A stretch of 64,000 bases of DNA, taken from the NCBI RefSeq assembly GCF_015710975.1, contig NZ_CP049783.1, forward strand, positions 2,043,501-2,107,500, given 5' to 3'. Below the pieces are notes generated by a model that saw only the letters and a program-made list of their open reading frames with translations, was not told where the DNA came from and ran no database searches. Numbering within the stretch: position 1 is the first letter of the stretch; every line of letters begins with the position of its first letter. This stretch comes from Paenibacillus polymyxa (lineage in GTDB: Bacteria; Bacillota; Bacilli; Paenibacillales; Paenibacillaceae). A program made the position numbers and the translations under genes. Positions 1 to 64,000 of this stretch are shown here, one piece after another.

Positions 1-1
1 C

Positions 2-82
2 AGTAGGGCGATGAGTTGCCTGTTGGATACTTTCAAAAGGGGAGCGAATGCATGTGCTGCAAGTGAAGGAAGTAACTCATAG
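2..82 (+). CDS. Possible 3' end of an upstream ABC ATPase gene (partial)
   Basis: A reading frame open from the left edge runs to a TAG at 80-82 and would overlap the start of the next gene by about 35 bases. NikD/DppD-type ATPase genes often precede and overlap NikE-type genes, so this may be the tail of such a partner. The visible 26 codons hold no diagnostic motif, so this is inference from context only. The other two frames close within the first 15 bases. Confidence 0.3.
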   Translation, partial: SRAMSCLLDTFKRGANACAASEGSNS

Positions 83-857
83 CTATAGAAAGCGCAAATG
101 GCTGGGCCGCTCCGAATCACGTCTTCCTGTGCTCACTGATGTGTCGCTTACCATAGAGAGCGGATTTTGCCTAGGACTGCTTGGAACCAGTGGAGCGGGT
201 AAAAGCACGCTCGGCAAGGTTATTCTAGGGCTGGAGAAGCCGCAGGAGGGTCAGGTGCTGTTTCAGGGGCAGGACATCTATAATGGAAGTCCTCAAGTAC
301 GCAGGGGATTGCGACGGGATATGCAGGTTGTATTCCAGGACTGCTATTCTGCTGTAAACCCTCGCATGACCGCCGGACAGATTATCGGAGAGCCTTTGGA
401 CAATTACGAGCGGTTATCAGTGCAGGAACAAAAAAGAACGGTAGAAAATCTGCTGGAGCGGGTGGGTCTTAAGCCGGAGGATCGGAATAAATATCCGCAT
501 CAATTCAGCGGCGGACAATTACAGCGGATTAACATTGCACGGGCGATTGCGCTCAGACCCAAGCTGATCGTGCTGGATGAGTCCGTCAGCAGTCTGGATA
601 TGGTTCATCAGATGCGTATTTTATCCCTGTTGGAAGAGCTGAAAACTTCATTTGGATTGTCATATCTGTTTATCACACATGATATTCGAGCGGCTTACGC
701 CGTCTGTGATGGCATTGCTGTGATGGAACAAGGGAAATTAGTCGAGCACTGTGCTGAGAAAGATCAGATTTTTGAATCTGCTCACCCGGCTGTGCAACGT
801 TTAATTTCGTCCATTTTGCCGGAGCATCCAGCAGACCGTCTTCCACTTCATAGATAA
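48..857 (+). CDS. Nickel/oligopeptide-type ABC transporter ATP-binding protein (NikE-like)
   Basis: This 269-residue cytoplasmic ATPase energises a peptide/nickel-family importer. Walker A (GTSGAGKST) lies near residue 46, the ABC signature (SGGQLQR) near 154 and Walker B with its catalytic Glu (LIVLDES) near 174. The stretch DESVSSLDMVHQ and the C-terminal THDI region resemble E. coli NikE more than DppF or OppF, as far as I recall those sequences. The ATG at 48 follows an AAGGGGAGCGA ribosome site. It is the last gene of an operon that enters from the left, because a terminator follows directly. The real substrate could be nickel, another metal-chelate or a peptide, since the permeases and binding protein lie outside the window. 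Confidence 0.8.
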   Translation: MHVLQVKEVTHSYRKRKWLGRSESRLPVLTDVSLTIESGFCLGLLGTSGAGKSTLGKVILGLEKPQEGQVLFQGQDIYNGSPQVRRGLRRDMQVVFQDCYSAVNPRMTAGQIIGEPLDNYERLSVQEQKRTVENLLERVGLKPEDRNKYPHQFSGGQLQRINIARAIALRPKLIVLDESVSSLDMVHQMRILSLLEELKTSFGLSYLFITHDIRAAYAVCDGIAVMEQGKLVEHCAEKDQIFESAHPAVQRLISSILPEHPADRLPLHR

Positions 858-862
858 CAACT

Positions 863-883
863 GACCCGCAAGGGTCTTTTTTT
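863..883 (+). terminator. Intrinsic terminator after the NikE-like gene
   Basis: GACCC-GCAA-GGGTC forms a short perfect hairpin with a GNRA-type loop, followed by seven T residues. It separates the NikE-like operon from the amino acid transporter. Confidence 0.85.
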
Positions 884-923
884 GTGCAGCATCTGGTTAG
901 ATAATCAAAATGAAATTTGCTAG

Positions 924-951
924 TTGTATTATTTGAATAACTCGTTATAAT
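924..951 (+). promoter_or_regulatory. Probable sigma-A promoter of the amino acid importer operon
   Basis: TTGTAT (924-929) and a consensus TATAAT (946-951) are separated by 16 bases, about 45 bases before the binding-protein start. No operator or riboswitch fold was recognised in the short leader. Confidence 0.5.
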
Positions 952-997
952 ATAAAATCATAGTAAATTACTTGGATTTTAAAAGGGGATGTCATTT

Positions 998-1807
998 ATG
1001 AAGAAATCTGCTTGGGTAGCAGCGATTGGGCTATCTCTTGTGTTAATAACGGGTGCCTTGAGTGGTTGTTCCTCGAAGGAAGCGGCATCAGGGGATAAGG
1101 TACTCTATGTGGGGACACAAAATGACTACCCGCCGTTTGCCTTTACGAATGATAAAAATGAGCTGACCGGATACGATGTGGAAGTAGTCAAGGAGATCGA
1201 TAAGAAGCTGGACGGCTATAAGATTGAATTTGTACCTTCGGGCTGGGATGCGATATTCCTTGCGCTGGATGCGAATAAAGTGCAGATCATCGCAGATGAA
1301 GTTGCCAAAAACCCTGAGCGTGAGAAGAAGTATTTGTTCTCGGATGAGTCCTATTTCTCGGCTCAGTCGGTTATTATTGTGAAAAAGGGTAGAACGGATA
1401 TCCATTCTCTCAAGGATTTGGAGGGCAAGAAGGTAGCCGCCTCGGTAGGCGATTCCTATACGCAGTTGCTGGAGCAGTATAATGCGAAGAACGGGAACAA
1501 AATTATTTTAAAATATAATGATACAGGCACTTCGTCCGACAACCTTCAAGATGTGCAAAATGGCCGAGTGGACGCTTATGTGAATGATCCAGTGATGGCG
1601 GCAGCAACGATCAAGAAGGAAGGCTTACAGGTGGAAGCTGTGGGCGAGCCTGTGCAAAGCGATAACATCAATCTAGTGTTCAAGAAGGATAAGCAGGGTG
1701 AAGAACTGAAAGCTAAAATCGACCCGATTATTAAAGAGCTTAAAGCGGACGGAACACTGAAAAAATTGTCTGAACAGTGGACAGGTGGAGAATTTATTCC
1801 TCAGTAA
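998..1807 (+). CDS. Cystine/polar amino acid ABC transporter, substrate-binding lipoprotein
   Basis: This 269-residue extracytoplasmic binding protein starts with a lipoprotein signal: a basic MKK start, a hydrophobic stretch and lipobox LSGC, so it is anchored to the membrane outer face. The mature part follows the family 3 amino acid binding fold (GTQNDYPPFAF near the N-terminus, then GYDVEV). It resembles B. subtilis TcyJ/TcyK, which bind cystine. The ATG at 998 is preferred over the in-frame ATG at 989, because the AAAAGGGG ribosome site at 981-988 abuts the earlier codon but sits nine bases before this one. Permease and ATPase genes follow, giving a complete importer. Cystine is the best guess and glutamine or another polar amino acid is possible. 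Confidence 0.85.
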   Translation: MKKSAWVAAIGLSLVLITGALSGCSSKEAASGDKVLYVGTQNDYPPFAFTNDKNELTGYDVEVVKEIDKKLDGYKIEFVPSGWDAIFLALDANKVQIIADEVAKNPEREKKYLFSDESYFSAQSVIIVKKGRTDIHSLKDLEGKKVAASVGDSYTQLLEQYNAKNGNKIILKYNDTGTSSDNLQDVQNGRVDAYVNDPVMAAATIKKEGLQVEAVGEPVQSDNINLVFKKDKQGEELKAKIDPIIKELKADGTLKKLSEQWTGGEFIPQ

Positions 1808-1837
1808 TCACAATGTAAAGAATAGAGTGGGGTTCCT

Positions 1838-2554
1838 ATGGAAAAGCTGTTTGATTTAGATTATATGCTGAAAAGCCTTCCCCAGATCGTGGAGTATCTC
1901 CCCGTTACATTATGGATTGCGTTTGTCTCCATGCTGCTGGGTGCGATCATCGGGTTAGCTACGGCCTTAATCCGGATATACAAGGTGCCTGTCTTGGCAC
2001 CCTTGTCTACATTGTATGTCTCGTACATCCGGGGAACACCGCTCATTGTGCAGCTGTTTCTCGTATATTACGGAATACCCAAGTTTTTGTATTATTTTCA
2101 GAGCGAATATGGCTTCTTGCAGCAATTCAATGTCTACGTCATTCCACCCGAGCTGTTTGCGTTGCTCTCATTTTCATTGAACCTGGGGGGATATTTGTCG
2201 GAGACGTTCCGGGCAGCGATTCATTCGGTCGATCGGGGACAGTTTGAGGCGGCCAATTCCATCGGAATGAGCCAAACACAGATTATGCTTAAAATTGTAT
2301 TGCCGCAGGCGCTAACGGTGGCTTTGCCCAACCTGGGAAATACGCTGATCAGTACAGTGAAGGATACGTCTTTTATCTTTATGATAGGTGTCGTCGATAT
2401 GATGGGGCAGGCCAAAATTATGGGCGCGCGGGCGTTGGCTTTTTTTGAGGTCTATGTTGCGGTGTCTTTGATCTACTGGCTGGTGTGCATCATAATTGAG
2501 CGCGGGCTTGTTGTGCTGGAGAAACGTATTCGAATTTACGAAAGAAGTGAGTAA
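1838..2554 (+). CDS. Polar amino acid ABC transporter permease
   Basis: This 238-residue membrane protein of the HisMQ family forms the channel of the importer. Several hydrophobic helices are visible. The cytoplasmic EAA loop (around EAANSIGMSQTQIMLKIVLPQA) that docks the ATPase lies near residues 140-160. The YIRGTPLIVQLF segment near residue 65 is typical of this family. It follows the binding-protein gene by 30 bases and precedes the ATPase gene by 4, so the three are one operon. A single permease gene suggests that the channel is a homodimer. Confidence 0.9.
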   Translation: MEKLFDLDYMLKSLPQIVEYLPVTLWIAFVSMLLGAIIGLATALIRIYKVPVLAPLSTLYVSYIRGTPLIVQLFLVYYGIPKFLYYFQSEYGFLQQFNVYVIPPELFALLSFSLNLGGYLSETFRAAIHSVDRGQFEAANSIGMSQTQIMLKIVLPQALTVALPNLGNTLISTVKDTSFIFMIGVVDMMGQAKIMGARALAFFEVYVAVSLIYWLVCIIIERGLVVLEKRIRIYERSE

Positions 2555-2558
2555 GGGC

Positions 2559-3326
2559 ATGATTCAACTTCATCAAATTCATAAGCATTTTGGGCAGCAT
2601 CATGTGTTAAAGGGCATAGACCTGACAGTAGGTAAGGGAGAAGTGGTGGTCATTCTGGGCCCAAGCGGATCGGGGAAGTCCACACTGCTGCGCAGCATTA
2701 ATTTTTTGGAACAGCCGACCAGCGGTAGCATTGAAATTGATGGTCTGAAGGTAGATGCGGCCAAGGCCGGAAAAAAGGACATTCTCGGACTGCGGATGGC
2801 AACGGCAATGGTATTTCAGCAATATCAGCTGTTTAAAAATTTGAATGCACTCCACAACGTGATGATTGGTCTGACCAGTGTGAAAAAGATGGATCGCAAG
2901 CAGGCAAGGGAGATCAGTGAAGGCATTTTGGAAAAGGTCGGGTTAAAGGATCGTATGACCTATTATCCTGCCCAGCTTTCGGGTGGACAGCAGCAGCGTG
3001 TTGCGATTGCCCGAGCTTTGGCGCTGAATCCGCAGGTGCTGTTGTTCGATGAGCCGACATCCTCGCTTGATCCTGAACTGGTGGATGAAGTGCTGTCCGT
3101 GATTCAAAAGGTGGCGAGTGAAGGCAATACGATGATTATTGTCACGCATGAGCTTGGTTTTGCGAGGGATGTAGCGGATCGGGTCGTGCTGATGGAGCAT
3201 GGTGCGATCGTAGAACAGGGACCAGTGGAGCAGTTTTTCAATCATCCGAAGGAAGAACGGACACGGCAATTTTTGGGCAAAGCTTTGGGGCAAAGAACGT
3301 TACAGGAGCAGCCAGCATCGCCATAA
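2559..3326 (+). CDS. Polar amino acid ABC transporter ATP-binding protein
   Basis: This 255-residue ATPase of the GlnQ/TcyN family drives the importer. It carries Walker [11 protein letters not shown]-loop FQQYQLF, signature LSGGQQQR and Walker [15 protein letters not shown], followed by the switch His in THELGFA. The ATG at 2559 is chosen because [12 protein letters not shown] is the usual family start and it lies four bases after the permease stop. Upstream in-frame codons would overlap the permease extensively. It closes the operon, since a large terminator follows. Confidence 0.92.
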
Positions 3327-3383
3327 AAGTACGTGAATGGGTTAAAGGTATGTGCAGTGCTGTAGATTCATTGCAACTATCGT

Positions 3384-3447
3384 AAAAAGCACGCTAAACA
3401 AGTCGCGGGAGGCAGGAAAGTCGGCGCTTGTTTTGCCGTGCTTTTTT
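3384..3447 (+). terminator. Terminator of the amino acid importer operon
   Basis: AAAAAGCACG at 3384-3393 pairs with CGTGCTTTTTT at 3437-3447, and an inner AACAAG/CTTGTT pair extends the stem. The A-rich left arm and T-run on the right suggest it may work in both directions. Confidence 0.8.
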
Positions 3448-3556
3448 AGCTTTACATTCGAAATTATTTTCCGTTGCAAAGTAGCTAATCACCCTTATTC
3501 ATGATAAATTCTAAGAACAATAAAGTGAAGTTGTAATCGGGAAGGAACATTGGCAA

Positions 3557-4570
3557 ATGAAAAAGGTTCTGTTCATTAATACCGGAGGGACAATTTCCTC
3601 CTCCTATCAGGAAAACGGTCTGACTCCAACCCAATCGGCTGAAAATATTTTGGCTGAAATTCCGGAGCTCCAGGAAATATGTGAGATTGATGCCTACAAT
3701 CTGATGAGCATTGATAGCACCAATACACAGCCAGAGGATTGGGCTTCCATCGCCCGGATGGTACATCGTTCGCTCGATCAATACGACGGTATTGTTATTG
3801 CGCATGGCACGGATACGATGGCTTATACAGCTTCAGCCCTGAGCTTCATGTTGGGCACCGTAGACAAACCCGTCGTTGTGACAGGTTCGCAGGTATCGAT
3901 ATTGGCGGAGCACAGCGATTCCAAAAAGAATGTAATTGACTCATTCCTGACCGCATGTGGCGAGGTGGCAGGGGTCTTTGTCGTGTTTAATGGAAAAATT
4001 ATCAACGGCAGCCGCAGCTCGAAAATCAGAACACGCAGCTATAACGCCTTTGAGAGTATTAACTATCCGTACATCGGTCTCGTGGAAAACGGTAAGGTGG
4101 TCTATACAGAGGGCGTATTTGCAAATCGTGATACCGTTCGTCACCCGTACAATGACGGCTATGCCTCTGAAGTATTTCTGCTTAGGCTGATTCCGGGTAC
4201 AAATCCGGCGATTTTCGATGCTATTCAGAGCTTGGGCTATAAAGGTATCGTCATTGAGGGCTTTGGTATGGGGGGCGTACCTTTTAAAGAGAGAAGTCTC
4301 ATCAACAAAATTGAGGAGCTGATGAAGGACGGTATGAGTATTGTCGTCACCACGCAATGTCCTTATGAGGGCGGGGACCTGACGATTTATGAGGTAGGGC
4401 AGAAGGTGCTGGAAAAGGGTGTTATTCCGGGGTATGACATGACAACAGAAGCGCTGGTAACGAAAATGATGTGGGCGTTGGGCCAGACGACTGACCCGGC
4501 TGAGGTAGCCAAGATTATGGCAACGAACTACGCGGACGAAGTGTCCCTACCTGCGGATACAGCTTCCTGA
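3557..4570 (+). CDS. ansA: L-asparaginase, type I (cytoplasmic)
   Basis: This 337-residue protein hydrolyses L-asparagine to aspartate and ammonia. Both family signatures are present: the TGGTI motif with the nucleophilic Thr near residue 12, and the HGTDTM motif with the second catalytic Thr-Asp pair near residue 84. There is no signal peptide, which fits the cytoplasmic type I enzyme rather than the periplasmic type II. Length is normal. The gene is monocistronic, with its own upstream region after the importer terminator. It sits beside an amino acid importer, so a joint role in nitrogen supply is possible but not shown. Confidence 0.92.
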   Translation: MKKVLFINTGGTISSSYQENGLTPTQSAENILAEIPELQEICEIDAYNLMSIDSTNTQPEDWASIARMVHRSLDQYDGIVIAHGTDTMAYTASALSFMLGTVDKPVVVTGSQVSILAEHSDSKKNVIDSFLTACGEVAGVFVVFNGKIINGSRSSKIRTRSYNAFESINYPYIGLVENGKVVYTEGVFANRDTVRHPYNDGYASEVFLLRLIPGTNPAIFDAIQSLGYKGIVIEGFGMGGVPFKERSLINKIEELMKDGMSIVVTTQCPYEGGDLTIYEVGQKVLEKGVIPGYDMTTEALVTKMMWALGQTTDPAEVAKIMATNYADEVSLPADTAS

Positions 4571-4608
4571 TAGGAAGCTGATTTCCGAAGGTACGGGCTA
4601 ACTACTGG

Positions 4609-5556
4609 CTAACGCCGAGCTTGCTCCAGTCTGTTTTTAATCTCAATGGCCATTTCCAGTGCTTGTACGGCCGACTCCAATGGAATCAGACATTCCGCAT
4701 GTCCGCCAAAGCAATCAAGTGCATGATCCCAACTTTTTTCGTATGGATTGGCGGATTCGAGGTTGATTTTTTGCTGTCCTGATGCGGTATACTCAAATAA
4801 TGCGGTGGGTATGGGATCGTTTTCGTCACTCTCATGAAATACCAGCTTGGCTTTTTCAAAATAAGCTTCATAGGCCACCGTGAAAGGATAGCTTTTTGGC
4901 ATATGGGAAGAAGCGATGACTTCTGTGAATGTATCCCGATGCTGAAAATAAGCCCGAACTTGTGCCTGTTCGGGATGGACTACCTCTGTACCCCACACTG
5001 TATATGGATCACATGGACCCCATAGCCAGGTGAATAAATCCAGTTCATGAATCATGAACTGCGTAGGGATGGAACTTAGTCCAAGGTCTCCCCACAGGGG
5101 AGGGGTTTCTCTTTTTAAGGACAAGGAAATGAGTTTTCCGTATTTTTGTTGGTGATAAGCCTCGTACAGATAGGTATAGGCAGGATCAAACTTAATGAAC
5201 TGGTTGACCAGAATCTTTTTGTTATATTGCTTCTCAGCTTGTTGCATAAGAAGAGCATCTTCGAGATGAAAGCAAACCGGTGTTTCACAAAATACATGCT
5301 TCCCGTGCTTTAGCGCATCAATGGCATGTGACCTATGCAGGTGGGAGGGCAGGCATAGATCGACGATATCCACGTCCGGATCCAGCAGAATATCCTCTAT
5401 ATTTTGTGTGACTTCTACGTTTAGCTCCTCTTTCAATTTTTGCAGCTTGGTTTCGTTCCTTCCAAATACAATGAGTCTGTTTACCTTGGGATGGTTGTTT
5501 AACAGCGAGGCATGATACGCGCCGAATCCCGTCCCCAAAATTCCAATATTCATCAT
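4609..5556 (-). CDS. Gfo/Idh/MocA-family oxidoreductase
   Basis: This 315-residue NAD(P)-dependent oxidoreductase has an N-terminal Rossmann fold (GILGTGFGAYHA at residues 5-16) and the C-terminal alpha/beta domain of the family. The usual EKP substrate/cofactor motif appears as CETP near residue 92, so the catalytic Lys seen in many members is replaced. The ATG at 5556 follows AAAGGGG by eight bases. The gene is divergent from the WYL regulator at 5669, with about 110 bases between them, so that regulator may control it. Substrates in this family are sugars, inositols or their derivatives, and none can be assigned here. Confidence 0.8.
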   Translation of the reverse strand: MMNIGILGTGFGAYHASLLNNHPKVNRLIVFGRNETKLQKLKEELNVEVTQNIEDILLDPDVDIVDLCLPSHLHRSHAIDALKHGKHVFCETPVCFHLEDALLMQQAEKQYNKKILVNQFIKFDPAYTYLYEAYHQQKYGKLISLSLKRETPPLWGDLGLSSIPTQFMIHELDLFTWLWGPCDPYTVWGTEVVHPEQAQVRAYFQHRDTFTEVIASSHMPKSYPFTVAYEAYFEKAKLVFHESDENDPIPTALFEYTASGQQKINLESANPYEKSWDHALDCFGGHAECLIPLESAVQALEMAIEIKNRLEQARR

Positions 5557-5668
5557 CCATTACACCCCTTTACTTCTATGATACACACCTATTGCTGCCA
5601 ACAGGGTGTCAACAATCTTTGCATCATCTTTTCATTTCGGGTTAACCATCTATTGTGGAGGTATGATT

Positions 5669-6628
5669 GTGAGACTGCATCGTTTAATCGCGATTTTATT
5701 ATGTATCGAATCTAGAGGGAGAATGAAGGCCAGGGAATTGGCGTTGGCACTGGAAACCTCTGTACGCTCCATTTACAGGGATATCGACCTTCTGGCTGAA
5801 GCAGGAGTTCCGATTGTTACCGCATCCGGTCCGAAGGGCGGAATTTATTTAATGGAGGGTTATACGGCAAACCTGAAGCAGTTGAATGGCGGGGATGTCA
5901 TTCAGTTGTATTTAACGGGGATGGGCATTTATACGGGCGGGTCCACGGAATCGGGTTTGAAGTTAAAGAATACTTTGCTCAAACTGGAACAGACGATGCC
6001 GGCCCCCTATCAGTCCGATATTCAAAAAGCCAAAGCTCGGTTTTATTTTGATGATACACCGTGGTGGACGGAACGTATAGCGATTCCTTGCCTGGAAGCC
6101 GTGAGAGCGGCAGTATGGGGGTCCTATAAAATAACTATACAATATGAGAAAGCTGACGGCTCTTGCACTTCTCGCCATGTACATCCCTATGGACTTGTGG
6201 TGAAAAAAGGAGATTGGTATCTTATTGCCTTTTGTGAAGTCGGGCAGGAGATTCGGACTTTTAAGTGTGAGCGAATTATGGAGGTTCAGCCGTCTGTTGA
6301 AGTCTTTAAGGTTCCTGAGGATTTTTCACTGGAATATTATTGGACAAGTAAAGAAAGCGCTTTTAAGCAGCTTTGTAGAGAGAAAGAATACTATCCTGTT
6401 CTGGTCCGAGCGACTAAGAAGCACGCTGGAATACTAGCGAAAAGGATGGAAATCATCCAGTCTGTACAGGAAGGCAATCACTTCATTCTAACCGTCAACA
6501 TGTATAGCTATGAAGCGGCCTGCCGCGATGCGATGGATTGGATCGGCCGGGTTGAAATCGTGGAGCCTGCAATACTCCGACAGTTTGTGAAGGAGGAAAT
6601 TAGCCGACTCCAGAGGATATACGGTTAA
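5669..6628 (+). CDS. HTH-11/WYL-domain transcriptional regulator
   Basis: This 319-residue DNA-binding protein has an N-terminal winged helix (residues 1-60, with RSIYRDIDLL as the recognition segment) and a central to C-terminal WYL domain (about 130-310, with VHPYGLVVKKGDWYLIAF). WYL domains often sense a ligand or nucleic acid. The GTG at 5669 is chosen because GTGGAGGT lies seven bases upstream and MRLHRLIAILL is the normal family start. Upstream ATG choices lack a properly spaced ribosome site. Its divergent neighbour, the Gfo/Idh/MocA oxidoreductase, is the most likely target along with itself. Confidence 0.85.
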   Translation: MRLHRLIAILLCIESRGRMKARELALALETSVRSIYRDIDLLAEAGVPIVTASGPKGGIYLMEGYTANLKQLNGGDVIQLYLTGMGIYTGGSTESGLKLKNTLLKLEQTMPAPYQSDIQKAKARFYFDDTPWWTERIAIPCLEAVRAAVWGSYKITIQYEKADGSCTSRHVHPYGLVVKKGDWYLIAFCEVGQEIRTFKCERIMEVQPSVEVFKVPEDFSLEYYWTSKESAFKQLCREKEYYPVLVRATKKHAGILAKRMEIIQSVQEGNHFILTVNMYSYEAACRDAMDWIGRVEIVEPAILRQFVKEEISRLQRIYG

Positions 6629-6641
6629 ATCATCAAAAAAA

Positions 6642-6665
6642 CATCTGCCTATAGCAGATGCTTTT
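6642..6665. terminator. Bidirectional terminator between convergent genes
   Basis: CATCTGC-CTATA-GCAGATG forms a perfect 7-bp stem with an A-run on the left and CTTTTG on the right. It separates the WYL regulator from the convergent small gene. Confidence 0.75.
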
Positions 6666-6670
6666 GCTTG

Positions 6671-6916
6671 TTAAGTCCAGGCCCAGAGGAATGCATCACG
6701 ATCCCAGGCGATTCGGCCACCATGTAGCTTGCGAAATGCCTTTTTGATTTCTTTTTCCAAAGATACATGACCATGCTCGCTTATAAACACATACTGCTCT
6801 CCGTATTCAGAGCGTACATATGCAATGGCATCTTCTTGTTTCAGAGTGCCCACTTCACGGATTTGCGCGACCATCCATTGTGCAATTTGTTGTTCTATAG
6901 TTGGGGTGTTGTCCAT
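6671..6916 (-). CDS. Small conserved hypothetical protein, 81 aa
   Basis: This 81-residue protein is soluble and charged, with no signal or membrane segment. Its order is a helical N-terminal half (IEQQIAQWMVAQIREV), a middle segment starting QEDAIAYVRSEYG, and a Trp-rich C-terminus (IAWDRDAFLWAW). AAAGGA lies about nine bases before the ATG, so the gene looks real. It is convergent with the WYL regulator. I do not recognise a function. The helix-turn layout could suit a small DNA- or protein-binding protein, but no catalytic motif is visible. Confidence 0.65.
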   Translation of the reverse strand: MDNTPTIEQQIAQWMVAQIREVGTLKQEDAIAYVRSEYGEQYVFISEHGHVSLEKEIKKAFRKLHGGRIAWDRDAFLWAWT

Positions 6917-7127
6917 TTGTCGTATCCTTTCCTGCGACCGATTGGTTGTAGCTGTTCAGCTCGCCTCCTGTAGTATACGGCAATTCGGAGAATTATTGAA
7001 TTTTTTGATATAAATGTACTTATGCAGTTGGCTAAGTGGGCTTTCTTTTGTATAATTAAGGGAATATTCACGGGAATTTTCTTTTTTTGTATTGAAATCA
7101 TGCAAGTTATCCCTGGGGGTGCCTGAT

Positions 7128-8528
7128 TTGAAGGAAACAACCACTATTCGCGCAGAGCTGGAGCAGTACATCAGACGAGAAGGAATTACGATTAGTAAGT
7201 TTGGGGAGAACACAGGTATTAATGCAGGAACAATCAGTGCCATTATCAACGGTAACCGGCCAATTGCGATGCTGCTGCTGGATCGGATTGCTGCAGGCAT
7301 GGGGCTTGAAGAAGGAAGCCTCTATGAGCTATACATTGATGAATTTATACGGAATACGGCACCGAATTGGCGACGGGTTCGGCCCTTTTTGCATCGCTGT
7401 GCAGAGCTGAACAAACTCGATTGTATTAAGCAAGTCGTGGAGTTTATCATGGACTATCTCATATACGCCCCGGCTTTGTTTGAGACAGCGGAAGAATTAT
7501 TCAGCGAAGGTAGGTTGGAGGCTGCGGCCATTATTTATAAAAATGTCGCGGAAAGTGAGAAGTATCAACATTCGGAGCGGCTGGCGCTCTGCCAATACCG
7601 TTTATTTACGATTACCGTTGGCGATGACCAGGATGAAAATTTATGGGCAGCCACACATTTTGAAAGCTTTGTAGAGCGATTGGGTGAGGCAGACCAACTG
7701 GATGCCTTAAGAGATTTGGCTAATACGTATGCCTCCTTGCGGCGTTGGGATAAAGTAGAATGGTTTGCTGAAAAAATGGCTCAAAAAGCCAAACTACAAT
7801 ACGAGCAAAAATACGGAAATACCAGAAAATCAGAGCGTGGCAAGGAACCTAAGGGCCCTTTGTTTATGTATATTGTATACTCTTACGTACTCCGTGCCGG
7901 GGTGTGGGATGAGCGCGGGGATTATCAGAAGGCACTGGAATATGTATCCCTATACTCTGATTTGAGCTGGGTGCAAGAGGACACGGAGGAAGCTCGGCAT
8001 TTGAAGGCCCTTTGTAGCAACTGGGCTGAGGCCAACAGATATTTGTATCAGTTGATGTCCGGTAGCCTGGATGTGATTCCACAGTATGTAAATTATTTGG
8101 AAAAAAATGAGGGCGAAATTCTGGTGGGGTTACATAAGATAATGGTAGCGGCCAACCGTTATGATTTTAATGTAGATCATGTACTGCAGCACTTTGAAAA
8201 ACAAATTGAGGCATTTGCAGATCAGCATGCCAAGGTAGGCACCTATACCGAGCAAATGTCAGCAGATCTCTATGCACGATTTTTGGCAGAGATGGCTTGT
8301 TACGATCTCAACAAACATCGTTATTCCAAAGGTATGAAATTCCTGCTTGAGAGCCTTTCCTATTCTGTCGTGCTGAATGGTAATCCTGTCACCATCAAGT
8401 GTGTAGGACTATTTGAAAAGTATCGGCATACTGCCACTTCTGAGGACAAAGAGGAATATAAAAACTTACTTGGAGAGGTAGAGTACATCTATGATAAAAA
8501 AGATCGTTTTTTCTCTGCTCGCATTTAA
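7128..8528 (+). CDS. XRE-type HTH/TPR quorum-sensing receptor (RRNPP, AloR-like)
   Basis: This 466-residue regulator has an N-terminal XRE helix-turn-helix (residues 5-60, with ISKFGENTGINAGTISAIIN). A long all-helical region of tetratricopeptide-like repeats follows to the end. That plan is shared by Rap/NprR/PlcR/AimR peptide receptors and by the AloR receptors described in Paenibacillus. The TTG at 7128 is chosen because CTGGGGGTG lies six bases upstream; the TTG at 7092 has no site. The 3' end overlaps a small secreted-peptide gene by 38 bases, which is the classic receptor-plus-peptide layout. It is therefore expected to bind DNA in a way altered by re-imported peptide. Targets are unknown. 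Confidence 0.85.
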   Translation: MKETTTIRAELEQYIRREGITISKFGENTGINAGTISAIINGNRPIAMLLLDRIAAGMGLEEGSLYELYIDEFIRNTAPNWRRVRPFLHRCAELNKLDCIKQVVEFIMDYLIYAPALFETAEELFSEGRLEAAAIIYKNVAESEKYQHSERLALCQYRLFTITVGDDQDENLWAATHFESFVERLGEADQLDALRDLANTYASLRRWDKVEWFAEKMAQKAKLQYEQKYGNTRKSERGKEPKGPLFMYIVYSYVLRAGVWDERGDYQKALEYVSLYSDLSWVQEDTEEARHLKALCSNWAEANRYLYQLMSGSLDVIPQYVNYLEKNEGEILVGLHKIMVAANRYDFNVDHVLQHFEKQIEAFADQHAKVGTYTEQMSADLYARFLAEMACYDLNKHRYSKGMKFLLESLSYSVVLNGNPVTIKCVGLFEKYRHTATSEDKEEYKNLLGEVEYIYDKKDRFFSARI

Positions 8529-8643
8529 TGTTTTTATCCTATTGAATTTTCCACCCGTCACCCCTCCTATAGAAGACCCTAGCGATGTCCACAGTCATGG
8601 GCTGGGGGGATGGGCATTGTCATCTCCTGAACCATCGGCTTAG
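8491..8643 (+). CDS. Secreted signalling propeptide (AloP-like), 50 aa
   Basis: This 50-residue protein begins MIKKIVFSLLAFNVF, a short basic start plus a hydrophobic core that makes a signal peptide. A Pro-rich acidic linker and a C-terminal part with VHSHGLGGWALSSPEPSA follow. The gene overlaps the last 38 bases of the receptor gene in another frame, and AGAGAGGT lies about 11 bases upstream of the ATG. By analogy with NprX, PapR and the Paenibacillus Alo peptides, the export product would be trimmed to a short peptide, taken up again and bound by the TPR receptor. The SHGLGG segment is a plausible mature core. The exact cleavage points are inference. Confidence 0.75.
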   Translation: MIKKIVFSLLAFNVFILLNFPPVTPPIEDPSDVHSHGLGGWALSSPEPSA

Positions 8644-8660
8644 AGGGTCTAGATAACATT

Positions 8661-8698
8661 AAAAAAGGTATTCTCTTATGAAGAGGATACCTTTTTTA
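8661..8698. terminator. Terminator after the receptor/peptide operon
   Basis: AAAAAAGGTAT-CTCTT pairs with AAGAG-ATACCTTTTTT around an ATG loop, with one mismatch. The symmetrical A and T runs suggest it serves both the peptide operon and the convergent SgrR-like gene. Confidence 0.85.
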
Positions 8699-8738
8699 TT
8701 TGCAAGTGCATTTGAAGGTTGAAGGAGCGTCCTTGCCG

Positions 8739-10481
8739 TCAAGTGTGAGGAGTTGGAGGTTGGGCAGGCGGAAACCAGACATGACGAAGATCCACCCAAC
8801 CTTGGCTGTTAAAGGATACGCCGCGAACAGTAGGAAGATAGGCCGTCTGAACGGGCTTTTCATATAAAATATGCAGCTGGTGCTCATCCATGAGCCGAGT
8901 TTCGATATGTTCAAATTGCTGTGCTCTAACGGTATGATCGGCTTCCCGTGCAATTTCGCGCAGCAGTCTTTCGATATCCACACGGCTATGCGGCTCCACA
9001 TGCCCGGATACATTGAGATACAGATCAAACAGACGCAATTGCTCATCACGGTCACGAAACAGAGAAAAGATGATTAAGTCTGACTCCATACGAATAGATG
9101 AACTTTTGAATTCATTCATGGATGCGGCCACAATGTTACACGTATATCCACAGGATTCGAGCTGAGCTGCGACCCGTTCTGCATCCGCTCTATACTCGGG
9201 AATGGTGGCAATTTGTAACGCCGCCAGTGGTTCGCATGAATCATTAGCGTTAGGCGAATCCACTGCTGAAGGAAGGGGGCGATGATCCAGACATGCTACA
9301 ATCCGAGCACGTATTTCCGGGTTGCGCAGCGGTCCATCCTTGTGTGTGTTACATGTGATAAATTTGCGTACCGAAGCCGCCGAGTGAATCTGGCTCCATG
9401 CGGTATCCGTGTCTCTTGCCAGTATAGGATTATGGATAATGTGAAAAGAAGAAGCGGTATCTTCCATATCCGGCGATTCCAGCTTAGTCGCCCACGGGAG
9501 TTGAACGATTTCCACCCGATCTAGATGAGCGCGACCCTGAAAATAAGGCGCAAAAGCCTCAAGTAAGCACAAGCTTTCGTTCATTTCCGTGACCTTGAAA
9601 GCCCCCGTACCGATAGGACGAATGCCAAAGGCGGCTTCACCCACCTGATTAAGCTCACGCGGTACAATGGCAGCCCGGCTGGTACACAGGAAGGATAAAA
9701 ATAGCTCGTTCGGCTCCTTTAGTACAAAGCGTACCATCGTCGGACTCAACGCTTGAACGTGCTGAATTTGCCGGACGATAAAATGGTAAAGTCTCCTTCC
9801 CGGCGCCCGACTCAGTCGTTCAAAGGTATAGACGACGTCTTCCGCGGTCAGTATTTTGCCGTTATGAAACAGCACTTCTTTACGCAGGAAAAAGGTCCAC
9901 TTCGTACGAGTAGTGTCCACATCCCAAGCGTGCGCCAGTCCCGGCAAAATCTCACCGCTCTCGTTCGCCCGGCGGGCCAGCCCGTCAAAGACATGACTGG
10001 ATACGAAGGACTCGGCGAGCCAGTTCAAGTACAACGGGTCCAGCGTATAGAGCTGCTGGCGAATGGGCAGACGCAGCGTGTCGATCTGCTGCTGATCACT
10101 GCGCACCTCCGCGTGATGCCCGAAATAATTCAGCAGCCAGCCCTGTAAATGCTCCTGCATGGTGGAGGAGCGTGAATGAACTCGGATTTCATCCAGTGCG
10201 CGTTTGATATCATGGCGGTCTATGGCTTGCATCATGGATTGCACAGCAATGTCTTCCGGCTGAATAAGAAAGCGCAGGCTGGAGCGGCGGCCTCTGCCTC
10301 GGCGAGGAGTCCATTGTATCCAGTCGTGCTGCTCCATTTTCTGAATGATCATCAAGGCATTGCGGTGGGTGCAGTCAAAAATAGCCGCCAGCTCATCCAG
10401 CGTAGTCTCTATGGTATGGTTCTCGTCCCTGTCGTCAGCTGCGTGGGAGTGAAGCCGTAAAAATTGGGCGTGAAGTTTCAT
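8739..10481 (-). CDS. SgrR-family regulator (HTH fused to a solute-binding domain)
   Basis: This 580-residue protein joins an N-terminal SgrR-type winged helix (about residues 1-115, with TTLDELAAIFDCTHRNALMIIQKM) to an extracellular-type peptide-binding domain (SBP_bac_5, about 160-560, with LAHAWDVDTTRTKWTFFLRKEVLFHNGK). There is no signal peptide, so the binding domain works inside the cell as a ligand sensor. E. coli SgrR senses sugar-phosphate stress; other members control transporter genes. It is divergent from the membrane-protein operon starting at 10629, with about 150 bases between, and could regulate it. The ligand is unknown. Confidence 0.85.
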   Translation of the reverse strand: MKLHAQFLRLHSHAADDRDENHTIETTLDELAAIFDCTHRNALMIIQKMEQHDWIQWTPRRGRGRRSSLRFLIQPEDIAVQSMMQAIDRHDIKRALDEIRVHSRSSTMQEHLQGWLLNYFGHHAEVRSDQQQIDTLRLPIRQQLYTLDPLYLNWLAESFVSSHVFDGLARRANESGEILPGLAHAWDVDTTRTKWTFFLRKEVLFHNGKILTAEDVVYTFERLSRAPGRRLYHFIVRQIQHVQALSPTMVRFVLKEPNELFLSFLCTSRAAIVPRELNQVGEAAFGIRPIGTGAFKVTEMNESLCLLEAFAPYFQGRAHLDRVEIVQLPWATKLESPDMEDTASSFHIIHNPILARDTDTAWSQIHSAASVRKFITCNTHKDGPLRNPEIRARIVACLDHRPLPSAVDSPNANDSCEPLAALQIATIPEYRADAERVAAQLESCGYTCNIVAASMNEFKSSSIRMESDLIIFSLFRDRDEQLRLFDLYLNVSGHVEPHSRVDIERLLREIAREADHTVRAQQFEHIETRLMDEHQLHILYEKPVQTAYLPTVRGVSFNSQGWVDLRHVWFPPAQPPTPHT

Positions 10482-10628
10482 TCAGGAATGCTCCGTTTCC
10501 CCTATGCTTGAGTAAAAGCGCAACTGCTTTTATAAAATAGGAAATTTTATTTTGATTAATTTCTCTTTATCTTCTTATTTTATCATCTACAATAAGGGTT
10601 ATAAAGCATAGTTGTGGAGGTATTTACC

Positions 10629-12143
10629 ATGCATGACAAGGTGAATGGATCGTCTTTGCCGAAAGCGTCGTTGTTGTCCGCCTTTGCCGGCGCCATTGTA
10701 TTGGCGCTGGTCCATCAATATCTGTTCTTCGGACATGGGCTGGGCGTGTCTATGCCTATTTTCGTTATTGTATTTTACGTGTATATGTATTCCTTTAATC
10801 GAGATCGTTGCCAGCCCATTACATGGATAGGACGTCTGCTGTTTGTGGTCATTATGATGCTGGCACTGACATATGTGCTGTCCGATAACCCGATCTTCTA
10901 TGTGTTAAATGCCCTGGCTATATCTGCTCTGATTAGCGTACATATGGTGTTGCTGTTCGGGGAAAAAAGGCATAGCTGGTCAGAAATCGGTATTATCGGT
11001 CAGGCGCTAAGCCATTGGTTTTATCAAAATTTTCGCCATATCGTGACTCCGTTTCGAATGTTTAAGACGGCAGCCTTTCGGAATGTAAAGGATGAGCGTA
11101 AGCGTGTATTGGGTAAAGTGATAATCGGTCTACTTATTGCCTTGCCGTTGCTACTCATTATTATATCTCTGCTGGCTTCCGCAGATGGGGTGTTCGAAGA
11201 GTTGTTATCTGGCATACCCGCATGGATTGGCACATTGACCTTTGGGAGTGGTTTGCCGCGGCTGATCTGGGCCTGCTTTTTTACCTTCTGTTTTTTCTGT
11301 TACTTGTGGGGATTCGTACAGCCTGCTCCGCGGAATACGGAAAGAGAGGCTCAGTCAGCAGCAGCAGTACCTTACCACGAGCCGGTCGCAATCAAGTTTG
11401 ATCCTGTCATTACCGCTACAGTGCTGATTGTCATGAACCTGGTGTATGTTGTGTTCGTCGTGCTGCAGTTCGGATATCTGTTTGGTGCATGGGAAGGTGC
11501 TTTGCCAGAAGGAACCTCGTATGCTGAATATGCGAGAAGAGGATTCGGGGAGCTGGTTATGGTAACAGGTATCAATTTTGTGCTGATGATCAGTGTATTG
11601 AAATGGACTGAATTCAGCTCAGGTATAGTGCAAACATTGAACAGCGGCCTGCTGTACATACTCGTCGGTTGTTCGGGTGTGATGCTGTACTCGGGATATA
11701 CCCGGCTGGTTATGTACGAAGAAGCATACGGATATACGTATATCCGTTATCTGGTACACGCATTTATGATTTTTCTAGGCTTGCTGCTGCTCGTTGCGGC
11801 CGTGCGTATTCATGTCCGCCAGCTTCCGCTGGCGAAATATTATATTGTACTCGCTCTAATCGCCTATGTCGTCGTGAATTATGTGGGTATTGATGTACGG
11901 ATAGCTGAAAATAATCTCGAACGGTATCGTACAACATCGGTGATAGACAAGGAATATTTGAGTGAGCTATCAGCGGACGCGATTCCACTACTGATTGATT
12001 TTAGCCGTAAGGAACACGGAGCGCTGGATGAGTTTTTACAAGCCCGCTTGATGAGCATGACGAGAGAAGAATCGAGTTGGCCCGAATTCAATTGGGCTAA
12101 GTATCGAGCGCAACAGGAATTGCACGCCTATATTTTGGAATGA
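10629..12143 (+). CDS. DUF4153/DUF4173-type polytopic membrane protein
   Basis: This 504-residue integral membrane protein has about ten or more hydrophobic helices. Two soluble stretches are visible, one near residues 105-160 (basic, rich in Arg/Lys) and a C-terminal hydrophilic tail of about 80 residues. The ATG at 10629 sits eight bases after GTGGAGGT. The pattern of helices and motifs such as DGVFEELLSGIPAW matches the DUF4173 group as I recall it; function is not known. Two further genes follow at short spacing, making a three-gene operon of unknown role. Confidence 0.7.
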   Translation: MHDKVNGSSLPKASLLSAFAGAIVLALVHQYLFFGHGLGVSMPIFVIVFYVYMYSFNRDRCQPITWIGRLLFVVIMMLALTYVLSDNPIFYVLNALAISALISVHMVLLFGEKRHSWSEIGIIGQALSHWFYQNFRHIVTPFRMFKTAAFRNVKDERKRVLGKVIIGLLIALPLLLIIISLLASADGVFEELLSGIPAWIGTLTFGSGLPRLIWACFFTFCFFCYLWGFVQPAPRNTEREAQSAAAVPYHEPVAIKFDPVITATVLIVMNLVYVVFVVLQFGYLFGAWEGALPEGTSYAEYARRGFGELVMVTGINFVLMISVLKWTEFSSGIVQTLNSGLLYILVGCSGVMLYSGYTRLVMYEEAYGYTYIRYLVHAFMIFLGLLLLVAAVRIHVRQLPLAKYYIVLALIAYVVVNYVGIDVRIAENNLERYRTTSVIDKEYLSELSADAIPLLIDFSRKEHGALDEFLQARLMSMTREESSWPEFNWAKYRAQQELHAYILE

Positions 12144-12156
12144 GAGGTGTTTGGGA

Positions 12157-12723
12157 ATGATCGGAACAGATACGTTACAAGGTATGGTACTAGAGCTACG
12201 GGATGAAATGTCACACTACCAGCATCAGTTTGGTGTAAGACGGAACGATTTCCTCGTGGAGGCTATGTCCTATGGAATGAGTAAGGAGGAAGCCCGTGCT
12301 TATGCTATCCAGCGTATTGGCCCGGTCGTTCCCGTCACCTGTATGCCTACGTTGGCTCTAGGGAAAGTGAGACCGCTCAGTCCAATGTTGGCAATGCGGT
12401 ACCAATATGCAGGGGATTGGAAGGACATCCATGAGCATCTGCTCCTTCCTGATGAAGTGCTCCGGATCGCAGGTACACAGCATTTTCGCAGCTGGATCAG
12501 CGATATGCGAAATTACTGGGTGGAATCGGCCCCTTACCGATTCGGGGATGATCGTCTTTCGCTGCTGTCGGTCGCAAGCGAGAAAGAAGGTCACTTTTCC
12601 ATGCTCGTCTGGAAGGAACCTGGTGAAGAGCCGGAGGTATGGACGTATGCTTCCCAGCATGAATACCGATTCAGTCATTTGCTCCACTGGTTCAAGTGGT
12701 TGAATGGGCGCAGTGAAGAATGA
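12157..12723 (+). CDS. Hypothetical protein, 188 aa, in the DUF4173 operon
   Basis: This 188-residue soluble protein has no signal peptide or membrane segment. The N-terminal third is helical (LQGMVLELRDEMSHYQHQFG, then MSKEEARAYAIQRIG). The C-terminal half alternates Trp/Tyr-rich beta-like segments such as LVWKEPGEEPEVWTY. GAGAGGTG lies about eight bases before the ATG, 13 bases after the upstream stop. I do not recognise a family. Its tight coupling to the membrane protein before it and the small membrane protein after it suggests a shared complex or process. Confidence 0.7.
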   Translation: MIGTDTLQGMVLELRDEMSHYQHQFGVRRNDFLVEAMSYGMSKEEARAYAIQRIGPVVPVTCMPTLALGKVRPLSPMLAMRYQYAGDWKDIHEHLLLPDEVLRIAGTQHFRSWISDMRNYWVESAPYRFGDDRLSLLSVASEKEGHFSMLVWKEPGEEPEVWTYASQHEYRFSHLLHWFKWLNGRSEE

Positions 12724-12732
12724 GAGGTATAG

Positions 12733-12891
12733 ATGATGCAAAAGAATCGTAATTGGATCGTGCTATTTATTGGCATTGCTATAATGGTGGGGGTTGCAGA
12801 CTATTTTACACCAGCTAAGCCTGCGACTACTCCTGAGCTTATCGTTCCAACTGTAATCAGTGAAGAAAGCCTTCAGCTAAGTGATGACTAA
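12733..12891 (+). CDS. Small single-pass membrane protein, 52 aa
   Basis: A 52-residue reading frame starts MMQKNRNWIVLFIGIAIMVG, giving a basic N-terminus and one hydrophobic helix. A Pro/Thr-rich and then acidic tail ends SLQLSDD. GAGAGGT lies at 12722-12728, overlapping the previous stop, so it is translated as the third gene of the DUF4173 operon. It could be a membrane anchor or an exported protein whose signal is uncleaved. No function is known. Confidence 0.6.
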   Translation: MMQKNRNWIVLFIGIAIMVGVADYFTPAKPATTPELIVPTVISEESLQLSDD

Positions 12892-13127
12892 ACAATAAGG
12901 GTCACATTATGGCTGCTGTTAAGTTGATTTTGAGCAAAGTCTCTGGTTTCGATTGAAATTAAAAAAATATAGTTCATTTTCTGTGGTATTGCGTTGTTAA
13001 AGTAAGCCGGAAATCACCCTAATAGTTGAGAGGGAATTGAAGCTAATATCAATCGAATGTGGAGCCATTCAGATGTTCAAGCGACTCCGTCATTTCCTCT
13101 ACAACTTATATTCAGGGGGAATTTTCA
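12892..13127. other. Intergenic region without a recognised gene
   Basis: These 236 bases separate the DUF4173 operon from the next gene. I see no convincing terminator hairpin or reading frame with a ribosome site. The stretch around 12958-12995 is AT-rich and may hold the promoter of the following gene, but no clear -35/-10 pair stands out. Confidence 0.4.
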
Positions 13128-13565
13128 ATGGCTAGAAGTGCAAGCACATACGCATCTGTAATCGACGGTTTTAAGGTAGAAACGAACAAAAAGTATTCGC
13201 CAGTAGGTGGAACAAAATGTAATATTTTTGCACAAGACGTGATGGCTGCGATGTCGGCTTCCTTGCCAAGTGGCTTAGCCAATCAAATGGCTGATGCTTT
13301 ACTGGGTAACAACACGCCGGGCTGGTACTCCGTAACTTTTCAGGATGCTCAGAAAAGAGCAAACCTCGGGTACCCAACCATCGGGATCAAAAAAGCGGAC
13401 GGACATGGTCATGTCGTTGTCGTCAGACCAAAGGGTTCATCGATCACGATCTTGAAGGAAGTACAGATCGCTCAGGCGGGAACCAAAAATTACAACAGTA
13501 ATACTATTAATTACTCTTGGGTGGCAGCTGATCTGCCTGGCGTAAAATTCTATACACACGACTAA
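13128..13565 (+). CDS. Putative cysteine-hydrolase-like protein, 145 aa
   Basis: This 145-residue protein has a Cys-containing segment GGTKCNIFAQDVMAAM near residues 27-42 and a His segment GHGHVVVVRP near 97-106, followed by NYSW and a C-terminal FYTHD. The Cys...His order and spacing resemble NlpC/P60 or CHAP-type amidases, which cut peptidoglycan peptides. This is a motif-level impression only. No signal peptide is visible at the ATG at 13128, which lies eight bases after CAGGGGGA; an upstream in-frame start lacks a ribosome site. It could act inside the cell, be released by lysis or be exported by another route. It stands alone between terminator-like sequences. Confidence 0.5.
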   Translation: MARSASTYASVIDGFKVETNKKYSPVGGTKCNIFAQDVMAAMSASLPSGLANQMADALLGNNTPGWYSVTFQDAQKRANLGYPTIGIKKADGHGHVVVVRPKGSSITILKEVQIAQAGTKNYNSNTINYSWVAADLPGVKFYTHD

Positions 13566-13590
13566 GTGGTTTTGAGATATTAGCAGTCAA

Positions 13591-13640
13591 AATAACCCTG
13601 GAAGCAGATCCATTCGATCTGCCTCCAGGGTTATTTTTTT
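13591..13640. terminator. Strong bidirectional terminator
   Basis: AATAACCCTGGA-GCAGATC pairs with GATCTGC-TCCAGGGTTATT across a five-base loop with one mismatch, followed by T7 on the right. It separates the hydrolase-like gene from the convergent WG-repeat gene. Confidence 0.9.
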
Positions 13641-14754
13641 ATTTTGAAGCAGAATGTTTAGATACAATGAAGGCTTTGCCTGGCTTGACAAAAGCAACTG
13701 CATAACCATTAGAGAAGGAAGAAGATTCCGATCTGTATTCAAGCTTGGTCAGCAGTTGACCTTGGCGATTGATGTAACCGAATTTTCCGTCCGAGACAGA
13801 TGAGTTTGCTTGTTTACCAACTAAAGCAATGCCTTCCTTGAATGGAGATGTAACGTCATATTTTTGTTGATATTTAATGACCAATGTTCCGGTTTTATCA
13901 ATAAACCCAACCTCATTTTTCGCATTTTTCACACTGGCCAAGCCCTCGCTAAAATCCTGTGCATCCGTAAATTTAAAGGGAATCACGACTTTTCCCTGTT
14001 TATTGATGAATCCCCATTTACCCTTGGCATTTTGTACTGGAGCCAATCCTTCCGAGAAGTCTCCGCCAGATTTGTATTGAGGTGGAATGACTTCTTTTCC
14101 TGCCGTATTGATATAACCGTATAGTCCCTTGCTATTTTGAACAATAGCCAAGCCATCCGAGAAACTACGGCTGTATTTGTGTTGATAAGGAATCGCTAGC
14201 TTACCGGAAGCATTCACAAAACCAATCTTCCCAGTGTTAGGGGCATAGGCAAGGGCCAGCCCTTCTGTAAATACATATTCTGAATCCACATGTTCTTTAA
14301 AATGAGAAAGGATTTTTCCCGTTCGATCTATAATTGCATTTTCTTTGGTGTCTGCTATGGTGACCTTGGCCTTGCCTTCGGAAAAGACATTGGCTTCGGT
14401 GTATTGGCAAGGAATGACCAGTGTCCCTTTCGTATTAATGTACCCAAAGAGATTGGTTTTTGTATTTTTGACTACAGCCCGCTGCTCTTGAAAATCACCA
14501 ACAGGTTTAAGCTCGGCGGGAAGAGAGAAAGCCTTTTGTCCCTTGGTATTGTAATACACAAGGTTTCCGGCAGATGTTTCAGCAGCCAATAAGCCATCAT
14601 GAAAAGCACCATCGCTTGAAGGACGAGCAATGTTGTAATCTACAGCAGTTTTAGAGACTTCAATGGTTGTTATGCTGGGTGCGGCCCAGCCTGTTCCAAT
14701 AACAGAGATGCCAGTAATCAAAATTAATGCAGCTAATCCTAACTTTTTCAACAT
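13639..14754 (-). CDS. Exported WG-repeat protein
   Basis: This 371-residue protein starts with a cleavable signal peptide (MLKKLGLAALILITG, cleavage near AWAAP-like GWAAP). It is then built of about seven to eight WG (KWGFI-type) beta repeats of roughly 40-45 residues. Examples are FGYINTKGTLVIP, YGYINTAGKEVIPPQY and WGFINKQGKVVIPFKF, each followed by DFSEGLA-type text. These repeats form a propeller- or solenoid-like scaffold of unknown role, common in Bacillota. AAAGGAG lies eight bases before the ATG. It is monocistronic. Confidence 0.85.
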   Translation of the reverse strand: MLKKLGLAALILITGISVIGTGWAAPSITTIEVSKTAVDYNIARPSSDGAFHDGLLAAETSAGNLVYYNTKGQKAFSLPAELKPVGDFQEQRAVVKNTKTNLFGYINTKGTLVIPCQYTEANVFSEGKAKVTIADTKENAIIDRTGKILSHFKEHVDSEYVFTEGLALAYAPNTGKIGFVNASGKLAIPYQHKYSRSFSDGLAIVQNSKGLYGYINTAGKEVIPPQYKSGGDFSEGLAPVQNAKGKWGFINKQGKVVIPFKFTDAQDFSEGLASVKNAKNEVGFIDKTGTLVIKYQQKYDVTSPFKEGIALVGKQANSSVSDGKFGYINRQGQLLTKLEYRSESSSFSNGYAVAFVKPGKAFIVSKHSASK

Positions 14755-15142
14755 GCATAAGCTCCTTTGTGAGTTGATTTTTAACTTCGGGCTTCAAAGA
14801 ATCCTGCCCTCATACGTAGGGCCTTCCATAATATAGACGATAAAAATGTAGGAATGTTTCTTGATATTCAAAATTTTTCTAATTTTCAGTGCGTGAAAGC
14901 TCTACTTTCATGTAGGATGCTTGTTCATCTCGTCTCTACTCATCTCTTCTGACCTCAGCTATTCTTTGGCTACGGAGGGGCTATCAAGCCTATTCCGTAG
15001 CTCATGTTAACAATTTACAGAATCGAATAACATATCATTGGCAGAATCTCTTATAGTGAAAATCGATTATTATTGAGAGATTAAAGATGAGGGATCAGTT
15101 CACTTTCAAAAAAAAAGAAGAAAATGTGTCATTTTAAAAAAA

Positions 15143-15171
15143 GTCTATACATATATGTTAAATGTATAGAC
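15143..15171. promoter_or_regulatory. Inverted-repeat operator overlapping the PTS -35 box
   Basis: GTCTATACAT (15143-15152) and ATGTATAGAC (15162-15171) are perfect inverted repeats with a 9-base spacer. The right arm overlaps the -35 hexamer at 15167. The GntR regulator encoded at 19009 is the obvious candidate to bind here, but its own promoter operator has a different arm order. Confidence 0.6.
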
Positions 15172-15195
15172 AAATTCAAAAAGCGGATTTATAAT
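15167..15195 (+). promoter_or_regulatory. Sigma-A promoter of the PTS operon
   Basis: TAGACA (15167-15172) and TATAAT (15190-15195) are 17 bases apart. Transcription should start near 15202, inside the cre box. Confidence 0.65.
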
Positions 15196-15200
15196 TACGC

Positions 15201-15214
15201 TGTAAACGTTTTCT
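15201..15214 (+). promoter_or_regulatory. CcpA cre box at the PTS transcription start
   Basis: TGTAAACGTTTTCT matches the cre pattern TGNAANCGNWNNCW. It covers the predicted start site, a position that gives CcpA repression when preferred sugars are present. Confidence 0.7.
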
Positions 15215-15256
15215 AGTAGTTATCATCCAATCAGACCTTGAAGGGAAGGAACAATC

Positions 15257-15574
15257 ATGAAGAAAATTTTACTGGCGTGCAGCTCAGGTATGTCTACAAG
15301 TTTGCTGGTTACTAAGATGCAGGATTATGCTAAGTCCATTGGAGACGAGGCTGAAATTTGGGCAGTAGGTCAAGATCAAGCCGCAGAGGACATGGCTAAG
15401 GCTGACGCTGTATTGATCGGCCCGCAAATGAGTTTTCTTAAAGGACAGCTGGAAAAGGAAGCAGCCCAATATGGTATTCATGTAGAAGTGATTGACATGA
15501 TGGCCTACGGAATGGTTGACGGTAAGAAAGCCTACGAACAGGCTGTGAAACTGGTGGAACGTAAAAATGGATAA
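15257..15574 (+). CDS. PTS lactose/cellobiose-family IIB component
   Basis: This 105-residue cytoplasmic protein takes phosphate from IIA and passes it to the incoming beta-glucoside. The phosphocysteine sits in the N-terminal loop ILLACSSGMSTS (Cys near residue 8), followed by the P-loop-like turn. Length is typical. AAGGGAAGGA precedes the ATG. It is the first gene of a IIB-IIA-IIC-hydrolase operon and overlaps IIA by eight bases. Cellobiose or another short beta-glucoside is the likely substrate. Confidence 0.92.
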   Translation: MKKILLACSSGMSTSLLVTKMQDYAKSIGDEAEIWAVGQDQAAEDMAKADAVLIGPQMSFLKGQLEKEAAQYGIHVEVIDMMAYGMVDGKKAYEQAVKLVERKNG

Positions 15575-15899
15575 AGTTAATATAGCTGATCTGACGGAAG
15601 AACAAATTAGTTTCCAACTTATTTTGCATAGTGGAAGCGCTCGCAGCAAAGTGATTCAGGCGCTGACTGAATACAGAAATGAAAATGTAGAAGGTGCGGA
15701 CGATTTGCTCAAACAAGCCAAGCAGGATTTACGTGCCGCGCATGATATCCATTTTCAAATGGTTAAGAAGGAAGCGGGAGGAACCCAAACTCCCTTCTCG
15801 CTCCTTCTAATGCATGCCGAGGATCATTTGATGTCCACGGCTACCATGAAGGATTTGGTTCAAGAGCTGCTGGAGCTGTTCAAATCCAGAAGTTTATAG
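15567..15899 (+). CDS. PTS lactose/cellobiose-family IIA component
   Basis: This 110-residue helical protein is phosphorylated by HPr and hands phosphate to IIB. The family plan is clear: an N-terminal helix with ISFQLILHSGSARS, a middle Lys/Asp-rich segment, and the active His in LLMHAEDHLMSTATMKDL near residues 75-80. Its ATG overlaps the end of the IIB gene by eight bases, indicating translational coupling. An 84-base gap with GGGGAGG then leads to IIC. Confidence 0.92.
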   Translation: MDKVNIADLTEEQISFQLILHSGSARSKVIQALTEYRNENVEGADDLLKQAKQDLRAAHDIHFQMVKKEAGGTQTPFSLLLMHAEDHLMSTATMKDLVQELLELFKSRSL

Positions 15900-15983
15900 C
15901 TGGACCTGTAAATTTGTGAATTTTGGGACATGAAATGCTTGCAACCCTATTGATGCAAGTCACTTCGCGGGGAGGAATAGGCT

Positions 15984-17312
15984 TTGTTTGAAAAATTAAG
16001 CCGGATACTGATACCTATTGCCGGTAAACTGAACAACAACCGCTATCTTACTGTACTGCGTGATGCATTCATGCTGTCATTTCCATTAACAGTTTTTGGC
16101 TCCATTATTGTAGTTATTATTAATCTGCCGTTTCTAAAAGGGTGGATGGGCGACGGCAATTATGCGACTTTTAGCAGTCTGCTGAACATTGCGCCTAATG
16201 CCACACTGAATATTATGACCTTATTTGTCATCGTCGGGATTGGTTATTATCTATCTCGAAGTTATAAGGTCGAGCCCATATTCGGCGGTATGATCGCGTT
16301 GGCCAGTTTCTTAATGCTCACCCCTTTTGTACTGACACAAGAAAGCGGTGCCACGATTGCTGGTGTCATTCCGGTGGACCGGATTGGTGCCAAAGGCATG
16401 TTCCTTGGTATGATCGTCGCCTTTATCGCGGCTGAGATATACCGGAGGGTGACACAGCGAAATTTTGTCATTAAAATGCCTCCAGGTGTTCCGCCAGCCG
16501 TTGCCAAATCGTTTGCCGCTTTGCTTCCGGCATGTATCACATTGGGCATATTTTTGATCATTAATGTTGTAGTTACACTGACCCTTCACAATAACCTGCA
16601 TGATCTGATTTATCATGCCGTACAGGCACCGCTGGTGCATTTGGGCAGTGGTATTATACCTACATTAATTGCTATTTTCTTTGTTCAGCTTTTATGGTTC
16701 TTTGGGCTTCATGGTCAGATTATTATCAACTCAGTTATGGACCCAATCTGGAATACACTGGCACTTGAAAACTATGAAGCGTACTCCAAAGGAGCGGAAC
16801 TGCCGCATATTATCACCAAGCAGTTTGTGGATATTTATACAGTAGGTATCGGTGGTACAGGTATGACATTGGCTGTCGTGCTTTCGATTCTGATCTTCCT
16901 GAAGAGTAAGCAATTGAAGCAGGTCAGTAAGCTGGCCCTTGGACCAGGTCTGTTTAATGTCAACGAACCCGTCATATTCGGTCTGCCGATTGTGATGAAT
17001 CCGCTTATTTTTGTTCCGTGGGTCATTTCTCCAATGATCGTTACGCTGATTACTTACTTTGCCATGACTACGGGGATTGTACCGCCGCCCAACGGGATAC
17101 AGGTTCCTTGGACGATGCCGTTGTTCTTTAGTGGAATGATGGCTACGGGTTCTCTAATGGGAGGCATACTGCAGTTGTTTAATATGGCTGTCGTCTTTGT
17201 CATCTGGTTCCCGTTCCTGAAAATTATTGATCGGATGAACGTTCGTAAGGAGCAGGAAGAGGAGCTTAAACAAGCAGCCGTTGCAGGTAAGGATCAAACT
17301 GTTGGAATGTAA
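15984..17312 (+). CDS. PTS cellobiose-family IIC permease
   Basis: This 442-residue integral membrane protein carries the sugar across the membrane while it is phosphorylated. It has about ten hydrophobic helices, a conserved LFNVNEPVIFGLPIVMNP loop near residue 320-335 (the Glu binds sugar in this family) and a Glu/Lys-rich tail. The TTG at 15984 is chosen because GGGGAGG ends eight bases upstream and MFEKLSRILIPIAGKL is the standard start. It is third in the operon. Confidence 0.9.
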   Translation: MFEKLSRILIPIAGKLNNNRYLTVLRDAFMLSFPLTVFGSIIVVIINLPFLKGWMGDGNYATFSSLLNIAPNATLNIMTLFVIVGIGYYLSRSYKVEPIFGGMIALASFLMLTPFVLTQESGATIAGVIPVDRIGAKGMFLGMIVAFIAAEIYRRVTQRNFVIKMPPGVPPAVAKSFAALLPACITLGIFLIINVVVTLTLHNNLHDLIYHAVQAPLVHLGSGIIPTLIAIFFVQLLWFFGLHGQIIINSVMDPIWNTLALENYEAYSKGAELPHIITKQFVDIYTVGIGGTGMTLAVVLSILIFLKSKQLKQVSKLALGPGLFNVNEPVIFGLPIVMNPLIFVPWVISPMIVTLITYFAMTTGIVPPPNGIQVPWTMPLFFSGMMATGSLMGGILQLFNMAVVFVIWFPFLKIIDRMNVRKEQEEELKQAAVAGKDQTVGM

Positions 17313-17371
17313 CATGAATGAGCTGCTAGTGTAGTGGACTTGTTCTTTGCAAAAGAGAGAGGAGTAGAGCT

Positions 17372-18796
17372 GTGAATCATACCGAAATGAAAGATATAGA
17401 GCAGCAAGCCATTCAATACCGTTTTCCGACTGACTTCTGGTGGGGTTCCTCAGCTTCGGCTACCCAGACAGAAGGAACTGTGGAGGGAGACGGCAAAGGA
17501 CCGAACATTTGGGATTATTGGTTTGAGCAGGAGCCGAACCGTTTCTATGACGGGGTCGGTCCTGCTGATACATCCCGTTTCTATACCCGTTATAAAGAAG
17601 ATATTGCACTCATGAAAGAGCTTGGCCACAACTCTTTCCGGTTCTCTATCTCCTGGTCACGCCTGTTTCCGGCAGGGAAAGGTGAAATAAACCAGCAGGC
17701 GGTTCAATTTTATAATTCCGTCATTGAAGAGTTGCACCAGGTGGGCATTGAGCCGTTTGTGAATCTGTATCATTTTGATTTGCCGATGGCTTTACAGGAA
17801 AAAGGAGGCTGGGTAAACCGCGAGACGGTCGAAGCTTACGTGGATTACGCGAACACTTGCTTTGAGTTGTTCGGGGATCGTGTAGCCAAATGGTTTACGC
17901 ATAACGAGCCAATTGTCCCGGTGGAAGGCGGCTATCTATACGATTTCCACTATCCCAATGAAGTGGATTTCGGTAAAGCTGTACAGGTGGGATATCATAC
18001 CCTGTTATCGAGCGCCAGTGCCATTAAGGCTTACAGAGAAGGCGGCTATAAGGGCAAAATCGGTATTATTTTGAACCTGACGCCGAGCTATCCGCGTAGT
18101 CAGCATCCGGCAGACGTGCAGGCTGCTGAAATATGCGACGCGTTCTTTAACCGTTCCTTTTTAGACCCATCTGTGACGGGAGAATTTAACCCTTTGCTTG
18201 TGGAGCTGTTACGCCAAGAGGGATTTGTACCGAGCATGGAAGATGGAGATCGGGAAATTATACGCCAGGGTACTGTAGACCTGCTGGGGATTAACTATTA
18301 TCAGCCGCGCAGAGTCAAGGCTCGCGAAAGTCTCCCAAATCCAGACGCACCTTTTGTGCCGGAACGATTCTTCGATTATTATGCCATGCCTGGTCGTAAG
18401 ATGAATGAGATGCGAGGCTGGGAGATTTATGAGAAGGGCATTTACGACATTCTGACCAATGTCAGAGAAAATTACGGCAACATTGAATGCTTCATTTCAG
18501 AAAACGGAATGGGCGTACAAGGTGAAGAAAAATTCAGAGATGAGCAGGGTATGATCTGCGATGATTATCGTATTGATTTTATCCGTGAGCATCTCAAATG
18601 GGTCCAACGAGCTATCTCAGAAGGGTCCAATGTGAAAGGCTATCACTTATGGACGTTTATGGACAACTGGTCCTGGACGAACGCATATAAGAATCGTTAC
18701 GGCTTTGTATCCGTGGATCTTCAGAACGAGGGTAAAAGATCCGTTAAGCAGAGTGGGTACTGGTTCAAACAAGTGATCGAAAATAACGGATTCTAA
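17372..18796 (+). CDS. 6-phospho-beta-glucosidase (GH1)
   Basis: This 474-residue cytoplasmic GH1 enzyme splits the phosphorylated disaccharide delivered by the PTS into glucose and glucose 6-phosphate. The acid/base Glu lies in FTHNEP near residue 178 and the nucleophile Glu in SENGMG near 376. The N-terminal FPTDFWWGSSASATQTEG is the family hallmark. The GTG at 17372 follows GAGAGGAG by about nine bases. It closes the operon and is followed by a strong terminator. Position after a cellobiose-type PTS supports phospho-beta-glucosidase rather than beta-galactosidase. Confidence 0.9.
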   Translation: MNHTEMKDIEQQAIQYRFPTDFWWGSSASATQTEGTVEGDGKGPNIWDYWFEQEPNRFYDGVGPADTSRFYTRYKEDIALMKELGHNSFRFSISWSRLFPAGKGEINQQAVQFYNSVIEELHQVGIEPFVNLYHFDLPMALQEKGGWVNRETVEAYVDYANTCFELFGDRVAKWFTHNEPIVPVEGGYLYDFHYPNEVDFGKAVQVGYHTLLSSASAIKAYREGGYKGKIGIILNLTPSYPRSQHPADVQAAEICDAFFNRSFLDPSVTGEFNPLLVELLRQEGFVPSMEDGDREIIRQGTVDLLGINYYQPRRVKARESLPNPDAPFVPERFFDYYAMPGRKMNEMRGWEIYEKGIYDILTNVRENYGNIECFISENGMGVQGEEKFRDEQGMICDDYRIDFIREHLKWVQRAISEGSNVKGYHLWTFMDNWSWTNAYKNRYGFVSVDLQNEGKRSVKQSGYWFKQVIENNGF

Positions 18797-18808
18797 GGTA
18801 AGGTGGGG

Positions 18809-18834
18809 GGTGGTCCTTTGGACCGCCTTTTTTT
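18809..18834 (+). terminator. Terminator of the PTS operon
   Basis: GGTGGTCC-TTT-GGACCGCC pairs with one G-T, followed by T7. It isolates the operon from the GntR gene. Confidence 0.85.
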
Positions 18835-18880
18835 CTTCATTGCTGAAAGGAAGCTGTGCTGTATACCGCTGGTGAGAAAG

Positions 18881-18908
18881 TATAATGTTCGGTATACTTA
18901 CTATACCG
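18881..18908 (+). promoter_or_regulatory. gntR -10 box and adjacent palindrome (probable autoregulation)
   Basis: A consensus TATAAT (18881-18886) is followed by CGGTATA-CTTAC-TATACCG (18890-18908), a perfect inverted repeat around the expected start site. A further TATACCG half-site lies 40 bases upstream at 18862-18868. The -35 is weak. The layout fits autorepression by the GntR regulator encoded directly downstream. Confidence 0.5.
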
Positions 18909-19008
18909 TCATACCTTAACGTCCCGCCTGCAGAACAGAAAAACCAGCGCTACCGATATTTTGGTAAAATGCTGACATAAAACAATTTTTAGTACAGGTG
19001 GTAGACAG

Positions 19009-19719
19009 ATGAACAAATACGAGCGGATTGCACAAGAGGTCAAAGAGCGTATTATGAATAAGACCTACTGCAGTGATGATCCCATCCCTGATGAGATCTC
19101 ATTGGCAAAAGAGTTTCGTGTAAGTCGAATGACGATTAAGAGGGCATTGGACACATTGGTGATGGACGGACTGCTGAATCGTAAAAGAGGACACGGAACC
19201 TTTATCGTTAAATCGGTCTACAATGGCCCGGTTAATGTCGTTGTAAATGAAATGCTGGGGCTGACCAACGTACTGCGCGGGAAAGAAATCAAAAGTAAAA
19301 TCATAGCCTTTGACGTTCAATTTCCATCCGAGGAAGTAGCGACTCATCTGTTTATTGACGTCAATTCTCCTGTATATCATGTGATCCGTCTGCGTGTTGT
19401 GGAGGGCGAACCCTATGTTATCGAGCGCACGTACATGCCAACGAAGCTGATTAGCGGTATTACCGAGGAAGTGTTGTATGGCTCGGTGTACAAACATATT
19501 AAGGAGGAGCTGGGCCTTAATATTGTCGGTTCACATCGTACCATCCGGGCATCCAAGTCGACGGAACTGGATCGGGAGCATCTGGATTGTGCAGCAGATG
19601 ACCCAATCTTGGAAATTGAGCAAGTGGGTTATCTGGATACGGGGATACCATTTGAATACTCATTCTCGCGCCATCGGTATGATAAATTTGTGTTCACCAC
19701 AGTGAATCGGATGCGTTGA
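19009..19719 (+). CDS. GntR/HutC-family regulator with UTRA domain
   Basis: This 236-residue regulator has an N-terminal GntR winged helix (residues 1-70, with DEISLAKEFRVSRMTIKRALDTL and RKRGHGTF) and a C-terminal UTRA ligand-binding domain (about 85-230, ending YDKFVF). UTRA domains bind sugar phosphates or similar small molecules. It lies after the beta-glucoside PTS operon, so the likely inducer is the phosphorylated disaccharide and the likely target is the operator at 15143. Its own promoter carries a palindrome. A terminator follows. Confidence 0.88.
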   Translation: MNKYERIAQEVKERIMNKTYCSDDPIPDEISLAKEFRVSRMTIKRALDTLVMDGLLNRKRGHGTFIVKSVYNGPVNVVVNEMLGLTNVLRGKEIKSKIIAFDVQFPSEEVATHLFIDVNSPVYHVIRLRVVEGEPYVIERTYMPTKLISGITEEVLYGSVYKHIKEELGLNIVGSHRTIRASKSTELDREHLDCAADDPILEIEQVGYLDTGIPFEYSFSRHRYDKFVFTTVNRMR

Positions 19720-19754
19720 GCCAGTGAGTAAGAAACGGATGGTAAAGCACAAGC

Positions 19755-19806
19755 ATGGCAGAAGAAGGCCTAACTGATGTGGGCACTCTCCTGCCATGTT
19801 CTTTTT
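19755..19806. terminator. Terminator between gntR and the GH43 gene
   Basis: ATGGCAG and CTGCCAT form the base of a long-loop hairpin (about 30 bases between), with an inner AGA/TCT pair and a T5 run after it. It lies between the convergent genes. Confidence 0.65.
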
Positions 19807-19817
19807 AATGAAGCAAA

Positions 19818-21359
19818 TTAATTGCCAAGCAATCTCACTTCATGCACCGTCGGAGTATACCAGTTGTTCGGATTATTAAATAGCACTGCATTTACAAGAT
19901 TAATTCTTACGTAACGGGCTTGAAAATTAACTTTGTCACTGGTAAAGCCGTATGCAGTATTGCTCGTACGGTCAATGGTGGAATAATGAACGCCATCCGT
20001 ACTATATTCGATCTTATACTTGTAATATGCCTCAGATCCTTTGTACATAAACCATGAAATATCCACTTCGTTAATCGTCTTGGTACTGCCCAAATCCACC
20101 TGCCACCAAGCAGGCCAGGATGCAGATGTAGCCTTCCATGAGGTTTGGGGATTGCCATCGTTCGCCAGTGAAGCCGGGGAAGCAGATGCGGCTGAACTGG
20201 CAGTAGCTGTTTTGCCTTGCGCGTGATTCACAAGGGATGGCAGGATGACTGTGCCTGTAGCAGCATCCATATCCCAGCTACTGTACCAGTTTAGAGTAGC
20301 CGTTTTATTGGAGTCATTCAGGGTCAATGGCAACCAGATGAATTTGTGATCGCTCAGATTGAGCGGGTTCCAGCGGTCGCCCATATAGATGTAGCTGGTT
20401 CCTGCGCTGCCTGTAATTGTGGCGATGGAATGGATTTGCGAGCCGTAAGCCGCCGGATCACCGAAAGGCGACAAAGCAGACCAGCTTCCAGTCATGGAGC
20501 TGGCGGTTGCATAAGCACCCTGATTCGGATACCAGCCGGATGCCTGCGAGGTGAACAGGTAGTAGGTGTTGTTCTTTTTCACAACAGCAGGCGCTTCACG
20601 ATAACCATTTTCAAAAATCCAGCCAACGAATGACTGCACGCCTGTATAATCGGCTGTCAGCTTGAAGATCGCCATCGTATCGTTGGCGCCGCCATTTTTA
20701 CGTGAAGCTGTAATGAGGTAACCGCTACCGTCGGTATCCGTAAACACCGTCATATCACGGGACTCATAATTCAGCGGGCGGAAGCTGCCTTGATAGGTGA
20801 AATTCCCGTCAGGCGTATCGCTGGTAGCAACAGCTACGCGACCGAGTGAGTAGTCTGTGCCATTTTCATAGTGTGCCCATAGTACATATTTTCCGGTAGA
20901 TTTGTTGTAAATGACTTTAGGCCGCTCAATTTTGCTTGAATTCAACTCAGGGGCGGAATCTTTGGTGAGAATACTACTGCGGAAAGACCAATTTTTCAGA
21001 TCGGTTGAGGTATATACGTTCACTTTTTCAAATTTCCAGTTCTCAGCGTGCTCGCCGTACCAATAATAAGTGGAACCTACTTTTAGGATATTGCCGCTGT
21101 TCGCCTGAATCGGGTTTCCTGCGGTGTCCTTCCAATCCGTTCCATTCGTAATGGCTGTGCTTGCTGTTGCACTCAAGGACAGTTCTGCATTAGCGGCGTC
21201 CAAACCATTCAGCGATGGGTTCATCTCGCTCCCATAGGTTGCTTGCGTAACGCCTGTTGTATTGGCATGTACTGCATCAGGTTGAAGGCCTGCACCGACC
21301 ACTGCGATTATAATACAAATCCATGGGGCTAACCATTTGCTGTTGTTGATCCACTTCAC
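19818..21359 (-). CDS. Exported GH43 glycosidase with C-terminal F5/8-type (CBM32-like) domain
   Basis: This 513-residue secreted enzyme has a signal peptide (NNSKWLAPWICIIIAVVGAG region, ending near AVHA). A five-bladed GH43 propeller (about 70-350) has Asp/Glu motifs in DWKDTAGNPIQ, ESRDMTVFTDTDGSG and NGYREAPAVV, and a discoidin-type sugar-binding domain (about 380-513) ends VHEVRLLGN. The propeller text resembles exo-beta-1,3-galactanase-type GH43 members, so arabinogalactan side-chain removal is a guess. The GTG at 21359 is preferred because AAAGGAGG lies about 11 bases upstream; an earlier in-frame ATG at 21416 has no site. A cre box lies about 80 bases upstream. Confidence 0.82.
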   Translation of the reverse strand: MKWINNSKWLAPWICIIIAVVGAGLQPDAVHANTTGVTQATYGSEMNPSLNGLDAANAELSLSATASTAITNGTDWKDTAGNPIQANSGNILKVGSTYYWYGEHAENWKFEKVNVYTSTDLKNWSFRSSILTKDSAPELNSSKIERPKVIYNKSTGKYVLWAHYENGTDYSLGRVAVATSDTPDGNFTYQGSFRPLNYESRDMTVFTDTDGSGYLITASRKNGGANDTMAIFKLTADYTGVQSFVGWIFENGYREAPAVVKKNNTYYLFTSQASGWYPNQGAYATASSMTGSWSALSPFGDPAAYGSQIHSIATITGSAGTSYIYMGDRWNPLNLSDHKFIWLPLTLNDSNKTATLNWYSSWDMDAATGTVILPSLVNHAQGKTATASSAASASPASLANDGNPQTSWKATSASWPAWWQVDLGSTKTINEVDISWFMYKGSEAYYKYKIEYSTDGVHYSTIDRTSNTAYGFTSDKVNFQARYVRINLVNAVLFNNPNNWYTPTVHEVRLLGN

Positions 21360-21439
21360 GATATCATCTGCCTCCTTTAACACGGATAGGATGGGCCAGA
21401 AGGGCTTGTCCGGCACCTCACCTTTGATTTTATCTTAAT

Positions 21440-21453
21440 TGGAAGCGTTTACA
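21440..21453. promoter_or_regulatory. cre box upstream of the GH43 gene
   Basis: TGGAAGCGTTTACA fits the cre pattern TGNAANCGNWNNCA at every fixed position. It lies about 80 bases before the GH43 start and should bring CcpA-mediated carbon catabolite repression. Confidence 0.75.
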
Positions 21454-21638
21454 AGTGGAATAAATTGAAGTCTTTAGAATCATAAATTGGAATCGGTACT
21501 GAATGAAAATGGGAATGTTGGTCGGCTGAGTTAAAAGAAGCGTCTCTTTGCCTACTTGTGGATGTCCTATTATCTACACCAGGAATGTATATAATTGTGC
21601 GTTTTGTCATTGACACGTTCACATTATTTCAAATTTAA

Positions 21639-21681
21639 AGTGACTGGAATCACATAAACGGTTACTTTATGTGGGTATACT
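21639..21681 (+). promoter_or_regulatory. FNR/CRP-like box and -10 element of hmp
   Basis: AGTGA-CTGGAA-TCACA (21639-21654) is a GTGA-N6-TCAC palindrome. TATACT at 21676-21681 is a good -10, and a start near 21688 would place the palindrome centre at about -41.5, the class II activation position. The -35 region (CATAAA) is poor, as expected for an activated promoter. CACATAAA and TTTATGTG (21651-21673) form a second perfect inverted repeat over the core promoter. Confidence 0.6.
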
Positions 21682-21765
21682 TGCTTTAATTGAAGGTTAA
21701 CAAAAGGGAGCTATGTTGTAACGCCTTTTGTTCATCATTATTTTGGAGAAAAGAGGGATACAACA

Positions 21766-22995
21766 ATGCTAAGTGAGCAAACCATTGCAACGATCAAATC
21801 GACTGTACCTGTTTTGGAGGTACACGGAACTACAATCACCAAGCGTTTTTATCAGATGATGTTTGAGGCCCATCCCGAGCTTCTCAATATATTTAATCAT
21901 GCGAATCAGAAGCAAGGACGTCAACAGGGGGCGCTGGCCAATGCTGTATATGCGGCCGCACAGCACATTGACCGTCTGGAGGAAATTCTTCCGGTGGTAC
22001 GCCAGATTGCACATAAGCATCGTAGTTTGGGGATTAAGCCAGAGCATTATCCGATCGTCGGAAAATATCTGCTAGCTGCGATCAAAGACGTGCTGGGGGA
22101 TGCAGCAACGGATGAGATCATTAATGCATGGGCCGAAGCCTATGGTGTGATTGCGAATGTATTTATAGATGTGGAAGCTGAAATGTACAAGGAGGCTGAA
22201 CAGCAGCAGGGAGGTTGGTCAGACTTTAAGAACTTTGTTGTACAGAAAAAGGTTAAGGAAAGCGAGCGAATTACGTCCTTTTACCTGGTGCCGCAGGATG
22301 GACAGGTGCTGCCTGCATTCGAGCCTGGGCAATATATCAGCTTGAAGATGGAGATTCCGGGTGAACATAATACTCATATCCGTCAATATAGCCTTTCTAG
22401 TGCACCAGGAAAACCTTACTACCGGATATCCGTAAAACGAGAGGATGCTGTAGGGTCTCGTCCAGCGGGCAAGGTATCTGTGTATCTGCATGAGCACGTG
22501 CAGGAGGGCGATGTACTATTGGTATCTGCACCGGCGGGTGACTTTACCCTGGATCGGACAGATCGCAGACCTGTTGTATTAATCAGTGGTGGAGTCGGGC
22601 TCACCCCGATGGTCAGCATGCTGGCTTCCCTGGTGGAAACTGCTCCGAATCGGCCCGTCACTTTTGTCCACGCAGCAGTCAGCGGAGATAACCATGCTCT
22701 GCGTAATGAGGTGGAAGAACTAGTCGCCACACATGCACAGGCGGCTGTTCGGTGGTGCTACAGCAGACCAACCGAGCAGGATCGTCTAGCTCAGGCCTTT
22801 CATAAGGAAGGACATCTGGATCTGGCCTGGCTGCAATCCGTGATACCGGAACGTAACGCTCAGTATTATTTTTGTGGCCCTGTGGGATTCATGCAATCGG
22901 TATACGGCCAGTTGAAAGAGTGGAATATCCCTGCATCGGATATCCACTATGAATTTTTTGGCCCTGCTAGTGCATGGGAAGCAGAAGCGCAGTGA
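21766..22995 (+). CDS. hmp: Flavohaemoprotein, nitric oxide dioxygenase
   Basis: This 409-residue cytoplasmic enzyme turns nitric oxide plus oxygen into nitrate using NAD(P)H. The N-terminal globin (1-140) has the proximal haem His in the IAHKHRSLG segment near residue 85. The FAD domain (about 150-260) has RQYSLSS, and the NAD domain (about 270-400) has LISGGVGLTPMVSML and YYFCGP. Length and order match Hmp fully. AGAGGGA precedes the ATG. It is monocistronic with an FNR-like site upstream, so induction at low oxygen or under nitrosative stress is expected. Confidence 0.95.
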   Translation: MLSEQTIATIKSTVPVLEVHGTTITKRFYQMMFEAHPELLNIFNHANQKQGRQQGALANAVYAAAQHIDRLEEILPVVRQIAHKHRSLGIKPEHYPIVGKYLLAAIKDVLGDAATDEIINAWAEAYGVIANVFIDVEAEMYKEAEQQQGGWSDFKNFVVQKKVKESERITSFYLVPQDGQVLPAFEPGQYISLKMEIPGEHNTHIRQYSLSSAPGKPYYRISVKREDAVGSRPAGKVSVYLHEHVQEGDVLLVSAPAGDFTLDRTDRRPVVLISGGVGLTPMVSMLASLVETAPNRPVTFVHAAVSGDNHALRNEVEELVATHAQAAVRWCYSRPTEQDRLAQAFHKEGHLDLAWLQSVIPERNAQYYFCGPVGFMQSVYGQLKEWNIPASDIHYEFFGPASAWEAEAQ

Positions 22996-23003
22996 GACAT
23001 TAA

Positions 23004-23036
23004 AAAAAGGCGAAGGATGGTTGTCCTTCGTCTTTT
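23004..23036 (+). terminator. Terminator after hmp
   Basis: AAAAAAGGCGAAGGA pairs with TCCTTCGTCTTTTTT around a GGTTG-like loop, with one G-T pair, ending in a T6 run. This is a compact intrinsic terminator. Confidence 0.8.
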
Positions 23037-23103
23037 TTGTGTTTATGACTATGAGGAAATCCTACTCATTGGCTCTACGCTTCTTCAAAGTGTGCCCATA
23101 TTT

Positions 23104-24393
23104 TCATGACATGGGAGGACGCAAAAATTCTATATGCTGCGGCATATACTGGCGTAAAGCTTCTGGAATGCGGATCGAACCGTCCTCCTGTTGGTGATGC
23201 TCTAGCAACGGGATCAAGATCCGAGGCGAAGCGACCGCTGTATTGTTAAGTGTGTAACAATATTGTAGCTTGCCGTCCGCATTACGGTACCGGATGTTGG
23301 AACGACGCGCCTGAAAATCAAGCAACTGGGACGACGAGTGTGTTTCGCCGTAAGCCTGTCTGCTAGGCATCCATGTCTCAATGTCCACCTGCTTGTAGGT
23401 TTTTTGCGACATGTCGCCTGTACAGACAGCCATCTTACGGTAGGGGAGCTCCAGCAGTTGAAGCAGATCTTCCGCATTGCGCGTAATCTCCTGAAACATC
23501 TGCTCTGAAGCTTCCAGACTCGCTTCGCAGATGATGACCTGCTCCACCTTGGCAAACTGGTGCACACGATACAGTCCGTGCACGTCCCTTCCGGCCGAGC
23601 CAACCTCGTTGCGGAAGCATACGGATACCGCCGCCAGCCGAATCGGGTCTGTAACGTCCATAATCTCACCGCTGTAATACGAGACCAGCGGAACTTCCGA
23701 GGTGCCTACAAGCCATTGATCTTCTCCAGCGATACGGTACGTCTGATCCAGTCCAAGCGGGAAAAAGCCAGTGCTGCGCATTGCCTCAGAGCGTACCATT
23801 AATGGTACGTCCAGCAGCTGAAATCCTCGTTCGCTCAGCAGATCAACAGCAAGCTGCTGTACAGCCCGGTGCAACGCGACCCCAGCTCCCGTCAGATAAT
23901 AGTTACGGGTACCGGCTGTTTTGACACCGCGAGGCACATCGATCAGGTTGTGAAGCTGGCCGAGCATCATATGATCCTTGGGTTCAAATCCAAAGTCAGG
24001 TATCGTTCCGACCCGTTCCAGTTCTATATTATCTTGATCCGACTGGCCTCGCGGCGTATCCGGGGATACGATATTAGGCATTAGAAGCAAGAGCTGTTGA
24101 AACTGTTGCTCTAGTTCCTGTTGCGGGGCTTCCAGAAGATCTAGCCGTCCGTTAATTTCTTTGACCTGCCGCTTAGCCTCATCCGCCTGTTCATTTTTCC
24201 CGGCCTGAATTAGCGCCCCAATATCCTGACTACACTGATTACGCATCTGGCGAAGCTGCTCCACTTCCCGAAGCAGCTGCTTTCTCCGATCATCCAGGGT
24301 TAACAGCTCTGCGACCGATACTTGTATTCTTTTGTCGTCTGCCGCTCTCTGAACCTGCTCTTGATGCTCTCTAATCCACTTGATATCTAACAT
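23104..24393 (-). CDS. serS: Seryl-tRNA synthetase (T-box controlled, possible paralogue)
   Basis: This 429-residue class II enzyme charges tRNA-Ser. An N-terminal tRNA-binding coiled coil (about 25-105) precedes the catalytic core, with motif 2 FRNEVGSAGRD...LYRVHQF near residues 260-280 and motif 3 NNTAVASPRILIPLLE near 385-400. The usual TAEVP serine-site text reads GTSEVPLVSYYSGE here. The ATG at 24393 follows AAAAGGAG and gives the standard MLDIKWIR start. A T-box leader precedes it. The surroundings are not the usual chromosomal place for the housekeeping gene, so it may be a second SerRS copy. That is inference. Confidence 0.88.
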   Translation of the reverse strand: MLDIKWIREHQEQVQRAADDKRIQVSVAELLTLDDRRKQLLREVEQLRQMRNQCSQDIGALIQAGKNEQADEAKRQVKEINGRLDLLEAPQQELEQQFQQLLLLMPNIVSPDTPRGQSDQDNIELERVGTIPDFGFEPKDHMMLGQLHNLIDVPRGVKTAGTRNYYLTGAGVALHRAVQQLAVDLLSERGFQLLDVPLMVRSEAMRSTGFFPLGLDQTYRIAGEDQWLVGTSEVPLVSYYSGEIMDVTDPIRLAAVSVCFRNEVGSAGRDVHGLYRVHQFAKVEQVIICEASLEASEQMFQEITRNAEDLLQLLELPYRKMAVCTGDMSQKTYKQVDIETWMPSRQAYGETHSSSQLLDFQARRSNIRYRNADGKLQYCYTLNNTAVASPRILIPLLEHHQQEDGSIRIPEALRQYMPQHIEFLRPPMS

Positions 24394-24420
24394 GACACCG
24401 CACTCCTTTTCGGATAAAAA

Positions 24421-24652
24421 TACAAAAAGCGCCCTCATCCACATGGGACGAGGAGCGCTTTGATCTCGCGGTGCCACCCAAATTGACCGGACAGCATGAC
24501 AGAAGTCATACTCTCCAATCCACTTTGCTCCGCTTTAACGGGCGGGTCCGGTCTACTTAGGAACATATCGCCATATCGTACACTAACGTATAATCCTTGG
24601 CGTAAACGCCTCCGAGTTGGATGCTCTTCACAGGCACAATGTCGTTTGCTTT
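24421..24652 (-). promoter_or_regulatory. T-box leader (tRNA-Ser sensing) of serS
   Basis: Read on the minus strand, the leader contains GGGTGGCACCGCGAG (24467-24481), the T-box antiterminator sequence that pairs with the tRNA CCA end. It is followed by a terminator hairpin made of AAAGCGC-CCTC...GAGGGCGCTTTTT near 24421-24461. Upstream lies a roughly 150-base region able to form Stem I. Uncharged tRNA should prevent termination. The specifier triplet could not be fixed by eye. Confidence 0.9.
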
Positions 24653-24658
24653 TTTGTA

Positions 24659-24687
24659 AGTATACGAATTTTTGGCAGGTTAATCAA
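24659..24687 (-). promoter_or_regulatory. Sigma-A promoter of the T-box/serS unit
   Basis: On the minus strand TTGATT and TATACT are 17 bases apart (plus-strand 24682-24687 and 24659-24664). This places the start of the leader near 24652, giving a leader of about 260 bases. Confidence 0.65.
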
Positions 24688-24709
24688 GGGCATGAGTCAG
24701 TACACTGGA

Positions 24710-24889
24710 TTACTTCCTTTTTTCAACATGATCTTTCCAATAAAAATAAATACACAATGCGATTAAGATAAGTGGAAACAAGTGAAAAGCATCATTGTAA
24801 CCTACAGAATGGCTGACTCTTAGAACGTATAAAATCCAAAACATGGACATGCTTGCGATCAAAGCTATAGTACCACTTACTGAATACAT
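24710..24889 (-). CDS. Small membrane protein, 59 aa
   Basis: This 59-residue protein has two hydrophobic helices (SGTIALIASMSMFWILYVL and HLFPLILIALCIYFYW) and a basic C-terminus (KDHVEKRK). GAAAGGAG lies eight bases before the ATG at 24889. The upstream in-frame ATG at 24919 has no site. No family recognised. It sits just upstream of the serS promoter on the same strand but probably is a separate unit. Confidence 0.6.
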   Translation of the reverse strand: MYSVSGTIALIASMSMFWILYVLRVSHSVGYNDAFHLFPLILIALCIYFYWKDHVEKRK

Positions 24890-25110
24890 GTATATTTCTC
24901 CTTTCAATTTCGATTTCATGTTTGCGAAGGGGAAAGGTAGGCTTTATTTCTTATGTATTTCCATTCTACTTCATCTGTGATAATGAAACTGGAAGAATAT
25001 TTAAGTAATAGCCTTAATTCAGCGTTCAAAATGGGCTATAGTCTCTATAATGCTATTTTAATTTCATGTAAAATGTAATGATTACCAAAACGACAGCGAT
25101 GGAGGGGAAC

Positions 25111-27663
25111 ATGGAGGATTTTAAAGATCGTTTACATACGATCCGCCAAGAACAGAACAAGCTGCTCAAGGAGTATCAAACATTAATCGCAGATTACGAA
25201 GCTTCAGATATCATTTTGGAAAACGAGGTTCTGCGAAAAAAGTTCGAGGATTATCAGGCTCGCTGCATTCACTTGGAAGAGCGGGTACGACATATTGAGC
25301 AGGAAAATGGAAAGCTGCGTACTGCACTGACGGAGCAGATGTTGAGCGAAAAGGCGAATATGATTCGCATTTCGCGGGAAAAGCTGGAGACCTATTTTGC
25401 TTCCAGAACCGCAGAAGGGGAAAACCGGCTGACATCCATTGAATATGGGGCTAAAAACCGGGTGGACCAGCTTATTCAGCAAACCACTCATGAGCTTAAA
25501 GAGGATCAGGACGAGATCGTCGCTAGACTGAGACTGTTCTCGGAGGAGATTCGTGACCGGATCATGGAGCAACGCAGGCGGTTTCAGGAGGCAGAGCGCA
25601 AATTGCTTCATCAGACGGGAAATGAGCTTCATCAGCTCGGGGAAGAAGAGATCAGCGAAGAAACGATGCAGAAGCGCATGAAGCAGAATCAGTTTGAAAT
25701 GATGCTGGGATTGAACTGGATTAACAAGCTGGGGATTTTGCTCATTATCTTGGGTGTGGGAGCCGCTTTTAAATACTCATACTCAAACTGGTTTACAGGG
25801 AATATGAAGGGCGTTGCGTTCTTTTTGCTAGGAGCGCTGATGCTGGGCGGCGGCGAGTGGTTGTATCGCAAGCAGAAGCAGACCTTTGCGCTCGGTATCT
25901 TGGGCGGCGGTATTTCTGTACTGTACGGGTCCATTTTTTATAGCTACTTTTTGCTAGAAATCATAGGAATGTATACAGGTATAGGCTTGTCCGTTCTAGT
26001 TACGGTGACCGCTGTGCTGTTGTCCTTAAGATATGAATCTCGAACGATATGTTCCTTCGGTTTAGTAGGGGGATATCTTCCGTTGTTCTCCTATATGGCA
26101 GCAAACGGGCTGGAAGGAAACGCCGTGTATATCGCGATGGGCTATCTATTCTTGCTGAACCTGCTGATCCTGCTTGTATCCTTCCGCAAACGGTGGGTCA
26201 TCGTGCAATATATCAGCTTTCTGCTCAATACCCCATTAATGGTTGTACTCGCGTGGTTATCAGAAAGCAATATAGCCAGCATGCTATATGCAATCATTAC
26301 ATTTGCGATGTATCTCGGGATGACACTGTGGGTGCCGTTCCGACTCAAAACAAAACTATCATGGCTGGATTTCTCCTTGTTGGCTCTGAATACAGTTGTG
26401 AGCTGTTCCGTTCTGTATTCTCTGTTCGGCGATGCAGGTCTGGATGATTACAAAGGATTACTGGCACTCGTCTTTTGCTTGGTGTATGGGGGCTTGGGCC
26501 AATGGGTTCGGCGATATATTCCAGAGGAGAAACAAACCAAAATACTGTTTTATACGACATCATTGACCTTTGCCATTCTCATGATTCCGTTCCAGTTTGG
26601 AGTCAGATGGTTGTCCATGGGCTGGTTAATCGAGGCTGTGCTTCTTACATTGTATGGACATCGCTATCGCTTGAAAGAATTGGAGCGTGCAGGATGGGGC
26701 ATTCTAGGATTGTGTCTGGGCGCATTCTTTTTCATTGATTTCCCTATATATCTGTTGTCAGGCTTTGAGACAGATTATTTTGGGCTCAAATATACGCTCA
26801 TTACACTGGGAATGTTGATCGTTACTGTCTTCTATGCGATTGAATATAGTCGTCCGAATGCTTTCAAAAACAATCGTTTGTACGAAATGCATATCATGCA
26901 AGGATTTAAGTATGTAGCTTTGGTGAACGTGTACCTCTATCTTTTGTACGAAGCTGGGCATTGGTATAACATCGTCGTATCCGATGAGTTTGCACATTAC
27001 ACCTTGTACAAGGTATTGTTGTTCACCTGCGTATCCCTGGTGTTAGCTTATTTCCTGCCTAAAGTGAAGCTGTTGTACGATCGGGTGATTAAATATTATA
27101 GCTTGGCATTGTACGTCATAGGCTACGCGCTGGCATTGGTGGTAACCGTAGCGATTCCAACCTTGCATGAGGATTATGCGCAGAATACGGCTGCTGATTA
27201 TGTGGCGTTAATTGTACTGGCAGCCTTTAATGTACTGGTATTCTTCAGCAGCAAGGACTTCCTAAACGCACTGATGACGCGACATTATAGAAGTAATGAG
27301 CTATATCCGGTCATTATGGGTGTATATTTGTTGGGCATCATTACCGCCTTTCTCGGAGTTCAGTTCCACCTGGGAGACGCAGGTCTTGTGTTCAGTCTGG
27401 TGTATCTCCTGTTGGCTATTTTGTATATTGTATACGGCTTCCTCAAGCGAGTGGTCTACATCCGCCGATTTGGGTTGGGCTTGACTCTGCTAGCTACAGG
27501 TAAGCTGCTATTGTACGATCTACACCTATTAACGTCGGGAAGTACGATTGTAGCCTATTTCTCCTTTGGGGTTGTATTGCTGGCCATTTCGTATATTTAT
27601 CAAAAAGTATCCAATCGTATGGGAGAGACCTTTATAAAGAAGGATACTGAAGAAAAAATGTAG
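25111..27663 (+). CDS. DUF2339-type polytopic membrane protein
   Basis: This 850-residue protein has a soluble N-terminal part of about 200 residues rich in coiled-coil heptads (Glu/Lys/Arg/Gln), followed by about 20 or more hydrophobic helices to the end. GLNWINKLGILLIILGVG near residue 205-220 is the hallmark start of the DUF2339 membrane region. The ATG at 25111 follows GGAGGGG closely, and an in-frame ATG at 25099 is also possible. Function in this family is unknown. A short charged tail ends the protein. It appears monocistronic. Confidence 0.8.
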   Translation: MEDFKDRLHTIRQEQNKLLKEYQTLIADYEASDIILENEVLRKKFEDYQARCIHLEERVRHIEQENGKLRTALTEQMLSEKANMIRISREKLETYFASRTAEGENRLTSIEYGAKNRVDQLIQQTTHELKEDQDEIVARLRLFSEEIRDRIMEQRRRFQEAERKLLHQTGNELHQLGEEEISEETMQKRMKQNQFEMMLGLNWINKLGILLIILGVGAAFKYSYSNWFTGNMKGVAFFLLGALMLGGGEWLYRKQKQTFALGILGGGISVLYGSIFYSYFLLEIIGMYTGIGLSVLVTVTAVLLSLRYESRTICSFGLVGGYLPLFSYMAANGLEGNAVYIAMGYLFLLNLLILLVSFRKRWVIVQYISFLLNTPLMVVLAWLSESNIASMLYAIITFAMYLGMTLWVPFRLKTKLSWLDFSLLALNTVVSCSVLYSLFGDAGLDDYKGLLALVFCLVYGGLGQWVRRYIPEEKQTKILFYTTSLTFAILMIPFQFGVRWLSMGWLIEAVLLTLYGHRYRLKELERAGWGILGLCLGAFFFIDFPIYLLSGFETDYFGLKYTLITLGMLIVTVFYAIEYSRPNAFKNNRLYEMHIMQGFKYVALVNVYLYLLYEAGHWYNIVVSDEFAHYTLYKVLLFTCVSLVLAYFLPKVKLLYDRVIKYYSLALYVIGYALALVVTVAIPTLHEDYAQNTAADYVALIVLAAFNVLVFFSSKDFLNALMTRHYRSNELYPVIMGVYLLGIITAFLGVQFHLGDAGLVFSLVYLLLAILYIVYGFLKRVVYIRRFGLGLTLLATGKLLLYDLHLLTSGSTIVAYFSFGVVLLAISYIYQKVSNRMGETFIKKDTEEKM

Positions 27664-27825
27664 TTTTTTGTTGTATTGTGTAGATCCCGAACATTATGAA
27701 AATAAATCCGGAAATAGTGAAAAATTATGCATGACCTCGCATCCTACTTACGCTATAATGAGAAAAAATTATTTATGTACGCATGCTCAAGTTTATGCGT
27801 AAGTAGAGAGAATGAGGGGGATACC

Positions 27826-29175
27826 ATGAATTTGGGCAAGGGGCAGAATAACCTGTCTGATAAGAATGAACGCTTCTCGTCGGCTGGATTCATTTTGGCA
27901 GCGATCGGGAGTGCGGCAGGACTAGGCAACATCTGGAAATTTCCGTATATTACCGGACAATATGGCGGAGCTGCATTTTTCTTGTTGTTTATTGTCTGCT
28001 TGTTGCTTGTTGGTTTGCCTGTGCTTTTAGCAGAGCTTGCGCTTGGTCGTGCAGGTCGAGGAAGTGCTGCCTCTGCAATGGTGAAAGTAGGCGGACATCC
28101 AATTTGGGGCAAGATGAGCATTATGTTTGTTATCGTGCCGTTTGTTATTTTGTCGTTCTATGCCATTGTAGGAGGATGGACACTGCATTATGCCGTAGAG
28201 GCATTTAGCGGAAGTCTGTTTTCGAATAATGATTTTGCTGGTCAGTTTGCTTCATTTTCCTCCGGCTATGCACCGTTGGTATGGTTGTTAATTGTTTTTG
28301 CATTTACAGCAGTCGTGGTTACCCTTGGGGTATCGAACGGAATTGAAAAGTTCAATAAAATTTTGATTCCTGCTAAGGTCATCCTGTTGCTCGTGCTGAT
28401 GATTAACGCTCTCATGCTGCCAGGTTCTGGTGCGGGTGTATCCTTCTTTTTGAATCCTGACTTTTCTAAGTTAAGTATAGAATCTGCATTGGTTGCTTTG
28501 GGACATGCCTTCTTCTCCCTCTCACTGGGGATGGGGATCATGGTCACATATGGTGCTTATGTAGATCGTCGACAATCGCTGGGGGGAGCTATGCTGGCAG
28601 TGGGTGGCGGGGATTTAATCTATGCGTTTATCGCAGGTATGATCATTTTCCCTACAACCTTCTCCTTTGGTATTAACCCTGCCCAAGGACCGTCTTTGGT
28701 CTTTATTGCTTTACCGGCTGCATTCTCTGCCATGCCTTTCGGAGCTTTCTTCGGCGGTTTGTTCTTCGTATTGCTGGCGGTTGCAGCATTAGGCTCTATG
28801 GTATCCCTGCTGGAGGTACCCGTAGCTTATGTTATGGAGCGGTTCCGTTGGGGCCGGGTACGCTCGGTTGTCATCGTATCGATCCTGTGTCTGTTGCTGG
28901 GTGTCCCTTCTGCATTGTCGATGGGGTTGGTTCCAGAGTTAAAGGTGGGCGACAAATCTTTCTTTGACTTTGTTGACTTCACAGCGTCCAACATCTTCTT
29001 GCCATTGGGCGGCTTACTGATAGTTATATTCACAGGGTACTACTGGAAAACTGCTGGCGAGCATGCCAATCTCAAGCCTTTCTGGTTCCGTGTATGGTTG
29101 TTCGGCCTTCGGTATGTTGCACCGATCCTGATGTTGTTGGTCTTCCTTCATACTTCAGGGATCATCAAATTTTAA
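27826..29175 (+). CDS. Sodium-dependent neurotransmitter-symporter-family (SNF) transporter
   Basis: This 449-residue membrane protein of the LeuT fold moves amino acids or related amines with sodium. The first helix carries AAIGSAAGLGNIWKFPY (residues 20-36), the sodium and substrate binding signature, and GGAAFFLLF follows. About eleven to twelve helices are visible, as usual in bacterial members. The ATG at 27826 follows GAGGGGG and yields a proper short cytoplasmic start. The upstream in-frame ATG at 27727 would add an unlikely extension. The substrate cannot be read from the sequence. Confidence 0.9.
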   Translation: MNLGKGQNNLSDKNERFSSAGFILAAIGSAAGLGNIWKFPYITGQYGGAAFFLLFIVCLLLVGLPVLLAELALGRAGRGSAASAMVKVGGHPIWGKMSIMFVIVPFVILSFYAIVGGWTLHYAVEAFSGSLFSNNDFAGQFASFSSGYAPLVWLLIVFAFTAVVVTLGVSNGIEKFNKILIPAKVILLLVLMINALMLPGSGAGVSFFLNPDFSKLSIESALVALGHAFFSLSLGMGIMVTYGAYVDRRQSLGGAMLAVGGGDLIYAFIAGMIIFPTTFSFGINPAQGPSLVFIALPAAFSAMPFGAFFGGLFFVLLAVAALGSMVSLLEVPVAYVMERFRWGRVRSVVIVSILCLLLGVPSALSMGLVPELKVGDKSFFDFVDFTASNIFLPLGGLLIVIFTGYYWKTAGEHANLKPFWFRVWLFGLRYVAPILMLLVFLHTSGIIKF

Positions 29176-29187
29176 TAGACACGAATT

Positions 29188-29231
29188 AAAAAAAAGGTAT
29201 TTTCTTCCTAAGGTAAGAGATACCTTTTTTT
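29188..29231 (+). terminator. Terminator after the SNF transporter
   Basis: AAAAAAAAGGTAT and ATACCTTTTTTT form a stem extended by TTCTT/AAGA with small mismatches around a CCTAAGGT loop. Confidence 0.85.
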
Positions 29232-29449
29232 GTATATCTATCAGTGGTTACCTAACTGTGGAAAGGAATGATATAATAAAAACATTGTCATTAATTTTAA
29301 CTTCAATGAAATCATTACGATTATGAAGTTTTATATAATGAATGAAAAGGCTACAGGGCATCGCACAGACGATGTGCAGGAGAGGGAAAGGGCAGAAGAG
29401 CATTGAAACAGACAGAGAGTTCGAATTTGCAAGAAGGACGGCGGCTGAA

Positions 29450-31396
29450 ATGAAGTCTAATCGGTTGTCGCCACAACGTCGTTATATGCCAGGTTTGGAT
29501 GGATTAAGAGCACTGGCGGTCATCGCAGTCATTGTGTATCATTTGAATCCGGATTGGTTACCGGGTGGTTTGTTGGGTGTAGGCGTTTTTTTTACTTTGT
29601 CGGGGTATTTGATTACAGATATTCTAGTCAGTCAGTGGGATACATATCATAGTTTTAAAATGAAAGATTTCTGGGTGCGTCGTGCCAGAAGATTGCTGCC
29701 TGCCATGCTGACGGTGGTGGCTGTCATTGTCCTGTGCTCGTTGCTCTTCGATCCGTCACGGCTTACGGCCTTGCGCGGAGATGTACCTGCCGCATTGGTG
29801 TATATGAGCAATTGGTGGTTTATTTTCCATCAGGTTTCGTATTTTGAAAGTTTCGGTCCTCCTTCTCCGCTTGGGCATCTGTGGTCGCTGGCGGTGGAGG
29901 AACAGTTTTATATCCTGTGGCCTTTACTACTGGCGCTTGGGCTGAAGTACATGCCCAAGCGTATTGTACTGGCCGGATGGGTGATTTGTCTGGCGTTAAT
30001 ATCCGCGCTCCTGATGGCCGTGATTTACGTACCGGGAAGCGATCCGAGCCGGGTATATTATGGCACGGACACACGCGGCTTCGCTCTACTGATTGGTGCG
30101 GCGCTGGCCTTGGTATGGCCAAGCGGCAAGCTGAAAGAGCATGCTTCGGCGAAGGCGCGCTTGCTTCTAGATGGCGTCGGTGCAATCAGCTTGCTGCTGC
30201 TATGCCACTGGGCGTGGGCCTCGAATGAATATGACCCAGCTCTGTACCGCGGCGGCTTGCTGGGGATTGCGGTGGTCACTGCTATTGTGGTTGCAGCATT
30301 GGCACACCCGGTGAGCCATCTCGGTCGCCTGCTTGGACGCAAGCCGCTGCGCTGGATCGGCGCCCGTTCCTACGGACTGTATCTATGGCATTTTCCAGTT
30401 ATCACGCTAACGACACCTCAGGTGGATACCGATGGTGTGCATGTGATGCGTATCGTTATACAATTGCTGGCTACCATACTGCTGGCGTCTCTCTCGTTTA
30501 AATATATCGAGGAACCGATTCGGCATGATGGATTCCGGCACTGGATTGCAGGAATTCGTTCAGCGGTTCGTCGGCAGATGCGGTGGAGATGGATCTCTAC
30601 AACCGCAACAGCAATGCTTTGTATAGGTATTGGTGTGGGTACCGTTCACCTGTACGTGGTATCTCCTGACGCAACGTTGCAGGCAGCATCTAGTGATGAG
30701 CAGCCAATTGCCAAGGCAAAGGCGATGCCGCCGCTTCATGGAACGGTGTCCGTAGCTTCCAAGGAGCCTACAGCCACCAAGCCGCAAGGAGTCAAGGACA
30801 GCAAGGCTTCGTCCCAAGCCCAGACGCCTAAAAATACGGCAGTCAAGGCTGGTACTACGGATGGCGTTACGACACAGATGGAACCTTCGACCACATCCCA
30901 ACAAGCTAAGCCTATGACAGGCGATGGCTCTAGTGTGACTGCCATTGGAGACTCTGTCATGCTCGATGTACAGTCGTACATTCAGGAATCCTTCCCAGGG
31001 GCTGTTGTGGATGGACGGATCGGCCGCCAAATGGCGGAAGCGCCTGCCGTACTGGAGCAACTGAGACAGAACGGACAGCTGGGCAAGACGGTTATTATTG
31101 AGCTGGGTACGAACGGCGCTTTTACCAAGGACCAGCTATCCAATCTGCTCGCCAGTCTGAAGGATACAAAGCATATTATACTTGTGAATACCCGTGTACC
31201 TCGGCCTTGGGAGAGCATTGTGAACAAGCATCTTGCTGAAGCTGCATCCCAAGACCCACGAATTACAATGATTGACTGGTATGCAGCAAGCTCCGGTAAA
31301 AACTCATATTTTGAGCATGATGGAGTACATTTAAAACCTAAAGGCGCTAAAGCCTATGCGTCTTTACTGGCTCAGGCCCTAACGAAGCAATCTTAA
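29450..31396 (+). CDS. OatA-like acyltransferase with C-terminal SGNH domain
   Basis: This 648-residue membrane enzyme probably O-acetylates peptidoglycan or a secondary wall polymer. The N-terminal acyltransferase-3 domain (about 15-390) has ten or so helices and starts MPGLDGLRALAVIAVIVYHL with the conserved His. A Thr/Lys/Ser-rich linker (about 430-520) precedes the extracellular SGNH hydrolase-fold domain with GDSVMLD (Ser), GTNGAF (Asn block) and DGVHLKPKGA (Asp/His). The start is uncertain: ATG 29450 gives a family-like N-terminus but only a weak AAGGA. An in-frame ATG at 29342 exists without a ribosome site. Ribosome-like AGGAGAGGG at 29378 lies between. Confidence 0.85.
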   Translation: MKSNRLSPQRRYMPGLDGLRALAVIAVIVYHLNPDWLPGGLLGVGVFFTLSGYLITDILVSQWDTYHSFKMKDFWVRRARRLLPAMLTVVAVIVLCSLLFDPSRLTALRGDVPAALVYMSNWWFIFHQVSYFESFGPPSPLGHLWSLAVEEQFYILWPLLLALGLKYMPKRIVLAGWVICLALISALLMAVIYVPGSDPSRVYYGTDTRGFALLIGAALALVWPSGKLKEHASAKARLLLDGVGAISLLLLCHWAWASNEYDPALYRGGLLGIAVVTAIVVAALAHPVSHLGRLLGRKPLRWIGARSYGLYLWHFPVITLTTPQVDTDGVHVMRIVIQLLATILLASLSFKYIEEPIRHDGFRHWIAGIRSAVRRQMRWRWISTTATAMLCIGIGVGTVHLYVVSPDATLQAASSDEQPIAKAKAMPPLHGTVSVASKEPTATKPQGVKDSKASSQAQTPKNTAVKAGTTDGVTTQMEPSTTSQQAKPMTGDGSSVTAIGDSVMLDVQSYIQESFPGAVVDGRIGRQMAEAPAVLEQLRQNGQLGKTVIIELGTNGAFTKDQLSNLLASLKDTKHIILVNTRVPRPWESIVNKHLAEAASQDPRITMIDWYAASSGKNSYFEHDGVHLKPKGAKAYASLLAQALTKQS

Positions 31397-31441
31397 TGAA
31401 CAGAACCGCAATGATATTCATAAATTATGCAAATGCAAGAT

Positions 31442-31578
31442 AAGAAACCACCGGGAGTAGGTTGTCCGTCCCCTGGTTGAAGTGCAACCTTAAACTTTCA
31501 TCGGCCAAACCTCCCGGTTTTCCAATGTTCGTTGTAAGGTGCGCTTTCACCCTGCTCCGGTGGTTTTTCTTATTTTAG
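31442..31578 (+). promoter_or_regulatory. Structured leader or attenuator before the deacetylase gene
   Basis: Two mutually exclusive helices share the segment at 31448-31457. CCACCGG (31448-31454) can pair with CCGGTGG (31557-31563), which is followed by T5 and a T-rich stretch. Alternatively ACCGGGAG (31450-31457) can pair with CTCCCGGT (31511-31518), enclosing AGGTTG/CAACCT (31459-31490). Competing pairings upstream of a terminator-like T tract are typical of riboswitches or attenuators. I do not recognise a known class. A plain large-loop terminator of the upstream gene is the alternative. Confidence 0.45.
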
Positions 31579-31597
31579 GGTGGAGGTACATAATCTA

Positions 31598-32553
31598 ATG
31601 GAAAAGGGTTATTCACATAGTAGAACAAGAGAGCACCGCTTGAAGAGGAACAAAAGAAGGCTGATGCTGATTGCTATTGTATTATTTGTGGCAGGCTGCA
31701 TTACTTTTATTGCGATAAAGGTCTCAGATAGCAAACCACATGCGCCGACTCAGGAGCTTGCTAAAAAAACAGATTCTGTATCCAAGGACTCATCCAAAGT
31801 TAAAGCCAGCGCAGGGGCAAACGATAAAGCAGCCTCTCCAAAAAATGATCCCGGTGTAGAAGACGGTGCCTTTGTTGAAAAATATTTAAATCAGCAAATG
31901 CTAGGAAAGATGCCCGATGGAGCCGATGGTAAGAAAGTGGCCTACTTATCCTTTGATGACGGTCCATCCGTGACGGTCACCCCCCAAATATTAGACATTC
32001 TGAAAAAGCAGAAGGTCAAGGCCACCTTTTTTATTGTAGGTAAAGAAGCCAATGAGAATGAGCATACCCGGAACCTTATCAAAAGAATTGTCAAAGAGGG
32101 TCACGCGATAGGAAACCATACGTACTCACATAACTATAAGTATTTATATCCGAACAGACGAGTAAATACGGATCATGTTATGCAGGAGATCGAGAAGAAC
32201 AATCAGGTTTTAAAAAGCATTCTGGGACCAGAATTCTCCACCAGAATGATCCGATTCCCCGGGGGCACATGACATGGAACAGAAGAGATCCACAAGGAAT
32301 GGCTGCTCTGGATAAGGTTTTACTTCAAAAGGATTACCATCAGGTGGACTGGAATGTATTAACGAAGGATGCAGAGGGAAGATCCAAGAAAGCACCCGCA
32401 CTAATTAATCAGTTTATGAGGTCAGTCAAAGGCCGAGAAAAAGCGATCATACTCATGCATGACACTTATGGTAAAGAAGAAACAGCCAAAGCATTGCCGC
32501 AAATTATAGAATATCTGAAGAAACAGGGATATGAATTTAAGGTTATGAAGTAA
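31598..32553 (+). pseudogene. Polysaccharide deacetylase, frameshifted by one base
   Basis: Two overlapping frames together form one NodB-type deacetylase of about 318 residues. The first (31598-32272) has an N-terminal membrane anchor (LMLIAIVLFVAGCITFIA), a Ser/Lys-rich linker, YLSFDDGPS with the metal Asp pair, and GNHTYSHN with the metal His residues. It breaks at RFPGG followed by TGA at 32270-32272. The second frame resumes at once with MTWNRRDPQGMAAL and ends with the catalytic LMHDTYG. One base lost from the CCCCGGGGG run explains it, since a sixth G would read PGGHMTW. It may be true decay, a phase-variable tract or a sequencing error. Substrates would be peptidoglycan or chitin oligomers. 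Confidence 0.8.
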
Positions 32554-32566
32554 GATATATATGAGA

Positions 32567-32596
32567 AAAGGACGGGGCTCATCGCCACCGTCCTTT
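32567..32596. terminator. Terminator between convergent genes
   Basis: AAAGGACGG and CCGTCCTTT form a perfect 9-bp stem around a 12-base loop, separating the deacetylase from the GH105 gene. Confidence 0.8.
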
Positions 32597-32627
32597 GTGC
32601 TATTTAAAAGTACATAGTCCGCATCAT

Positions 32628-33755
32628 TTAGATGCGCTCTGCTTCACCCATCGCCTGAATGAAAGCTCCGATACCTTTGGGATCGTTAGTTATAATCGGC
32701 TCGCTGATATAGTAAGCGAAGGTACCATCCCGGCGATCTTTACCACCTAGACCGCTTACTTGTACTGTTTTGTTCAGATTCACAAGTCCTTCTTCAGTAA
32801 TCGTAATAAATTCATCAATAATACCTTTACGGATGATTTCTGCTTCTTGGCGATAATGCTCTGGCAGATAACCTTTGCGAACACCTTTGGCCATAGCGTA
32901 TAGAATCATGCAGGAAGCAGATGCTTCCAGATAGTTGCCTTTCACATGGCCCAGGTTGAGCACCTGATAAAAGACGCCGCTTTCTTTATCACGCACTTTC
33001 AGCAAGGCTTCCAGTGTTTCTCTCAGCATATCAATCAAGACGGGACGATCTGCATGATCTTCTGGAATGTAGTCCAGCACGTCGACGAGTGCCATGACAA
33101 ACCAGCCCATTGAGCGGCCCCAGAAATTTTTGGAACAGCCGGTTTCCGGGTTGCACCAATGCTGTTCCCGCTTCTCATCCCAAGCGTGATAGAGCAGACC
33201 CGTTTCAGGATCACGCGTATGCTTGTAGCATAGCTTGAATTGCAGGGTCACATCGTCAAACTCTGACGGATCTCCGAATTCGCGAATAAACTCAGCATAG
33301 AACGGGGCACCCATGTACAAGCCGTCAAGCCAAATTTGATACGGATAAATTTGCTTATGCCAGAATGCGCCCTCGCTTGTGCGTGGATGTTTTTCCAGCT
33401 GACTGCGTAATTGGAAGGCTGCCTTTTTATAGCGTTCATCGCCTGTGGCACGATACAGAGTGAAGAGCAGCTTGCCGTTATTCACATGGTCAATGTTATA
33501 CTCATCTACTTTATAGCGCTGAATCACACCATTTTCATCAACAAAGTGATCCATATGTTTTTTTATATATTCCATATACTTGGGATCGCCTGTCAATTCG
33601 CCAACCCATTCCAAACCTCTGTAAATCACGCCATGGTCATATTCCCATTTTTCATAAAATTCCGGACTCCGTTTAATCACGGAATCGCTCATACGTACAG
33701 CCCAGGAATCTGTTTTTGTAGGATTTGTTGTTGGTTGCGATGTTGAATTTGCCAT
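32628..33755 (-). CDS. Unsaturated rhamnogalacturonyl hydrolase (GH105/GH88 family)
   Basis: This 375-residue cytoplasmic enzyme removes the unsaturated galacturonic residue from pectin lyase products by hydration. It resembles B. subtilis YteR/YesR: alpha-barrel text such as YDHGVIYRGLEWVGELTGD near residue 40, the Asp-rich HVNNGKLLFTLY, YQIWLDGLYMGAPFYAEF near 140-160 with the catalytic Asp, and FWGRSMGWFVMALVD near 215. There is no signal peptide. It lies 47 bases after the GPH transporter gene on the same strand and is co-transcribed with it, giving an uptake-plus-degradation pair for pectin oligomers. Confidence 0.88.
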   Translation of the reverse strand: MANSTSQPTTNPTKTDSWAVRMSDSVIKRSPEFYEKWEYDHGVIYRGLEWVGELTGDPKYMEYIKKHMDHFVDENGVIQRYKVDEYNIDHVNNGKLLFTLYRATGDERYKKAAFQLRSQLEKHPRTSEGAFWHKQIYPYQIWLDGLYMGAPFYAEFIREFGDPSEFDDVTLQFKLCYKHTRDPETGLLYHAWDEKREQHWCNPETGCSKNFWGRSMGWFVMALVDVLDYIPEDHADRPVLIDMLRETLEALLKVRDKESGVFYQVLNLGHVKGNYLEASASCMILYAMAKGVRKGYLPEHYRQEAEIIRKGIIDEFITITEEGLVNLNKTVQVSGLGGKDRRDGTFAYYISEPIITNDPKGIGAFIQAMGEAERI

Positions 33756-33802
33756 GATACAGTCACCTCTTCAGTAAAGTTTAATCTGTAATGTTATTGT
33801 TG

Positions 33803-35334
33803 TTACATAGACGGAGTGTGTGTCTTAGGATCAACGGGTTTGTTCTTAAAGCCCACATTATTGTTGCCCCAGCACCGATCGTAGCTGAAGCCTGTTAGTT
33901 GTTCGAACACTTTTCGAGCTTCTGGCTTGGCTGATTTCATGGAGCCACCGTTTTTGAGGCGGTCAATCTCGGCGATTAGCTTCTTGTGGCTGTCAATATC
34001 CAGCTTCATTACGACAGAAGCAATCATCCCGATGATTGCGAGAACAATAGTACCCACCACGAGTACATAGAAGATAGCGTGCTGAGCAGAGACTGGCTGA
34101 CTCTCAGCTCCGGATACAAAGCCAAAGTGCTGTAACACCCAGCCGAGAATGAAAACGACAACAGCCCGCACCATTTTTCCGGCAAAAGTCATCATACCCG
34201 CATAAATACCTTCCCGGCGACGACCAGTCAACGCTTCATCCACATCGGCAAGGAACGTGTATTGATTCCAAGGAATGTAGTAGACGCCACCCGTACCAAG
34301 CCCCATGAACAGTGTGATGACATATAGCCACATCATCGTATTAGAGGCTCCTGTGAGATAGAGCAGACCATAACCTGCTACGCTAAAGCAAACGACGACG
34401 AGTGCGGCGATGAAAGGCATACGAAACCCTTTACGCACACAGAATTGGATGAAGAAATAGGTAGAAATCAGTTGAATGACAGAGTTGAAGCTGTTGAGAT
34501 TGGATACCATTTCAGAGCTTTGGAACAAGGAGAAAACAATAAAGTACGTAAAAGCTGAAGTAAACAGCCACTCAGCTGAAAAGCCACCCAGGTACATCCC
34601 GAGATGGTGACGGAACGTCTTAACCCGAAATGTTGAGGAAATGTCGACAAACAACTTTCTCATGGAATCTATAAAAGAAAGCGGAGCTTCACCTTCCAGT
34701 TCCTTTTGTAGTTCCTCACTTGGACGCTCCCAGGAGTTTTTGTACAAGAATGCCATGGCAATCAGCAGAATTGCTGCAAAAACGAGACCGGTATACAAGA
34801 AAGGCAGCGGAGAGTCTTTGCCATAAGCAGCAATAAAGCGACCAGGGATAAAAGCGGCGGCAAAATTGGCGATTTTACCAAACATGGCCTTCCATCCGGT
34901 CAATCTGGAGCGTGCGCCAAAGTCCCGGGTCATCTCGGACGCTAGTGCTTCATACGGTACCATGACAGAGGTGTACACCAGTTCAAACAGCACGTACGTA
35001 CTCAAGTAATACCAGAAGCCCAACCCATCTATCCAAAGCATCGGATACACGAGCATCAGCGGAATACCCATCATGATGAAAAAACGGCGTCTGCCGAATT
35101 TACGACCTAAGCGGGTTCGGTGAAAGTTGTCGCTGATAAAGCCCATGATCGGATTGCTGACCGCATCTATGATGCTGGCAACAGAGAAAATGGCTGCGGC
35201 CTGAACAGGAGACAGTCCGCAAAAGGTTGTATAAAAGTACATTAACCATGCACCACTAATAGCAAGTGCACCACTTCCCAGCATTTACCGCTTCCATAGG
35301 CAAGTGTATGTTTCAGTGTGATTTTTCGTTCCAT
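33803..35334 (-). pseudogene. GPH-family sugar transporter with frameshifted N-terminus
   Basis: The main frame (from 35284) encodes 493 residues of a glycoside-pentoside-hexuronide cation symporter with about 12 helices, but it lacks its first segment. A start with a good site exists at 35334 (AGGTG nine bases upstream) and reads MERKITLKHTLAYGSG, the normal GPH beginning. That frame then runs out of register, with 50 bases between the two ATG codons instead of a multiple of three. One base missing in GGTAAATG (35284-35291) would restore YGSGxMLGSGALAISG. The gene may be inactive, may use the internal ATG, or the base may be a sequencing error. The GH105 partner suggests that it imports pectin-derived disaccharides. 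Confidence 0.75.
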
Positions 35335-35445
35335 GATCTGTTCACCTCATATTTTGTCTGGTTATGAGGACAATCACCGGTCGCTATATTATGCAGATTT
35401 GTCTAGGTTGGTAGATGGGCCAGGCGTCCTGATTAGGTGGGGCTT

Positions 35446-36795
35446 TTACCGTGCCCCTATATTTCCGCTCGGAGTACCCGAGCCAATCAGATCGCTTCCT
35501 TTGGCCAGCTTAAGGAAATCACCCAGCTGGATGGAACCGTCTGTACTTCGAGTGATGGAAGGCACGAGACTAACAAAGTCGTCTGCACTGGCTGCGAGAC
35601 CTTTAGCATTCGTCGTTTTTTTGTTTTTCCACCAGACGTTAGAGTTATCTTGATCCGTACCACTTGTTTTATCACTTGCTGTTCCCTCGAAAGAAAGATT
35701 GTTAATGAACACGTGTTCACCCTTATCAAAGGCGAAATTGCTTTGTCCATTGTCCCATGAAGTATTGTTGGTCAAAGTAATGGTGCCAGGGTTGCTATTG
35801 TAGGTGAAACCGTGTTTTTTGTTTTGGAAAGCGATACTGTTTTTTACAATATGGTTGACCTTGATTTTGTCTCCACCCAGCTTAAAGCCGTTGCCGTCAC
35901 TGTTCGCAGTAGACGTTCCATCAGAGGTTTGCCCGTTGTGATGGGCCACACTGTTCAAAATGGTTACGGCACCGATAGGGCCTGTTTCCGTTTTGCTGTA
36001 CAGATCCCAGCCATCGTCTACGTTGTACGCTGCCAAGCAGTTATCGAACACATTGCCTGATCCTACAGTCAGTTTGGCTGCGAAGCCATCGGCATCCTCA
36101 CCATTATCGGGATCGGCATTATCGTGAGAGTAGGAATTCAAGATCAAATTGTTCGCAGGCCACTCACTGGTGGAAGCGTTAGGGGAGTAACGCCCGAGCT
36201 GAAGTCCGGTGTCCCGATTGTGGTGGGTTTCCACATTTTCAATTCGGTTATTACTGCCGCCGATATAGATACCGTTATCTCCGGCACCTTTGACTTCAAG
36301 ACCTTTGACCAGCCAGAAGTCTCCGTTAAGCTGAAGTCCCCGATTAGCTGAACCAAAGGCCTGAGCAGAGAAATCAAGTACAGGTTTTTCACTACCGTAA
36401 GCGACTAATCCTTTGAGTGAGCCGTTATTGCCGTTATTTCCACGCTGAATTGTAATCGTTGAGGAGTAGGCGTATTTACCACCGCGCAGGTAGATGGTTT
36501 TGCCAGGAGCAATTTGTGTCAGTGCTGCTTCGAGGGTGGTAGGACTAGATATGGTACCCGGATTGGACACGTTACCATTTGGAGCCACATATAAATCGCC
36601 TGCCGCTAACGTGGTGGAAACAGTTGTTGAATCGGTTGCACTAACTGCCTCCTCTGTGAGTGTGGTAGAGGGGAGGTTGTTGGATGGAATATCCGCGTAA
36701 GCGGTTCCAATAAGACAAGAAGAAGCAAAAACAAAAGAAACACCGAGTCTTAGAGCGTTAAAGCCGTTTTTTGAACGATCATTCCGTTTAAACAT
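35446..36795 (-). CDS. Exported pectate lyase-like parallel beta-helix protein (PL9-type)
   Basis: This 449-residue protein has a signal peptide ending near AYADIP and a right-handed beta-helix with repeated Asn/Gly-rich rungs (GIYIGGSNNRIENVETHHNRDTG; NVDDGWDLYSKTE). The opening DLYVAPNGNVSNPGTISSPTTLEAAL and IYLRGGKY match PL9 pectate lyases. NGEDADGFAAKL and NVDDGWDLYSK are consistent with the calcium and catalytic region. It would cleave polygalacturonate outside the cell, feeding the GH105 and transporter genes next to it. AAGGAGG precedes the ATG. A cre box lies about 160 bases upstream. Confidence 0.85.
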   Translation of the reverse strand: MFKRNDRSKNGFNALRLGVSFVFASSCLIGTAYADIPSNNLPSTTLTEEAVSATDSTTVSTTLAAGDLYVAPNGNVSNPGTISSPTTLEAALTQIAPGKTIYLRGGKYAYSSTITIQRGNNGNNGSLKGLVAYGSEKPVLDFSAQAFGSANRGLQLNGDFWLVKGLEVKGAGDNGIYIGGSNNRIENVETHHNRDTGLQLGRYSPNASTSEWPANNLILNSYSHDNADPDNGEDADGFAAKLTVGSGNVFDNCLAAYNVDDGWDLYSKTETGPIGAVTILNSVAHHNGQTSDGTSTANSDGNGFKLGGDKIKVNHIVKNSIAFQNKKHGFTYNSNPGTITLTNNTSWDNGQSNFAFDKGEHVFINNLSFEGTASDKTSGTDQDNSNVWWKNKKTTNAKGLAASADDFVSLVPSITRSTDGSIQLGDFLKLAKGSDLIGSGTPSGNIGAR

Positions 36796-37127
36796 GTAAA
36801 TTCCTCCTTATCTGAGCTCATATTTTAAAAGAAGATAGCACATATAAAAGTCGCTCATGCTGTCTTTCCATTAAAAAAACAGGACACCTCCTGGGGGACA
36901 GATTGATCTATCATAAGTCCAAAACGCTCTAAGAAGTATATGCACAGTGTAATATATGTTAACGTTTGCATCAACAGTTTTTTATTGTTTTTTTAATATT
37001 GTGAAAAAAAGTTCACACTTTTGTTTCAACTAAAAATACAGTTTTGCTAGACTGGGAAAATTTGATTATACTTAAACATTATACATATAATAGAAATGAA
37101 AACTGTGAGAAAAGGTGGGTTTAGCGC
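36796..37127. other. Divergent region between pectate lyase and lepB
   Basis: These 332 bases are AT-rich and carry no gene. The pectate lyase cre box lies at 36957-36970. An interrupted GGACACCTCCTGGGGGACA stretch at 36871-36902 could fold in the pectate lyase leader. TATACATATAATAG near 37081-37093 provides a plausible -10 for lepB. Confidence 0.45.
36957..36970 (-). promoter_or_regulatory. cre box upstream of the pectate lyase gene
   Basis: On the minus strand the site reads TGCAAACGTTAACA, matching the cre pattern at all fixed positions. It should make the pectate lyase gene subject to carbon catabolite repression by CcpA. Confidence 0.7.
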
Positions 37128-37748
37128 ATGGAGAGCGGGAAGCATTTGACAAGTTCAACTTCCGAACCATTGCAGGAAAAGCGACCGCGAATGAACAATG
37201 AGATGATCGATTGGCTTAAGGCAATTATTGTTGCCATTGTGCTCGTGTTCATTATACGTTGGCTGTTATTTGCGCCATTTATTGTTGAGGGAGCATCCAT
37301 GGAACCGAATTTCAAAACAGATGAACGAGTGGTCGTGAATAAGGTGATTTACGATTTTCGTGACCCCAAGGCAAGTGAGGTTGTTGTATTTCATGTAAAA
37401 AAGGAACAAAAGGACTTTATTAAGCGTGTGATTGGAGTGGCTGGAGATACGATTCAGTATCAAGGTGATCATCTTTATGTGAATGGTAAGAAAGTAGAGG
37501 AGCCATACATTCAAGAGGCTATCCAAGATGCTCACGCCAAGGGAGAATTATATAACAATGTGGACTTTCCAAACGGTACCATAACCGATTCCAAGGTTCC
37601 TGATGGGTATTTTTTTGTAATGGGTGACCACCGCAATAATAGTAGGGATAGTCGTGCAATTGGTTTTGTTTCCATCAAGGATATTGTCGGACGTGCGGAT
37701 GTGATCTTTTGGCCGATTGATAACGCGCAATGGGTTAAGCATAAATAA
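37128..37748 (+). CDS. lepB: Signal peptidase I
   Basis: This 206-residue membrane enzyme removes signal peptides from exported proteins. One N-terminal helix (AIIVAIVLVFIIRWLLF, about residues 30-50) anchors it. The catalytic Ser lies in EGASMEPNF near residue 62 and the general-base Lys in KDFIKRVIGVAGD near 105. The later box GDHRNNSRDSR near 165-175 is also present. Length fits the Bacillus Sip type. It stands alone and is followed by a terminator. Many exported enzymes are encoded around it, but a specific link is not shown. Confidence 0.93.
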   Translation: MESGKHLTSSTSEPLQEKRPRMNNEMIDWLKAIIVAIVLVFIIRWLLFAPFIVEGASMEPNFKTDERVVVNKVIYDFRDPKASEVVVFHVKKEQKDFIKRVIGVAGDTIQYQGDHLYVNGKKVEEPYIQEAIQDAHAKGELYNNVDFPNGTITDSKVPDGYFFVMGDHRNNSRDSRAIGFVSIKDIVGRADVIFWPIDNAQWVKHK

Positions 37749-37753
37749 GGCCA

Positions 37754-37797
37754 GAGCGCCTAAGATGGGAGGTAGTTGCTCACTTTAGGCGCTTTTT
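37754..37797. terminator. Terminator between lepB and the zinc GTPase gene
   Basis: AGCGCCTAA pairs with TTAGGCGCT across a partly paired loop, followed by TTTTTC. It lies between convergent genes. Confidence 0.8.
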
Positions 37798-37805
37798 CAA
37801 ACTCA

Positions 37806-39017
37806 TTATATGTTTTTCGTAAACGGGTCAGGCAACTTGCGCCAGTCCTGTTCCATTTCTTCAGGGGTTAGCAGTGTCTTATCCAAGCTACGCTCGATTT
37901 CTTCCCGGTTCATATCGATACCAATAAATACGAGTTTGGTAACCCGGTCGCCATATTTCTCATCCCAATCGGGTGTTTTTTCAAAGTTTTCACCGAGATA
38001 GTATTGTCGTTCTTCTTCAGTCAAAGCAGACACCCATAGTCCTGCGCGTGCGAATTGTTTGGAGCTACCCGCCTGACTGAATGTAAAGGCAGTACGGTTT
38101 TGCGTGGCGAGCCACACTAATCCCTTGGAACGTACAACCTCAGTAGGCCATTGAGCCAGCCATTTCAATAAACGTTCGGGATGAAATGGGATTTTGCGCT
38201 TGTACACAAACGAAGCAATGCCATATTCCTCTGTCTCCGGTACATGTTCATCCTTGTTCATTTCCTGTATCCAACCCGCCGCCTGACTAGCAGTTTCAAA
38301 ATCAAAGCGATGCGTGTTTAAAATCTCTTTTGGGTCCACTCTGCCGTATTCAGAACGGATAATTTTGGCGTTCGATTGAATGCTGCGCAGCACCTTTTCC
38401 AATCGTTCGAGTTCCTCTAAGGATACCAGATCGCACTTATTAATGATTAGCACGTCACAAAATTCCACCTGCTCTATGAGCAGATCAACGATGCCGCGTA
38501 CATCCTCTGCCGCCATTTCCTGTCCACGATCCTTAAGAGAGTCCCTAGAATAGAAGTCTTCCCAAAACTCTGGTGCGTTCACGACGGTGACCATCGTGTC
38601 CAATCGGGTCAGTTTGGTCAAATCAATTCCATTTTGCTCATCTACATAACTAAAGGTTTGGGCCACTGGAATGGGCTCGCCTATACCTGTGGATTCAATA
38701 AGAATATAGTCAAACTTTTTTTCGAGCGCCAGTCGCTCTACCTCTTTTAATAAATCTTCGCGCAAGGTACAACAGATACAACCGTTGGACATTTCCACCA
38801 GCTTCTCATCCACACGGGATAATCCTCCACCGTCGCGAACGAGATCCGCATCCACATTAACCTCACTCATATCATTGACGATGACAGCTACCCGTAAGCC
38901 TTCCCGGTTATTCAGTACATGGTTCAGCAGTGTAGTTTTGCCGGAACCGAGGTACCCACTTAGTACCGTGACCGGTATTTTCTCATCTCTTTCCATAGCG
39001 TTTGCCAACGTAATCAC
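37806..39017 (-). CDS. yciC: Zur-regulated metallochaperone GTPase (YciC/ZigA, COG0523)
   Basis: This 403-residue GTPase is thought to deliver zinc to client proteins when zinc is scarce. The G1 loop GYLGSGKTT lies near residue 22, the zinc-binding CXCC motif in [11 protein letters not shown] near 75-85, and NKCD near 190. The C-terminal CobW domain covers about 265-390. It tracks B. subtilis YciC closely along its full length. The GTG at 39017 follows AAGGG. A consensus Zur box lies about 100 bases upstream. Confidence 0.92.
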
Positions 39018-39108
39018 TCATCCCTTCGAAAGTTTCATAAAATGTTGACTGTGCAGTAGTAACTGTAATGCGAGATAGGAAAGCAGCAGCACTTTCTGTT
39101 TGATAACT

Positions 39109-39129
39109 TAATCGTAATAATTACGAATA
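39109..39129. promoter_or_regulatory. Zur operator
   Basis: TCGTAAT-A-ATTACGA (39112-39126) is a perfect palindrome with flanking A/T, matching the Bacillus Zur box. It lies about 100 bases before the YciC-type gene on the minus strand, as expected for a zinc-repressed promoter. Confidence 0.85.
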
Positions 39130-39190
39130 ATGAAATTAGTAAATCATTTATGTGGAGAAATGTCAAGGAAGGTGGAGCCAATCAGTCAAA

Positions 39191-39219
39191 AGGACTTGCG
39201 TAAACTTTACGCAAGTCCT
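39191..39219 (-). terminator. Terminator of the sugar permease operon
   Basis: AGGACTTGCGTAAA and TTTACGCAAGTCCT form a perfect 14-bp stem with a single-base centre. On the minus strand it is followed by TTTTGACT, so it ends transcription from the permease genes. Confidence 0.85.
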
Positions 39220-39249
39220 CTGGGGGTCATCTGTAATGATGTAATTGCC

Positions 39250-40080
39250 TCAGCCTTTGACGGCCCCGGCCACTACGCCTTTAACAATGTATTTTTGCAG
39301 AAAGATAAATACGATAATGGAGGGCAGTACAGCCATTACCATTGCGGTCATAGCATATTGCCAGTCTGATGTATATTGCCCAACGAAGGTATAGGCAGCC
39401 AGCGTAAGCGTTTTGGTGCTGGGTGAGCCGTTAACCATGAGCAGCGGAAGCAGAAAATCGTTCCATATCCACATCACGTCGATAATAACAATAGTAGCGG
39501 TGACCGATTTCAGCAAGGGAAAGATGACGGAAAAGAAAAGCCGAAAGCCTGAGGCTCCGTCGATCTTGGCGCTTTCGTCAATCTCGACCGGAATGCCTTT
39601 CACAAAGCCGTGATAGATAAACACTGCCAACGGGGCTCCAAACCCCCAGTACAGCAGGCCAAGCCCCCAAGTGCTGTCTGCCAAATTCAAGCCTTTCGCC
39701 AGGCGCAAGACGGTCAGCATAATAGACTGAAATGGAATCAGCATCGGCATAATGCACAGCATGTAAATGGCGGAGCTCCACTTGCTTTTCGTCCGTGCCA
39801 GCTTATAGGCAGCGATGGAGGATATTAGCACAATGCCTGCCAGCCCGAGCACAGTAATAATCGTGTTATTCAGAAATAAGCGTGGATAGTCAATGAACTT
39901 CCATACATATACGTAGTTATCCAGCGAAAGCTGCTTGGGCAGCGCAATGACGTCGGTCATGACCTCAGCGAAGCTTTTGAACGAATTGTTAATGGCGAGA
40001 AACAGCGGATACAAGAATAACAGCGACAATACAATCATGCCCGCTTCCAGCAAAATACGTCCCGTACGGCTGCGTTGCAT
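39250..40080 (-). CDS. Carbohydrate ABC transporter permease (MalG/AraQ type)
   Basis: This 276-residue permease is one half of a CUT1 sugar importer channel. It has six helices and the cytoplasmic coupling EAA loop with DESAKIDGASGFRLFF near residues 170-185. Its C-terminus ends KGVVAGAVKG, the typical MalG-family tail. The ATG overlaps the stop of the upstream partner permease by one base, so the two are co-translated. No ATPase gene is present; such importers often share a common MsmX-type ATPase. Confidence 0.92.
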   Translation of the reverse strand: MQRSRTGRILLEAGMIVLSLLFLYPLFLAINNSFKSFAEVMTDVIALPKQLSLDNYVYVWKFIDYPRLFLNNTIITVLGLAGIVLISSIAAYKLARTKSKWSSAIYMLCIMPMLIPFQSIMLTVLRLAKGLNLADSTWGLGLLYWGFGAPLAVFIYHGFVKGIPVEIDESAKIDGASGFRLFFSVIFPLLKSVTATIVIIDVMWIWNDFLLPLLMVNGSPSTKTLTLAAYTFVGQYTSDWQYAMTAMVMAVLPSIIVFIFLQKYIVKGVVAGAVKG

Positions 40081-40976
40081 CAGGCTTCAACCTCCCTGCG
40101 TTTGAAAATAGACAATTGAATAATCGTAATGACCAGCACTGCAACGAATAAAATCAAGGCTTTGGCTGTTCCGTAGCCATACAGATTGTTTTGGAACGTA
40201 TCTCGGTAAATATCATACGCAATGCTGTATGTCGTACCTCCTGGCCCACCGCCAGTCAGCGATAAAATGACGTCGAACACCTTGATCGAGTTGGTCAGTG
40301 CCATGAAGACCGAGATCGTAATCGAGGGCGCAAGCATCGGTAAAATAATACTGAAAAATCTCCGAATCGGCCCTGCCCCATCCACGATGGCAGCCTCTTT
40401 TAGATCCTCAGGTACAGATTGCAAGCCTGCAATATAAATGACCATGTAAAAGCCAATGGATTGCCAGATGGATACCGCCAAAATGGAAATAAACGCGAGC
40501 CCTTCCTCGCCTAGCCAACTGAGCTGGAAGATGCCCCAGCCTGTACTGTGCCCCAGTGACTCAAAACCTTGCATAAAGATGAATTTCCATATAAAGCCGA
40601 CAATGACGAGGCTGAGGATATAAGGAATAAAGAAAGCCGCGCGCAGCCAGGCCGAGCTTTTGAGCTTCATGTCGAGGACGAGCGCCAGCAAAATGGCCAG
40701 CACGTTTACCAATACAATGTACAGAATGGCATATTTGATCGTAAACCAGGCTGCATGTGCAAAGTTAGCGTCTCCGAGCAGGATTTGCTTGAAGTTATCC
40801 AGACCTACGAATTTCGGATGTTTGGATATGCCGTTCCACTTAGTCAGGGAATAGCGTATCGTCATCAAAAACGGAATATAAAATGCAATTGTAATGCACA
40901 AAATTACGGGCAGTGTGAACAAACCAAATTCCAGCTTACTGCCCTTGTCGCCCCATGTTCCCCTTTTTTTCAGCAT
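40080..40976 (-). CDS. Carbohydrate ABC transporter permease (MalF/UgpA type)
   Basis: This 298-residue permease pairs with the MalG-type protein downstream. Six helices are visible, with the EAA loop EDLKEAAIVDGAGPIRRFF near residues 185-205 and the first-helix text YIPFLMTIRYSLTKWNG near the N-terminus. It begins with a basic start and AAGAGGTG lies in its leader. It is divergent from the histidine kinase gene, sharing a 150-base control region that holds a cre-like box. Confidence 0.92.
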   Translation of the reverse strand: MLKKRGTWGDKGSKLEFGLFTLPVILCITIAFYIPFLMTIRYSLTKWNGISKHPKFVGLDNFKQILLGDANFAHAAWFTIKYAILYIVLVNVLAILLALVLDMKLKSSAWLRAAFFIPYILSLVIVGFIWKFIFMQGFESLGHSTGWGIFQLSWLGEEGLAFISILAVSIWQSIGFYMVIYIAGLQSVPEDLKEAAIVDGAGPIRRFFSIILPMLAPSITISVFMALTNSIKVFDVILSLTGGGPGGTTYSIAYDIYRDTFQNNLYGYGTAKALILFVAVLVITIIQLSIFKRREVEA

Positions 40977-41030
40977 AACGCACCTCTTTTTCTCAGCATT
41001 TTCCGGTCTTTCGCTCCAAGCTGTTTAAGA

Positions 41031-41113
41031 TATAATGAAAGTATAGGATAGCCCCTAGGGCCGGACCAATGGATTTAAGAAAACAGTTGAGGGTAAAAAT
41101 GTGTACGCTTTCA
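41031..41113. promoter_or_regulatory. Shared control region with -10 box and cre-like site
   Basis: TATAAT at 41031-41036 could serve the plus-strand kinase gene, although no good -35 is visible. TGTGTACGCTTTCA at 41100-41113 reads TGAAAGCGTACACA on the other strand and fits the cre pattern. It lies between the divergent permease and kinase genes, so CcpA could affect both. Confidence 0.45.
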
Positions 41114-41128
41114 AAAGGGGCGGTTATC

Positions 41129-42958
41129 ATGATGTCAGGGCATGTAGGAACAATCCTTCGATCCATGTGGAGGCGGATTACGCAAAAATTAGTGAACAAG
41201 CTCATTCTGCTTTTTACCTCGGTGATTATTCTGGTGGTGGGCTCACTCACGATTATTTCCTATCAGATGATTGAAAAGGAGTCGGTCAATCATAGCATCG
41301 CCAGCACGACGAATAATCTGCTGCTGGTCAATCAGAATTTGGAGGATTACTTGGAGGGAATGCAGCAGTTGGCCCTTCCACAGCTTCGCTATAACGATAT
41401 CATGAACGCGATTGCCAATGAGAACCGGGACTACGCTGCACGAATGGTCATTGAAAATTACTTGCGCAACATGTTCTATTCCCGCAATGATCTGGAAGCG
41501 ATTTATCTGTATGTGGCGGACCGGCATCAATACTACGTGGTGACTAGGGAAACGTACAATATTACAGTACGCAAAGGAATAAACACGGATATTCCCAAGC
41601 TTCCCTGGTATAAAGAGGCGATGGACAGTACCGCTAACGAATCTTTTCAATCCTTTGTAGAGTCCCGCTCTGATATGGGCTATGTGGCGCCACAAGCCAG
41701 CTTTATGGCTTACCATCGAGTGCTGAGATCGATTGCATCCCGTCACCCGCAGGCAGTGTTGTCCTTTTATTACAACACGAGTGCCGTAGATGAAATCATG
41801 CGAAATATTCCACTGGGTAAAGGGGATCAACTGATGCTAATCAGCCCCAAGCGGGTTCCCTTTTATGTGAACAGCCTTCCGCTGTATGAACGAATGCGTG
41901 ATTCTGGCGTATTGGCCCAGATCGGAGAGGGAGGAAGCGGGCGAGTAACGTGGTCAGACAGCAACAGCAACCAGGAGTATTTGGTCGTGTATGATGAAGG
42001 TGAAAAGGACGGGTGGCAGCTCATCAAACCGATTCCATATCGCCAAATTTATGAGGCAGCTACGACCACACGGAATTGGAGTTATGTCATCGGGGCTTTA
42101 TTTTTAGGTGTGTCTATTATTTTGGTGACCCTGACCTCGAACGCCATTACCCGACCTTTACATAAGCTATCTACCCAGATGAAACGGTTCAGCACCGGAG
42201 ATTTTGAGGCAAGGGCTCCTGTGAAGGGGCATGACGAGATTGCATATTTGTCGCTGCACTTTAACGAAATGGTCCAAAGAACCGAAGAACTTATTAATGA
42301 GCGCTATCGCATGAAGCTGGTCGAAAAGAATGCCATACTCAAGGCGCTGGAGGCTGAGATTAATCCCCATTTTCTGTACAATGCCTTACAAGCCATATCT
42401 ACACAGGCATTAAAGCGGAAGATGTTCGATATGGCGGATATGGTGGATGCATTGGCCCAAACTTTGCGGTATTCCATCAACGGCAAGGATATCGTAGCTG
42501 CCCGCGAGGAGCTCAAGCATATTGAACGATATATAGGTCTGCAAAAGGCAAGATTCGGGGCGAGACTTCAGGTCGAAGTGGTATGGGAGGACACGCTGAT
42601 GGAGCTGCCAATTCCGAGATTATCCGTGCAAACGTTGGTAGAAAACTCTATCAAGCATGCACTAGAAAAAGTATCAAGTGACATTCTGATCGTCATTTCA
42701 GCCGAATCGGGTGCTACAGACGCTACAATTTCAGTCAGGGACAACGGACCTGGAATTTCAGAGGACAAGCTGAAAATAGTGTTGGATTCGTTCCACGAAA
42801 AATGGGAAGAGCGGGAGAGCGAGCATATTGGCTTGAAGAATTTGAACACACGGTTGAAGCTTTTGTATGGAGATCATGCAGGATTATTCATACTTACGGA
42901 TGAAACGGGCACGGAAATGAGAGTGCAAATTCCCCGGGGAGGAGTCGACCATGTATAA
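41129..42958 (+). CDS. YesM-family sensor histidine kinase
   Basis: This 609-residue membrane kinase senses an extracellular signal, probably a sugar or the loaded binding protein. There is an N-terminal helix (residues 20-45), an extracellular sensor of about 280 residues, a second helix near 330, HAMP (about 350-400), the His-kinase motif EINPHFLYNAL near 410 and an ATPase domain with ENSIKHAL (N box) and DNGPGI (G1 box). The ATG at 41129 follows AAAAGGGGCGG; the upstream in-frame ATG lacks a site. It overlaps the response regulator gene by eight bases. Confidence 0.92.
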   Translation: MMSGHVGTILRSMWRRITQKLVNKLILLFTSVIILVVGSLTIISYQMIEKESVNHSIASTTNNLLLVNQNLEDYLEGMQQLALPQLRYNDIMNAIANENRDYAARMVIENYLRNMFYSRNDLEAIYLYVADRHQYYVVTRETYNITVRKGINTDIPKLPWYKEAMDSTANESFQSFVESRSDMGYVAPQASFMAYHRVLRSIASRHPQAVLSFYYNTSAVDEIMRNIPLGKGDQLMLISPKRVPFYVNSLPLYERMRDSGVLAQIGEGGSGRVTWSDSNSNQEYLVVYDEGEKDGWQLIKPIPYRQIYEAATTTRNWSYVIGALFLGVSIILVTLTSNAITRPLHKLSTQMKRFSTGDFEARAPVKGHDEIAYLSLHFNEMVQRTEELINERYRMKLVEKNAILKALEAEINPHFLYNALQAISTQALKRKMFDMADMVDALAQTLRYSINGKDIVAAREELKHIERYIGLQKARFGARLQVEVVWEDTLMELPIPRLSVQTLVENSIKHALEKVSSDILIVISAESGATDATISVRDNGPGISEDKLKIVLDSFHEKWEERESEHIGLKNLNTRLKLLYGDHAGLFILTDETGTEMRVQIPRGGVDHV

Positions 42959-44597
42959 CGTATTGATTATTGACGATGAAGAACCGTTACGAGAGGCCAT
43001 TCGTATTGTTGGAGACTGGGATCGTCTGGGCATCGAACATATTTATGAGGCGACGAATGGAAGGTTGGGGATGGAACTGCTCGGTCAGCATCCTATCGAT
43101 GTGGTGATGGTGGATATGAAAATGCCGGAGATGAACGGCATTGAATTTCTTCGTGTGGTCGAAAAGGCATATCCCCATCTGCTGACCATTGTCATTAGTG
43201 GCTACAACGACTTTGAATTTACGCGACAAGCGATTCAATCACGGGTAGTAGATTATCTGCTCAAGCCTATCAACCGCCAGGATCTGAATCAGGCCCTGCG
43301 CAAGGCGGTGGACATTCTGGAAAGCCGCAAGCAAAGCCAAGACGAATTCATCAACCAGAGCATTACGCTGAATATGTCACTACCGAAGCTGAAAGAGAAG
43401 CTGTATGTATCCATTTTGGATGGCAGCTTTAAAAGGCAGGCCAATACGTCGTTGCTCCCACTAATTGGAGCCGATCGGGCGGAGAACCGCTTTGGGGTGA
43501 TCGTGCTACGGTTACTGAACAGGGATGAGATTCGCAGGACTCGTTTTCATGGCGATGTCGACCTGATGGATTTTGCGGTAACTAATGTATTAGCGCAAAC
43601 ATCAGATGAACGGTTGCGTTGTTTTAGCTTCCCCCACCCGCGAAGAGAGCGTGAGGTCGTATCGATCTGTACTCTGGCCCCAGGACAAGAAGAACATATG
43701 TCCCTCCTACTGGCACAAGTGGCACAGAAGGCGGTTGCGAACCTGCATGGGCTGTTCAGTATGGTGGTAGCAGCCGGAGTGGGCAAGCTCTGTTCAGACG
43801 TAGTGGAGCTGGCTTCTGCGTATAGGGATGCCAAGAGGTTCATTCACAATACAGATGTGTTGAAGCTGGAAGGGGAATCTATTCTCCACACGGTACCGCG
43901 GCAAATGGGGACGTCAGAGGAAATGCCATGGACGGATCGGTTGTTGTCGATCCAAAAGGATGCTCAGAACGGTCAGGCCAACCGAGCAAAGGTACTCCTG
44001 AGCGATCTATTGAAACAATTGGCAGCTGGTCCTGTTTTCCGTTTACAGGATGCGGATCGATTGCTGCGGGAGTTCCATTTTTTATTGAGAGAAGCAGCGA
44101 TTGAACTGGGTACGCCTATGTCCGCGTCTAATCAGGAGGGAACTTTGGGGGAATTGGGTCGTGTGATTGAAGGTGAGCTATCTGCTGATTTTGCGAGCTT
44201 TGCCGACTACAGCCAGAGACTATACCAGATACTGGAGCTCTACATTGCCGGGGTCCAACATGCACAGGCGGGTAACCAACCCTTTGATATTACAGAGATC
44301 AAAAAATACATCGAGCGATACTATTTTGAAGATATCAAAATCTCGTTTTTTGCCGAAACCTATTTTTTGAGCCGGGAATATCTGATGAAGTTGTTCAAGC
44401 AGCAATTTGGTTACGGTATTCACGAATATGTACAGAAGGTCAGAATGGACAAGGCGAAGGAGCTACTGGGTGATTCCAGCCTGAAAATTCAGGAAATTTC
44501 CGATATGCTCGGTTATAAGGATAAAAACTATTTCAGCAAGGCTTTTCGCAATTATTATCAGGTGTCACCTTCAGAGTATCGCGTGAGCCTGCAATAA
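42951..44597 (+). CDS. YesN-family response regulator (receiver plus AraC HTH)
   Basis: This 548-residue regulator is the partner of the kinase. The receiver domain (1-120) has the acidic pair IDDEEP, phospho-Asp in VMVDMKMPEMNG near residue 55 and Lys in YLLKPI near 105. A long middle region of unknown fold follows. The AraC-type DNA-binding domain covers about 445-548, with ISFFAETYFLSREYLMKLFKQ and IQEISDMLGYKDKNYFSKAF. Translation is coupled to the kinase. It should activate the binding-protein gene downstream and/or the divergent permeases. Confidence 0.93.
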   Translation: MYNVLIIDDEEPLREAIRIVGDWDRLGIEHIYEATNGRLGMELLGQHPIDVVMVDMKMPEMNGIEFLRVVEKAYPHLLTIVISGYNDFEFTRQAIQSRVVDYLLKPINRQDLNQALRKAVDILESRKQSQDEFINQSITLNMSLPKLKEKLYVSILDGSFKRQANTSLLPLIGADRAENRFGVIVLRLLNRDEIRRTRFHGDVDLMDFAVTNVLAQTSDERLRCFSFPHPRREREVVSICTLAPGQEEHMSLLLAQVAQKAVANLHGLFSMVVAAGVGKLCSDVVELASAYRDAKRFIHNTDVLKLEGESILHTVPRQMGTSEEMPWTDRLLSIQKDAQNGQANRAKVLLSDLLKQLAAGPVFRLQDADRLLREFHFLLREAAIELGTPMSASNQEGTLGELGRVIEGELSADFASFADYSQRLYQILELYIAGVQHAQAGNQPFDITEIKKYIERYYFEDIKISFFAETYFLSREYLMKLFKQQFGYGIHEYVQKVRMDKAKELLGDSSLKIQEISDMLGYKDKNYFSKAFRNYYQVSPSEYRVSLQ

Positions 44598-44703
44598 ACC
44601 ACTTTTTTACCCTTAACGCTTCACTAATCTGCCTTTTTAAATGAGGCTATATTTTTTAGAATGAGCGCATGAACGTTGATCACAAACAGATGGGGGAGTA
44701 TCC

Positions 44704-46008
44704 ATGTTAAAGAAGATGATGGCGTTATCCGGCAGTTTGCTTTTGACGGTCGGTTTGTTGAGCGGATGTGGAAGTAGTGGTGGCACAGATGCGGCTAAAG
44801 AAAGCGCTGGCGGCAAAGATGATTTGAAAACGGTTACAATAAACATGTTTACAGCCTCACCGGAGTATACCGATGCTTTTAACGCGTACATCGAGGAGTA
44901 TAAAAAGGTCAAGCCTAATGTAAAGATCAATCTGGAGATCATGCAGGCAGACTACAACACCATTCTCAAGTCAAAAATAGCTTCAGGCAGTACACCGGAT
45001 GTGTTCCAGACCACGGCCGGAGGCGACATCGACACCTATGCTGATTATAGCGCTGATCTGACCAATGAACCGCTGGCAGCAGCCATGACGGATGCCGTCC
45101 GGGCCAATATGAGTTCCAGTGACGGCAAAGTGCTGGGATTACCAGTCAAGGGAAACCTGTTTGCTTTGATTTACAATAAAGATTTGCTTACCAAGGCCGG
45201 AATAACCTCTCCGCCGAAGACGATTGCCGAGATGCAGGATGCTGTTACCAAGCTAGAGGCGAAGGGCATTACTCCATTTGCTAATGCATATAAAGAGTGG
45301 TGGGTATGGAAGCATATCTTCCAACACTATGTAGATGCTGCTGCGCAGGATGCCGGGGTAGAGCCAAAGCAGCTCGTTGATGATTTTATTGCAGGTAAAG
45401 CAAAAATCAAGGACTATCCAGTGCTCTACAACAACTTCTTTAGCTTCATTGATCTGACGGTGAAACATGGTACAGATAAGCCGCTGGAACGGGACAGCAA
45501 TGCGGGAGTAAGTGATTTTGCATCTGGAAAAGCTGCATTTATGACGGGTAAAGGTGCGTGGGATGAGGAAGCAATCAAGAAAATTAACCCTGATCTCAAG
45601 ATTGGCATCATGGGATATCCGGTGAGTGACAAAGCGGACCAATCGGTCATCATTACCGGTGCGGATCAGGCGCTACGTATCAACAAGGACTCCGAAGTAT
45701 CCAAGGAAACGATTGAATTCTTCAACTGGCTGTACACTTCGGAATACGGTAAGAACTGGTTCTCCCAGGTAGCGAAGGTGATTCCTCCAATTAAGGATGC
45801 ACCGCTTCCTGATCTGGAAATGCCTAAGGAAATGGATAGCATTTTGAAAACATCCAAGTCCGGTGATCTGTCTGTCAACTACTCGCTGGATACATTCCAC
45901 CAAAAATTTGGTGAGCTGATGCAGGCTTATATCAGTGGTAACATGAACAAGGATCAGGCGGTTGCAGAGATTGAGAAGGCATGGGTCCAATTAGGCTCAG
46001 CGCAATAA
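44704..46008 (+). CDS. Carbohydrate ABC transporter substrate-binding lipoprotein
   Basis: This 434-residue protein catches the sugar for the permeases encoded at 39-41 kb. It has a lipoprotein signal with lipobox LLSGC followed by a Gly/Ser-rich tether, and the CUT1 family 1 binding fold (TINMFTASPEYTDAFNAYI; TPDVFQTTAGG; GKGAWDEEAIKKI). GGGGGAG precedes the ATG. It is separated from the regulator gene by about 105 bases, so it may have its own regulated promoter and be made in excess over the permeases. The sugar cannot be told. Confidence 0.9.
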   Translation: MLKKMMALSGSLLLTVGLLSGCGSSGGTDAAKESAGGKDDLKTVTINMFTASPEYTDAFNAYIEEYKKVKPNVKINLEIMQADYNTILKSKIASGSTPDVFQTTAGGDIDTYADYSADLTNEPLAAAMTDAVRANMSSSDGKVLGLPVKGNLFALIYNKDLLTKAGITSPPKTIAEMQDAVTKLEAKGITPFANAYKEWWVWKHIFQHYVDAAAQDAGVEPKQLVDDFIAGKAKIKDYPVLYNNFFSFIDLTVKHGTDKPLERDSNAGVSDFASGKAAFMTGKGAWDEEAIKKINPDLKIGIMGYPVSDKADQSVIITGADQALRINKDSEVSKETIEFFNWLYTSEYGKNWFSQVAKVIPPIKDAPLPDLEMPKEMDSILKTSKSGDLSVNYSLDTFHQKFGELMQAYISGNMNKDQAVAEIEKAWVQLGSAQ

Positions 46009-46021
46009 AATTGGTTTCGCA

Positions 46022-46045
46022 GAGGCGCCCGTAAGGGCGTCTTTT
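46022..46045 (+). terminator. Terminator after the binding-protein gene
   Basis: GGCGCCC-GTA-AGGGCGTC forms a GC-rich hairpin with a short loop, followed by TTTTT. Confidence 0.85.
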
Positions 46046-46327
46046 TGTGTTATGGCTAAGAGTCGGAAAAATGCAGACAAAAAAATATTTAATAATATTT
46101 AAATATTTACTTGCAAAAAGTTATTAAGTTGTGGATAATAGATTGTGTGCAATATATCTACAACCTTACGATATACATAATGACTGCAAGGTGCAAATAC
46201 GAAGGGATACCCCAGTTGGGGAATCTCTTTGTTTCGTTTGGACTGTGCCGATTGTGCTTATAATAGACCGTGTAATTTGGAACACATTTTTAGTTATGTG
46301 GTAGAGATGAAAAAGGAGATGAGCGTT
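46046..46327. other. AT-rich intergenic region before the old yellow enzyme gene
   Basis: These 282 bases are AT-rich at 46080-46150 and carry a small palindrome ACCCCAGTTGGGG (about 46209-46221). No gene with a ribosome site is seen, and no riboswitch is recognised. The palindrome may be part of an operator of the downstream gene. Confidence 0.4.
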
Positions 46328-47356
46328 TTGAAGACTTCGTTGTTTACACCGTACACACTCAGAGATTTGGAGTTAAAAAATCGTGTGGTCATGGCCCCAA
46401 TGTGCCAATACTCGGTGACAGCCAAGGACGGAATTCCGAATGATTGGCATCATGTCCACTACCTAAGCCGGGCAATTGGAGGCACGGGTCTGATTATTAT
46501 AGAAATGACGGACGTGGAACCGGATGGACGGATTACGGATAACGATCTGGGGCTTTGGTCAGATGAACATATTCCGGCGTATAAGAAGCTGGTCGACGGT
46601 ATTCATGCGCACGGGGCCAAGGTTGGCATACAGATTGCTCATGCAGGCCGTAAAGCTGAGGATGCAGCAGAGCCGGTGGCTCCTTCAGCGATTGCATACC
46701 CGGATGCAAATTATAAACAGCCGCGCGCACTGACCACAGAGGAAGTCCGTGGTATGGTACAAAAATTCGGAGACGCTGCTCGCCGGGCGATTCAAGCAGG
46801 CGTGGATACAATCGAGCTTCACGGTGCACACGGTTACCTGATTCACCAATTCCACTCGCCAGTTACGAACAAACGGGATGACGAGTATGGTAAGGATTTA
46901 TCCCGTTTCGGCGTAGAAGTCGTTCAGGCTGTGCGTAAGCAAATGCCTGCGGGTATGCCGTTAATCTTCCGCATCAGCGCGGTGGAATACGTAGATGGTG
47001 GATACGATGTGGATCATGCTATTGAACTGAGCCGCGCATATCAGGCTGCAGGCGTAGATATGATCCATGTCAGCTCGGGCGGAGAAGGCCCGGCTGGAGC
47101 CAGAAAACCAGGCAACTACCCGGGCTATCAAGTGCCGTTTGCCCGCCAAATCCGCCAGGCGCTGAACATCCCAGTAATCGCCGTCGGCATACTGGATGAC
47201 CCAGCCTTAGCGCAGTCTGTAATCGGCAATAAGGATGCCGATCTGGTCGCTGTAGGACGCGGATTGCTGCGCGACCCTTATTGGGCGATTCATGCAGCGG
47301 TGGCGCTGCGCGGCGAAAAGCCCTCCGTACCTGAACAATATCAACGTGGCTACTGA
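46328..47356 (+). CDS. namA: Old yellow enzyme-family NADPH dehydrogenase (NamA-like)
   Basis: This 342-residue flavoenzyme reduces the C=C bond of alpha,beta-unsaturated carbonyl compounds with NADPH, bound to FMN. Its (beta/alpha)8 barrel shows LKNRVVMAPMCQYS (FMN binding with the redox-tuning Cys), IQIAHAGRKA, the catalytic pair in ELHGAHGYLIHQFHSP near residue 165-180, and VGRGLLRDPYW near the end. It matches B. subtilis YqjM/NamA in length and order. The TTG at 46328 sits nine bases after AAAAAGGAG. The in-frame ATG at 46319 abuts that site and is less likely. The role is probably detoxification of electrophiles. Confidence 0.9.
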   Translation: MKTSLFTPYTLRDLELKNRVVMAPMCQYSVTAKDGIPNDWHHVHYLSRAIGGTGLIIIEMTDVEPDGRITDNDLGLWSDEHIPAYKKLVDGIHAHGAKVGIQIAHAGRKAEDAAEPVAPSAIAYPDANYKQPRALTTEEVRGMVQKFGDAARRAIQAGVDTIELHGAHGYLIHQFHSPVTNKRDDEYGKDLSRFGVEVVQAVRKQMPAGMPLIFRISAVEYVDGGYDVDHAIELSRAYQAAGVDMIHVSSGGEGPAGARKPGNYPGYQVPFARQIRQALNIPVIAVGILDDPALAQSVIGNKDADLVAVGRGLLRDPYWAIHAAVALRGEKPSVPEQYQRGY

Positions 47357-47387
47357 GGCCTAAGTATTCCCACGTTGTTTATATATA

Positions 47388-47440
47388 AACAGGCACCTGC
47401 AACGAAGTGTACGCTTCGTCGGGTGCCTGTTTTGTTTTTA
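47388..47440. terminator. Terminator between namA and the ranthipeptide locus
   Basis: AAACAGGCACC pairs with GGTGCCTGTTT, and an inner ACGAAG/CTTCGT extends the hairpin. T-runs follow on the right. It lies between convergent units and could serve both. Confidence 0.85.
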
Positions 47441-47450
47441 TGGGTTGTCT

Positions 47451-49181
47451 TTATTTGTAGGAGGGCTCCGGCACTTCATTTTGTAGAAAATCTATTTGTT
47501 TCATATAAGAGTTAGAATAAGTGCTGTTATAAGACATTAGATCCGCATGGCTGCCCTGTTCTACAATTTGACCATTTTGAACAACTAATATATGATCCGC
47601 ATGAATGACTGTTTGGAATTTATGAGCAATAATAATGATAGTTCGTTTACCCTTAAGCTCATTTAAAAGGCGCAAGATTAGAGATTCAGTTTCAGCGTCA
47701 AGGGCAGAGGTTAGCTCATCCAAAATGAGCACAGGTGCATTGTGAAGCAATGCCCTTGCTATAGCCAGACGTTGTTTCTGGCCTACCGATAAGTCATATT
47801 TTCCAGAAATAATATTAGTGTTATATTTTTCGGGAAGGGATGAGATATAGTCATGTAGCCCCACCTTCTTTGAAATATTAACAACTTCATCTAAAGTAGC
47901 ATTTTTATTGCCAAAGGCAATATTATTGAATATGGTTCCTGTTGTTAATAATTCTTCTTGTGTGACTACTGCTATATTTTTATAGAAGTAATTTTTATTC
48001 AAATCGTGTAATCTGTTATCCCCATAGTGGATCTCGCCCTTAGTCGGAATGACTTCTCCGGTTAGGAGCTTCACAATAGTCGTTTTACCAGATCCACTTT
48101 CGCCTACGATACCTAACATTTGATTTTTTTTGATTTCAAACGAGATGTCATCAAGAATAGGAGTAAGACTGTTATAGGAAAAAGATACATTTTTTACATA
48201 TATTCCATTTCCCATAAATTTCTCAATTTTTGTGCCGTTCCAAACATCATTTAAATTGAAAAAGTTAAGAATCCTTTCAGCTGAAGCTACCGCTGATTGC
48301 ACACCTACGTTTAATTGTGACAAACGTGATACCGGTTGTAGCAACTTGACTATATATGTACTGAAAGCAACCAGTGTACCTAAAGTAATCTCTCCATAAA
48401 TTAGTAAAAAACCTCCAATAACTAGTAAAAGTAAAGGGAAAAATCCGCTTAAAAAGTTACTGATTATACCTAGTAGCAGTTCTCGCGCAAAAAGTTTTTT
48501 CAAAATACGAACCAAAAGGATTTGTTCTCTGCAAAATAGGGCATTACTATATTTTTGACGGTTAAATCTGATTGCAGTCCATTTTTGTTTCAAACCTAAC
48601 TGAAGGGTTTCTGTCATATCTTCATATTGTTTTTTGTAGGCAACATTTAATTGGTAGACTTTCTTTTTGGAATTGTAGTATAAGAAAAAGTAAATAGGGA
48701 TAAAGATCAGGGAGACCGTTGCCAGCTTCCAATTCATAAAATAGAGAACAACAACGGTTGCGACAATCGTCAGACAGTCCGTAAACATAGCTATAAATGC
48801 TTGATTTAGCAATCCAGTAAGAGCTTCGACATCATTATAGAGTAAGGAAATAATTTTTCCGGGGGGCTGATGACTTCGTAAATTAAGATTTTGTTGATAA
48901 ATATCATTCCTCAATCGGAACTGTAATAAATTTTTGATTTTAAAAATGATTGAATCTCTCAGTGCTCCTGTCAATCCTCCACCAATTAGTAGTAATAAAA
49001 AAAGGCCACCTAAATAGCAGATCTCTTTAGCTGAGAGTGTTTCTGTGTTATAGGAATCTATCAGCCGCTGCATTAAAATAGGTTGGTAGATCATGAACAA
49101 TATATTTATGATAATGATACAAAGTACAGTAATTTGTAGTGCCAGTAAAGGCTTAATGTATTTTCTGATTAGTTGGAACAT
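47451..49181 (-). CDS. papT: Ranthipeptide ABC exporter (membrane and ATPase fused)
   Basis: This 576-residue half-transporter has six N-terminal helices (1-310) and a C-terminal ATPase with Walker A GESGSGKTT near 368, signature LSVGQKQR near 478 and Walker B VLILDELTSALD. It lies directly downstream of the radical SAM gene and is the probable exporter of the modified peptide. Unlike many bacteriocin exporters it has no N-terminal C39 peptidase: residue 1 leads straight into the first helix. Leader removal must therefore be done elsewhere. The DNA is AT-rich. The symbol papT is a label by locus position, not a name I can confirm. Confidence 0.85.
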   Translation of the reverse strand: MFQLIRKYIKPLLALQITVLCIIIINILFMIYQPILMQRLIDSYNTETLSAKEICYLGGLFLLLLIGGGLTGALRDSIIFKIKNLLQFRLRNDIYQQNLNLRSHQPPGKIISLLYNDVEALTGLLNQAFIAMFTDCLTIVATVVVLYFMNWKLATVSLIFIPIYFFLYYNSKKKVYQLNVAYKKQYEDMTETLQLGLKQKWTAIRFNRQKYSNALFCREQILLVRILKKLFARELLLGIISNFLSGFFPLLLLVIGGFLLIYGEITLGTLVAFSTYIVKLLQPVSRLSQLNVGVQSAVASAERILNFFNLNDVWNGTKIEKFMGNGIYVKNVSFSYNSLTPILDDISFEIKKNQMLGIVGESGSGKTTIVKLLTGEVIPTKGEIHYGDNRLHDLNKNYFYKNIAVVTQEELLTTGTIFNNIAFGNKNATLDEVVNISKKVGLHDYISSLPEKYNTNIISGKYDLSVGQKQRLAIARALLHNAPVLILDELTSALDAETESLILRLLNELKGKRTIIIIAHKFQTVIHADHILVVQNGQIVEQGSHADLMSYNSTYSNSYMKQIDFLQNEVPEPSYK

Positions 49182-49241
49182 AAAATAGGCCCTCCATATT
49201 TAGGGATAAAGCCAGATAAGAAAGAATCAGAGTAGCTAGAT

Positions 49242-49286
49242 CGGCATTGTTAATAAATGATATGAAGTCTTAGAGGCACAATGCCG
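49242..49286 (-). other. Inverted repeat between maturase and exporter genes
   Basis: CGGCATTG and CAATGCCG are perfect 8-base arms with a 29-base loop in the papB-papT gap. No T-run follows on the minus strand, so this is unlikely to be a full terminator. It may be a processing or RNA-stability element. Confidence 0.4.
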
Positions 49287-49297
49287 AGTAGTTATTA

Positions 49298-50701
49298 CTA
49301 ACCAAAAAGGATGCTTCTTTGTTCCTGGGTAAGTTGGAGGTATAAATTTATAGTAGCGTTAATGAAATTCTTAGTTACTTTGCAAAGTTTACCGACAGGT
49401 TGATTGACATTTCCGTTCTCCGCGAAGTTCTCTTGATGGCATCCACCACCACAAAGATTTTTGGCCCAACACTTTGAACAGGTGGTTCTATTTCTTACTG
49501 TTGAATTCTCAATGAAATTATACTGTTTGCTCAATGGATCTTCATCAAATAGATTGCCAATAGAGCATTCATCCTCGCCTACAAAACGATGGCAAGGGAA
49601 CAAATTTCCCCTAACATCAACAGCGGCCGCATTCGTACCCGCTCCACAAAAGTGGATTCTAGGACCGCCAGAATGAATTTTACTAAGCATGCCAAGGACA
49701 TTGGACATTTTTTTGGCTGTAACATAGTCTTCACGTTCCAGTAACTCTCGGAATTGCTCTACGAGTTTAACCATTTCTTTGGATAAAGTATCGTAATGAT
49801 CGTCCGATAGGGAATAAAGTGCTGGAGATAAATATATTTTTCTGAACCCCAGTTTCACTAAATGATCAAAAGATTTAGAAAGGTCAAGCTCTGCAGGAGT
49901 TACTGTACCGCGCGCGCCTATTTTACGATCATTTCTCATTTCTTCTGTACGCTTCAAGAGTAAATCGTAGGATCCTTGTCCACCTTTAAAAAAACGATTG
50001 AAATTATGCGTTTTTTCATCACCATCTATGCTGGTCTGCACCGCAAAATGATGTTTGTAAAAAAAGTTTTTGATTTTAGGAGTGATAAGTGTACCATTTG
50101 TCGTTATTGAAAAAGAAAATTTCTTATTATGAATTTCGGATTGCTCATGAACATACTGTACCGTCTCTTGTATGAGAGGGAAATTTAACAAGGGTTCACC
50201 GCCGAAAAAGGTGATATTCAATTGCTCTATTTCACCCGATTGTTGGATCAGAAAGTCTACGGCAGATCTAGCAATCTCTGAAGTCATTTTCCCTTTTTGA
50301 TTATATTCTCCTTCCTCCCCATAACAGTAAGTACATCTAAGGTTACATTCTTGCACCATAAATAAGGTCAGAGAGGATAATTTGAAGACTCTTTGCGAGT
50401 TATCAAGTATCCCCATTTTTTCAACATCTGATATGTTAGCATCTGTGGCAATAATGTATGCTTCCTTCATATTTTGGATGGCTTCTCTTACCTGTGATAA
50501 TTCATAACGCTCGGCTAAATCCTTAACAACGTGCTCCTCGTTTTTGCCTTTACTATGTAGAATATCGATAATTAATGAGTCAATCTCAAATATGGCATTC
50601 GTTACAACGTTATAAAAGAAGGTTTTTGAGTCAACTTCAAACAATTTATAAGGGTGGAAATGAATGAGTTCATCTTCTCTATCCTGAATCAGATTAGCCA
50701 T
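49298..50701 (-). CDS. papB: Radical SAM/SPASM ranthipeptide maturase (PapB-type)
   Basis: This 467-residue enzyme uses a radical to link Cys sulphur to the beta carbon of Asp in the precursor. An N-terminal peptide-recognition-like region covers about 1-100. The radical SAM cluster is ligated by Cys 119, 123 and 126 (CX3CX2C). A C-terminal SPASM region (about 350-455) has seven or more Cys, including CSKCWAKNLCGGGC, for auxiliary Fe-S clusters. It follows the precursor gene on the same strand, beyond a hairpin. It matches PapB of the freyrasin pathway of P. polymyxa by context and precursor identity. That assignment rests on recalled literature. Confidence 0.9.
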   Translation of the reverse strand: MANLIQDREDELIHFHPYKLFEVDSKTFFYNVVTNAIFEIDSLIIDILHSKGKNEEHVVKDLAERYELSQVREAIQNMKEAYIIATDANISDVEKMGILDNSQRVFKLSSLTLFMVQECNLRCTYCYGEEGEYNQKGKMTSEIARSAVDFLIQQSGEIEQLNITFFGGEPLLNFPLIQETVQYVHEQSEIHNKKFSFSITTNGTLITPKIKNFFYKHHFAVQTSIDGDEKTHNFNRFFKGGQGSYDLLLKRTEEMRNDRKIGARGTVTPAELDLSKSFDHLVKLGFRKIYLSPALYSLSDDHYDTLSKEMVKLVEQFRELLEREDYVTAKKMSNVLGMLSKIHSGGPRIHFCGAGTNAAAVDVRGNLFPCHRFVGEDECSIGNLFDEDPLSKQYNFIENSTVRNRTTCSKCWAKNLCGGGCHQENFAENGNVNQPVGKLCKVTKNFINATINLYLQLTQEQRSILFG

Positions 50702-50744
50702 TGCAAAGACCTCACTTTTACTATTGGGATAAGGTAAGAAAGGA

Positions 50745-50774
50745 AAACGGGATTAATTTTAATTAATCCCGTTT
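50745..50774 (-). terminator. Attenuator-type hairpin between papA and papB
   Basis: AAACGGGATTAATT and AATTAATCCCGTTT form a perfect 14-bp stem around a two-base loop. On the minus strand a pyrimidine-rich TTTTCCTTTCTT follows. Its place between precursor and maturase genes suggests partial termination, so that precursor mRNA exceeds enzyme mRNA. Confidence 0.75.
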
Positions 50775-50836
50775 GAAAAAGTATCAAATCAAATAGATTC
50801 TAAATACAAAGATAGATAAAAGACCTTGAGAAACTT

Positions 50837-50986
50837 CTAGGTATCCGATTTGATACAAAAATCACTTGCATCACATGCTTTGCAGTTATCTCTAGTATCA
50901 CAGAAATAGCAAGCATCATTGGCTGAGCAACCATAAGCGCGAATTGGTTCTTTAACTCCTGCAATAACATTGATTTGCTTCAACAT
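50837..50986 (-). CDS. papA: Ranthipeptide precursor (freyrasin type), 49 aa
   Basis: This 49-residue peptide has a Lys/Ile/Val-rich leader of about 19 residues and a Cys/Asp-rich core from Gly-19 on. Cys lie at 20, 26, 29, 35, 38 and 44, and each has an Asp four residues later (24, 30, 33, 39, 42, 48), giving six Cys-X3-Asp pairs, some interlaced. That is the pattern of freyrasin, whose six S-to-C-beta thioethers are made by PapB in P. polymyxa. GGGAGGTGA lies about five bases before the ATG, so translation should be strong. The gene is too short for usual gene callers. Biological role of the product is not known to me. Confidence 0.93.
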   Translation of the reverse strand: MLKQINVIAGVKEPIRAYGCSANDACYFCDTRDNCKACDASDFCIKSDT

Positions 50987-51285
50987 GTTCTTCACCTCCC
51001 TCTAGATAAGCTAAACGGTGTAGAAGGTATGTAAGTTATATAGAAATAGTACAACATAAAAAGGAGAATATGTGTTACAGTTTTTTGTCCAATATTTGTT
51101 TATTATATTATATTTTTCAATTATATAGTGTTTTTTGTCACATTATTATCTGGTTTAAAAATGTAAAATATCGATTGGTATTTTAGTAAATTAACAACCC
51201 ACATACTGATTATGTAATACTTTATTGCTGTTTTACTCCAATAAATGTATAATATATGGTGATTATTGTATTGGGAGGTATAAAA
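50987..51285. other. Divergent AT-rich control region of papA and the ABC-2 operon
   Basis: These 299 bases are strongly AT-rich with long T and A runs. A good promoter for the rightward operon is listed separately. For papA on the minus strand several weak -35/-10 pairs are possible and none is convincing. No regulator gene is nearby. Confidence 0.5.
51225..51253 (+). promoter_or_regulatory. Sigma-A promoter of the ABC-2 transporter operon
   Basis: TTGCTG (51225-51230) and consensus TATAAT (51248-51253) are 17 bases apart. The leader to the first gene is then only about 25 bases. Confidence 0.65.
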
Positions 51286-52212
51286 ATGGATTATATTATT
51301 AAAACAAAAAAGCTTCGGAAACAGTTTGGGATGTCGATAGCTGTAGACGATATTTCCTTACATGTAGAACGGGGCAGCATCTACGGTTTTCTAGGTGAAA
51401 ATGGAGCTGGCAAAACAACGACCATCCGCATGCTGATGAGGCTGATTGAGCCTACAAATGGGGAGGTTTTTTTATTTGGCGAGCGGCTAGAGAAAAGCTA
51501 TCCTTCTATCTTCTCAAAAATAGGTACGATTATCGAAACGCCTGGTTTATACGAAAATCTGAGTGCACGAGATAATCTGAGAATATGCTGTACGTACATG
51601 GGGGTACAGGATGATGGGAGAATTGAACGAACCCTAACTACGGTGGGGTTAGAGCATACTGGAAAAAAGAAGTTCAAAGATTTTTCCCTGGGAATGAAAC
51701 AGCGATTAGGGATTGCCAGGGCCCTTGTCCATGATCCTGAGTTGCTTATATTAGATGAGCCAACGAACGGGTTAGACCCGTCAGGAATTAAGGAAATTCG
51801 TCAGCTATTAAAGAAGTTGTGCGAGGAACAAGGGAAAACAATTCTTATTTCTAGCCATATTCTAAGCGAAATTCAACAATTAGCTACACACATCGGGATT
51901 ATACATAATGGAAAACTGTTAGCGGAGGATCGTTTGAGTCGGTTAGAGGAAGGTTTTGAGCAATATACAGATGTAAAGGTAGACGATGCAAAAGCAGTAC
52001 AAGCGTTTCTGTATGAGAACATGAAGCAACTTAAATCTGATTTGATATCCCCACAACAACTAAGAATTTTTAGTCCAATTGAAAATACAGCTATGTTAAA
52101 TAGACAGTTAATAGATCGTCAGTTTTCAGTTTATGAGATACACACCACAAAGCAGACGCTAGAGGAGTACTTTTTGACTCTCATTTCAGGAGAGGGTGGG
52201 CGGCATGATTAG
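51286..52212 (+). CDS. ABC-2-type transporter ATP-binding protein (BcrA-like)
   Basis: This 308-residue ATPase belongs to the group that includes bacitracin and lantibiotic self-protection transporters. Walker A GENGAGKTT lies near residue 40, signature FSLGMKQR near 135 and Walker B LLILDEPTNGLDPSG near 155. A C-terminal extension of about 90 residues follows, as in BcrA/NisF. The ATG at 51286 follows GGGAGG by eight bases. It is divergent from papA and overlaps the next permease gene by eight bases. A role in freyrasin immunity is a reasonable but untested idea. Confidence 0.85.
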   Translation: MDYIIKTKKLRKQFGMSIAVDDISLHVERGSIYGFLGENGAGKTTTIRMLMRLIEPTNGEVFLFGERLEKSYPSIFSKIGTIIETPGLYENLSARDNLRICCTYMGVQDDGRIERTLTTVGLEHTGKKKFKDFSLGMKQRLGIARALVHDPELLILDEPTNGLDPSGIKEIRQLLKKLCEEQGKTILISSHILSEIQQLATHIGIIHNGKLLAEDRLSRLEEGFEQYTDVKVDDAKAVQAFLYENMKQLKSDLISPQQLRIFSPIENTAMLNRQLIDRQFSVYEIHTTKQTLEEYFLTLISGEGGRHD

Positions 52213-52915
52213 AGCAGAACTCATTAAGCTTAAAGGATCTAAAGCCTTCTTGTTGAGCTATATTATATTGCTGGCTGTTGTGCTGTTGGAATTCGCTCTA
52301 AGCGCTATTTTTTATAGATATTCAATTGATAGGCTCGGTTGGGTCTACTATTTTACAAATATTGATTTCTTAGTTAATATTGCAGCTGGATTTATTAGCT
52401 ATTACATATTAACCGGTCATATTTTTGCGAGAGAGTACCAGGAAAACACGCACATCTTTATGTTTACCACGCCTGTCACCAGGGTTAGATTTTATTTTAG
52501 TAAATTGATCATTATTTATGGGTTTATTATTGTGTCGCTATTTATCGTTCTGTTTCTGTCTGCAGTATTAGGCATGTTCATTACAAATCGGCCTTTAACG
52601 ATGGCTATCTGGGTATATCAAATCCAGGTATTTGCCAAAATGTGCGTGATGCATGCGATGCTCATCCCGGTCGCCTCTTTTTTTGCTATACGCTGGAAAA
52701 GCATTATGGTGGTTGTACTCGTAGTTTGTACTGTTATATTTTTGAATTTTATGTACAAAAGTGAATGGTATCCGTGGATTATACCCTATCTTTTGTCTCC
52801 CAATGAAGGAAGTGCGATCATATACGTCAATACTCTCATAGCGTGGTTGAGTTTATCCATAACTTTTCTTCTTGGATTGTTTTTATCCTTATGGGCATAT
52901 CAAAGAAGAAATTAG
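52205..52915 (+). CDS. ABC-2 permease 1 (immunity-type)
   Basis: This 236-residue protein has six hydrophobic helices and the plan of BcrB/NisE-type permeases: MIRAELIKLKGSKAFLLSY at the start and YREYQENTH-like AREYQENTHIFMFTTPV in the first cytoplasmic loop. It overlaps the ATPase gene by eight bases, so the two are translationally coupled. It is clearly paralogous to the next gene, sharing KLKG, YSIDR-GW, YYILT, AREYQE-TH and the RPLT segments. The pair would form a heterodimeric channel. Confidence 0.82.
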   Translation: MIRAELIKLKGSKAFLLSYIILLAVVLLEFALSAIFYRYSIDRLGWVYYFTNIDFLVNIAAGFISYYILTGHIFAREYQENTHIFMFTTPVTRVRFYFSKLIIIYGFIIVSLFIVLFLSAVLGMFITNRPLTMAIWVYQIQVFAKMCVMHAMLIPVASFFAIRWKSIMVVVLVVCTVIFLNFMYKSEWYPWIIPYLLSPNEGSAIIYVNTLIAWLSLSITFLLGLFLSLWAYQRRN

Positions 52916-52945
52916 AGGGAGAGTATTTTTCAAAGGAGGTTTACT

Positions 52946-53683
52946 ATGCTTGCCCTGTTCAAAGTAGAGTGCTTGAAACTGAAAGGTACTAAAATTCTTT
53001 GGTTAAGCATTATTATTTTAGCATTAACCATTGCTTTGGAATTCTATAGTTATACGGGAAGTACCAAATATTCCATTGACCGTGATGGTTGGAATGACTA
53101 CTTTATGAGTGTTGTTATTCTTATTAACTTTTTGACTGGGTATATGAGCTACTATATTTTGACTTGCTATATCTATGCGAGGGAGTATCAAGAGAGGACC
53201 CATATGGCCTTGTTCACAAGTCCGGTTCGTCGGAGTCGTCTTTACTTCAGCAAGCTGCTTGTTATTTATATGTACATCGCTGTCAGCCTTCTGTTGGCAT
53301 TTGGGCTATCTGCGCTGTTGGGTATGTTAATTACGACCAGACCGCTAACCTTTGAAATCGTTATATATCAGCTGGGGATCTTCGCCAAAATGATTCTTAT
53401 GCACGCTATGCTCATCCCGATCATCACGTTCATCGCCATTCGCTGGAGAAAATTTGTGCCCGCCATTATGGGGATGTGTACGGTTATGTGTTTAAATTTT
53501 GTTTTGGTTAATACACCTGGAAATACCTTTTATCCATGGACCGTGCCGCTATTGTTTTCTCCGCACGGCACACTGGGCAGAACATTTACGAATGTCCCTG
53601 GAGGAGTCATCAGTATTTGTTTCATTTTTGTATTGGGGCTCTTATTGGCGTTAAGAAGCTATATCCGTATAGAGACAAAGTAG
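52946..53683 (+). CDS. ABC-2 permease 2 (immunity-type)
   Basis: This 245-residue six-helix permease is a diverged tandem duplicate of the previous gene, with the same motifs in the same order (ECLKLKGTKILWLS; YSIDRDGWNDYF; YAREYQERTHMALFTSPVRRSRLYFSKL). AAAGGAGG precedes its ATG, so it has its own strong site. The order ATPase, permease, permease matches NisFEG-like self-protection systems. It is the last gene of the operon. Confidence 0.82.
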   Translation: MLALFKVECLKLKGTKILWLSIIILALTIALEFYSYTGSTKYSIDRDGWNDYFMSVVILINFLTGYMSYYILTCYIYAREYQERTHMALFTSPVRRSRLYFSKLLVIYMYIAVSLLLAFGLSALLGMLITTRPLTFEIVIYQLGIFAKMILMHAMLIPIITFIAIRWRKFVPAIMGMCTVMCLNFVLVNTPGNTFYPWTVPLLFSPHGTLGRTFTNVPGGVISICFIFVLGLLLALRSYIRIETK

Positions 53684-53767
53684 AATGTGTAAGCAACAAA
53701 GGACGATGAGTGTTCACATAAGATTAGTTTAATAAAGCTGTAAAACGTTGTCGCAAAAGGACGGATT

Positions 53768-53785
53768 TACGTGCTATAATTCCAG
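53768..53785 (+). promoter_or_regulatory. Extended -10 promoter of the type I toxin gene
   Basis: GTGCTATAATTCC includes TG-N-TATAAT, an extended -10 element that can work without a good -35. The leader to the toxin start is about 60 bases and can fold, since GGCGGTCGGC and CTCCCGGAAGGGAG lie within it; the latter contains the ribosome site, so translation may be self-inhibited. Confidence 0.5.
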
Positions 53786-53845
53786 TAACAACAGAATGGC
53801 TTAGGTGGGCGGTCGGCTAAGTCTCCCGGAAGGGAGGTGATGCCT

Positions 53846-53959
53846 GTGGAGGTTAAGGATGCTCTGACATTAATGATGATGTTCGGCACGCTATTAATAG
53901 CGTTGATCGGGTTAATCGTTACGATTGTTATTGCGCTGAACCAAAACAAAAAGAAATAG
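53846..53959 (+). CDS. Type I toxin, small holin-like membrane peptide, 37 aa
   Basis: This 37-residue peptide starts with GTG at 53846, eight bases after GGGAGG, and reads MEVKDALTLMMMFGTLLIAL, then a second hydrophobic block and a basic NQNKKK end. A single helix with a Lys-rich tail and the LTLMMxFG start matches the putative holin-like toxin family (TxpA/BsrG/YonT relatives) of Bacillota. An in-frame ATG at 53840 lies too close to the ribosome site. The gene is too short for standard callers. Convergent overlapping transcription downstream supports a type I toxin-antitoxin unit. Confidence 0.82.
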   Translation: MEVKDALTLMMMFGTLLIALIGLIVTIVIALNQNKKK

Positions 53960-53994
53960 ACCGCCCTGCTCAAGGGGAAAACGGTCTATTTCTT
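53951..53994. terminator. Hairpin at the toxin 3' end, terminator of the antisense RNA
   Basis: AAGAAATAGACCG and CGGTCTATTTCTT are perfect 13-base arms around an 18-base loop. On the minus strand the stem is followed by TTTGTTTTGG, so it should stop the antisense RNA. On the plus strand it begins in the last toxin codons and protects the mRNA end. Confidence 0.7.
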
Positions 53995-54091
53995 TAGATC
54001 GCCTTTGAACAGCCGACCGCTCTTCAAAGCGGCTGTTGCCAAGAGTAGGGATGTTACCAGCATCCTTGCTCTTTTTTAGCATATCCTTCTA
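53975..54091 (-). ncRNA. Candidate antisense antitoxin RNA
   Basis: A minus-strand promoter with TTACAT and TAAAAT 17 bases apart (plus-strand 54121-54126 and 54098-54103) would start an RNA near 54091. It would run over the toxin mRNA 3' region and end at the hairpin at 53951-53994. The overlap with the toxin transcript is about 100 bases and includes the AACAGCCG/CGGCTGTT hairpin at 54008-54037. This is the txpA/ratA type of arrangement. The RNA itself is predicted, not observed. Confidence 0.5.
54041..54077 (+). terminator. Terminator of the toxin mRNA
   Basis: AAGAGTAGGGATG pairs with CATCCTTGCTCTT through a TTACCAG-like loop, with G-T pairs, followed by T6. Confidence 0.75.
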
Positions 54092-54139
54092 TAACTTATT
54101 TTAGCACATCTGAATAATCAATGTAACTGAATGTGACTG

Positions 54140-57100
54140 TTACTTGGTGAAAACTTTAACTTCCTTTGGAGCGAGAGTTACGGTGATCGAGCCGTTGTTA
54201 ATCTGAACGGAGTCGTTGCTTAGCTGGTTGGTCAGGCGGGTTCCGTTGGACAGATTATCGAAGTTGCCAATCGTGCGGGTTTGACTATTCCAGGAGTTGT
54301 TGATAAATACAATGGCCTCGTCGCCATTTTTAGAGCGCTGAAAACTGTAAAAGGAGTCGTCGACCCATTTTTCCTTTTGGCTGCCGTTTTGCAGAGCAGG
54401 GTGGTTGTTGCGCACAGAGTTCAGCTTAGCGATGTACTGATACAGGTCATGGTTGGCGTTGAAATTCATATTCTCCCGATTGGCGGGATCATCTCCGCCA
54501 TTAAAGCCTTGCTCAGTGCCTTGGTAGATGATTGGAATTCCGCGTGACGTCAGAGTAAAGCCCAAAGCAGTTTTGAGCTGTGGCCATTTGTCATAGTTAG
54601 CACCCGGCTTGCCGGAGGCGTCATTCAGGAAACGTTTTACATCATGATTGTCGATAAATACACCGTTGGTCTGAGCATCGCGATAGTAACGATCATCGGA
54701 GTAGCGATCCTTGATTTTTCTCATGGATTGATCGTGTCCGAACACGTCCTTGATTGTATAATACATCGGAAAATCTAGTGCAGCATCAAGATACCGGGTG
54801 TAATCGCCCACATAAGCAGGGTCGCCATGGAAAATTTCACCCATGGTGAAGGTATTGGCAGCTTGGTCAAAATCCTTTAGAAAACCCTTCGGTACATGCT
54901 TGACAGTATCCAACCGCAGTCCATCGATGCCTGTCTCATTAAGCAGCCATTTGATCCAGTTTTTAAGCTCGTTTGCGGTAGCGGGGTTTTCATGATTTAG
55001 GTCATCCAGTCCAGCCACGTCACCATTTTCGATTTTCCATTGATTGTTGGAGTTGTAGTCCCCGTCTGTAATGTCACCATTGTGATGATACCAGTCTGCT
55101 TTGTCAAAAGGAGCCTTGGCGAATCCGTTCCCCGGTTGGAAATCACCTGTGTGATTCACAACTACGTCCACCATCACAGCAATATTTTTGTCATGTGCCT
55201 TGCGAACCAGCTCTTGGAGCTTGTCCATTGTTCCGAGATGCCCATCTACTGCATAAAAATCATACGTATGATAGCCGTGGTAAGCGTATTCACTCTTTTG
55301 CATCGTTACTGGGGTAATCCAGATCGCGGTAAACCCCATATTTTTAATGTAGTCGAGTTTGTTAATAATACCTTGAAAATCGCCACCATGCCACTTGCGC
55401 TGATCACTATTGTTGGAATTGAAGCCACCGTAGTTATCATTGGATGGATCACCGTTGCTGAAACGATCTGTCATGATAAAATAAATGCTCTGTTTGCTCC
55501 AGTCTGTGCTGAGGGAGGTGGGCTTGGAGAGGGTACCCAGATCCATAGGGGTGAAGACGCCCGAAGGCGCCTCCGTTTGAGCTGTTACTTCAACTCCGTT
55601 AGAGTTGGGTGCGTAGGTAGAAGTGCTTACGTTTAAGGATACACCTGAAAGTTTTTCTGTTTGGATAGGTCCTGTAACTTCGTTGAGGTCGGTTGCGTAG
55701 GTGGAAGTCACTACGCTGAGGACGCTCCCGGAAGGTGCCCCTGTTCGGATAGTTCCTGCGGCTCCGTTAGAGCCGGGCGTGTAGGTAGAAGTTCCAGTGC
55801 TGAAAAGGTAGTTTTTGGTATTGTTGCTGTCCCAGTTGTTATTGCCATCATTAAAAGCGGCTTCCAATTGGGAGGCAGAACCGATATCGACGGTAATTTT
55901 AGCATAGCCGCTAATTTCGGCATCCTGCATTTTCACACCAGGTGCAGCAGTCCAGCTACCACCAGCCGGACGGTAGTGAATGTAAGGTGAGTTAAAGCCT
56001 TTTTTGTAGTATACCGTTACTTTGTTAGTTGTACCGCCGCCATCCCCGGGATTCGCACCCGCTGGAGCGCCTGAAGTGATCGTTCCTGCATTGCCACTAT
56101 TACCGGGCGTGTACGTAGAAGTGCCCGTGCTGAAGGAGTAGTTTTTGGTGTTGTTGCTGTCCCAGTTGTTATTGCCGTCGTTAAAAGCGGCTTCCAATTG
56201 GGAGGCAGAACCGATATCGACGGTAATTTTAGCATAGCCGCTAATTTCGGCATCCTGCATTTTCACACCAGGTGCAGCAGTCCAGCTACCACCAGCCGGA
56301 CGGTAGTGAATGTAAGGCGAGTTGAAGCCTTTTTTATAGTATATCGTTACTTTGTTGCCTGTACCGCCATTGTTGTCAGGCTTGGCTTTGCTGATGATAT
56401 ATTGTTTGAATCCACTCAACTCACCGGTTGGTGAGCCATCATTGTTGACGAGATTGTTGATGCGTAATAACGTAAACCCGTGATAACCGAACTTCGTGAT
56501 TTTCTCCTCGATTTTTTGGAAGCCGCTGCCGCCTGTCGGAAGTGCATTTTCACCATTCAGGCGAACACCCTTGGCATTCGCGATGGAGGAGACGGTATCA
56601 ACCAGGGTGGACGGCAGCGAATAATTCGGTGCTGTGCCACTGTCACTCATCTCCAGGCAAGTAAATGTCAAGTCTAGATCGGCATCCTTGAATTTCTGAA
56701 TGAGACGGTTGTAATCATAATATCCACCCGCTTGTTCTGTGCCGTGCGGCATGGCAGGATTGTTCATTTGCCAGTGCAGACCAGAAATTTTGGCCCCGAT
56801 CCGGACACCAAACACAGAATCGAAGTTTTTGTGGGCCGCTGCTCCGATGACACCTAGATGCTTCTCAAGCACACTTTGGTACCACGATAGGAAATCCTTT
56901 CCATACGCGGAATTATACCCGCCGTTCGTGTAAAATCCGTCTCCGTCGGTCGGTGGATTGATTTGGCTAAGGCTGGTAAGCTTGGTGCCCCAAGCAGCAT
57001 TAATCTTGTCCAATGATCCGTACTTGTCATTCATAGCTGTGCGGAATGCATTTTTGGCTGTTTCAGTATAAGCTTGGAACTTGCCTCGTCCCGGGTAGCT

Positions 57101-57730
57101 CCATCCTGCTGCTGGATAGTAGGATGGATAGCGCAATTCCCCGGAAGGACCGCCGCTCAAATAAATTTTGGGAATGATACTTTTATACCCGGCAAAGTTT
57201 TCAGCGAATGAGGCATACAGCTCATCATATTGTTTACCGGTTCCGCTCCACAATGGGGAAAGGGCTTCACTATTGGCATAGCCGCTTTCGTCTTTGAACT
57301 GCATCTCATCTGCACTGCCCTTGCTCGACAGCCAGCTTGGTAGTGGGATGTTGCAGTCATCTCCTACATTTCCTCCACACTTATGCGTTGAGATGATAGG
57401 AACCCACTTCAGTCCCGCTTCTTTCACAGCATTTGCATAGGTTTTGTAGTAACTCCAATCGAACTGGTTATCTCCTGCGCTCTCCACATAGCCCCACCAG
57501 ACGTCGGTAGTGATGGCATATACGCCATTGTTTTTCAACGTTTGTAGCTGCTTTTTAAAGGAACCCCAGTCATTGATTTTCGCCAGCGGTCCCATAACGG
57601 AAGCTTGAAAATCATCTGCAACCGCAGCGCTCGCCGTATTAGAGGGTGAGCCAATGAAGGCGGTCAGAGACAGCACAAGGCTTAGTAGAAGCATACACCC
57701 TTTTTTCCATAGACTTCGATACAAGGTCAA
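54140..57730 (-). CDS. Beta/alpha-amylase precursor (GH14, two CBM25, GH13)
   Basis: This 1196-residue secreted enzyme combines two starch hydrolases. After a signal peptide ending near NTASA come a GH14 beta-amylase (about 40-450, with catalytic Glu in GGPSGELRYPSY and LNGENALP), two almost identical CBM25 starch-binding domains (about 458-545 and 568-655), a Ser/Thr-rich linker with degenerate STYxP repeats, and a GH13 alpha-amylase (about 740-1110, with GLRLDTVKH, MGEIFHG and FIDNHD) plus a C-terminal beta domain. The TTG at 57730 lies nine bases after GGGGAGG and gives 1196 residues, the length I recall for the P. polymyxa enzyme. An ATG at 57739 abuts the ribosome site. Both products, maltose and maltodextrins, are released outside the cell. 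Confidence 0.95.
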   Translation of the reverse strand: MTLYRSLWKKGCMLLLSLVLSLTAFIGSPSNTASAAVADDFQASVMGPLAKINDWGSFKKQLQTLKNNGVYAITTDVWWGYVESAGDNQFDWSYYKTYANAVKEAGLKWVPIISTHKCGGNVGDDCNIPLPSWLSSKGSADEMQFKDESGYANSEALSPLWSGTGKQYDELYASFAENFAGYKSIIPKIYLSGGPSGELRYPSYYPAAGWSYPGRGKFQAYTETAKNAFRTAMNDKYGSLDKINAAWGTKLTSLSQINPPTDGDGFYTNGGYNSAYGKDFLSWYQSVLEKHLGVIGAAAHKNFDSVFGVRIGAKISGLHWQMNNPAMPHGTEQAGGYYDYNRLIQKFKDADLDLTFTCLEMSDSGTAPNYSLPSTLVDTVSSIANAKGVRLNGENALPTGGSGFQKIEEKITKFGYHGFTLLRINNLVNNDGSPTGELSGFKQYIISKAKPDNNGGTGNKVTIYYKKGFNSPYIHYRPAGGSWTAAPGVKMQDAEISGYAKITVDIGSASQLEAAFNDGNNNWDSNNTKNYSFSTGTSTYTPGNSGNAGTITSGAPAGANPGDGGGTTNKVTVYYKKGFNSPYIHYRPAGGSWTAAPGVKMQDAEISGYAKITVDIGSASQLEAAFNDGNNNWDSNNTKNYLFSTGTSTYTPGSNGAAGTIRTGAPSGSVLSVVTSTYATDLNEVTGPIQTEKLSGVSLNVSTSTYAPNSNGVEVTAQTEAPSGVFTPMDLGTLSKPTSLSTDWSKQSIYFIMTDRFSNGDPSNDNYGGFNSNNSDQRKWHGGDFQGIINKLDYIKNMGFTAIWITPVTMQKSEYAYHGYHTYDFYAVDGHLGTMDKLQELVRKAHDKNIAVMVDVVVNHTGDFQPGNGFAKAPFDKADWYHHNGDITDGDYNSNNQWKIENGDVAGLDDLNHENPATANELKNWIKWLLNETGIDGLRLDTVKHVPKGFLKDFDQAANTFTMGEIFHGDPAYVGDYTRYLDAALDFPMYYTIKDVFGHDQSMRKIKDRYSDDRYYRDAQTNGVFIDNHDVKRFLNDASGKPGANYDKWPQLKTALGFTLTSRGIPIIYQGTEQGFNGGDDPANRENMNFNANHDLYQYIAKLNSVRNNHPALQNGSQKEKWVDDSFYSFQRSKNGDEAIVFINNSWNSQTRTIGNFDNLSNGTRLTNQLSNDSVQINNGSITVTLAPKEVKVFTK
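55786..56020. repeat. CBM25 coding repeat, copy 2
   Basis: This copy matches the one at 56116-56350 almost fully, offset by 330 bases (110 codons). The core at 55851-55987 (137 bases) is identical to 56181-56317. Confidence 0.9.
56116..56350. repeat. CBM25 coding repeat, copy 1
   Basis: Partner of the repeat at 55786-56020 inside the amylase gene. Identity without even synonymous changes over 137 bases points to recent duplication or gene conversion. Confidence 0.9.
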
Positions 57731-57774
57731 ACCGATCATCCTCCCCAAAAGCATAGTCTAATTCGACAACATTT

Positions 57775-57788
57775 TGTAAACGTCTACA
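57775..57788 (-). promoter_or_regulatory. cre-like box upstream of the amylase gene
   Basis: TGTAAACGTCTACA (reverse TGTAGACGTTTACA) matches cre except for one position in either direction and is nearly palindromic. It lies about 45 bases before the amylase start, close to where repression would be expected. Confidence 0.55.
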
Positions 57789-57901
57789 AAAATAGTATAA
57801 AGCAAGCGGTTGCATAAAAAAGAAGAATTTATTGCACATTCAGAGTGGACAAATATGACATTTTGCGTTAGCAACCGTGTGCATAAATTAGACCATGCGA
57901 A

Positions 57902-57937
57902 AAAAGACACAGGTCTGAGTAAGACGTGTGTCTTTTA
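57902..57937. terminator. Hairpin between the amylase upstream region and the GH67 gene
   Basis: AAAAGACAC and GTGTCTTTT are perfect arms with TCT/AGA pairing inside. On the minus strand it follows the GH67 stop by about 65 bases and probably terminates that operon. Confidence 0.7.
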
Positions 57938-58002
57938 TGGTATTCCCGTGAAAGGGGAGGCAAAACCCAGTGTGTATGCAAGCAACGTATGAGGCTATCT
58001 GC

Positions 58003-60261
58003 TTAATAGATAGGGCGATTTTTTTCGTCGGGAATACCACTTTTGCGATAAAAATACGTATTGATCCGATCCCGCCATTCCTTGGCGTGCTCAGCCTGAT
58101 GCTCCAGCCGCGTCAGCACCTGTTCATAGATCAATTCATTTAGATGCTCCCGCAGACTAATCCATGTTGCTTGGAGATGGGCCGCACGTTCGGCACCTTC
58201 AAAATGAGTATCATAAATATGCTGTATGACCGTTTGGCCGGAGTGGAGCACGTGCGTATAAGGAACATGGTGAAAGAATAAGAGCAGCTCATCTGGACAG
58301 GTGTCTGTAGATTCGTAGATTTCGGCAACAGGAGGAAAATATTGTCCTGCATAGCCCGTTCCAGTTGCAGTCGTCCGATCTACCCCGATCCCCCAGCAAT
58401 CGGCAAAATGGTAGGTGCCCCACATCGAATATTCATATCCATCAACATCCGGCCCATAGTGGTGATTGGGACTGACCATCCAGCCGACCCCCAGAGGGGC
58501 GGTATAGGACTCATAGATATTCCAAGAATCGAGCAGCATTTGCTTAATAGTAGGAATCAACTCAGGATCGCCGTAGTCCTTGCCTTGATTGCTAAATGTT
58601 AGCCGAACCCATTCATCCGCGATTTCATCTGCGGATAGATCCGGGTCCCATGCCAACCGGCCGTAGCCGTAAAGATTGGACTGGGCGAGCAAATGTCCGG
58701 TCCAATTGGTGTCTGCACCAATATTGGAAACAGCGGCTATTCCAAAGTTCGTGCCCTTGGGAACATGATTCGTTGGCTCCTCCTGGAAACTGCCGCTGCC
58801 TGCATGGACAGTAGCCTTCCTGTGATGAGAACCAGATTCGCTGTTGCTATGCAAAACACCACTTACGATGCGCTTGATGGTGGAGCCTTTTCCCTGTGCG
58901 TAGGTGTCAAAATCAAGCACTTCCTTCCATTGCGGAACCAGGTAACATAGATGCTTTTGTTGTCCGGTATACTCCTGTGCAATTTGGAACTCCAGCAGTA
59001 CCTGAGTGGCTTCCAGCGCGCCGAACAGAGGGGAGACAGGCTCTCGCACCTGAAAATCCATAGGGCCATTTTTAATCTGTAAAATGACATTATCCCGGAA
59101 CAGTCCATCCAGCGGTTTAAAATGGTCAAAGGCCGCGCGAGCCCGATCCGTCTTGCGGTCACGCCAGTCCTGTTTGCAGTCGTAGACAAAGCAACGCCAA
59201 ATCACACGTCCGCCATAGGGCCGTAGTGCATCCGCCAGCATATTGGCTCCATCGGCGTGGTGGCGTCCATAGCTGAAGGGTCCGGGCCGATTTTCAGAAT
59301 CGGCCTTGACCACAAAACCACCCAGATCGGGAACGGCTGCGTAAACCTCCTGTGCTTTGGTCTGCCACCATTCAGCTACACCGGGGTCCAGAGGATCGGC
59401 TGTGGTTAATCCACCGAGCTGTATCGGGCTGGCATAGTTAATGCTCAAGTAGATTTGGATACCATAGGGGCGAAATACGGCTGCTACTTTGGCTACATCA
59501 GGTAAAAACCGATCTGTGATCAGCTCAGTTTCTACCTGATGGACATTCACATTGTTAATGGATAACGCCTGAATGCCTACAGAAGCAAGTAGACGGGCAT
59601 AGTCTCGAAGGCGCTCTATATTTGTAGTAAAGGCATTGTTGTTGTAGAAAATAGATGCCCCGGCATATCCACGTTCAACACTACCATCCATGTTATCCCA
59701 GTGATTAATCATGCGAATGGAGTTAGCCGGATTAGACAGCAGGTCTAGAGTGGGAGCGTGCAATGATTCCCCGGCAGTGGGCTTCAGATTGCCGTCTAGT
59801 CCTCCTTGCAGGTAGCGCAGCAAATGAAAGACTCCATACAATACTCCTTTTGACGTCTGCCCCGCAACTATAAGGCACTGTCCTTTGATATCATCGTGAT
59901 CTTGCCCAGTTGAATCTGCAAGTTTCGGCACTTCTACTCCGCGAATTCGGTAGCCTTCTGCGCTCACTTCTGCCTGTTCTTCTGCACTAAACCGTTCTGC
60001 GATACATGGATGGTCTTGGAGCGTACCCAGCGCAACGAATGGTACATTGACAGGAACGGTACTTATCTTCGGCTGTTGTCCGAACATGGAAGCCAATCCT
60101 TGCCGAAGCTCACTCGCAGCCGTTTGAAGCACTTCATCATCTGTTTCATGAACCACGATGACTCTGCACCAAGCAGGCATTTTTTCTATAAGACGAGCGC
60201 GGTGGTAGTGTAGCCAAGCGTCACAGCCGCTCCCTTTGGGCATATCCATACGCTTGCTCAT
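58003..60261 (-). CDS. aguA: Alpha-glucuronidase (GH67)
   Basis: This 752-residue cytoplasmic enzyme removes (4-O-methyl)glucuronic acid from the non-reducing end of xylo-oligosaccharides. The order is an N-terminal beta domain (about 1-160), a central TIM barrel with [15 protein letters not shown] (catalytic Asp/Glu near 315-325) and SINNVNVH, and a C-terminal helical domain. There is no signal peptide, as in Geobacillus AguA. AAAGGAGG precedes the ATG. It follows the GH52 gene by 41 bases on the same strand, so both act on imported xylan fragments. The importer is not in this window. Confidence 0.93.
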
Positions 60262-60302
60262 ATTATTTGAACCTCCTTTGGGCGAGTGAGGGTTCGTTCG
60301 TC

Positions 60303-62501
60303 TTAGACATGCTGCTTCTCATCTTGACTCATATGCTGAGGGAGGGTAAACCGATTCCCTTTGCCTTCATACAGCCACAAAATAGCGGTAACCCCGCGTG
60401 GGTAATATTTGCTGCCGTGGGCAATGCCGGAGAGCATTTGGTCGCTCCAGCACCAATAGGATTCTTCAGGATGGAGGAGCCATGAAACATGGGCTGCGTC
60501 AGCCGCCTGCCCCGTTTCCTGCCAAGGCAGTTCCAGCAGCTCACGGGCAATAAACTGAGACAGATAGATTTTGCTCAACCAGGAGTTGTTACTGGTCGAG
60601 GATAGCTTCCAGCCTCCGTCTTCAAATAGACAAACTCCTGGTACCAGTACGGTTTGCAAATGGCGTCGAAGTGCTTGGATATATTCACCGAACCGCCCAT
60701 CAGGCTCAAGCGCATCCTCGCATCCTGTAAAATAGGGGAAGATCAGCCCTTCAATGGCAGGAATAATCTGTGAGTCGTTGCCTTCCTTAATGACTGCAGG
60801 GATATAGCCCTTGTCTGTCATGTGAGCGGTGATCGATGCTGCGCATTTGTCTGCCTGTGAGCCAGCTTCCTGTGAAAGGGAGTTAAGCCCCTTTGAGGCA
60901 AATATCTTTTCAAGCGCAACATATACCGCCCAGCATTTGCTGCCTAAATAAATGTTATTGCGGGACTGACCCAAGGATACATCTAGACTATCGTAAGTCG
61001 TAATTTCTGCGCCTCCCTGGGTTCTTGAGCTATCCAGGCCCATTAAGCCGTTTCGCTGTGCCGGATCTGGATGATCCCGCCGCAGCATGCTTTCGAAGCA
61101 GTCGCACAAGACAGGCAGCATACGTGTCGTAAATGACTGATCCTGTGTCTGCTCGATATATACCGTGGCGCAGCAAAGCCAGTTCACCAGTTCCTCGTGG
61201 CTCATGTAAGAGAAGCAGTCGTCAATCCCTGCCAGTTCATAACAGGAATACCCTTGCCGGGAGAACACATTGGCCACGCCCATATCATGTGTAAACGTGA
61301 TCCCACCGGGATAGGCCTGTTCCTCCCCCGGGAAGCGTACTTCATCCCGATAGCTGTACCGTTGGACAAACCACTCCAGCTCGTTGCGCACCGTCCATGG
61401 ATTCAAAATCAATTCATAATAAAGCTGATCTGCCGTCAGATCGAGTGTATTCATCATTCGGTACTCGCCTTCGTTCACAATCCAGATCGGTTCGCCATCC
61501 TCTTGCTGACTGAGCAATTGAGTGCTGCCGTAATAGCTGTGAATGGCCTGAGCGAGCATAAATTTCTGATCCAGACTCAAGCTCGCCGATTCGATCCAGT
61601 CGTTCGCCTGAACACAGGCTGCGGTTAGGTTGGTAAAATGCTTCAACGCATAGCTTCCCACGTCTTCGATATCCTTGAACAGTCGGGTATAGTAATATGA
61701 TGCTTCGATACCTGTTGTCACAATGCCGCCGCGATAAAAACATATAGCGAAGGCATACGTGCGCTTCTCTCCTGCGGGAACGTCCATCAGGAGCGCACCC
61801 GTTGCACCTAAGCCAAAGGATAAGTTATCAGCCATGGCCTCCCCAAGTAGCTTCTCCATCGCAAATCCGCTGGCAGGTACCGCTTCGCTGCTGTTGGTCA
61901 CAATAGCAGTGCTTCGTCCTTGACCGATGCCTGTGAGTCTTTCCTTCAATCGGGTAGAATCCATAGCGTCCCTGCGTGGATCTTCTCCTATAATGCGTAT
62001 GCCGCTATACGGGTCACTGCCCTGGTAGCCGAAAAAGGCTCTCCGTGCAGTAGCACCCTGTGTATTATCGATCGTTAGCTCAGCAAATACTGCCGGAACC
62101 AACGCTGCCCGCAGCTCATCTATGCCGGCAATTCCCGGCTCGGGTACCGGGCGAACGGGAGAGTACAGCCGGAATGTCAAATCGCCTGCCTGCCATGTAT
62201 CGGTTCCTGCTTTTAGCTCACGGGTGATGTCCTGATCGGCAAAGGCAACGAGTAGAGGCTCCGTTTTTTTATCCTTTTTCTCCACATCATAACGGGTACT
62301 TTCATCCTGTATGGATGCAAAAAAGGGAAGCGCCTCATATGATCCGCCATCCCTGGATTGCAGCCCGATGTATACATTTTCATCAGCAGGCTTGCCCAGC
62401 TCCAGGCCGAGTCCGCCGCGGTTACCCTTAAACCCGAGTGTAAAGCTGGAGAATGAACCGATAGGTGCATGCTGCGTGTTATAAAATATATTTTTCGACA
62501 T
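60303..62501 (-). CDS. Beta-xylosidase (GH52)
   Basis: This 732-residue cytoplasmic enzyme splits xylo-oligosaccharides to xylose. It aligns by eye with Geobacillus XynB along its length: [21 protein letters not shown] near the start, the nucleophile Glu in [17 protein letters not shown] [10 protein letters not shown] near 345, the general acid Asp in [13 protein letters not shown] near 500-510, and [15 protein letters not shown] near 645. GAAAGGGG lies seven bases before the ATG. It is first in an operon with the GH67 gene and divergent from an AraC regulator. Confidence 0.93.
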
Positions 62502-62519
62502 ATATTGAAACCCCTTTCA

Positions 62520-62548
62520 TGATAAAATTTAACATTGACTAACTTCAA
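62520..62548 (-). promoter_or_regulatory. Possible promoter of the GH52-GH67 operon
   Basis: On the minus strand TTGAAG and TTATCA are 17 bases apart (plus-strand 62543-62548 and 62520-62525). The -10 is poor, which would fit an activated promoter controlled by the divergent AraC protein. Confidence 0.4.
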
Positions 62549-62667
62549 TTAGAGCCTAGCATGACATGTGCCGAGGAACCATTGTCAAATCGCTCAACTA
62601 TTTATCCAAATCGCGCTGGAAACGATATACTGGAGTATATCGATATATGTAAGCCAGGAGGGAGAAC

Positions 62668-63612
62668 ATGCCGTCACCACGTTTGCCAAAGCGACCCCAT
62701 GATCCAGACCTTACGGTCGCCGGAGAGGAATTCTTCTTTCCCGATGTGCGGACTACGGTCAATCTGTTTGCCATTCATACACGAAGTGTCGGAAGAGAGT
62801 GGAGCTATCCGCCACATGAACATCCGCAATATGAAATTAACATCGTGCTTGCGGGAGAGCAGATCATGGTTGTGGATGGTCGCAGCTATATTCAGCGACA
62901 GGGGGATCTGATGCTCTTGCGCCCGGGAGTTATCCACTCCAGCCGTAGTAACGGGGAGGGGTTTACGTATTTTTGCATGCATTTCGACATTGATGATAAA
63001 TTGTTTCTTTCGCTCCTGAGTCGTTTGGAGCAAGTACTTTTTCCAGCGGATGGCACAGTAGCGAAGCAGATGGGACCAGCGCTAGGCAAGCTGCTCGGTC
63101 TTTCTGCGCTTGAAGACAAAGGTATAGATGGTGATTCAGTGGCAAAGCGTATGCGGATTCAATCTGCTGTGTTCGAACTGTTCGCAACGTTGTGGGAGGC
63201 TGTATCCAGTGAAGCCGCTCATCTGCCAGGGCGTGGATATGTGCAGGCAGAGCTTGCCCATCAGATTGCCAGTCGTCTTCAGGGCAGGGTCAATCAGCCT
63301 TATAGACAGGCCGGCTCGTTGGAAAAACAGGATGGGATCGAGGGTATTTCATCCGAACTGGGTATTAGCGTATCTCATTGTAATCGTGTATTCCGTAGCG
63401 TTTTTGGCGTATCTCCGCGGGTGTATCTATCCGAGCTTGTCTTGCATGAGGCCAAGCTGCTGCTGGCTGATCCGCAATGGTCAGTGCAGCAAATTGCTGA
63501 TTTGCTCGGCTATGGGGATATTGCACATTTTAGCAGGCAATTCAAACGCTGGTCCGGTCAGTCGCCGACATCCTATCGCAAGAATATAGCCCTTGAAAGT
63601 TCACCCGAATAA
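62668..63612 (+). CDS. AraC-family regulator with N-terminal cupin domain
   Basis: This 314-residue regulator has a sugar-sensing cupin (about 25-125, with PPHEHPQYEINIVLAGEQ and GDLMLLRPGVIHSS) and a C-terminal double helix-turn-helix (about 210-310, with GISVSHCNRVFRSVFGVSP and IADLLGYGDIAHFSRQFKRWSG). CCAGGAGGGAGA precedes the ATG. It is divergent from the GH52-GH67 operon across 166 bases and probably activates it in response to xylo-oligosaccharides or xylose. Confidence 0.88.
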   Translation: MPSPRLPKRPHDPDLTVAGEEFFFPDVRTTVNLFAIHTRSVGREWSYPPHEHPQYEINIVLAGEQIMVVDGRSYIQRQGDLMLLRPGVIHSSRSNGEGFTYFCMHFDIDDKLFLSLLSRLEQVLFPADGTVAKQMGPALGKLLGLSALEDKGIDGDSVAKRMRIQSAVFELFATLWEAVSSEAAHLPGRGYVQAELAHQIASRLQGRVNQPYRQAGSLEKQDGIEGISSELGISVSHCNRVFRSVFGVSPRVYLSELVLHEAKLLLADPQWSVQQIADLLGYGDIAHFSRQFKRWSGQSPTSYRKNIALESSPE

Positions 63613-63744
63613 AAATATATATGCTTATAAAATACTACAGATACTGCATAATCAGGCTGCATTTCCTTCTTCACCTGACTATAAAACAGTCGAGTACGAG
63701 CCTGAGGAGGTAGATGATGATTTAGAAAATAACTTCAATTGATT
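63613..63744 (+). pseudogene. Possible remnant of a protein C-terminus
   Basis: A frame without a start codon reads ...SSPDYKTVEYEPEEVDDD and ends at a TGA near 63742. The acidic, protein-like composition suggests a decayed gene end, but 40 codons are too few to assign. The alternative is chance. CAGGCT/AGCCTG arms (about 63653-63705) could also form a hairpin here. Confidence 0.2.
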
Positions 63745-63987
63745 TTAATTTTTTGATTTTTTAATCAAATGATCGATAGTGTATCCAATGAGATACCAGA
63801 AACCTATTGTAGTAAAGTATACAACGGCTATAGGGATATGTGCTTTTCGCACAAATTGAAAAGATTCATACATCCAAACCAACGGGCTAATCATAGCCAA
63901 TAGTATATTATAGTCGTCGTACCCCGTAAGATTTACAGCAATAACTATACAAGAGACTAGGACCAGCCAAAAGCGAAAGGATTTCAT
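63745..63987 (-). CDS. Small membrane protein, 80 aa
   Basis: This 80-residue protein has two to three hydrophobic helices (FWLVLVSCIVIAVNL; NILLAMISPLVWMY; IPIAVVYFTTIGFWYLI) and a Lys-rich end (HLIKKSKN). GGAGGT lies seven bases before the ATG, so it is probably translated. No family recognised. It is convergent with the AraC gene and close to the right edge of the window. Confidence 0.6.
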   Translation of the reverse strand: MKSFRFWLVLVSCIVIAVNLTGYDDYNILLAMISPLVWMYESFQFVRKAHIPIAVVYFTTIGFWYLIGYTIDHLIKKSKN

Positions 63988-64000
63988 AGCCTATACCTCC

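What the first reader, a model, noticed from the sequence alone, without database searches (positions are those of the whole stretch)
50837..50986. Freyrasin-type ranthipeptide precursor with six Cys-X3-Asp pairs in 49 codons
The reading frame is short but has a strong ribosome site and lies before a radical SAM/SPASM gene. All six Cys have an Asp exactly four residues later, and pairs 2/3 and 4/5 interlace. This equals the known pattern of freyrasin from P. polymyxa, so the locus is probably that system or a close variant. Its biological role remains open as far as I know.
Basis: partly seen in the sequence, partly recalled or inferred. Interest (0 to 1): 0.85.

Follow-up and report, generated by a model that had tools for sequence, protein, structure and literature searches.

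The report
The known freyrasin ranthipeptide gene cluster
This is the already described freyrasin gene set of Paenibacillus polymyxa, which makes a small peptide tied into six sulfur rings; comparing it with relatives suggests, but does not prove, that the peptide is a weapon against related bacteria carried together with its own protection pump.

Summary
On the minus strand, 50986-50837 encodes a 49-residue peptide in which all six Cys have Asp four residues on. It scores 65.6 bits against NCBIfam freyrasin_like (cut-off 30), and the next gene scores 476 against PapB (cut-off 340). Residues 2-25 have exactly the published mass of the minimal PapA substrate. This is freyrasin, or a near-identical allele, so it is already known; its six rings were shown by others.

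Bearing on the open role: (1) all 16 PapB-type loci found in 394 family genomes carry, within about 5.5 kb, both an exporter and a separate ABC ATPase-permease module (ABC-2-like in 13, Bce-like in 3); 0 of 40 control stretches have both. (2) Between two genomes papT/papB are 96-98% identical but papA only 73%: leader and Cys/Asp are kept, spacers vary. (3) papA-B-T is a presence/absence cassette. I favour a bacteriocin-like peptide with linked self-protection. Against it: the ABC genes also stand at six places without pap, intact at four.

The parts
50837..50986 (-). papA, freyrasin precursor (49 aa): leader 1-19, core 20-49 with six Cys-X3-Asp pairs
   Evidence: (NF037957, 65.6 bits, cut-off 30)
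50745..50774 (-). Hairpin of 13 pairs followed by a U-rich tail between papA and papB; probable partial terminator that sets the precursor:maturase ratio (inferred). Present in G025 and G045, with one A-T to G-C exchange kept paired in G045 (read by eye)
   Evidence: searches (but that scan found 2 terminator-like sites against 2.5 expected; z -3.39 for the 139-base stretch), alignment
49298..50701 (-). papB, radical SAM/SPASM maturase (467 aa), CNLRCTYC at residues 119-126
   Evidence: NF047865, 476.2 bits, cut-off 340; PDB 5wgg by sequence
47451..49181 (-). ABC exporter (576 aa, membrane + ATPase domains, no peptidase domain found); called papT here for convenience
50987..51285 (.). Divergent control region between papA and the ABC-2 set; differs from the abcA upstream region of genomes lacking pap here, so it seems to belong to the cassette
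51286..52212 (+). ABC ATPase (abcA) of the divergent ABC-2 set; best NCBIfam match is lantibiotic protection ATPase, below cut-off
   Evidence: TIGR03740 265.5 bits, cut-off 309.75
52205..52915 (+). ABC-2 permease 1
   Evidence: PF12730, 56.0 bits, cut-off 27; no NCBIfam match
52946..53683 (+). ABC-2 permease 2; weak match to lantibiotic immunity permeases MutG/MutE, far below cut-off
   Evidence: PF12730, 77.8 bits

Best explanation
The locus is the freyrasin cluster. PapA is translated; [quoted passage not shown] The exporter (47451-49181) sends it out, and a protease not in the cluster removes the leader (inferred). Outside, the ring scaffold displays variable spacer residues and most likely acts as a narrow-spectrum bacteriocin-like peptide on close relatives, with the divergent ABC-2 set (51286-53683) as self-protection (inferred). 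papA-B-T comes and goes as a cassette and papA is exchanged separately from papB, as expected of competing specificities (inferred).
For: Identity. Conserved arrangement: the same genes in the same order in G025 and G045. Role: 16 of 16 PapB-type loci have both an exporter and a separate ABC ATPase-permease module within about 5.5 kb of papB, against 0 of 40 control stretches (either feature alone 2 of 40). The modules are of different kinds: abcA-like sets (13 loci) and an FtsX-type permease with its ATPase (3 loci); in one of these three (L098) the next two genes were shown to be a histidine kinase and a response regulator, and the other two have frames of like length there. From recall, this is the layout of Bce peptide-antibiotic resistance modules. 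In G045 contig 177 and in G007 papT, papB (shortened in G007) and the ABC-2 set lie together at another place with a 3' fragment of the flanking oxidoreductase gene, which fits their having moved as one block. papA spacers: dN/dS 1.00, 0.70 and 0.99 in three pairs against 0.01, 0.04 and 0.08 in the leader; among six alleles 12 of 12 Cys/Asp, 15 of 19 leader and 1 of 18 spacer residues are invariant. Site patterns: papB after residue 100 148:3:5 for G000=G025, papA leader 2:8:2.
Against: The ABC-2 set also stands without papA-B-T at the same chromosomal place in six relatives: intact in four, one permease frame broken in G018, a remnant in G059. So it has or had another use, or these are immune non-producers; G045 carries pap elsewhere, and G019, G027 and G045 carry a type-2 PapB-like locus elsewhere. 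Its proteins miss the NCBIfam cut-offs for lantibiotic immunity, and PF12730 permeases are common: 14 matches in the window's own genome, two of them these. The 16 loci are not independent: four gene arrangements, related by descent; and the ATPase query panel came from these loci. Spacer variation can be mere relaxed constraint, since PapB is promiscuous (PMC9413430); dS in papA is near saturation and rests on three DNA sequences. No antimicrobial activity of freyrasin appears in the passages I read.
Confidence: 0.55

Rival explanations
1. Freyrasin is a cell-to-cell signal (quorum-type) peptide; variable spacers mark signalling groups and the second ABC module senses or imports it.
For: Allelic specificity patterns as also fit signals. 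At L098 a histidine kinase and a response regulator are linked. A quorum-sensing role of clostridial ranthipeptides is recalled; 46 papers hold both terms (listing of 15 seen only).
Against: No kinase or regulator gene lies between the exporter and the ABC-2 set in the window. The nearest regulator-like frame (42951-44597, judged by eye) is about 3 kb beyond the exporter and beside a sugar-binding-protein-like gene. For types 1-3 I named genes only by likeness to window proteins, so regulators there were not searched for. Bce-like modules are mostly detoxification systems (recalled).
Confidence: 0.25
2. A metal- or redox-related peptide, or a lineage-specific peptide with no antagonistic role; the ABC-2 set is an unrelated neighbour.
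For: The ABC-2 set is present without pap in six relatives at the same place.
Against: Cys are consumed in thioethers (published); the recurrence of an exporter plus a second ABC module in four arrangements is not explained.
Confidence: 0.17
3. The small frame is a chance ORF.
For: None found.
Against: Curated family match, conserved homologues, shuffle test.
Confidence: 0.01

Closest known systems
Freyrasin (PapA/PapB) of Paenibacillus polymyxa ATCC 842
   Same: Precursor and maturase families above curated cut-offs; mass of residues 2-25 equals the published minimal substrate; six CX3D cross-links as published (passages).
   Different: Nothing found. Full-length identity to the ATCC 842 sequence could not be checked: the primary papers are not held. 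A near-identical allele with Lys32 exists (P0002).
SCIFF / thermocellin (CteA/CteB)
   Same: PapB resembles CteB-type maturases; PDB 5wgg is the best sequence match (that it is CteB is recalled).
   Different: TIGR03974 scores 275 against cut-off 425; the acceptor is Asp at +4, not Thr.
LanFEG lantibiotic immunity transporters
   Same: ATPase + two ABC-2 permeases; best ATPase match TIGR03740.
   Different: Below the family cut-offs; linked to a ranthipeptide, and also found without it.
BceAB-BceRS antimicrobial-peptide resistance modules (in three relatives only)
   Same: Permease of 684-694 aa with 9-10 predicted membrane segments and its ATPase in all three; FtsX domain, kinase and regulator shown for L098.
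   Different: Not in the window's cluster; no Bce family model was matched; function untested.

Membership tests
Freyrasin-family precursor (NF037957) | Score above curated cut-off 30 | tested here: met
   65.6 bits, profile 1-69 of 69
Freyrasin-family precursor (NF037957) | Six Cys each with Asp at +4 | tested here: met
Freyrasin itself (PapA of ATCC 842) | Sequence identity to the studied PapA | tested here: inconclusive
   Residues 2-25 match the published mass exactly and 'CSANDA' is printed; mass cannot tell isomeric orders; residues 26-49 were not compared because the papers are not held
PapB maturase (NF047865) | Score above curated cut-off 340 | tested here: met
   476.2 bits; of 398 phylum genomes only the window's own passes
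PapB maturase (NF047865) | CX3CX2C radical SAM motif and SPASM Cys | tested here: met
   CNLRCTYC at 119-126; eight further Cys at 352-440; PF04055 48.8 bits (cut-off 29.5) and PF13186 21.8 (cut-off 21.5, marginal)
Ranthipeptide class | S-C(beta) thioethers in the mature peptide | not testable with these tools
   Published for freyrasin (passages)
LanFEG immunity transporter | ATPase above TIGR03740 cut-off 309.75 and permeases above MutE/MutG cut-offs | tested here: not met
   ATPase 265.5; permease 2 32.2 against 117.2 (MutG) and 25.8 against 145.2 (MutE); permease 1 no match. Not filed as a member; likeness of action only inferred
LanFEG immunity transporter | Confers self-protection | not testable with these tools
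   Needs a deletion or expression test

The most novel reading that the evidence does not exclude
Freyrasin-family ranthipeptides are bacteriocins: an invariant interlocked thioether scaffold displays fast-changing spacer residues, papA alleles are swapped as cassettes under one promiscuous maturase, and each PapB-type cluster carries its own immunity module (ABC-2-like or Bce-like). That would answer the open question of what freyrasin is for.
Probability: 0.45. Interest if true: 0.6.

Novelty: already known. Interest (0 to 1): 0.38.

Why it matters
The peptide and its chemistry are known and PapB is a used cross-linking tool, but I found no stated biological role in the passages read. The linked second ABC modules in all 16 loci and the papA allele pattern turn that into direct tests: does mature freyrasin hurt strains lacking 51286-53683, and do alleles differ in target range?

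Tried and rejected
Phage origin: no similar phage record in near mode. Solved structure of PapA: none at E 10 by sequence. Printed PapA sequence: four fragments searched, 0 papers; I used the published mass instead. Primary papers: not held. Coupling of the variable stretch of permease 2 (residues 15-85) to the papA allele: G025 with pap has the same stretch as three relatives (G027, G018, G045 contig 166) without it at that place, so no coupling. Whole-phylum survey with NF047865: 390 of 398 genomes match at E 0.001, but only 1 passes the cut-off; the rest are probably other maturases, so I used the protein at E 1e-95 in the family. G018 has a type-2-like precursor, but its nearby radical SAM gene matches PapB only at 27.5%; it did not reach the limit and is not among the 16. 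Permeases of types 2 and 3: the six tested (two each from L027, L028, L093) match no Pfam family, and the four of these tested against NCBIfam match none there, so 'ABC-2-like' rests on position beside the ATPase and on predicted membrane segments. My first rule missed the precursors of L097 and L098; they were found by reading all frames. No structure prediction was made: the families were already assigned.

Full report
Translating 50837-50986 on the minus strand gives a 49-residue peptide ending in a stop; the plus strand gives no such peptide. All six Cys have Asp four residues on, pairs 2/3 and 4/5 interlace, and 0 of 2,000,000 shuffles of the core repeat this. A strong ribosome site precedes the ATG. 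The only correction is that the finding did not name the strand.

What it is. NCBIfam names the precursor freyrasin_like (65.6 bits, cut-off 30) and the 467-aa neighbour PapB (476.2, cut-off 340). The window's genome holds one such precursor. PMC9413430 (passages read) gives m/z 844.1197 at z=3 for the minimal PapA substrate and writes it 'leader-CSANDA'; residues 2-25 of the window's peptide have that mass to 0.0000 Da. Of the five alleles tried with up to four added residues, three gave a match within 0.004 Da: the window's; P0003 at 0.0000 with Ala added, an isomeric leader whose own next residue is Phe; and P0004 at 0.0034 with Cys added. Of six alleles only the window's and P0002 have CSANDA. 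PMC9231227 (passage) names P. polymyxa ATCC 842 as the source of freyrasin. The two primary papers are not held. Reviews (passages) state six S-C(beta) thioethers and full cross-linking by PapB in vitro. One of them calls CX3D strictly required, whereas PMC9413430 reports cross-linking with 0 to 6 residues between Cys and Asp. PMC9484694 (passage) reports the correct CxxxD rings by MS/MS. The finding is thus known.

Surroundings. Downstream of papB on the same strand is an ABC exporter without a peptidase domain. Divergently lies an ATPase with two ABC-2 permeases; the ATPase is nearest to lantibiotic protection ATPases but below the cut-off. A 13-pair hairpin with a U-rich tail lies between papA and papB. 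The terminator scan as a whole found no more sites than chance (2 against 2.5), but the stretch folds better than shuffles (z -3.39) and the hairpin is present in G025 and G045 (alignment).

Cassette. In the genus the precursor family has a match in 6 of 75 genomes and passes its cut-off in 3; permease 2 was found in 9 of 75. In six places (G019, G026, G027, G018, G045 contig 166, G059) the oxidoreductase gene is followed directly by the ABC-2 set or its remnant, without papT-B-A. In G045 contig 177 papT-B-A and the ABC-2 genes lie at another place with a 3' fragment of the oxidoreductase gene; the same holds in G007, where papA and the first 141 codons of papB are missing. A pangenome paper also reports patchy freyrasin: 3/24, 0/3, 0/6 and 1/29 strains (PMC11577871, passage).

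papA evolves apart. Between G000 and G025, DNA identity is 96.3% in papT, 98.1% in papB, 73.3% in papA, 68.5% in the papA-abcA gap, 88.0% in abcA, 87.1% and 81.6% in the two permeases and 89.1% in the oxidoreductase. Site patterns (G000=G025: G025=G045: G000=G045) are 305:28:32 in papT, 58:6:7 and 148:3:5 in the two parts of papB, but 2:8:2 in the papA leader and 13:8:18 in its core. Nei-Gojobori dN/dS is 1.00, 0.70 and 0.99 for spacer residues against 0.01, 0.04 and 0.08 for the leader. Among six alleles 15 of 19 leader, 12 of 12 Cys/Asp and 1 of 18 spacer residues are invariant. Exchange of the precursor under a shared maturase is the simplest reading; relaxed constraint is not excluded.

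Linked second ABC module. PapB at E 1e-95 was found in 15 of 394 family genomes, 16 loci. All 16 were scanned and all 16 have both an exporter and a separate ATPase-permease module reaching within 5.5 kb of papB. In 40 evenly spaced control stretches (20 from G000, 20 from four relatives) each feature occurs in 2 and both in 0; with three anchors per stretch, 6, 5 and 0 of 120. The loci fall into four arrangements: type 1 (4 loci, including the window), type 2 (6), type 3 (3), type 4 (3). In type 4 the module is an FtsX permease and ATPase with a kinase and regulator (families tested on L098 only). The effective number is nearer four than sixteen, and the query panel came from the loci.

Judgement. 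Identity as the freyrasin cluster: about 0.97. Role as a bacteriocin-like peptide with linked protection: about 0.55. Maturation is shown in print; export, leader removal, target and immunity are inferred. The strongest contrary fact is that the ABC-2 genes also occur without pap.

Noticed in passing
L097:8000-8500, L098:8250-8720, L099:8050-8600: Three PapB-like loci (38-40% identical maturase) have short precursors with four Cys. Two of them (three in L099) have Asp at +4; the last Cys has its next Asp beyond +1 at +6, and the second Cys of L097 and L098 at +5. Only L099 was scored: 15.8 bits against the freyrasin cut-off of 30. Possible natural ring-size variants.
   Followed up: partly
L026, L027, L029, L030, L093, L094 (type 2); L028, L095, L096 (type 3): Two further precursor types of 51-58 codons with six Cys, five of them with Asp at +4 (the sixth has Glu at +4 in L093 and L094), beside 39-43% identical PapB-like maturases; the three scored (L027, L028, L093) fall below the freyrasin cut-off, at 22.9, 22.9 and 26.5 bits.
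   Followed up: partly
precursors: Residue 6 of the leader, counted from its ML/MF start, is Asn in every precursor type seen, in line with a published proposal that a conserved leader Asn is needed for recognition (passage).
   Followed up: no
L025:6069-7124: In G007 (contig length equals that of P. brasilensis KACC 13842) papA and the first 141 codons of papB are missing while exporter and ABC-2 genes stand: a decayed producer that keeps the putative protection genes.
   Followed up: partly
L024:9715-11318: In G045 the gap between papA and abcA is enlarged to about 1.6 kb and holds frames that look like a transposase (from recall; no family hit for the one frame tested).
   Followed up: no
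52988-53200 (permease 2, residues 15-85): This stretch of permease 2 has distinct haplotypes among relatives (65-100% identity to the window or G025 copy) that do not follow pap presence.
   Followed up: partly
54140-57754: A 1204-aa frame with an internal repeat about 330 bases apart and an amylase-like sequence; family recalled, not searched.
   Followed up: no
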